Part shown: positions 1 to 22,070 of the stretch, one piece after another
Layout: every line of letters starts with the position of its first letter
Position numbering within the stretch: position 1 is the first letter of the stretch
From: a virus
Strand: one strand, 5' to 3'
DNA: 22,070 bases
Virus record (IMG/VR): IMGVR_UViG_3300023178_000299
Coordinates: 1-22,070 of that record
Position numbers and translations under genes: made by a program
Notes under the pieces: model-generated
Databases searched by the model: none
The model's input: only the letters and a program-made list of their open reading frames with translations
Told to the model about the DNA's origin: nothing

Positions 1-265
1 TGCTATGTGCGAGTACCTACCGCACTCAGCTTATACGATAGGCAATGGTGGTGCATATAAGCACCAGAGCGAAAACTCAGCACCTATGGAGCAGAGTGAG
101 ATTGAGTTTTTAAGCAACAAGCATAGAGATATAGCAGAGCATTATGGGCGCAGGTTTATTGACTACATGAGCTTTAACATAAACAAGTACCCAGAATACA
201 ACTCCAACAATAATGATGACATGCACCCACAAAAAGATGCCTACTATGGAGGGTGGAACATCTAG
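1..265 (+). CDS. Unidentified phage protein, probably the C-terminal end of a gene that starts before the window
   Basis: The reading frame is open from the left edge, so the gene may extend upstream. The first ATG is at base 5 and would give 86 aa. I do not recognise the family. The visible part is hydrophilic and rich in Asn, Tyr and His, with a short helical stretch followed by an aromatic and Asn-rich C-terminus ending in YYGGWNI. There is no signal peptide or membrane segment. It lies directly upstream of the tail-fibre cluster on the same strand and its end overlaps a 41-codon ORF by 20 nt, so a structural or virion-associated role is a reasonable inference, but only from position. Confidence 0.55.
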   Translation, partial: AMCEYLPHSAYTIGNGGAYKHQSENSAPMEQSEIEFLSNKHRDIAEHYGRRFIDYMSFNINKYPEYNSNNNDDMHPQKDAYYGGWNI

Positions 266-371
266 AAGCTACAAGATCAAGCGCATAAACCTCCAGAGAT
301 TAAAGAGATACCTAACAAAGCAGAAAAACCAATTAGATAAACAGACCGCTAATGGCAAGTTTGACAGATAA
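246..371 (+). CDS. Small basic peptide (41 aa), hypothetical
   Basis: ATG at 246 opens a 41-codon frame to TAA at 369-371. It fills the otherwise empty 86-nt gap between two genes and overlaps each by about 20 nt, which is the tight packing seen elsewhere here. The peptide is strongly basic (many Lys and Arg in SYKIKRINLQRLKRYLTKQK) and predicted helical, without Cys or a membrane segment. The function is unknown. The support is gap filling and composition only; a chance ORF is possible. Confidence 0.4.
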   Translation: MEGGTSRSYKIKRINLQRLKRYLTKQKNQLDKQTANGKFDR

Positions 372-777
372 CAAAGTAAAAGACACCTACAAGGGGCTGA
401 TCAAAACCTCAGACAGTGCAGAGATTACTGGAGAGGTACAGTTATCAGATGGGGATGGTAATACCATACCAGTGTATGTCAATACTGATGGCGTAAAATT
501 TACTGGTAAGGTCAAGGATAAGGATGGCGATGTGGGTACAGATGGTCAAATCCTATTCTCTACTGGTAGCCAAGTAAACTGGAAAAGCTACAACTATACC
601 CACAGTCAAAGCGTGGCTAGTACATCATGGTCAATTACCCACAATTTAGGCTATGAGCCTAGTGTAACTGTGGTAGTGAGTAACCAAAAGGTATTTGCTC
701 AAGTGAACTATACCACCGCAAATAGCCTCACAATTAGTTTTAGTGATGCTCAAAGCGGTAAAGCATATTTATTGTAA
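352..777 (+). CDS. Tail fibre / receptor-binding-associated structural protein (141 aa)
   Basis: The C-terminal half (about residues 85-141) has the pattern W-x-I-x-HNLGYEPSVTVVV, then a repeated beta pattern ending in SGKAYLL. This is a beta-rich terminal domain that I know from the ends of many phage tail-fibre proteins. The N-terminal half has Asp/Gly-rich beta turns (DGDGNTIPVYVNTDG). There are no membrane segments or Cys. It is the first of four fibre-like genes in a row and starts 20 nt before the preceding small ORF ends. The family resemblance is from memory; the detailed role (fibre tip, adaptor or short tail fibre) is inferred. Confidence 0.7.
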   Translation: MASLTDNKVKDTYKGLIKTSDSAEITGEVQLSDGDGNTIPVYVNTDGVKFTGKVKDKDGDVGTDGQILFSTGSQVNWKSYNYTHSQSVASTSWSITHNLGYEPSVTVVVSNQKVFAQVNYTTANSLTISFSDAQSGKAYLL

Positions 778-796
778 TTAAAAAAAAACATAAAGC

Positions 797-2467
797 ATGG
801 CAATTAAGTTTCTTGCGGATTTGGACATTAGCGGATCAGAGATCCAAAGCGTAGCCCTAGAAAACCGCACAAGCGATCCATCAAGTGCCTCTACTGGTCA
901 GATCTATTTTGACACTGGATCAAACGAGGTTAAGATCTACGATGGATCAAATTTCATTGTAGTAGGTAAAACCTACTCAGCAGGTAATGGTATCTCTCTT
1001 TCTGGTACTGCATTTAGTGTAGCAGGTGGAGATGGTCTTACTCAAGAGGCATCAGGTCTAAAGGTAGATAGCACTGTTATCCGTACAACTGGCGCACAGA
1101 CTAAGGCAGGGAATATGACATTCTCTAACAATGTTACTATTACTGGTAACTTGACTGTGAATGGTACACAAACCATTTTGAACACTGCGGAACTAGCAGT
1201 AGAGGATACTAACATTGAGTTGAACTCTGGATCTAGTGAGGGTGCTGATAGTGGTATCTCTGTAAACAGAGGTCAAGGCGAGGATGTACCTCAATTATTG
1301 TGGGATGAAAGTGCCTCTAGATGGACATTTACAAACAACGGGAGTACATTTTACAATATACCCCTCTCCACAGAGTACAACAATTTCACATACACCCTAC
1401 CAACTGCCAGTGCATCTACTCTGGGTGGTGTTAAGATTGGTTCTGGTATTACTATTACCAATGGTGTTATTAGTGCAGATAGCCAGACTGCTAATGACTT
1501 TACTGATGCGTTACTTACCAAACTTAATGGTATTGCTACTGGTGCTGATAACTACTCTAGTTGGACTGTATCTGATGGTACAAATAGTGAAACCGTAGGA
1601 TCTGGTGCTACTGTACAATGGCGTGGTTCTGGTGCTACCTCAGTATCTTACGATGCTGAAAGCAACACTTTTACCATCTCTAGCACAGATACTAACACCA
1701 ATACTCAGCTCTCAAAAGAGACTGTGCAGGATTATGTAGGAGAGATGCTTACTGGTAACACTGAGACTAACATCTCTGTTACCTATGATGATGCTAACAA
1801 TAAGATCAACTTTGTAGCTACCGATACGAACACCCAGTTAAGCACTGAGGCAGTTCAAGATATTGTGGGTGCAATGTTCCAAAGCAACACTGAAACCAGA
1901 ATTACTGCCACTTATCAAGATACAGATGGCACTATTGATCTTGTAGTAGATGATCAAAGCTACACACTACCTACTGCTAGTGGAGATATACTAGGGGGTA
2001 TCAAAGTGGGTACAAACCTAAGTATCAATGAGGAGGGTATATTGAGTTCTACCGACACTAACACTCAGCTTAGTAATGAGCAAGTGCAGGATATTATTGG
2101 TGCGATGGTAACTGGCAATACTGAGACTAACATTAGTGTAACTTACAATGATAGTACTGGTAAGCTAAATTTCTCTGCCACTGATACAGATACTACATAC
2201 AGTGCAGGAGATGGTCTTAGCCTTAGCGGTACTACCTTTACTAATGCTAACGCTTACTACGCAGTAGATTTTACTGCTGATGGTGGAGATTATGAGGTTA
2301 CTACTGAGACTAGCTCTGTTCGTGTACCTGCTATTGTTCAGCTTTTAGATAGCACTGGGCGCATGGTATTACCAGATGTCGTACAAGATGCTACTAACGC
2401 AAAGTTTGTACTTAAATCAGTGCCTACTGGAGATTACTCTCTAGTTATCATGGGGCGTAGAGGTTAA
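797..2467 (+). CDS. Large tail fibre protein with internal repeats (556 aa)
   Basis: The protein is Thr/Ser/Asn/Gly-rich and beta-repetitive. Residues 1-14 (MAIKFLADLDISGS) recur at the N-terminus of the next gene, suggesting a common attachment module. Residues about 108-180 carry the fibre motif GNLTVNGTQT...NTAELAVEDTNIEL...GISVNRG...LLWDES. Three repeats of about 45 aa (about 298-343, 343-386, 420-462) share TQLSxExVQDxxGxM...NTETxIxxTYxD, and a second repeat (YTLPTAS..LGGxKxG) occurs at 199-220 and 389-410. Such modules are known from long tail fibres, particularly in marine phages. There is no SD; the start follows an A-rich leader ending in CATAAAGC. Codon use favours T-ending codons (GGT, ACT) more than the replication genes do. 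Function: host recognition or fibre shaft. Confidence 0.85.
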   Translation: MAIKFLADLDISGSEIQSVALENRTSDPSSASTGQIYFDTGSNEVKIYDGSNFIVVGKTYSAGNGISLSGTAFSVAGGDGLTQEASGLKVDSTVIRTTGAQTKAGNMTFSNNVTITGNLTVNGTQTILNTAELAVEDTNIELNSGSSEGADSGISVNRGQGEDVPQLLWDESASRWTFTNNGSTFYNIPLSTEYNNFTYTLPTASASTLGGVKIGSGITITNGVISADSQTANDFTDALLTKLNGIATGADNYSSWTVSDGTNSETVGSGATVQWRGSGATSVSYDAESNTFTISSTDTNTNTQLSKETVQDYVGEMLTGNTETNISVTYDDANNKINFVATDTNTQLSTEAVQDIVGAMFQSNTETRITATYQDTDGTIDLVVDDQSYTLPTASGDILGGIKVGTNLSINEEGILSSTDTNTQLSNEQVQDIIGAMVTGNTETNISVTYNDSTGKLNFSATDTDTTYSAGDGLSLSGTTFTNANAYYAVDFTADGGDYEVTTETSSVRVPAIVQLLDSTGRMVLPDVVQDATNAKFVLKSVPTGDYSLVIMGRRG

Positions 2468-2493
2468 TATATAATTTGATTTATTTTTAGGTT

Positions 2494-3105
2494 ATGGCGA
2501 TTAAGTTACTAGGAGATCTAGATGTTACTGGATCAATGAATATAACGGCATCTGATGTGCCTAACCTTTCAGCAAGTAAGATTACGAGTGGTACTTTAGG
2601 TACTGCTCGTATTCCGAACTTGAGCGCATCTAAGATTACTAGCGGTACTCTGGGTACTGCTCGTATTCCAGATCTATCTGCTACCTATGCTTTAAGTGGG
2701 CATAACCACTCTGGCACATACGACAATTATAGCTCATGGCGCATGTCAGCTAACAATGTCGTAAACACCGTAAACTCTGGAGATACCGTTACTATAACGG
2801 CAGGAGATAATGTTACCATAGAGCATGATAGTGGCAACATTACAATAAGTTCTACGGACACTAACACTAATACCACCTATTCCGCAGGTAGTGGTCTAGA
2901 TCTGTCTGGAACTACTTTTAAGGTAGAGACTGATCTAAGAGATGGTATTACTCATGTAGGTGTAAGCACATCAAACTACATCACTTTTGACAATACTAAT
3001 AACCGCATAGATTTTTATGCAGGTGGTGTGTTTGTAGCAAGGCTTGAGAGTGATGGGGATTTACATGTTAAAGGCGATGTGATCGCAGTAAGCAATATAT
3101 TCTAA
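2494..3105 (+). CDS. Tail fibre protein, paralogue of the preceding fibre (203 aa)
   Basis: The N-terminus MAIKLLGDLDVTGS nearly matches that of the upstream fibre. Two perfect 18-residue repeats (about residues 23-40 and 41-58) contain SASKITSGTLGTARI, a common fibre-shaft motif, followed by GHNHSGTYDNYSSW. Residues near 128-145 (YSAGSGLDLSGTTF) match a module of the upstream gene. The C-terminus (RIDFYAG...LESDGDLHVKGDVIA) resembles fibre ends that precede or anchor tip proteins. Its stop shares a base with the next start (TAATG), so translation is probably coupled to the lectin-like gene downstream. The role is inferred as a shorter fibre or fibre segment. Confidence 0.8.
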   Translation: MAIKLLGDLDVTGSMNITASDVPNLSASKITSGTLGTARIPNLSASKITSGTLGTARIPDLSATYALSGHNHSGTYDNYSSWRMSANNVVNTVNSGDTVTITAGDNVTIEHDSGNITISSTDTNTNTTYSAGSGLDLSGTTFKVETDLRDGITHVGVSTSNYITFDNTNNRIDFYAGGVFVARLESDGDLHVKGDVIAVSNIF

Positions 3106-4016
3106 TGGCATTACAGAGTAGTGGACAAATAAGCATATCTGATATAAAGACAGAGTTAGGGAGTTCTAGTGGCTCTCTAACTACTCTGTCTACTACCGCA
3201 GGTAAATCTGCACCTCATGGCATGAAAGAATTTTATGGCTATACTCATAGCACATGGAGTAATGACTATGCCCTAGACTATGATGGAGTGAATGACTATG
3301 TAAGAGGATCTTTAAGCTCACACCCATCTCAAGAGTTTAGTATTAGCATGTGGGTAAGGAATGATGAAAGCTCAAAACGAAATTTGGCATTGTACTGTAC
3401 GGTGCATACTGAAAACAATGCTACAAACGGTAGGTTTTTGTGGTTTTATAATGCCACTTATAACCGTTTGATAGTCCAGTTTTTAAAACAAATCAATGGA
3501 GTAAATAAAACATACCAAAGAGCGTACCCCCTTCATGATAGTACAAACAGTTCCACAAGTGGAGTGTCAAACTCAGGTACTGGATGGGTAAGCTCACAAA
3601 GAGGTAATACCGATAGCGATGGCTTTACGCATTTGATGGTCTGTATTGACCAAACTGAAAGCCTTAGTACCAATGGTATTAAAACATATTGGAATGGCAC
3701 TGAGCTTACTTATAGTGTGGGTAATAACTCTCACTTTACTACTGCTGAGGTAACTCACAATTACCTAGAGATAGGTGGTAACTATGGCAATACTGCGCCT
3801 AATACTATCTGGGATGGTGTCATAGATGAGGTGTATCTCTACGATGCTAAACTTTCCTCAAGCAATGTAAGTACGATCTATGGCTATGGCAGAGATAGTG
3901 AAAATGTATTTACTACCAATTTTGAGACTGCATGGCGCATGGAGAATGATGTTACTGATGAAAGTGGTATAAGCAGTATGAGTAATAATGGTGCAACCTT
4001 TATATCTAGTCCATAA
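3105..4016 (+). CDS. Tail receptor-binding protein with LamG/concanavalin-A-like domain (303 aa)
   Basis: Residues 1-45 (MALQSSGQISISDIKTELG...FYGY) form an N-terminal module I have seen on many phage tail proteins, thought to be for virion attachment. The rest looks like a LamG / concanavalin-A-like lectin sandwich: NDYALDYDGVNDYV at about 53-66, EFSISMWVRND, then the later strand pattern HNYLEIGGNYG and WDGVIDEVYLYDAKLSSSNV typical of LamG repeats. There is no signal peptide. It is translationally coupled on both sides by TAATG overlaps. A carbohydrate-binding role at the tail tip is inferred from domain and context; no catalytic residues are evident. Confidence 0.8.
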   Translation: MALQSSGQISISDIKTELGSSSGSLTTLSTTAGKSAPHGMKEFYGYTHSTWSNDYALDYDGVNDYVRGSLSSHPSQEFSISMWVRNDESSKRNLALYCTVHTENNATNGRFLWFYNATYNRLIVQFLKQINGVNKTYQRAYPLHDSTNSSTSGVSNSGTGWVSSQRGNTDSDGFTHLMVCIDQTESLSTNGIKTYWNGTELTYSVGNNSHFTTAEVTHNYLEIGGNYGNTAPNTIWDGVIDEVYLYDAKLSSSNVSTIYGYGRDSENVFTTNFETAWRMENDVTDESGISSMSNNGATFISSP

Positions 4017-4249
4017 TGTATTACTTACTTACCAAAACCCAGTACGCTCTAATAGCTGAGAGCTTGAGCCACAGTCCTGCATGGTCTTTAGACAATGGCA
4101 GGTGCATAGCTCATGTAGATAACGGAATAGAGATCCCAGAATACGAGCTTGTATTTGAGGATAAAGATGCAGTAGATGTCTGGAAATATATGCCCTCAGA
4201 GGTAGGGCATTGGGAACTCACAGATGAGGACAACTTTTTTAATTTATAA
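4016..4249 (+). CDS. Hypothetical protein (77 aa) coupled to the lectin-like gene
   Basis: The start overlaps the stop of the preceding gene as TAATG. The 77-aa product is acidic with many aromatics (MYYLLTKTQYALIAES at the start, VWKYMPSEVGHWEL near the end). It has no membrane helix, Cys pair or known motif and I do not recognise it. The position immediately after the receptor-binding gene would suit a small tail-fibre assembly chaperone or a fibre-associated protein, but that is inference only. Confidence 0.7.
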   Translation: MYYLLTKTQYALIAESLSHSPAWSLDNGRCIAHVDNGIEIPEYELVFEDKDAVDVWKYMPSEVGHWELTDEDNFFNL

Positions 4250-4261
4250 ACACTAAACAAA

Positions 4262-4522
4262 ATGGCAAAAGCTAAAAAACTAACCAAGAGAGAGCATGAG
4301 AACCTAATAAAAGCCCTACAAGATGTGCAAGGGTGGAAGCAAGAGGCAATGGCTAAGTATCAAGAGCTAAGCGATCTACAACGCAAAGAGTGGATGGCTA
4401 TGGAAAAGCTAGATAAGCTCAGTGTCAAACTTGAAAAAAAATACGGTTCAGTAAACATTGATATAGAAAGCGGAAATATAACAGAGGATGAGCAACAAGT
4501 ACCCAGTACAAACGCCAAGTAG
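4262..4522 (+). CDS. Small charged helical (coiled-coil-like) protein (86 aa)
   Basis: The sequence is dominated by Lys, Glu and Gln with heptad-like Leu/Met spacing (REHENLIKALQDVQ...LQRKEWMAMEKLDKLSVKLEKKYG), so residues about 8-60 are probably one long helix or coiled coil. The C-terminal 25 residues are polar and probably disordered. An A-rich leader (AACACTAAACAAA) precedes the ATG and there is no SD. The family is not recognised. It lies between the fibre genes and the lysis genes; a role in either is possible. Confidence 0.65.
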   Translation: MAKAKKLTKREHENLIKALQDVQGWKQEAMAKYQELSDLQRKEWMAMEKLDKLSVKLEKKYGSVNIDIESGNITEDEQQVPSTNAK

Positions 4523-4652
4523 AACCAGTCCAACTGGAGGGCGTAGAGGATGTTTATGTAGACATAAAGACATATACCTAATTGAGTGTTGTAATGGAGA
4601 CATTATGGCGCAGGGTATTGGTTCAGCCTACATACAAACTCCAGATGAATAA
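4488..4652 (+). CDS. Small Cys-rich protein (54 aa), RRGCLC...ECCNGDIMAQGIG type
   Basis: ATG at 4488 opens a 54-codon frame to TAA at 4650-4652, filling the 141-nt gap before the endolysin gene and overlapping the preceding gene by 35 nt. The peptide has four cysteines in RRGCLC and ECC, followed by NGDIMAQGIGS. I believe small proteins with this Cys pattern and an AQGIG ending recur in Bacteroidetes phages, but I cannot check. The Cys pattern suggests metal binding or disulfides. Its gene-like composition makes it more credible than the competing frame at 4582-4899, which runs over the endolysin gene. The function is unknown. Confidence 0.6.
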   Translation: MSNKYPVQTPSRTSPTGGRRGCLCRHKDIYLIECCNGDIMAQGIGSAYIQTPDE

Positions 4653-4663
4653 GCAGGAATACC

Positions 4664-5182
4664 ATGAAGCTATCAAAAAACCTTTCACTTGCGGAAGTGA
4701 TGAGATCTGCCACTGCTCAGAGGCATGGAATTGTAAACGAACCAACCCCAGAGCATTTGCAGAACTTGATGCGTATAGCAGAGCATATATTTCAGCCCAC
4801 AAGAGATTTTTTAGGCAGTCCATTGTTCGTGTCCTCTGGCTACCGATCAGAGCGATTAAATCAGCTTATAGGTGGATCTCACAAATATGTAGATGGTAAA
4901 TACATAGCAACCTCTCAGCATTGTAAAGGTCAAGCATTAGACCTAGATCAAGGAGATGAGAACTGGATAGTATTCAATTACATCAAGCTAAACCTCAACT
5001 TTGATCAACTGATCTGGGAATTTGGAGATGAGCCATGTGTAGGGTATGCTACTGGACTGTGCAACCCATCATGGGTGCATGTGAGCTATGTTAGCCCAGA
5101 GAAAAATAGAAACCAGATCCTTGTAGCTTACAAATACAAGGGTAAAACCAGTTACCGAGTATGGAGCGATCAAGAGGTTTAA
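4664..5182 (+). CDS. Endolysin: peptidase M15-type D-Ala-D-Ala carboxypeptidase/endopeptidase (172 aa)
   Basis: The M15A pattern is visible: SSGYRSERLN at about 57-66, GGS at 70-72, SQHCKGQALDLD at about 84-95 and WVHVSY at 137-142. The zinc ligands are predicted as His86, Asp93 and His139. This family cuts peptidoglycan cross-links and serves as the endolysin in many phages. The length of 172 aa is slightly longer than a bare domain (about 120-150 aa); the extra part includes a short insertion (HKYVDGKYIAT) between GG and SQH. There is no signal peptide, so export would need a holin. It heads a lysis cassette: membrane proteins follow directly and the next gene overlaps it by 22 nt. Confidence 0.88.
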   Translation: MKLSKNLSLAEVMRSATAQRHGIVNEPTPEHLQNLMRIAEHIFQPTRDFLGSPLFVSSGYRSERLNQLIGGSHKYVDGKYIATSQHCKGQALDLDQGDENWIVFNYIKLNLNFDQLIWEFGDEPCVGYATGLCNPSWVHVSYVSPEKNRNQILVAYKYKGKTSYRVWSDQEV

Positions 5183-5544
5183 AACGAGTTAAGGAACTGC
5201 TCCTATACTCTGATAGTGAGCCTAATGAGGTATTGATTGGATTATGCCATCTGATCTGCCTACCGTTAGCATTAGCAACAGATTTTCAGAACCCTAGTTA
5301 TATACTTATAGCAGGGGCTTTAGGAGCAGGAGGTTATCAGCTTTGGTCAGCTTTATGGAGTGGGTGTCTATCTCACAGATTAAGAGCTACCCAGATTGCC
5401 TCCATAGTAGCATTGGCTACATGTGAGAACCTTTGGGCTGAGGGGCTATTGATGGGTAGCAGAACTGGGTGGGTACTAATTCTAGTATTTGCCATCTGGA
5501 ATGTGATCAGAGTAACAAAAGAGAAACTAGCAAGGAAGTTATAA
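5161..5544 (+). CDS. Small multi-spanning membrane protein in the lysis cassette (127 aa)
   Basis: There are three to four hydrophobic segments at about 23-39, 47-68, 77-96 and 102-117, with Arg/Lys-rich ends (MERSRGLKRVKELL at the start, RVTKEKLARKL at the end). It starts 22 nt inside the endolysin gene, so the two are co-translated. Size, topology and position suit a holin, antiholin or other lysis accessory protein, but I do not recognise the family. With another holin-like gene downstream, it could instead modulate lysis timing. Confidence 0.75.
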   Translation: MERSRGLKRVKELLLYSDSEPNEVLIGLCHLICLPLALATDFQNPSYILIAGALGAGGYQLWSALWSGCLSHRLRATQIASIVALATCENLWAEGLLMGSRTGWVLILVFAIWNVIRVTKEKLARKL

Positions 5545-5546
5545 AT

Positions 5547-5843
5547 ATGGATAATGGGGTAGTTCAAATTCTAGTTACCGTACTAACGGTTCTGGGTAGC
5601 GCAGGAATTTGGAAATATATGGAGGCAAGGCTCAAGGCAAAAGCCACAATGAATGAGCAAGATCTGGCACAAAACGATACCGTACAATTCCGAGATGACC
5701 TAAAACAGAGAGTTCTCCGATTGGAAACCTTGCTAGAGGAGAGCAACGCCCAAGTGATTACACTAACGGCAAAAGTAGGTAGACTGGAAACTGAGGTACT
5801 CTATTTGACCAAAGAAAACGAGAGGCTCAAAAATGTCAGATAG
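5547..5843 (+). CDS. N-terminal membrane anchor plus coiled coil, holin/spanin-like (98 aa)
   Basis: I chose ATG at 5547, two bases after the preceding stop, because an earlier in-frame ATG (5469) would lie deep in the upstream gene. Residues about 4-23 (GVVQILVTVLTVLGSAGI) form one transmembrane segment. Residues about 45-95 are charged with heptad-like Leu/Val spacing (VLRLETLLEE...KVGRLETEVLYLTKENERL), a predicted coiled coil. This architecture occurs in inner-membrane spanins and some small holin-like proteins. With an endolysin and other membrane proteins alongside, a lysis role is likely but the subtype is not certain. Confidence 0.75.
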   Translation: MDNGVVQILVTVLTVLGSAGIWKYMEARLKAKATMNEQDLAQNDTVQFRDDLKQRVLRLETLLEESNAQVITLTAKVGRLETEVLYLTKENERLKNVR

Positions 5844-5934
5844 CTTTGCCGATTTTGTAGCGGAACTGGAAACCGCTAACCAACCAGTAGCATGTACAAT
5901 AGATAACCCAGAGTGCGAGGCGTGTGGCTCGTAA
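5833..5934 (+). CDS. Very short Cys-containing peptide (33 aa), candidate
   Basis: ATG at 5833 overlaps the end of the coiled-coil gene by 11 nt and runs 33 codons to TAA at 5932-5934. The N-terminal half is acidic and helical (DSFADFVAELETA) and the C-terminus carries CTIDNPECEACGS, a C-x6-C-x2-C pattern. It fills part of the 138-nt gap before the holin gene. At this length a chance ORF is possible; the close stop/start packing and Cys clustering are the support. See the linked finding on a possible +1 shift into the next frame. Confidence 0.35.
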   Translation: MSDSFADFVAELETANQPVACTIDNPECEACGS

Positions 5935-6046
5935 GTATTGTGCAGTAGAGCCAAAAGAGTGCAACTGTAAAAACAACTGCAATGGGAAACCCACTAACAA
6001 GGATCTTAAGCGGAGGCGCAAAGGAAACGATAGAGGCAGTAGCTAA
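5924..6046 (+). CDS. Short Cys-rich basic peptide with GTG start (40 aa), candidate
   Basis: GTG at 5924 opens a 40-codon frame ending in TAA at 6044-6046. It has four Cys in KYCAVEPKECNCKNNC followed by a basic tail (KDLKRRRKGNDR). There is no in-frame ATG after the upstream stop at 5900, so it needs GTG, or a +1 shift out of the preceding 33-codon frame. It overlaps the holin gene by 65 nt. Four Cys in 14 residues is unlike a random out-of-frame reading, but confidence is low. Confidence 0.25.
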   Translation: MARKYCAVEPKECNCKNNCNGKPTNKDLKRRRKGNDRGSS

Positions 6047-6338
6047 TGTTGTAGATAAGTTCGTAGCCACTCCAGAGGAGAAAGCTGAGATGAAAGCTAA
6101 CATTGAGGCTGAGATCAGCAAGAGGTGGAAAGCTGACATGCGGAGTGATAGTTGGTTAAGCAAGAATGTAAGACCACTAACACTGATCACAGTGGTAGGC
6201 TTTCTGGTAGTGTGTACTTTCTTTGATGGTATGGGTATGCTTTCTGTTGATGAAAGTTGGATAAGTTTATGGAATATGTTATCAGTTACGGTAGTAGGTG
6301 GTTACTTTGCAGTACGATCTCTAGACAAAAGAGTTTAG
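5982..6338 (+). CDS. Holin-like protein, 3-TM 'gene transfer agent holin' type (118 aa)
   Basis: The N-terminal 50 residues are charged and helical (VVDKFVATPEEKAEMKANIEAEIS), followed by RWKADMRSDSWLSKNVRPLTLI and then hydrophobic segments at about 66-83 and 95-110. This order matches the Holin_3TMs family as I know it, including the SDSWLSKN-R-P motif just before the first membrane helix. It would permit release of the M15 endolysin. The start ATG gives MGNPLTRIL, and no closer alternative exists. It is the last gene before a strong intrinsic terminator, so it ends the late transcript that carries the fibre and lysis genes. Confidence 0.8.
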   Translation: MGNPLTRILSGGAKETIEAVANVVDKFVATPEEKAEMKANIEAEISKRWKADMRSDSWLSKNVRPLTLITVVGFLVVCTFFDGMGMLSVDESWISLWNMLSVTVVGGYFAVRSLDKRV

Positions 6339-6342
6339 GTGT

Positions 6343-6358
6343 TGTAATTGGTTAATAA
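6343..6358 (-). promoter_or_regulatory. Inverted copy of the TTATTAACCAAT intergenic element
   Basis: Read on the minus strand this is TTATTAACCAATTACA, matching the leader elements at 6547, 8241 and 11706 over 13, 9 and 12 bases. It lies just after the holin stop and just before the terminator hairpin, so the late mRNA would carry the complement of the early-gene leaders. No minus-strand gene follows it. Confidence 0.45.
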
Positions 6359-6360
6359 TT

Positions 6361-6389
6361 AGGGGGGGCTTACGCTCCCCTTTTTTTTT
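6361..6389 (+). terminator. Rho-independent terminator of the fibre/lysis transcript
   Basis: A GC-rich hairpin with a G7 arm (6362-6368), short loop CTTACG and CTCCCC arm (6375-6380) is followed directly by nine T (6381-6389). It lies 23 nt after the holin stop and is followed by the gene-free control region. Confidence 0.9.
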
Positions 6390-6513
6390 GCTTATATAGA
6401 TATATATAGATATATATATATAAGGGGGTATATAATACCCCTATTTATATATATATATAGATTATAAAAAAATATATATAAGGGGATTGTGCAAAACTTG
6501 TTTTCAACAAAAG

Positions 6514-6543
6514 TTGTGAGTATCTGATATAATTCTATTTTAG
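6514..6543 (+). promoter_or_regulatory. Bacteroidetes-type promoter for the early operon
   Basis: TTG at 6514-6516 and TATTTTAG at 6536-6543 are separated by 19 nt, matching the -33 TTG / -7 TAnnTTTG arrangement of Bacteroidetes housekeeping promoters with one mismatch in the -7 box. The predicted transcript would begin at or near the TTATTAACCAAT element and lead into the gene at 6569. Confidence 0.6.
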
Positions 6544-6546
6544 TGC

Positions 6547-6562
6547 TTATTAACCAATTCAT
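6547..6562 (+). promoter_or_regulatory. Leader element TTATTAACCAATTCAT
   Basis: This is one of three + strand copies, all just upstream of a start codon (6569, 8266, 11729). The distance from CCAAT to ATG is 10 nt here. Shared context with the 11706 copy includes TTTAGTG immediately upstream. It could be an operator, a transcription-start-proximal element or a 5' UTR translation signal. Confidence 0.5.
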
Positions 6563-6568
6563 GTAAAG

Positions 6569-6805
6569 ATGGATAAGATTTATTTTGAAAGGGCAAAGCA
6601 CATGGCATGGCTCATGAGCAAGTGTCCACCTACTAAGGTAGGAGATCTATTTGAGAGCCTTGAGGGGCTTACACCGCACCAGTATTTTGATGTAATGCAA
6701 TGGGCATTTAACCAGACTACTGCATCCAACCCTGCATTTTCGGATGTCTGGATTGATCGTTTGATTGTAGAGGCACAGATTGAAACCCATAATTTATCGT
6801 TATGA
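6569..6805 (+). CDS. Hypothetical protein (78 aa), first gene of the early operon
   Basis: This is the first ORF after the promoter, with ATG 26 nt downstream of the -7 box. The 78-aa product is soluble, with a single Cys and no motif I recognise; it contains GDLFESLEGLTPHQYFDVMQWAF, predicted helical. Its stop overlaps the next start as ATGA, indicating coupled translation. The first gene of an early phage operon is often a small host-takeover protein, but nothing in the sequence shows that specifically. Confidence 0.7.
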   Translation: MDKIYFERAKHMAWLMSKCPPTKVGDLFESLEGLTPHQYFDVMQWAFNQTTASNPAFSDVWIDRLIVEAQIETHNLSL

Positions 6806-6999
6806 CCGAGCAGTATGTAGAGATCCTAGAGGCTGAGGTACAAGCCCTACGGACTAGGCTAGAGCATGTAATGAGATGGATTTACAGAGATCAGATGCTA
6901 ACGGCAGAGATCAGTAAGGAGACAGTAGATTTAATGATTAAACAGTACATAGCCAGTTATGAAGCCGATCAACAGTCAGAAAGACATCAATTACCCTAA
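6802..6999 (+). CDS. Hypothetical helical protein (65 aa)
   Basis: It starts within the previous stop (ATGA). The first 25 residues (YVEILEAEVQALRTRLEHVM) have heptad-like spacing consistent with a short coiled coil, followed by a second amphipathic segment and a polar tail. No Cys, membrane segment or recognised family. It is part of the early co-directional operon ahead of the DUF3310-like gene. Confidence 0.65.
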   Translation: MTEQYVEILEAEVQALRTRLEHVMRWIYRDQMLTAEISKETVDLMIKQYIASYEADQQSERHQLP

Positions 7000-7004
7000 G
7001 AGCT

Positions 7005-7364
7005 ATGAGTGCAATAGACAAACAATACATGACCACTTATACATCCACTTTGGATGGAGGCTCAAGTTTACCCACTGGAGCATCAAGCAAGGAAAGCAAC
7101 GCTAACCCTACGCCTAGTTATTACATTGGTCATTACAAGGGCATAGAGGCATTTGATGTGTGTATGGACTTTGCCAGAGATAGTTATAACATTGGCGTGG
7201 CAATAGCCTACTTGCTTAGGGCAGGTAAGAAACTGGATAACCCAGTTGAGAACGATCTACGCAAAGCTATTGACCACATTCAAAAGGAACTAGAGTACAT
7301 TGCCTATGACACCGAAAAGAGTAGAACTGGAACTGATCTTACCAAAGACCATTTCCCTAAATAG
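7005..7364 (+). CDS. DUF3310-like phage protein (119 aa)
   Basis: The first 35 residues are Ser/Thr-rich and probably disordered. The rest follows the DUF3310 pattern: HYKGIEAFDVC at about 43-53, then an acidic/aromatic linker, YLLRAGKKLDNPVENDLRKAIDHIQKELEY at about 69-99. The hallmark 'Y-x-x-RxGkK....DLxKA' is clear. DUF3310 proteins are common in phage early regions and are sometimes called nucleotide-kinase-like, but I know of no solid activity for this type. It overlaps the next gene by 59 nt in a different frame. Confidence 0.75.
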   Translation: MSAIDKQYMTTYTSTLDGGSSLPTGASSKESNANPTPSYYIGHYKGIEAFDVCMDFARDSYNIGVAIAYLLRAGKKLDNPVENDLRKAIDHIQKELEYIAYDTEKSRTGTDLTKDHFPK

Positions 7365-7692
7365 CTTATACAGTGGTAAACATTGGACATACCGTAAGAA
7401 AGTTAAAGATGCGTATAAGAAAGAGATCATCTCCGCACTTGAGGGTTATGACCTTTATCATGCGGAATATATCCACATTGCCATTGCTTATAATAGTAGG
7501 CTTGATGTGGATAACAATGTACTTATTTCAAAGTTTGTTGCTGATACTCTTGTTGATCTGGGATATATTGATGATGACAGTCCTAGATATTACAGAAAGC
7601 TCAGCATCCTATTTGACCAAGAGGTTACAAGAAATTTTTGTATCTGTAAAGTAATTATGTTTAACCCGATCTTAAAAACACCAAAGACATGA
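7306..7692 (+). CDS. RusA-family Holliday junction resolvase (128 aa)
   Basis: I chose ATG 7306; an earlier TTG (7300) would add two residues. The N-terminus MTPKRVELELILPKTISLNSLY fits the first RusA strand and the Asn-containing loop. The catalytic region RLDVDNNVLISKFVADTLVDLGYIDDDS (about 65-92) holds the Asp residues expected of RusA (Asp67, Asp69 and Asp80) and the Lys76. RusA enzymes cut Holliday junctions and branched DNA made in phage replication and recombination. It is located between a DUF3310-like gene and an SSB-like gene and its stop overlaps the next ATG (ATGA). Confidence 0.82.
   Translation: MTPKRVELELILPKTISLNSLYSGKHWTYRKKVKDAYKKEIISALEGYDLYHAEYIHIAIAYNSRLDVDNNVLISKFVADTLVDLGYIDDDSPRYYRKLSILFDQEVTRNFCICKVIMFNPILKTPKT
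7678..7688 (+). promoter_or_regulatory. Leader repeat ACACCAAAGAC immediately before the SSB-like gene
   Basis: The same ACACCAAAGA string precedes the ATGs at 13283 and 13562, each time directly abutting the start and followed by ATGAAA. It shows no complementarity to the 3' end of 16S rRNA, so it is not a Shine-Dalgarno sequence. It may be an enhancer of initiation in a host that does not rely on SD. Confidence 0.4.
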
Positions 7693-8207
7693 AAGAGATC
7701 AAACAAAGCACCGTTAGTAAGGTAGTACCTACTAACAAACCATACGAGAGCCAGTACGGTACACTGTATGGATTTTACATCACTTTCGCCAATGGCGATA
7801 ATGGTAAGTACAATAGCAAAAGCCCAGACCAGACTAAGTTTGTAGTAGGGCAGACTGCTCACTATGAGTACATACCTAATGACTATCAAGGTAAGACCTA
7901 CTATACGGTCAAGCCAATTAACCCAGAGTTTTCTAGGAATGAGACTGCACCGCTAAACGATGTTAAGCCAACTACTCATGCTCCTAACTCAAAGGATGAG
8001 TTGATTGTGCGCCAGACTGCATTAAAGGCAAGTGCTGAGGTAGGGGGCAAGGATCTGGAAACGATCCTCTCTAATGCTCAAATTATGGCTGACTGGGTTC
8101 TGGGCAACAAGGCACAGAAAATACCAGTAGCTCATGCTGATCACTTTGCCGATAGAGAGAAAGTGAAAGTAACAGAGCAGGTAGCTGAGGATGGGCTACC
8201 ATTTTAG
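7689..8207 (+). CDS. Probable single-stranded DNA-binding protein (172 aa)
   Basis: The N-terminal ~75 residues read like an OB-fold with alternating beta pattern and aromatics (SKVVPTNKPYESQYGTLYGFYITFANG, FVVGQTAHYEY). A middle segment contains VRQTALKASAEVGGKD, a pattern I associate with OB-fold replication proteins of archaeal and phage type. The C-terminus is acidic and ends in EDGLPF, like the DDIPF tail of bacterial SSB that recruits partners. Its place between RusA and the helicase supports an SSB role. Sequence identity to classic SSB is not evident, so a diverged ssDNA-binding protein is the careful call. It is followed by a hairpin and T-run. Confidence 0.65.
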   Translation: MKEIKQSTVSKVVPTNKPYESQYGTLYGFYITFANGDNGKYNSKSPDQTKFVVGQTAHYEYIPNDYQGKTYYTVKPINPEFSRNETAPLNDVKPTTHAPNSKDELIVRQTALKASAEVGGKDLETILSNAQIMADWVLGNKAQKIPVAHADHFADREKVKVTEQVAEDGLPF

Positions 8208-8214
8208 TCTTATA

Positions 8215-8243
8215 GGAGGGGGGCATTGCTCCTCTCCTTTTTT
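8215..8243 (+). terminator. Hairpin plus T7 between SSB-like and helicase genes, possible attenuator
   Basis: GGAGGGGGG pairs with CTCCTCTCC using G-U pairs around loop CATTG, followed by a T-run. No promoter is evident before the helicase start, so this may be a partial terminator that lets SSB mRNA exceed helicase mRNA, or a processing/stability hairpin at the 3' end of the SSB transcript. Confidence 0.7.
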
Positions 8244-8256
8244 TAACCAATACACA
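8241..8256 (+). promoter_or_regulatory. Leader element TTTTAACCAATACACA before the helicase gene
   Basis: The core TTAACCAAT plus A-C-A matches the 6547 and 11706 elements, located 14 nt (from CCAAT) before the ATG at 8266. Here it directly follows the hairpin/T-run rather than a recognizable promoter, which argues that the element works at the RNA or translation level. Confidence 0.4.
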
Positions 8257-8265
8257 CTGAAACTA

Positions 8266-9186
8266 ATGAGTATAGTAAGCTATGCCGATTTAACTGGGAA
8301 TTTAGATAAGGTCAGAACTGGTAAGCGCAAAATGGGCTACAAGTTTGGACACTCAAAGCTAGATGACCATTTTCAATTTAAGAGGGGAGAGTTTGGGATC
8401 TTTTTAGGTCATGCCAATGTGGGTAAAACCACAGTAGTATTATACCTCATGGTATTGCAGTCTATCAAAAACGGAATGACATGGCTAGTCTTTAGCACTG
8501 AGAACACACCGCTAAGTATAGCCACTAAGATCTGTGAGTTCTATCTGGGTAAGATCCTCAAGGGATGTGATCAAGCTGAGATGCAAAAGGCGATCCTTTT
8601 TATGCAGGGGCATTTTAGGATCATTGATACAGAGAGCAAGATGTACACCTACCGAGATCTGATAGATGAGGCAGATGAGCAATACATGACTGAGAGGTTT
8701 GATGGTTTCATGATAGATCCATACAACTCCCTAGCCAAAGATAGAGACATGTACAGAGACTTAGGAGGACATGAATACGATTATGAGGTAGCCACTGAGT
8801 TCCGTAATTACTGCAAGGATAACAAGGTTAGCATCTGGCTATGCGCCCATGCGGTTACTGAGAGCTTGAGAAAAAAGCATCCGCAGGGGCATGAGTTTGC
8901 AGGGCATCCTATTCCATGTAGCATGAGCGACATTGAGGGGGGTGGTAAGTGGGGCAACCGCAGTGATTTTTTTTGCGTGATCCATAGGTACACAATGTCT
9001 CCAACGGACTGGATGTACAGTGAGATCCATGTTAAAAAGATCAAAGAGGTGGAGACTGGTGGCAAACCCACTAGCCTAGATTTCCCGATCCGCATGAGAT
9101 CACTACCGAGCAATGTAGGTTTTGAGATCGGAGGGGATAATTTAATTGTTAAAAAAGAAACTAAGCAGGGGGGTTTCCCTTTCTAG
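8266..9186 (+). CDS. Replicative DNA helicase, DnaB C-terminal/RecA-like ATPase (306 aa)
   Basis: The start is ATG 8266; an upstream in-frame ATG (8191) would read through the hairpin and T-run and is rejected. The RecA/DnaB core is clear: Walker A GHANVGKTT at about 48-56, the STEN motif (about 77-80) equivalent to the SLEM/SxEM position of DnaB, and Walker B FMIDPY at about 148-153, then SIWLCAHAV (about 185-193). Only the ATPase part is present, with no N-terminal DnaB domain and no primase domain. It would unwind DNA at the fork, or be a helicase-like recombinase. It ends in QGGFPF, similar to the SSB-like neighbour's tail. Confidence 0.85.
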   Translation: MSIVSYADLTGNLDKVRTGKRKMGYKFGHSKLDDHFQFKRGEFGIFLGHANVGKTTVVLYLMVLQSIKNGMTWLVFSTENTPLSIATKICEFYLGKILKGCDQAEMQKAILFMQGHFRIIDTESKMYTYRDLIDEADEQYMTERFDGFMIDPYNSLAKDRDMYRDLGGHEYDYEVATEFRNYCKDNKVSIWLCAHAVTESLRKKHPQGHEFAGHPIPCSMSDIEGGGKWGNRSDFFCVIHRYTMSPTDWMYSEIHVKKIKEVETGGKPTSLDFPIRMRSLPSNVGFEIGGDNLIVKKETKQGGFPF

Positions 9187-9189
9187 AAT

Positions 9190-9537
9190 ATGAATTACCT
9201 TGAAGCAAGGCAGTTAGGAATGGGCAAGAGCATGACATTATTGTGGCTTAGAACCAAGAGCAGAGATCTCATGGAGATAGCCAATGCCATAAAACCAGAT
9301 CCAGAGGCAGATAAGGATAGCCCAGAGTGGAACATCTTTTTAGACCTGCTCTCAGTCTATGGGGCTATTGATGCTTGTATAGATATGGTAGAGGAGACAG
9401 AGGCAATAATTTGGGAAGCCCAAGCCGAGAACGCTAAACACAAATTAACCATCCAACAATTACACAGAAAGCTGAAAGTTTACGAGGATCAATTTGATCT
9501 ACTGGATGAGGACTTAGAACTAAGAGACAATGATTAG
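9190..9537 (+). CDS. Hypothetical acidic helical protein (115 aa)
   Basis: It starts 3 nt after the helicase stop. The product is mostly predicted helix with an acidic C-terminal coiled coil (about 72-110, ENAKHKLTIQQLHRKLKV...LDEDLEL). No recognised family and no Cys-rich or membrane segment except a single Cys near the middle. Position between helicase and the DnaA-like gene suggests a replication partner such as a helicase loader, but nothing shows an AAA+ motif, so this is a guess. Confidence 0.7.
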   Translation: MNYLEARQLGMGKSMTLLWLRTKSRDLMEIANAIKPDPEADKDSPEWNIFLDLLSVYGAIDACIDMVEETEAIIWEAQAENAKHKLTIQQLHRKLKVYEDQFDLLDEDLELRDND

Positions 9538-9991
9538 AACTACTAAGAGACTACAAATAGAGTACGATCACTACAAGGATGTATTTAATGTGGGTAATGA
9601 TAGAAAAAAACACAATGTACTATTCCGACATGCTTTTATGGTAGCATCCAGAGAGCTATACACATGTCAAGCTATTGGCGATGTGGTGGGCAGAGATCAT
9701 GCCACCGTAGTACATGCAGAGAGAAACCATGAGATGAATTACCGCTTTATTGCCGAGTATAGGCAGGGTTATCACTTTGCTACTAAACAGATCCAGAAAC
9801 TTGCAGAGATGATGGATGAGGTTTACCCCGACACTAAAACCATGTATGTAACCGAGAATATAAGACTGCGCCAGTTGGTGCAGGAATTACAAGAGAAACT
9901 TAACGCACAAAACAATGAATTTTGCGATAGACCTAGCACCGCTAATGGGGTTTCTAGTAGGGATAAACTACTGGAACTCCAAGATGGATGA
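9530..9991 (+). CDS. DnaA domain IV-like DNA-binding protein (153 aa)
   Basis: Residues about 30-70 match the DnaA C-terminal helix-turn-helix: RHAFMVASRELYTCQAIGDVVGRDHATVVHA, including the GRDHATVVHA signature (about 54-63) that contacts the DnaA box. There is no AAA+ domain, so it cannot be an ATP-dependent initiator alone. The C-terminal third is a predicted coiled coil (NIRLRQLVQELQEKLNAQN). Such free-standing DnaA-C proteins occur in Bacteroidetes phages; likely roles are origin recognition or competing with host DnaA. Its ATG overlaps the previous gene by 8 nt. Confidence 0.8.
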   Translation: MIRTTKRLQIEYDHYKDVFNVGNDRKKHNVLFRHAFMVASRELYTCQAIGDVVGRDHATVVHAERNHEMNYRFIAEYRQGYHFATKQIQKLAEMMDEVYPDTKTMYVTENIRLRQLVQELQEKLNAQNNEFCDRPSTANGVSSRDKLLELQDG

Positions 9992-10082
9992 TGACTACGA
10001 ACAACCCACCTACCACAGTTTACAGATCTGCCTAGCAGTTTTTGCACTGGTAGTAACATGGCAGACTAATGAGGTGGCTTAA
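9915..10082 (+). CDS. Small membrane protein with two hydrophobic segments (55 aa)
   Basis: ATG 9915 opens a 55-codon frame to TAA at 10080-10082, spanning the gap between the DnaA-like and sigma genes and overlapping both ends (77 and 14 nt). Segments at about 4-20 (AIDLAPLMGFLVGINYW) and 36-50 (LQICLAVFALVVTW) are hydrophobic, separated by a polar linker (NSKMDDDYEQPTYHS). It is too short for most ORF callers. A later in-frame ATG at 9945 would remove 10 residues from segment one. The role is unknown; small membrane proteins in early regions may act on host envelope or superinfection exclusion. Confidence 0.55.
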   Translation: MNFAIDLAPLMGFLVGINYWNSKMDDDYEQPTYHSLQICLAVFALVVTWQTNEVA

Positions 10083-10635
10083 CATTATAGCCTCTCAGCA
10101 TAGTGAGTGGGTAAGCCTTGCCTTGCGCTTTGGCGCAGGGAATGAGGCTGAGGATATGGTGCAGGAGATGTACCTACACCTCAACAAGTACATCAAAGAT
10201 CCTAGCACCATCATCAAGGATGGTAAGGTAAACAAAGCCTTTATTTGGGTAGCCTTACGAAACCTTATCCGATACCGCCAGAAACGAGATAGCAAAGGAG
10301 TAGTGTCCTACTACGATCAACTCTACGATCCAGTGGCAGAGCCATACGATCATGAGGAGGCAGAAGCCTTTGAAACCCTAATAGACAATATCTACGATAG
10401 CACTGATGACCTCCATTGGTACTACGGTGCTATGTTTAAACTCTACTTTACCACAGATCAGAGCATGAGGAATATATCAGAGGGGAGTAGGATCTCCCTC
10501 AAAAACATATTTGAAACGATTAAAAAAACTAAGGAGCATGTCAAAGAAAACACCCAAGAGGACTACCAAGACTACAAGAACCAAGACTACGAACACATCA
10601 AAAGGATTAGGAGACACCGTAGAAAAGATCACTAA
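10069..10635 (+). CDS. ECF-like RNA polymerase sigma factor, phage-encoded (188 aa)
   Basis: Region 2 is recognisable in WVSLALRFGAGNEAEDMVQEMYLHLNKYI (about 14-42), matching the 'AEDLVQE' core of sigma region 2, followed by KAFIWVALRNLIRYRQKR (about 56-73). Residues about 132-161 (YFTTDQSMRNISEGSRISLKNIFETIKK) resemble a region 4 helix-turn-helix. The tail is very basic (KRIRRHRRKDH). Short sigma factors of this kind occur in Bacteroidetes phages and probably direct host RNA polymerase to late promoters. The gene overlaps the following one by 98 nt, an unusually long out-of-frame overlap. Confidence 0.8.
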   Translation: MRWLNIIASQHSEWVSLALRFGAGNEAEDMVQEMYLHLNKYIKDPSTIIKDGKVNKAFIWVALRNLIRYRQKRDSKGVVSYYDQLYDPVAEPYDHEEAEAFETLIDNIYDSTDDLHWYYGAMFKLYFTTDQSMRNISEGSRISLKNIFETIKKTKEHVKENTQEDYQDYKNQDYEHIKRIRRHRRKDH

Positions 10636-10969
10636 AGCAACTGGGATCAAGGCGGTGGTAGATGCCTTTGCTGATGCTACTGGTATTGACTGTGGATGTG
10701 ATGCTAGAAAGGAGAAACTCAATGAGATTTTCCCCTACAAGAAAACAGAGATCCTATGCCTTGAGAGAGATGAGTACGATACGCTTGACCGTTTCTTTGC
10801 TCAGTTTAATGGCAATGAGATTAAGGAGGAGTGGCAAGAGCCTTTGAGCTTGATCCATGCTAGAACCTTTCAGCATAAAATGTACATACCCTGCACATGT
10901 AGCCCTAGAGAGTGGAAACGCCATATAGATGATCTGAGAGGGTTATATGGAGCGTATGAGATTGACTAA
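10538..10969 (+). CDS. Conserved phage hypothetical with GLGDTVEKITKATGIK and DCGC motifs (143 aa)
   Basis: I chose ATG 10538 (MSKKTPKRTTK); an earlier ATG at 10511 would add 9 residues. The N-terminus is a Lys/Arg/Thr-rich tail, then GLGDTVEKITKATGIK, then GIDCGCDARKEKLNEIFPYK with two Cys. A later CTC pair sits in MYIPCTCSPREWKRHIDDL. I recall this family as a recurrent uncharacterised protein of Bacteroidetes phages and could not attach a function. The four Cys (CGC and CTC) suggest a metal site, and the basic tail suggests nucleic-acid binding. It overlaps both neighbours. Confidence 0.7.
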   Translation: MSKKTPKRTTKTTRTKTTNTSKGLGDTVEKITKATGIKAVVDAFADATGIDCGCDARKEKLNEIFPYKKTEILCLERDEYDTLDRFFAQFNGNEIKEEWQEPLSLIHARTFQHKMYIPCTCSPREWKRHIDDLRGLYGAYEID

Positions 10970-11180
10970 ACTACTCATGGCGTGGCTATTTGCTAATGGG
11001 CATGAGTTTATAGATGTACAAGAGGGGGTGGGGATGACCACCCAAAGGGATGGTAGGATCTGGAAATTTGATCTCTCTGGTAACTATGGAGGTATGCAGG
11101 TTAAGTTCAAAAACATGGTGTTCTACTTTTACCAAGATGGTAAGCTACTAACTCAAACCGATCTGAATGAGTTTACATAA
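10947..11180 (+). CDS. Hypothetical protein (77 aa)
   Basis: The start at 10947 overlaps the previous gene by 23 nt; an alternative ATG is at 10956. The product begins with LTKLLMAWLFANGHEFIDV and then has an alternating beta pattern (WKFDLSGNYGGMQVKFKNMVFYFYQDGKLL). There is no signal peptide in the strict sense and no known motif. Its 14-nt overlap with the downstream nuclease-like gene suggests co-translation. Confidence 0.65.
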   Translation: MERMRLTKLLMAWLFANGHEFIDVQEGVGMTTQRDGRIWKFDLSGNYGGMQVKFKNMVFYFYQDGKLLTQTDLNEFT

Positions 11181-11691
11181 TTACCTAAAGAATAGCCTCA
11201 AGCTATCGCCAGAGAGATTGGCACATGTCAAAGAGATGGGTAAACATGCAGAGAACCTATTTCAAGAGCTAACCAATGCCCAGAAAACTGAGGGGGATGA
11301 TGATAAAAAGCACATAGATTTTATTACCCAGAACGGTGCTAAGGTAGATGTCAAAGGCTTAAAGCGATCACATGAGTATGGCTACATACTGATAGAGATG
11401 CAAAACAGATGGGGGTATCATGGGTGGTGTGCTAAGCAGAGCAAGGCTGAGTACATTGCTTTTTTGTTCCCAGAGGGTTTCCATGTGTTCCAGAAAGATC
11501 AGCTAAGAAAACGCACCCTAGAGCTTTGTGAGCCATATACTGGAGAGGTACATAGGCAGTACCATGTTAAGTGCTATGAGATGCCCAATGTCTGGTTAGG
11601 TAGACCATACTCTCAAGATGTGTTTACCTACATACGCTTGAGTGATGTTGAAAACTTGATACTGGGTACTATTGAATTACCAGATAATTAA
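11167..11691 (+). CDS. Putative PD-(D/E)XK-fold nuclease (174 aa)
   Basis: Residues about 26-66 read as a PD-(D/E)XK core: Glu29 on a helix (GKHAENLFQEL), then HIDFITQNGAKVDVKGL with Asp51 and Asp61-x-Lys63. The next strand, YGYILIEMQNRWGYHGWC, fits the following core strand and helix. This pattern occurs in small phage and restriction-type endonucleases, and in Holliday-junction enzymes. Rest of the protein is unassigned. It ends the first early gene run; a promoter follows. Confidence 0.55.
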   Translation: MSLHNYLKNSLKLSPERLAHVKEMGKHAENLFQELTNAQKTEGDDDKKHIDFITQNGAKVDVKGLKRSHEYGYILIEMQNRWGYHGWCAKQSKAEYIAFLFPEGFHVFQKDQLRKRTLELCEPYTGEVHRQYHVKCYEMPNVWLGRPYSQDVFTYIRLSDVENLILGTIELPDN

Positions 11692-11701
11692 CTAACTTTA
11701 G
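11672..11701 (+). promoter_or_regulatory. Bacteroidetes-type promoter for the 11729 gene group
   Basis: TTG at 11672-11674 and TAACTTTA at 11693-11700 are 18 nt apart. This fits -33 TTG / -7 TAnnTTTG with one mismatch. The -33 box lies inside the end of the upstream gene and the predicted start is just before the TTATTAACCAAT element. The same arrangement (promoter, TTTAGTG, element, ATG) occurs at 6514-6569. Confidence 0.6.
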
Positions 11702-11705
11702 TGAG

Positions 11706-11721
11706 TTATTAACCAATACAT
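11706..11721 (+). promoter_or_regulatory. Leader element TTATTAACCAATACAT
   Basis: It shares 12 contiguous bases with the 6547 element and similar flanks; the ATG at 11729 begins 11 nt after CCAAT. See the finding on this element family. Confidence 0.5.
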
Positions 11722-11728
11722 ATTCACA

Positions 11729-11971
11729 ATGGTAAGTAGATTTACAACCAACCCTAGTACCAAGCTAACGCATGTGTGGTCTTTTTGGGCGCACGATGTA
11801 CCGAGAGATGATAACTCTGGACACTTTACAACACACACCTACCTAGACACTCAAACTGGTCAGCAATGGCTTAGAGTGTTCAATGATACCTTTACCTACG
11901 ATAAGGTATTCCATGATAAGTATGAGTATGCTCGTTTTGTCATGGCAAAACAGATGGGTACAGATGGATAA
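11729..11971 (+). CDS. Hypothetical protein (80 aa) with its own promoter
   Basis: This is the first ORF after the 11672 promoter. The product is rich in aromatics and His (HVWSFWAHDVPRDD, WLRVFNDTFTYDKVFHDKYEYARFV), predicted as beta strands followed by a helix. No Cys and no known family. Having a dedicated promoter like the first early gene suggests expression early in infection, possibly as an anti-host or regulatory protein, but that is inference. Confidence 0.65.
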   Translation: MVSRFTTNPSTKLTHVWSFWAHDVPRDDNSGHFTTHTYLDTQTGQQWLRVFNDTFTYDKVFHDKYEYARFVMAKQMGTDG

Positions 11972-12095
11972 CATGCACCAATTTAAAAGGATTGCCAATG
12001 CGTTACTGCGGAGGCAATTCCCTTTTAAGCCCCAACGCACCGCATGGGTAGCTAAGATGTGGGCAAGGTATTATCGTAAAACCAGAACGAGATGA
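11964..12095 (+). CDS. Short basic peptide (43 aa)
   Basis: I chose ATG 11964, which overlaps the previous stop by 8 nt; a longer reading from 11883 would lie mostly inside the upstream gene. The peptide is Arg/Lys- and Trp-rich (FKRIANALLRRQFPFKPQRTAWVAKMWARYYRKTRTR), which suggests nucleic-acid or membrane contact. Its stop overlaps the next ATG as ATGA. Unknown family. Confidence 0.5.
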   Translation: MDNMHQFKRIANALLRRQFPFKPQRTAWVAKMWARYYRKTRTR

Positions 12096-12337
12096 CACCA
12101 GAAAACGCAGTACATAAAGCCACCCAGATCTTTGATGATCCTACGATCTCAGATAAGGATAAGGTAGATGACCTGCTCTGGATTGATGCCCAGATCTACC
12201 AGAACTTGGGCAGTGCTAGTTTAGGATCAGACAAAGACAAAGCCAAAAGAGCATCTGCATGTATATACCGTTTCATCAAGGCTATTGATACTGAGAAAGG
12301 GCAGAGGTTTCTAAACGCATTAGGCTACACCAGATGA
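12092..12337 (+). CDS. Hypothetical acidic helical protein (81 aa)
   Basis: Coupled on both sides by ATGA overlaps. The product has an all-helical look: ENAVHKATQIFDDP, DKVDDLLWIDAQIYQNLG, KAKRASACIYRFIKAIDTEKG. No recognised motif. It directly precedes and is translationally coupled to the PP-loop gene, so it may be a small partner or merely a passenger. Confidence 0.65.
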   Translation: MTPENAVHKATQIFDDPTISDKDKVDDLLWIDAQIYQNLGSASLGSDKDKAKRASACIYRFIKAIDTEKGQRFLNALGYTR

Positions 12338-13179
12338 TTACAGTAAATAGTTTATCTGGGGGTAAGACCTCATCCTATATCGCTAAGCATTACCCTGCTG
12401 ATTACGATGTGTTTTCCCTCGTAAGGGTAGAGGATGAGAACTGTAAGTTCCCAGATGAGAAAATACGCAAAGAGGTAGAGGATAGACTACAAGCTCCTTT
12501 TGTCGGTACGGTAGAGGATGATACTATTATCTACACCATGTTAGATCTGGAGCAGTTTATAGGCAGGGAGATCTCATGGGTAACTGGGATCACATTTGAT
12601 GAGGTGGTGCGTAGTAAGGGTGGGTGGCTACCTAACATGCTACACCGCTACTGCACCACTAACCTAAAGCTCATGCCTATATTCCACTGGTGGCATAGTA
12701 ACATAGGAGAGCCAGTTGAGATGCGTATAGGCTTTAGAGCTAACGAGCAGAGGAGAGCCAAAAAGATGATAGAGCGTAAAAACGAGAACGGTCTACTAGA
12801 GATTAAAGCCACAGTAGAGAAACACTCTAACGGCAGAAACAAGTGGGAAACATTTGAGTGGCAGTCTCCCTCCTTTCCTCTGATCCTAGACAATGTGTAC
12901 AAGGATAATGTAGAGGAGTATTGGAAAGATAAACCAGTACGCTTTGCATGGATGAATAATTGTGTAGGGTGCTTTCATAGGAATGAGATCCTGCTCAAGA
13001 AAATGTTTGAAAAACACCCTAACAAAATGCAGTGGTTTTCTGACCAAGAGATAGGCAGAGGAGGTAAGGGTACATGGAAAAACGGTATAACCTATGAAGC
13101 TATTAAAGAATACAAATTGCAGTTTGAGCTATTTGATGATGAATTTGATGAGTGCGATAGTGGCTACTGTGGATTATAA
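12334..13179 (+). CDS. PP-loop ATPase / PAPS-reductase-like adenine nucleotide alpha-hydrolase (281 aa)
   Basis: The N-terminal strand-loop ITVNSLSGGKTSSYIA has the PP-loop SGGKTS at about 8-13. It is followed by the nucleotide-binding fold, RYCTTNLK at about 105-112 (like the C-T-x-x-LK segment of PAPS reductases), and NCVGCFHRN at about 209-217 with Cys210 and Cys213. Further Cys274 and Cys279 lie at the C-terminus. Such enzymes adenylate a substrate through an AMP or PAPS intermediate; members include PAPS reductase, tRNA sulfurtransferases and the phosphorothioation protein DndC. In a phage a DNA or nucleotide modification role is possible. No partner modification gene was recognised in the window. 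Confidence 0.75.
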   Translation: MITVNSLSGGKTSSYIAKHYPADYDVFSLVRVEDENCKFPDEKIRKEVEDRLQAPFVGTVEDDTIIYTMLDLEQFIGREISWVTGITFDEVVRSKGGWLPNMLHRYCTTNLKLMPIFHWWHSNIGEPVEMRIGFRANEQRRAKKMIERKNENGLLEIKATVEKHSNGRNKWETFEWQSPSFPLILDNVYKDNVEEYWKDKPVRFAWMNNCVGCFHRNEILLKKMFEKHPNKMQWFSDQEIGRGGKGTWKNGITYEAIKEYKLQFELFDDEFDECDSGYCGL

Positions 13180-13181
13180 CA

Positions 13182-13264
13182 AGGATGAATGGAGGCATAT
13201 AAATTAGGGGCGGTATTACTAGGCTAATTTATGTAGCAAGGGGGGTTCAACTCCCCCCCATCCT
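13182..13264 (+). ncRNA. Predicted three-way-junction, tRNA-like RNA structure
   Basis: Three nested helices pair without conflict. P1: AGGATG (13182-13187) with CATCCT (13259-13264). P2: 13197-13207 with 13224-13234, nine Watson-Crick pairs plus a T-G and an A-T extension. P3: six G-C pairs (13240-13245 with 13253-13258) closing a 7-nt loop TTCAACT, which fits the tRNA T-loop consensus TTCRANY. P1 and P3 abut with no linker, as acceptor and T arms do in tRNA, giving 12 stacked bp. There is no D arm, anticodon arm or CCA end. It sits 2 nt after a stop and 18 nt before the next ATG. Confidence 0.4.
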
Positions 13265-13269
13265 ACAAA

Positions 13270-13282
13270 ACACCAAAGAGAA
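13270..13282 (+). promoter_or_regulatory. Leader repeat ACACCAAAGAGAA before the 13283 gene
   Basis: The repeat including the start (ACACCAAAGAGAAATGAAA, 13270-13288) matches 18 of 19 bases at 13549-13567. A third, shorter copy precedes the SSB-like gene at 7689. Confidence 0.45.
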
Positions 13283-13504
13283 ATGAAATATTTTACAGAA
13301 AAAGAAGTGCAAGATTTTAAGGATGGTAGTATAAACTACCCTTATATAGTGGTAGAAAAAGAACAACACGAGGTAATTGAGGTCAGCGAAATAGTTAGTA
13401 TTGGTGGTATGGCTAATAATAACGGCATACCTACTGAAATTGAAATACAAGTACACACTAAAAACGAACCGACTAAACACCTTAAATATCGTTTAGTTCA
13501 GTAG
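13283..13504 (+). CDS. Hypothetical protein (73 aa), possible recently acquired gene (moron-like)
   Basis: It has its own 5' leader, the structured RNA candidate just upstream, and is bounded by near-identical ACACCAAAGAGA direct repeats. Its base composition is more A-rich than its neighbours (AAA, GAA and TTT codons instead of the prevalent GAG and CTA). The product is beta-rich and charged (YPYIVVEKEQHEVIEVSEIVSIGG...TEIEIQVHTKN), with no Cys or membrane segment. The family is not recognised. Flanking repeats plus different composition suggest insertion into an existing operon. Confidence 0.65.
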   Translation: MKYFTEKEVQDFKDGSINYPYIVVEKEQHEVIEVSEIVSIGGMANNNGIPTEIEIQVHTKNEPTKHLKYRLVQ

Positions 13505-13548
13505 TATTGTGCCTAATACCTTTTATAAAGCATATAAGAAAACCTTTA

Positions 13549-13561
13549 ACACCAAAGAGAG
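13549..13561 (+). promoter_or_regulatory. Leader repeat ACACCAAAGAGAG before the exonuclease gene
   Basis: Second copy of the 19-base leader/start repeat (ACACCAAAGAGAGATGAAA at 13549-13567). See the entry at 13270. Confidence 0.45.
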
Positions 13562-14374
13562 ATGAAAGAGAAAACAATTACACTACTTAATGGAGAGCAG
13601 TGGGATCAAGCCGAGATCGTAGAGAGAGCTTACGAGGATGAGTTCTACTATGGTTATCTGGGCAAGAACGCCCTCAGTAGCTCTAACATCAAAAAGATCT
13701 TAGACAGTCCTAAGACCTACTACAACCTCATGCAATATGGGGATGAGACAAATAGCCAAGCTCTAAGAGATGGCAGACTGATCCACATGATGGTACTAGA
13801 ACCCCATAGGATCAATGAGCTTGTATTTGCAGATGTCTCTACTAAGACCACCAAAAAGTGGAAAGAGATGAGTGCAGAATACCCTAACCACATCCTATAC
13901 ACAGAGAAAGAGAAAGCTAATGCAGAACGCCTAGCAGATGCCATCCTCAAGAATGAGACTGCCAGAGGTCTACTATCAGACAGTAAGTTTGAGGTAGCCC
14001 AAGTGGATCACATAGAGGGGTATGCCTTTAGAGCTAAAGCTGACATACTCAAAAACAATGGAGGCATAGTAGATCTGAAAACCACTAGCGACCTCCGCAA
14101 TTTTGTGTACTCCAGTAGAAATAAGTGGCACTACGATGTACAAGTGTACATTTACTGTCAGCTATTCAACTGCGATTACTCAGACTTTCAGTTCCTAGTC
14201 ATTGACAAAGCCTCATGCGATATAGGGGTGTACACCTGCTCCCCAGAGTTCTACAACAAGGGGGAGAGCAAGGTGTTATATGCCCTGCAACAATATGTAG
14301 ACTTTTTTGAGGGTAAATCCCCAGAGGAGGTGCAAGAGATGCTACATGATTACACCATAATAGGAGAGCTATGA
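13562..14374 (+). CDS. RecE-like PD-(D/E)XK exonuclease (DUF3799-type) (270 aa)
   Basis: The core of a PD-(D/E)XK exonuclease of the RecE/'PDDEXK-like' class is visible: G71-R-L-I-H at about 71-75 with Glu80 (the first acidic motif), FRAKADILKNNGGIVDLKTT at about 156-175 with catalytic Asp161, Asp171 and Lys173, then the strand and helix WHYDVQVYIYCQLF (about 189-202) with the conserved Gln194. N-terminal residues (ALSSSNIKKILDSPKTYY) are the usual substrate/fold helix. Such enzymes degrade 5' ends for single-strand annealing recombination, normally with a RecT/Beta partner; I did not find a RecT-type protein here. It starts with the leader repeat described separately. Confidence 0.8.
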   Translation: MKEKTITLLNGEQWDQAEIVERAYEDEFYYGYLGKNALSSSNIKKILDSPKTYYNLMQYGDETNSQALRDGRLIHMMVLEPHRINELVFADVSTKTTKKWKEMSAEYPNHILYTEKEKANAERLADAILKNETARGLLSDSKFEVAQVDHIEGYAFRAKADILKNNGGIVDLKTTSDLRNFVYSSRNKWHYDVQVYIYCQLFNCDYSDFQFLVIDKASCDIGVYTCSPEFYNKGESKVLYALQQYVDFFEGKSPEEVQEMLHDYTIIGEL

Positions 14375-14571
14375 CACTAAAGAGAATAAGCAGGAAAGCT
14401 AGACACCTAGCATACCTACGCCAGACACTCAGAGAGCTACGCTACGACACTATCAATACGGTTCTGGTATGTTCACACCTAAACAACCTAGATGATGCCA
14501 CAGAACACCTATTAAACAATGCTAGACTGATACGCAAATATGAACGCAGGAGAAAATGGCTCAGACTGTAA
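14371..14571 (+). CDS. Small basic helical protein (66 aa)
   Basis: Starts within the exonuclease stop (ATGA overlap). Very rich in Arg and Lys (ISRKARHLAYLRQTLRELRYD...RLIRKYERRRKWLRL), predicted helical, one Cys. Unrecognised. Overlaps the next small ORF. Basic character suggests nucleic-acid binding; no further function can be assigned. Confidence 0.6.
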   Translation: MTLKRISRKARHLAYLRQTLRELRYDTINTVLVCSHLNNLDDATEHLLNNARLIRKYERRRKWLRL

Positions 14572-14680
14572 TACTGGTTATTTACCTTGCCCTCATTGTA
14601 TGGGCATTAAAGACCGCACAAAAGGAATAATAGAACTGTGCCAGAGAGATCTGGACACTTACGGCATTGAGTACGAGTGA
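14540..14680 (+). CDS. Small CPHC zinc-ribbon-like protein (46 aa)
   Basis: ATG 14540 starts inside the previous gene and runs 46 codons to TGA 14678-14680, covering the gap up to the terminator. The Cys pattern is C-x6-C-x2-C-x13-C (SDCNTGYLPCPHCMGIKD...ELC), with CPHC as a likely zinc-binding knuckle. The remainder is acidic (QRDLDTYGIEYE). It is too short for standard callers. A different frame holds a 24-codon hydrophobic ORF (see separate entry). Last gene of the early module. Confidence 0.5.
   Translation: MNAGENGSDCNTGYLPCPHCMGIKDRTKGIIELCQRDLDTYGIEYE
14556..14630 (+). CDS. Possible single-membrane-segment micropeptide (24 aa), nested frame
   Basis: ATG 14556, preceded by AGGAG, opens MAQTVILVIYLALIVWALK plus a short polar tail, with TAA at 14628-14630. 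It is nested inside the CPHC ORF. One uninterrupted hydrophobic segment and an SD-like site make it worth noting, but with 24 codons chance is a strong alternative. Confidence 0.2.
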   Translation: MAQTVILVIYLALIVWALKTAQKE

Positions 14681-14724
14681 TAGCGTACTTAATATGGTTT
14701 ATTGGTTTTAAGACTACTATCACT
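14676..14724 (+). repeat. 8-bp inverted repeat AGTGATAG / CTATCACT around the intergenic gap
   Basis: AGTGATAG (14676-14683) overlaps the stop of the CPHC gene and CTATCACT (14717-14724) lies directly before the terminator hairpin, 33 nt apart. It may form an extended base for the terminator stem, or be an operator. Confidence 0.4.
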
Positions 14725-14725
14725 A

Positions 14726-14756
14726 GGGGGGTGTACTACACATCCCCCTTTTTTTT
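14726..14756 (+). terminator. Rho-independent terminator ending the early module
   Basis: GGGGGGTGT (14726-14734) pairs with ACATCCCCC (14740-14748) over nine positions, including one G-T pair, around loop ACTAC. Eight T follow (14749-14756). It separates the early genes from the packaging genes. Confidence 0.9.
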
Positions 14757-14784
14757 GTTCTATGTAAAACTAACATGATTTAAC

Positions 14785-15072
14785 ATGCCATTTCAAAAAG
14801 GAAATAGTCTGGGGGGTAGACCTAAAGGCGTAGCTAATAAATCTACTCAACAGATCAGAGATGCCTACCATAAACTCCTAGAGGATAACTTAGATAACAT
14901 GAGCAAGTGGTTAGCGGATGTAGCAGGAGATGATCCCAAACAAGCTCTGGATCTAATGCTCAAGTTGAGTGAGTACATGATCCCTAAACTAGCAAGGCAG
15001 GAGATAGTAGGTAATGATGGAGAGGATCTATTCAAAAACATTACCCTCCAGTTTGGAGATTGGAAAGAGTAA
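14785..15072 (+). CDS. terS: Terminase small subunit-like protein (95 aa)
   Basis: The N-terminus PFQKGNSLGGRPKGVANKSTQQIRDAY has the 'KGNS-GGRPKG-NK' pattern of DUF5681-type and other small terminase proteins, likely with a helix-turn-helix that recognises packaging sites. The rest is helical (LADVAGDDPKQALDLMLKLSEYMIPKLARQE). It immediately precedes terL, which supports the call. No promoter consensus of confidence was found between the terminator and its ATG, so its transcription start is unresolved; a phage sigma-dependent late promoter is possible. Confidence 0.7.
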   Translation: MPFQKGNSLGGRPKGVANKSTQQIRDAYHKLLEDNLDNMSKWLADVAGDDPKQALDLMLKLSEYMIPKLARQEIVGNDGEDLFKNITLQFGDWKE

Positions 15073-15136
15073 TAAGTAAGGGTATAGCCTTACAATGTTT
15101 TCACAAAAGTAAGGTAATAGTGTTACAAACAAACAC
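15073..15136 (+). promoter_or_regulatory. Short terS-terL spacer with GTAAGG hairpin and repeats
   Basis: GTAAGG-GTATAG-CCTTAC (15076-15093) forms a 6-bp hairpin with a 6-nt loop. AGTAAGG occurs twice in the spacer. There is no T-run, so a terminator is not indicated. It could be an RNA structure or a protein-binding (packaging/terminase) site. Confidence 0.35.
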
Positions 15137-16357
15137 ATGAATATAACTGCATTTACACCACACCCTAAACAGAGGGATCTACTAGAGGGCGTGATCAATG
15201 GATCAGAGAAGTACCACATAGCATCCATAGGGAGGCAGTTTGGTAAATCTCTCATGGCTGAGAACCTAGCTCTTTACTGGGGGGTTAATGATGCACCATG
15301 CAAGATCCTCTGGGTGTCTCCAGTCTACTCTCAAGCTACTAAGGTGCAGAAAGAGCTGATGAGTGCCATAGGGGGTACACCACTGGTACGCCAGAACAAT
15401 TACTCCACCAATGAGATAGAACTAGCCACTGGCAGTACGATCTACTTTAGATCGGCAGAACGCTACGACAATATAAGGGGGATGACCTTAGACTATTGTA
15501 TAGTGGATGAGGCAGGGTACATTAAGGATGATGCGTGGAGGGAGGCGATCAAGCCTACCCTACTGGTAAGAGGTAAAAAGGTGCTATTCATATCTACCCC
15601 TAAAGGCAAGAACTGGTTTTATGACATGTACCAATATGGTACATCTCCAGACTACCCCAACTACCGAGCGTATAAGGGCAGTAGCTATGACACCCCCTTT
15701 ATAGATCCTAAAGAGATAGAGGAGGCTAAGAGGACAGTACCAGAGAAAGTATTTCAGCAAGAGTACCTAGCTGAGTTCATAGATGGAGGGGGAGAGGTGT
15801 TTGCCAACCTCAAAGACATAGCCACCCTACACACCTACCCTAGACCAGAGGGCAAATGCTATGCAGGTCTGGATATAGGTAGGCAAGAGGATTACACAGT
15901 GCTGACCATCATGGATCAGAAAGGCAGGGTAGTAGACATCTACCGAGATAACCGTATGCAGTGGAGCAGTATGGTATCAGAGGTGCTGATCAGACTAAAG
16001 CGGTTTAATGCCTCATGCTTAGTAGAGGTCAATGGGGTAGGAGATCCTATATACGAGCTGATCAAAAGACAGTACCAAGATACCCACCCCTTTACCACTA
16101 GCCATCAGAGCAAGAATGAGATTATAGAGGGGCTTATTATTGATACAAACGAGGGGGGGATCTGTATTCCTAATGAGACATTATTCCCACACCTCTACCA
16201 AGAGATGGGCTACTTTACATACGAGTATAGCCCTAAGACTAGGAACATTAGATACGGACACCCAGTAGGGCTACATGATGATACAGTGATGAGCCTAGCC
16301 CTATGTAACTACCACAGAAAAAAGAATAGAACCTATGGCACATACGCAATTAGATAA
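15137..16357 (+). CDS. terL: Terminase large subunit (406 aa)
   Basis: ATPase: Walker A SIGRQFGKS at about 30-38 (a relaxed form with the lone Lys-Ser), Walker B YCIVDEA at about 120-126 and the coupling motif FISTPKG at about 151-157. Nuclease: AGLDIGRQEDYTVL with Asp246 (about 243-256), VEVNG with Glu297 and GLHDDTVMSLAL with Asp381/Asp382. This motor cuts and packages DNA into the procapsid. At 406 aa it is shorter than many TerL proteins (about 420-600). It overlaps the next gene by 23 nt. Confidence 0.92.
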   Translation: MNITAFTPHPKQRDLLEGVINGSEKYHIASIGRQFGKSLMAENLALYWGVNDAPCKILWVSPVYSQATKVQKELMSAIGGTPLVRQNNYSTNEIELATGSTIYFRSAERYDNIRGMTLDYCIVDEAGYIKDDAWREAIKPTLLVRGKKVLFISTPKGKNWFYDMYQYGTSPDYPNYRAYKGSSYDTPFIDPKEIEEAKRTVPEKVFQQEYLAEFIDGGGEVFANLKDIATLHTYPRPEGKCYAGLDIGRQEDYTVLTIMDQKGRVVDIYRDNRMQWSSMVSEVLIRLKRFNASCLVEVNGVGDPIYELIKRQYQDTHPFTTSHQSKNEIIEGLIIDTNEGGICIPNETLFPHLYQEMGYFTYEYSPKTRNIRYGHPVGLHDDTVMSLALCNYHRKKNRTYGTYAIR

Positions 16358-16901
16358 CTATACAGTGATGTTCCCAGAGAGCATCAATGAGCTGACAGTA
16401 GAGCAGTACCAGAGATACCTAAAGGTAGACACTGAAAACCTAACCTTTCAACTACTCAAGGCTAGTGAGATCTTTCTGGGCATACCCCTCAAGGTAGCCC
16501 TCTCAGCTCAGAGCGATGGTTTCTTTAACATGATGGCACAGTTGCTAGAGATGATCGGAGCAAAGCAACCCCTTACCCCTATTGTAGAGTACAATGGTAA
16601 GGAGTACGGATTTATACCACTGCTAGAGGAGATGAGCTTAGGGGAGTACATAGATCTGGATGAGTACCTACCAGACATGCAGAGCCTCCATAAAACAGTA
16701 GGGGTACTATACAGACCGATCACTCAGCGTATAGGCAGTAGGTACACCATTGAACCCTATGAGCCTAACGATGGCTTTAAGGATTTCCCTCTGGGGGTAG
16801 CACTGGGGGCTATGGTTTTTTTTTGCGATTTAAGCAGGGAGTTATCCGAGATTACCCAGACCTCTTTGGAGATCCAGATGCCGAGCCTACCTACAACCTA
16901 A
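16335..16901 (+). CDS. Probable tail assembly chaperone, zero-frame product (188 aa)
   Basis: The product is all-helical and acidic with no membrane or Cys motif (ESINELTVEQYQRYL..., LGEYIDLDEYLPDM, LGVALGAMVFF). It ends shortly after a nine-T tract (16816-16824), and the downstream ORF in the -1 frame has no own ATG. That gene-plus-frameshift layout is the hallmark of lambda gpG/gpGT-type tail chaperones located ahead of the tape measure gene. The zero-frame C-terminus past the slip site is 25 residues. The tail-chaperone call rests on the arrangement more than on sequence identity; its place next to terL is unusual. Confidence 0.6.
   Translation: MAHTQLDNYTVMFPESINELTVEQYQRYLKVDTENLTFQLLKASEIFLGIPLKVALSAQSDGFFNMMAQLLEMIGAKQPLTPIVEYNGKEYGFIPLLEEMSLGEYIDLDEYLPDMQSLHKTVGVLYRPITQRIGSRYTIEPYEPNDGFKDFPLGVALGAMVFFCDLSRELSEITQTSLEIQMPSLPTT
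16816..16824 (+). other. Slippery T9 tract, predicted -1 programmed frameshift site
   Basis: In the zero frame the tract reads GTT TTT TTT TGC; a -1 slip on T-TTT-TTT leads into TTG CGA TTT AAG and joins the downstream open frame, giving a fusion of about 251 aa (163 + 88). T-TTT-TTT is a canonical X-XXY-YYZ heptamer. Confidence 0.65.
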
Positions 16902-17089
16902 CCTCTGAGGGTAATTTTGGTAGAAAGTGGGGATGGCTCTCTAGCGTGGATCATCTAGCGCAGGGGGATGTGAGTAAGTACGACAGTGTTACTAAGCTAC
17001 CCCTACACCTATGCCTAACCAAGCTAGTGTTTGATGCTGAGAAAAACGATCTAGAGCGTAAGGCAATAGAGAGGGCTAGAATGAGGTAG
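16823..17089 (+). CDS. Frameshift extension of the tail chaperone (88-aa segment)
   Basis: It has no upstream ATG in frame between the T9 tract and RFKQGVIRDYPDLF, only a TTG at 16823 inside the slippery run. The segment reads NFGRKWGWLSSVDHLAQGDVSKYDSVTKLPLHLCLTKLVF, a pattern (K-WGW-s-i-x-LA-GD-x-K-D-x-V-x-x-L) that I associate with the -1 extension of tail chaperones in Bacteroidetes phages. It would be made as a minor C-terminal extension of the preceding gene. A sequencing error in the homopolymer, fusing two ORFs, is the alternative. Confidence 0.65.
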   Translation: MRFKQGVIRDYPDLFGDPDAEPTYNLTSEGNFGRKWGWLSSVDHLAQGDVSKYDSVTKLPLHLCLTKLVFDAEKNDLERKAIERARMR

Positions 17090-17127
17090 GGTGTAGTACA
17101 GATCAGCCCTAATGTAGTTCTATATAC

Positions 17128-17589
17128 ATGGTGTACGACATACTAAACAAGATCAAGAGCATCCTAGATGCTAACGAGCAGATCAACACAGTAACCTATG
17201 GGGATATATTTGAAGTTGATCTAAACAAGCAAAGCATATTTCCATTGGCTCATATCATGTTAGGATCTGCTACGATCTCTAACCAGACCATTACCCATAC
17301 GGTAACGGTCATGTGTATGGATGTGGTAGATGTGGCTAAGACTGATGCAAGAGATGAGGCAGAGCCTTTCTACGGTATAGACAATGAGCAGGATGTACTA
17401 AACACTCAGCTCTATGTCATGAATGATCTGATCCAGAACCTCAAGAAAGGAGATCCCTATATGGATGGTTTCCAACTAGAGGGAGATCCATCATGTGAAC
17501 CCTTTACAGACCGTTTTGAGAACATGGTGGCAGGATGGGGTGCTGACCTAACCATAGTAACCAAAAACAAAGTGAGTATCTGTGGCTAG
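17128..17589 (+). CDS. Tail completion/tail terminator-like protein (153 aa)
   Basis: The pattern is helix then beta-strands: VYDILNKIKSILDANEQINTVTYGDI, FPLAHIMLGSATISNQTITHTVTVMCMDVVD, then NVLN-type helix (DVLNTQLYVMNDLIQNLK), then CEPFTDRFENMVAGWGADLTIVTKN. The order and the 'F-e-N-x-x-AGWGADL' stretch resemble a small tail protein that I recall in Bacteroidetes phages. Head-tail connector or tail terminator is likely by position, before the gp10-like gene. It overlaps the next gene by 8 nt. Confidence 0.6.
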   Translation: MVYDILNKIKSILDANEQINTVTYGDIFEVDLNKQSIFPLAHIMLGSATISNQTITHTVTVMCMDVVDVAKTDARDEAEPFYGIDNEQDVLNTQLYVMNDLIQNLKKGDPYMDGFQLEGDPSCEPFTDRFENMVAGWGADLTIVTKNKVSICG

Positions 17590-18175
17590 TCCTATTATCA
17601 ATGAAGTGATCCAGACTAAGCTCCATGAGTTTGCTAAGGAGGTGGTACGCAAAGCCAAGCTAAACTTGGGTGCTACCAGAACCATCAAGTACAATGATGG
17701 CAAGAGCAAGAGGCGCAGGATGGTAGCTACTGGTAAGCTCCAGAACAGTATAGGGTATGTAGTTACCGCAGGAGGTGTACACTCCACTATACAATTTTTT
17801 ATGGAGACATACGGTTACTACCTAGATGCAGGGGTATCTGGTCTAAAGCACAAAGTTAAGGGCGGTAGCCCATACAAGTATGGTAAGCTCAAGGCTAGTA
17901 GCATCTCACATAAAGAGGCTATCTACAAGTGGATCAAAGCCAGAAATATCAAGGCTAGAGATCCAGAGACTAATAGCTTTGTAAAGACCACAGAAGCCAA
18001 GCGCAGGAACATGGCTTACTTTATGGCTCGTAAGATCAAAGAGAGAGGTCTACCCAAAACGCAGTTTTTTACAGAGGGCTTTGAGGAGCTATACGATCAG
18101 CTCCCTGCTCAATTACAGTTCCTCATAGCAGAGGAGATAGAACAATTTTTAGATAAACTAAACTTACAACCGTAA
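17582..18175 (+). CDS. HK97 gp10-like/minor tail or head-tail completion protein (197 aa)
   Basis: The start is GTG at 17582, the only reasonable initiator, since the first in-frame ATG is some 45 residues later, after conserved-looking sequence (FAKEVVRKAKLNLGATRTIK). Overlap of 8 nt with the previous gene supports GTG. The basic N-terminal third with GKLQNSIGYVV, and a later YGYYLDAGVSG ('Y-a-x-x-l-d-x-G-x-x-G') match the pattern of HK97 gp10-like tail-component proteins. The last 40 residues are acidic and helical. It most likely caps or connects the tail. Confidence 0.6.
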   Translation: MASPIINEVIQTKLHEFAKEVVRKAKLNLGATRTIKYNDGKSKRRRMVATGKLQNSIGYVVTAGGVHSTIQFFMETYGYYLDAGVSGLKHKVKGGSPYKYGKLKASSISHKEAIYKWIKARNIKARDPETNSFVKTTEAKRRNMAYFMARKIKERGLPKTQFFTEGFEELYDQLPAQLQFLIAEEIEQFLDKLNLQP

Positions 18176-18798
18176 TGCCAACAGTATCTCCTACTGGTTT
18201 TGTGGGCAGTAAAAGCCCAGTGATCATTACCTACACCAATACTGCGGTGCAGGAGTTCACTGGTGTTACCCTCAAGATTTTTATCTGGGATGGGGAGTTC
18301 AATGCTAGACCTAGTACCCCCACCTTTACCATAGAGCGCAATAGCAACTTTCCTAGCACAGAGTTCTATGCAGATATAAGCCACTTTCTCAATGAGTACA
18401 TAGAGTACAATACCGCTAACCTAGATGATAAGGTAGTGGCTAATGTAGCAGATGGCATGGTACAATGGTGTCAGGTGCGCTATGAGATGGAGTACACTAA
18501 TACCGATGGAGACAGTGCTACCCATAATGGCTACTGGGATGCGTTCCTATTCTCTGGCGGTTACTCCTACTTTGAGGATGGGGCTAACTACCATTACCAG
18601 TACGGTATTCTCATGGCTGATGCAGAACGCTATGTAAGCGTGAATGATGTCATGACCATGCCTCTATGGATGAACCCATTAGAAGCCTTTGGAGATGATG
18701 ACTGGAACTTGGCAGAGGATGTATGGAACCAGATTACTACCAACTGGAACGCTGAGAGTGAGGTAGGAGGAGAATACGGCAATAACCCAAACCCTTAA
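18175..18798 (+). CDS. Tail structural protein, first of a possible split pair (207 aa)
   Basis: A beta-rich, Asp/Asn/aromatic-rich protein with no membrane segment (PVIITYTNTAVQEFTGVTLKIFIWDG; CQVRYEMEYTNTDGD; YWDAFLFSGGYSYF). It is TAATG-coupled to the previous gene. It ends with PLEAFGDDDWNLAEDVWNQI and an Asn/Glu/Gly-rich tail. A single function is not recognised. Together with the next gene it looks like one longer protein of the type seen before large tail proteins in Bacteroidetes phages; the boundary is 4 nt and a frame change away. See finding. Confidence 0.6.
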   Translation: MPTVSPTGFVGSKSPVIITYTNTAVQEFTGVTLKIFIWDGEFNARPSTPTFTIERNSNFPSTEFYADISHFLNEYIEYNTANLDDKVVANVADGMVQWCQVRYEMEYTNTDGDSATHNGYWDAFLFSGGYSYFEDGANYHYQYGILMADAERYVSVNDVMTMPLWMNPLEAFGDDDWNLAEDVWNQITTNWNAESEVGGEYGNNPNP

Positions 18799-18802
18799 CG
18801 AT

Positions 18803-19528
18803 ATGGCAGTAGATATTAAAGTAAAGGTAACGATGTCGGATGCCACAACCTTTACCCATACGATCAGCATAGATCAAGGCGATGCTAACGAGGCAGTGCG
18901 CCAGTTTCCATGTGGAGTACCTAACCTTACCCAGTTTATAAGAGATCAACAGATTGACAATGTAAGCAACCCAGAGGACATGGACTGGTATAGGATAGAT
19001 CTCATGTCTGGTACTGAGGTAGTAGATAGCCGTAAGTTCTATGTTACATGTGAGCCTAAACATGATCCAGTACACATAGCTTTCATTAACAAGTTTGGCA
19101 TGTGGGATTACTGCACTTTCTTTAAGCGATCAGAGGATAACTACACTGTGCAGAATGAGCAGTACAAGGCGATCACTGGAGAGGTGGTGTCTGGTGCATA
19201 CAGTATAGACAAAGCCAACCCTCAGTACCGTAAGTACAATATCAAGAGCAAGAAAACCAAAACCCTAAACACTGGATGGGTAGGGGAGGATCATGCAGAG
19301 CTAATGAAGCAGTTACTCCTGTCTGATAGGGTGCTAATACTATCAGATGATCGTACAGTAACACCATCTGGCACTGGAGAGCAAAGGCAATACACCTACA
19401 CCCAAAACGGTGTGGCAGTCAATGTGGTAACGAACTCGTTACAACTGCAAAAGCATGTGAATGAGCGCATGATCAACTACACCATAGAGATAGAGTACGC
19501 ATTTGATGATTTGAACATAGCACTATAA
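18803..19528 (+). CDS. Tail structural protein, second of a possible split pair (241 aa)
   Basis: Starts 4 nt after the previous stop. The product has HIAFINKFGMWDYCTFFKRSEDNYTV, TLNTGWVGEDHAELMKQLLLSDRV and INYTIEIEYAFDDL, a pattern I associate with beta-rich tail proteins of Bacteroidetes phages. The N-terminal part (MAVDIKVKVTMSDATTFTHT...CGVPNLTQFIRDQQ) looks as if it could follow on from the previous protein. No signal or membrane segment. Its TAATG overlaps the large tail protein gene, so co-translation with that gene is likely. Confidence 0.65.
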   Translation: MAVDIKVKVTMSDATTFTHTISIDQGDANEAVRQFPCGVPNLTQFIRDQQIDNVSNPEDMDWYRIDLMSGTEVVDSRKFYVTCEPKHDPVHIAFINKFGMWDYCTFFKRSEDNYTVQNEQYKAITGEVVSGAYSIDKANPQYRKYNIKSKKTKTLNTGWVGEDHAELMKQLLLSDRVLILSDDRTVTPSGTGEQRQYTYTQNGVAVNVVTNSLQLQKHVNERMINYTIEIEYAFDDLNIAL

Positions 19529-21456
19529 TGAAGCAGTTAGAGCTATACATATCTAACCAGAGGATTGATCTGCATGAGGGAGAGAACATAGAGCTAGTGA
19601 TCTCAGCCCAAAAGGTGCAGGATCTAAGCAAGGTGTATGGAGACTACTCTCAGAGCTTTACCGTACCTGCAACGCCTACCAATAACAAGGTGTTTAAGCA
19701 CTACTACGCAGTAGACCTCAGTAATGGTCTAGATGCTAACACTAGGCTACCTGCCTTTGTACAGATCAATACCTTTCTGTACAGATCTGGAGTGGTAGAG
19801 CTAGAGGGTGTGCAGATGGAGAACGGTAGACCTAAAGCCTACATGATCGCTTTCTATGGAGAGAACACTAGCCTAAAAGATAAGTTAGGCGAGGCTAAAC
19901 TAGCTGACCTAGATCTATCAGCATTTGACCACCTATACTCTGACTACAACCGCAAGACTGGTTTTGAGGGAGGCTATGCCTCTGGCACTAGCTCTAGCGT
20001 GATCTACCCTGCTATTAGCTCAGTGGATGACTGGTTCTACAACTCTAATAGCTCTAGTCATGGGGATAATAACATAGCCTACCACACTACTAACGATGTG
20101 CATGGTATAGAGGCTTTCATGCTAAAACCTGCACTCAAGGTTAGCAAGATCGTAGAGGCTATTGAGGCTGATTACGGTGTTACTTTTAACAGTACCTTTT
20201 TTGGCACTAACAAGTTTACGGATCTGTACATGTATCTCAATGCTAAAGAGGGATATATATTTAGTGAGATTGGTACGGACTACACCAACTTAGTGGAGTA
20301 CACCCTACCTGCCAGTAACACTAACCCAAGACTTATTTACAGTGTAGATGTGGCTACCTTGCAATACCAGATTGTGTTTACGGTCAATGATGAGGTAGTG
20401 GGTTCGTACACCAATAATGCCAACTCTAATAACCAAGTGTTTGTATTTAGCCAACATGCAAGTGCAGGGGATGTACTGGGTGTGCAGTTAAGAGGGCTGA
20501 ATGGTAGGTTTACTGAGATAGATGATTTTACATGGCAATGGTATAACAATACAACACCTCTAGGTAGTCAGAATAGTTTGGGTAGTGGATATAACCACAC
20601 CCCTCAACTGACTATTAGCGAGGTAATGCCAGATCTCAAGGTGTCTGAGTTCCTATCTGGGCTGATCTCTATGTTTAACCTAGTGATCCACCCTACCGCT
20701 AAGGATGTGTACGACATAGAGCCTCTAGATGATTGGTTTGCTGAGGGTACTACGCATGAACTTACAGAGTATGTAGACATATCTAAGCACACCATGACCA
20801 AGCTACCTCTACACAACCGTATAGAGATGAAGTACCAAGAGCCAGAGGCGATCATCAATTCACAGTTTGTACTAAATAACCAGATAGGGTATGGGGATCT
20901 ACGCACTGATTTTGATTTTGATGGGGAGGAGCTAGTGATAGAACTACCTTTTGAGAACCTGCTTTTTGAGAGCTTAACGGATGAGGCTACGAACACACTA
21001 ACCAATGTGCTAGTAGGTAAGTGCTTTGACCGAGAATTTAGCCCAGTGGCAAACAAGCCCATGCTATTCTATCGCTCTGGCACTATTGATATAACCGATA
21101 ACCCTATTAACTGGATCAACAGTTACCTCAGCAATAGCCAAGTGAACACCATACACCACTGCCAAGCGGTACACACCTCTGGCTTTAGCTTAAACTTTGG
21201 AGCTGAGGTAGATCCTTTGGCACTAGACATTGAGGAGAACGGTCTGTATAAGACCTACTATGAGGACTACATTACGGATCTATACGATAGCTCTAGGAGG
21301 CTATGGAAATTTGAGGCGGTGCTACCGCTATCCAAGATTATCCAACTCAAGGCTAACGATCTGATCACAGTGTACAACCGTAACTTTAAGATTAACCAAC
21401 TCAAGATCAACCTTACCACTGGTAAGACTAGCCTAGAGTTGATTAACGATGTATAG
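19528..21456 (+). CDS. Large tail/baseplate-type structural protein (642 aa)
   Basis: The N-terminal 110 residues follow a pattern I know from many Bacteroidetes phage tail proteins: LELYISNQRIDLHEGENIELV, SAQKVQDLSKVYGDYSQSFTVPATPTNNKVFKHYY, then YRSGVVELEGVQMENGRPKAYMIAFYGENTSLKDKLGEAKLADLDL. The rest is mixed beta/alpha with DIEPLDDWFAEG and a C-terminal KLNQ/ITVYNRNFKINQLKINLTTGKTSLEL pattern like a baseplate hub domain. No motifs of catalysis were seen. By position upstream of the tape measure gene it belongs to tail or baseplate. It is coupled to the previous gene by TAATG. Confidence 0.75.
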   Translation: MKQLELYISNQRIDLHEGENIELVISAQKVQDLSKVYGDYSQSFTVPATPTNNKVFKHYYAVDLSNGLDANTRLPAFVQINTFLYRSGVVELEGVQMENGRPKAYMIAFYGENTSLKDKLGEAKLADLDLSAFDHLYSDYNRKTGFEGGYASGTSSSVIYPAISSVDDWFYNSNSSSHGDNNIAYHTTNDVHGIEAFMLKPALKVSKIVEAIEADYGVTFNSTFFGTNKFTDLYMYLNAKEGYIFSEIGTDYTNLVEYTLPASNTNPRLIYSVDVATLQYQIVFTVNDEVVGSYTNNANSNNQVFVFSQHASAGDVLGVQLRGLNGRFTEIDDFTWQWYNNTTPLGSQNSLGSGYNHTPQLTISEVMPDLKVSEFLSGLISMFNLVIHPTAKDVYDIEPLDDWFAEGTTHELTEYVDISKHTMTKLPLHNRIEMKYQEPEAIINSQFVLNNQIGYGDLRTDFDFDGEELVIELPFENLLFESLTDEATNTLTNVLVGKCFDREFSPVANKPMLFYRSGTIDITDNPINWINSYLSNSQVNTIHHCQAVHTSGFSLNFGAEVDPLALDIEENGLYKTYYEDYITDLYDSSRRLWKFEAVLPLSKIIQLKANDLITVYNRNFKINQLKINLTTGKTSLELINDV

Positions 21457-21458
21457 AC

Positions 21459-21602
21459 ATGGAGAGCCAACTAGCATACATACTGAGCGCACTAAAGCAA
21501 GTGCCACCTACAACCGATAACCTCAAAATAGCTAAGGGTAAATACGCTATGCCCAGAACTTGGAAAGAGGTGCTTAAATACATACGCAACGCATGGCAGT
21601 AG
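21459..21602 (+). CDS. Small conserved-looking protein between tail protein and tape measure (47 aa)
   Basis: ATG 21459, 2 nt after the preceding stop, runs 47 codons to TAG 21600-21602 and overlaps the tape measure start by 10 nt. The peptide is basic and helical (QLAYILSALKQVPPTTDNLKIAKGKYAMPRTWKEVLKYIRNAWQ) with no Cys or membrane segment. It fills the gap and is in frame with good codon use. The function is unknown; chaperone or accessory for tail assembly would be a positional guess. Confidence 0.55.
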   Translation: MESQLAYILSALKQVPPTTDNLKIAKGKYAMPRTWKEVLKYIRNAWQ

Positions 21603-22070
21603 AAAAGAACATAAAGATCAACACTGATACTGGCGATCTAGACAAACGCCTCAAGGATCTTGAGGACATGTTTAAGGATCTGGAGGATGCTATTGGTGGA
21701 ATGAATAAAAAGCAGAAAGAGCAACTGGCAGAAACTCAGCGCATGAATGATGAGCTGAAAAACCAGAGCAAGTTACTCAAGGGCTTAAAGAGTGTAGCAG
21801 GTGGTGCTAAGAAAGGTGTCATGGCATTAGGCAAGGGCTTTAAGGGCTTAGGTCTAGCTATGAAAACCACTGGCGTACTGCTAGTAGTAGAGGGCTTTAA
21901 GTTGCTTAAAGATGCACTGACCAGTAACCAGACTGTAATGGATGCCATAGAGGTGGCTACTACTGCCATAGGCGAGGTGTTTAGGATCATCACTGATGCT
22001 ATTACTGATGCCTATGAAAGTGTTAAGGAAAGCACTGGAGGTTTTGATGCCATGAAAGAGGTACTGGGAT
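21593..22070 (+). CDS. Tape measure protein, N-terminal part (gene continues beyond the window)
   Basis: ATG 21593 leads into a frame open to the window end (159 codons visible, no stop). The start has a helical, Lys/Asp/Glu-rich stretch (DKRLKDLEDMFKDLEDAIGGMNKKQKEQLAETQRMNDELK), then Gly/Ala/Lys-rich helices with GGAKKGVMALGKGFKGLGLAMKTTGVLLVVEG and a hydrophobic segment. This is typical of tape measure protein N-termini, which set tail length and form the channel for DNA. The real protein should run several hundred residues more. Placed after the large tail protein, it marks the tail module. Confidence 0.78.
   Translation, partial: MAVEKNIKINTDTGDLDKRLKDLEDMFKDLEDAIGGMNKKQKEQLAETQRMNDELKNQSKLLKGLKSVAGGAKKGVMALGKGFKGLGLAMKTTGVLLVVEGFKLLKDALTSNQTVMDAIEVATTAIGEVFRIITDAITDAYESVKESTGGFDAMKEVLG

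Follow-up and report, generated by a model that had tools for sequence, protein, structure and literature searches.

The short interval between a PAPS-reductase-like gene and the next reading frame of a metagenomic phage raises the question of whether it encodes an RNA and, if so, of what kind. An initial annotation, made from the sequence alone, had proposed a three-way-junction RNA with a tRNA-like acceptor/T-arm stack in a gene leader. The locus lies within IMG/VR record IMGVR_UViG_3300023178_000299, whose positions 1 to 22,070 were analyzed and are hereafter called the window. Its relevant features, with the basis for each, are as follows.

12334–13179, + strand: upstream gene, PAPS-reductase-like (phrog_424) (gene call, family match)
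13182–13264, + strand: complete tRNA-like three-way-junction RNA element (fold, covariation, covariance model score of 104.9 bits)
13182–13187, + strand: P1 5′ strand, AGGATG, acceptor-like and identical in every member (fold, alignment, covariation)
13188–13194, + strand: linker AATGGAG, invariant, in a D-loop-like position and containing GG (alignment)
13195–13207, + strand: P2 5′ strand (fold, pair count)
13208–13223, + strand: P2 terminal loop, beginning GGGCGG (GGGGGG in 3 records) (alignment)
13224–13237, + strand: P2 3′ strand, with a single bulged A at 13235 (fold, pair count)
13240–13245, + strand: 5′ strand of P3, the T-arm-like helix, GGGGGG (fold, covariation)
13246–13252, + strand: T-loop-like TTCAACT, which fits TTCRANY and is invariant (alignment)
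13253–13258, + strand: P3 3′ strand, CCCCCC (fold, covariation)
13259–13264, + strand: P1 3′ strand, CATCCT (fold, covariation)
13265–13269, + strand: invariant 3′ flank ACAAA, a discriminator position followed by CAA rather than CCA, near the right end of the element (alignment, insertion junctions)
13283–13504, + strand: downstream 73-aa gene of no known family (its relatives without the element)

The element and both flanking genes are thus all on the + strand. The stop codon of the PAPS-reductase-like gene, which ends at 13179, lies 2 nt 5′ of P1, and 18 nt separate position 13264 from the ATG at 13283, as originally counted.

A three-way-junction RNA supported by covariation

The minimum free energy fold of the window sequence is exactly the three-way junction (−30.6 kcal/mol, z −2.5). 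The positions first assigned to P1, P3, and the T-loop proved correct, and P1 and P3 indeed join without a linker on the 3′ side to give 12 stacked base pairs in total. Because the z-score is only about −2.5 and 3 of 200 shuffles are as low in energy, the window sequence by itself provides moderate support. The junction is settled by its homologues, which comprise 13 distinct sequences. Among these, pairing is complete in the 298 pair cells where both positions carry a letter, compared to only 44–61% in slid-alignment controls. Compensatory double changes, which the initial annotation had proposed to look for in related phages, are present at five pairs where 1.4 would be expected, a number reached by 0 of 500 shuffles.

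The three helices contribute differently to this signal. P1 is invariant in sequence across the family and, since it does not vary, has no covariation support of its own. In P3, one pair has changed on both sides, from G-C to A-U, in L141/L151. The helix P2 had been described as 9 contiguous base pairs plus 2; its presence stands, but it is better drawn as 13 base pairs with one bulged A. Counted in this manner, 13 of 13 pairs are kept in 13 of 13 sequences, including L141/L151 and the window, where the sequence of P2 is much changed and its pairing is intact. Overall, P2 has diverged down to 50% identity with pairing kept, and its terminal loop ranges from 12 to 18 nt. In contrast, the core is nearly fixed. 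Five parts do not vary among the members of the alignment, namely P1, the linker AAUGGAG, a GCAAG segment, the T-loop, and the ACAAA after P1, and the window matches the nine other representatives outside L141/L151 at 48–49 of 49 core positions. When the window is compared with all compared members, the core is 96–100% identical, whereas P2 and its loop are 47–62% identical. This combination of an invariant core and a diverged but still paired P2 points to purifying selection rather than decay.

Folding is also strand-specific. In all 13 sequences the sense strand yields z-scores of −2.0 to −3.5, versus −0.3 to −1.6 for the antisense strand, and roughly one-sixth of P2 cells are G-U pairs on the sense strand that become A-C mismatches on the other. 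A coding role was considered and is excluded because one-base indels separate members (between L141 and L151, and in L150). We therefore regard it as virtually certain that the element is a structured RNA. The compensatory changes support the earlier suggestion of a structured noncoding or cis-regulatory RNA that is possibly a tRNA mimic.

Resemblance to tRNA and to the tRNA-like domain of tmRNA

The stack of 6 + 6 base pairs formed by the acceptor-like P1 and the T-arm-like P3, together with the 7-nt T-loop UUCAACU, belongs to the family consensus. Nevertheless, ARAGORN called no tRNA in the window or at any scanned copy, which bears out the earlier remark that this is not a normal tRNA. A cloverleaf with a D arm and a 7-nt anticodon loop is not formed, the P2 loop being 12–18 nt in length, and a 3′ CCA is not encoded at the position where ACAAA follows P1.

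Matches to the family covariance model give another view of this likeness. Beyond the family itself, most of the next-best matches are to bona fide tRNA genes, and their ends fall within 2–3 nt of the ARAGORN calls, while tRNA genes make up only about 1% of the searched sequence (an estimate from ARAGORN counts). Because the loci searched with the model had been picked by a T-arm pattern, this result is support rather than proof, and the likeness rests mainly on the T-arm and acceptor.

A search of Rfam found no family at its gathering cut-off in the window, and the best sub-threshold matches are chance-like. Thus, this check, also suggested at the outset, places the element in no Rfam family. 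The T-arm segment of the Rfam tmRNA model matches positions 13241–13257 (13 bits, E 8.7e-4 over 151 bases), but the tmRNA and tmRNA_permuted models reach 13.1 and 8.4–9.6 bits, respectively, relative to a cut-off of 47. Weak matches other than tmRNA include Tymo_tRNA-like (E 0.11–1.5) and mascRNA (E 4.5), which likewise fall far below their cut-offs. The tymovirus tRNA-like structure and mascRNA do share with our element a T-loop hairpin stacked on an acceptor-like helix, but they are eukaryotic or RNA-virus RNAs of different topology.

The arrangement P1, no D stem, P2, T-arm, P1 that typifies the tRNA-like domain (TLD) of tmRNA is present by both fold and covariation, and the layout of the element equals that domain minus the message part. 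However, the G3-U70 alanine identity pair is absent (the third P1 pair is G-C in all members). The conserved D-loop motif of tmRNA is also lacking, as the 7-nt linker AAUGGAG has only UGGA in common with it. Because G3-U70, the D-loop motif, and CCA are missing, we have not filed the element as a tmRNA.

Our best reading is that the element is close in design to the TLD-only tmRNA of Mycobacterium phage DS6A (PMC4131195, PMC11915505). Both would be phage-borne RNAs with an acceptor and T-arm and with no message part, D stem, or anticodon. Our element differs in carrying no G3-U70, no tmRNA D-loop motif, and no encoded CCA. Moreover, it has a 7-nt linker and a 13-bp P2, falls below the cut-offs of the Rfam tmRNA models, and is a mobile, between-gene element found in many diverse phages. 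PMC4131195, citing Mao et al. 2009, states that tmRNA is strongly inhibited by a similar molecule, which may titrate SmpB. The DS6A RNA, the closest described phage RNA, is a single case. The family described here contributes a strongly covarying RNA of tRNA-like form from phages whose hosts are likely Bacteroidota, a group in which, to our knowledge, little is known of phage RNA biology.

Distribution and movement at the 3′ end of an HNH gene

Homologues were found by scanning IMG/VR DNA for a pattern comprising the T-arm and the P1 3′ strand and then applying the covariance model. In total, 20 phage records contain the element, each with exactly one copy, at scores of 95–116 bits, and 13 of the sequences are distinct. 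These 20 include the window and its two near-identical records, and all members are metagenomic virus contigs. One further candidate, L099:285-368 (24.7 bits), was judged a false positive because it probably lies within coding sequence. GenBank phages and plasmids yielded no copy, and blastn detected it in no named phage of the GenBank collection. A pattern scan of 84,980 bacterial genomes returned only three matches, which by inspection are tRNA-type chance matches, and a pattern for the T-loop variant TTCRAAT, covering that variant only, gave zero. The hosts are probably Bacteroidota, since among GenBank phages only Riemerella phage RAP44, whose host belongs to the Bacteroidota, has an HNH gene related to these.

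The element does not follow the genes that surround it in the window. Among relatives of the PAPS-reductase gene (80 loci), the 73-aa gene (8 loci), the exonuclease gene (24 loci), and the terminase gene (15 loci), it is present only in the window's own population. Outside that population, every copy whose left flank is present directly follows the final Ile-His codons of a small nuclease gene (Pfam HNH). The window copy instead adjoins the PAPS-reductase gene, with no HNH gene nearby. Therefore, the term "gene leader" holds insofar as the element precedes the 73-aa gene in the window, but it is too narrow because the element does not stay with the downstream gene and elsewhere lies within the 3′ end of the HNH gene.

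At that site the HNH gene reads EQRMNGG(R/A) into the element and terminates within P2, whereas in element-free relatives the start of the next gene mostly overlaps the HNH stop (ATGA). Comparisons with close element-free relatives reveal clean insertions of about 95 nt. For example, L130 carries 97 nt that are extra relative to L171, with flanks that are 92% (left) and 91% (right) identical, and the pairs L147/L157 and L148/L017 likewise represent filled and empty sites with both flanks homologous. In most copies a remnant of the HNH tail follows the element, and in several this matches the tail of an element-free relative. In L147 versus L157, the last HNH codons appear to have been exchanged together with the element. 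L139 and L177 are about 98% identical on both sides of an exchanged cassette of about 300 nt that includes the element and one small gene. Viewed across L139:1-1986, this swap pairs the element plus its small gene in L139 with another small gene in L177.

A tree of HNH genes, built without the last 33 nt of the gene, requires seven changes of state for the element, of which at least six are forced by well supported branches, and a single clade of element carriers is rejected (AU p 1.5e-7). In addition, the element is 91–96% identical between phages whose HNH genes are only 66–75% identical. From the filled and empty sites, the tree, and this disparity in identity, we conclude that a single site, the HNH 3′ end, has repeatedly acquired or lost the element. 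These comparisons make it very probable that the element is a horizontally mobile unit. The filled and empty sites also offer a clean natural system for studying the transfer of a 95-nt RNA gene from phage to phage.

Two other interpretations of the insertion were rejected: a self-splicing or bypassed insert, because its removal would not restore the HNH frame in L130 and L141, whose tails are in another frame or contain a stop, and an attachment-site remnant, because a matching bacterial gene was not found. The mobility recalls known systems only in part. PeSLs (Arbiol 2010 and Comeau 2014, as cited in PMC4503421) are mobile regulatory cassettes of T4-like phages, and they share with our element a small, intergenic, structured form, differing gene junctions, and modular gene exchange. 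Whereas PeSLs are promoter and terminator stem-loops, our element has a tRNA-like junction under covariation and lacks a terminator T run, and a sigma-70 scan detected no promoter in it. Free-standing phage homing endonucleases and introns also involve insertion at one site beside an HNH gene, but here the insert is inside the 3′ end of the HNH gene itself, does not splice, and in the window has no HNH gene nearby.

Possible functions and competing explanations

Taking these observations together, our best overall reading, whose chances of being right we consider evenly balanced, is that the element is a mobile, transcribed tRNA-like RNA that perhaps serves as a decoy. The RNA would be made in the sense of the surrounding co-directional phage genes as part of a polycistronic mRNA. 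It copies the outer half of a tRNA through its 12-bp acceptor/T-arm stack, canonical T-loop, and GG-bearing linker, with the long P2 hairpin standing where an anticodon arm would be. It very probably passes between phages as a small module of about 95 nt, which can be present or absent at the one HNH 3′-end site.

RNase P, TruB, and TrmA recognize a 12-bp stack capped by a UUCRANY loop, and for this reason processing or modification by host enzymes seems likely. By this analogy, we lean toward the view that the element is recognized as tRNA-like by host enzymes. RNase P, perhaps RNase Z, and T-loop modifying enzymes might read the T-loop and acceptor stack, and the RNA could be cut out. In the least certain step, the freed RNA would act in trans as a decoy for tRNA or the tmRNA TLD, for example by tying up SmpB or other proteins that bind tRNA or by diverting defenses directed at tRNAs. 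This trans-acting role is a tentative proposal that we hold to be possible but on balance unlikely. If true, phage tRNA mimicry would become directly testable. A more specific version, that a tRNA-shaped RNA of about 90 nt is a mobile unit inserted site-specifically after Ile-His and a mimic of tRNA or the TLD, seems doubtful to us. In that case the HNH nuclease might assist insertion, and the RNA might counter ribosome rescue or tRNA-targeting immunity. One such defense, Cas12a3 immunity, reads the tRNA acceptor stem, T-arm, and CCA tail (PMC12851939).

The strongest competing explanation is action in cis within the operon transcript, as an intercistronic processing or stability signal (tRNA punctuation) that affects only its neighbors, through cleavage or protection of the mRNA and by breaking the HNH stop-start coupling. 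Every copy lies between genes or at the end of one, in the sense orientation, and insertion separates the stop and start codons that overlap at empty sites. A 12-bp stack with a T-loop is, moreover, a known minimal RNase P substrate. However, a pure processing site would allow P1 to vary with compensation, whereas P1, the linker, GCAAG, and ACAAA are invariant. The flanking genes vary by phage, and hence there is no fixed target gene. We judge this explanation unlikely on balance, and less probable than our overall reading.

A further possibility, which we consider improbable, is that the element acts at the DNA level, either as a very small transposon-like or recombination unit with terminal repeats and hairpins or as an attachment site for a recombinase, with the RNA fold as a by-product. 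Its presence or absence at one codon boundary across several HNH lineages would fit, as would the terminal inverted repeats AGGATG/CATCCT just inside ACAA direct repeats and the occasional joint transfer of the element and the gene after it in one cassette (L139 versus L177, 98% flanks). Yet folding is strand-specific, with P2 G-U pairs kept on the sense strand, and the element is never inverted relative to transcription. Nor does a target-site duplication account for the empty sites. Each record holds a single copy, and a Y1 transposase, which an IS200/IS605-type non-autonomous element would call for and which was the only recombinase sought, did not exceed the cut-off in any of the 20 records, many of which are fragments.

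It is far less probable that the locus is a degenerate phage tRNA, or the remnant of a tRNA or tmRNA gene left by integration. The T-loop and acceptor stack without a D arm or anticodon had suggested the degenerate-tRNA option initially, but the core is under strong purifying selection in diverged phages with all pairs kept, no tRNA is called, and the bacterial genomes yielded only the three chance matches. Finally, the fallback that only a lone terminator-like hairpin (P3) is real, with flanking complementarity arising by chance, could draw on the strong G-C content of P3 and the modest z-score of the window fold, but it is refuted by the covariation of P2 in all members, no T run follows P3, and a terminator scan skips P3, leaving this idea with almost no remaining probability.

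Several additional observations concern the surrounding genes. A 20-nt leader, AACACCAAAGAGA(A/G)ATGAAA, precedes both the 73-aa gene (13269–13288) and the exonuclease gene (13548–13567), and L139 has an almost identical copy following its element cassette. The repeat could mark a recombination junction, or it could be a leader common to these start sites. In L085, L087, and L090, relatives of the 73-aa gene adjoin, on the upstream side of the match, TAACG/GTTAG repeats that resemble integron attC sites, and for this reason the 73-aa gene may travel as a cassette. An ATG inside P2 of L144 (L144:6678-6863) is in frame with the downstream gene and could provide an N-terminal extension; by eye, it is missing in L134 and L147. 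Lastly, two strong G-C hairpins followed by T runs are good candidates for the real intrinsic terminators of the phage: one at 14725–14749 of the window, identified by the terminator scan, and another at about 6362–6390, noted by eye only.
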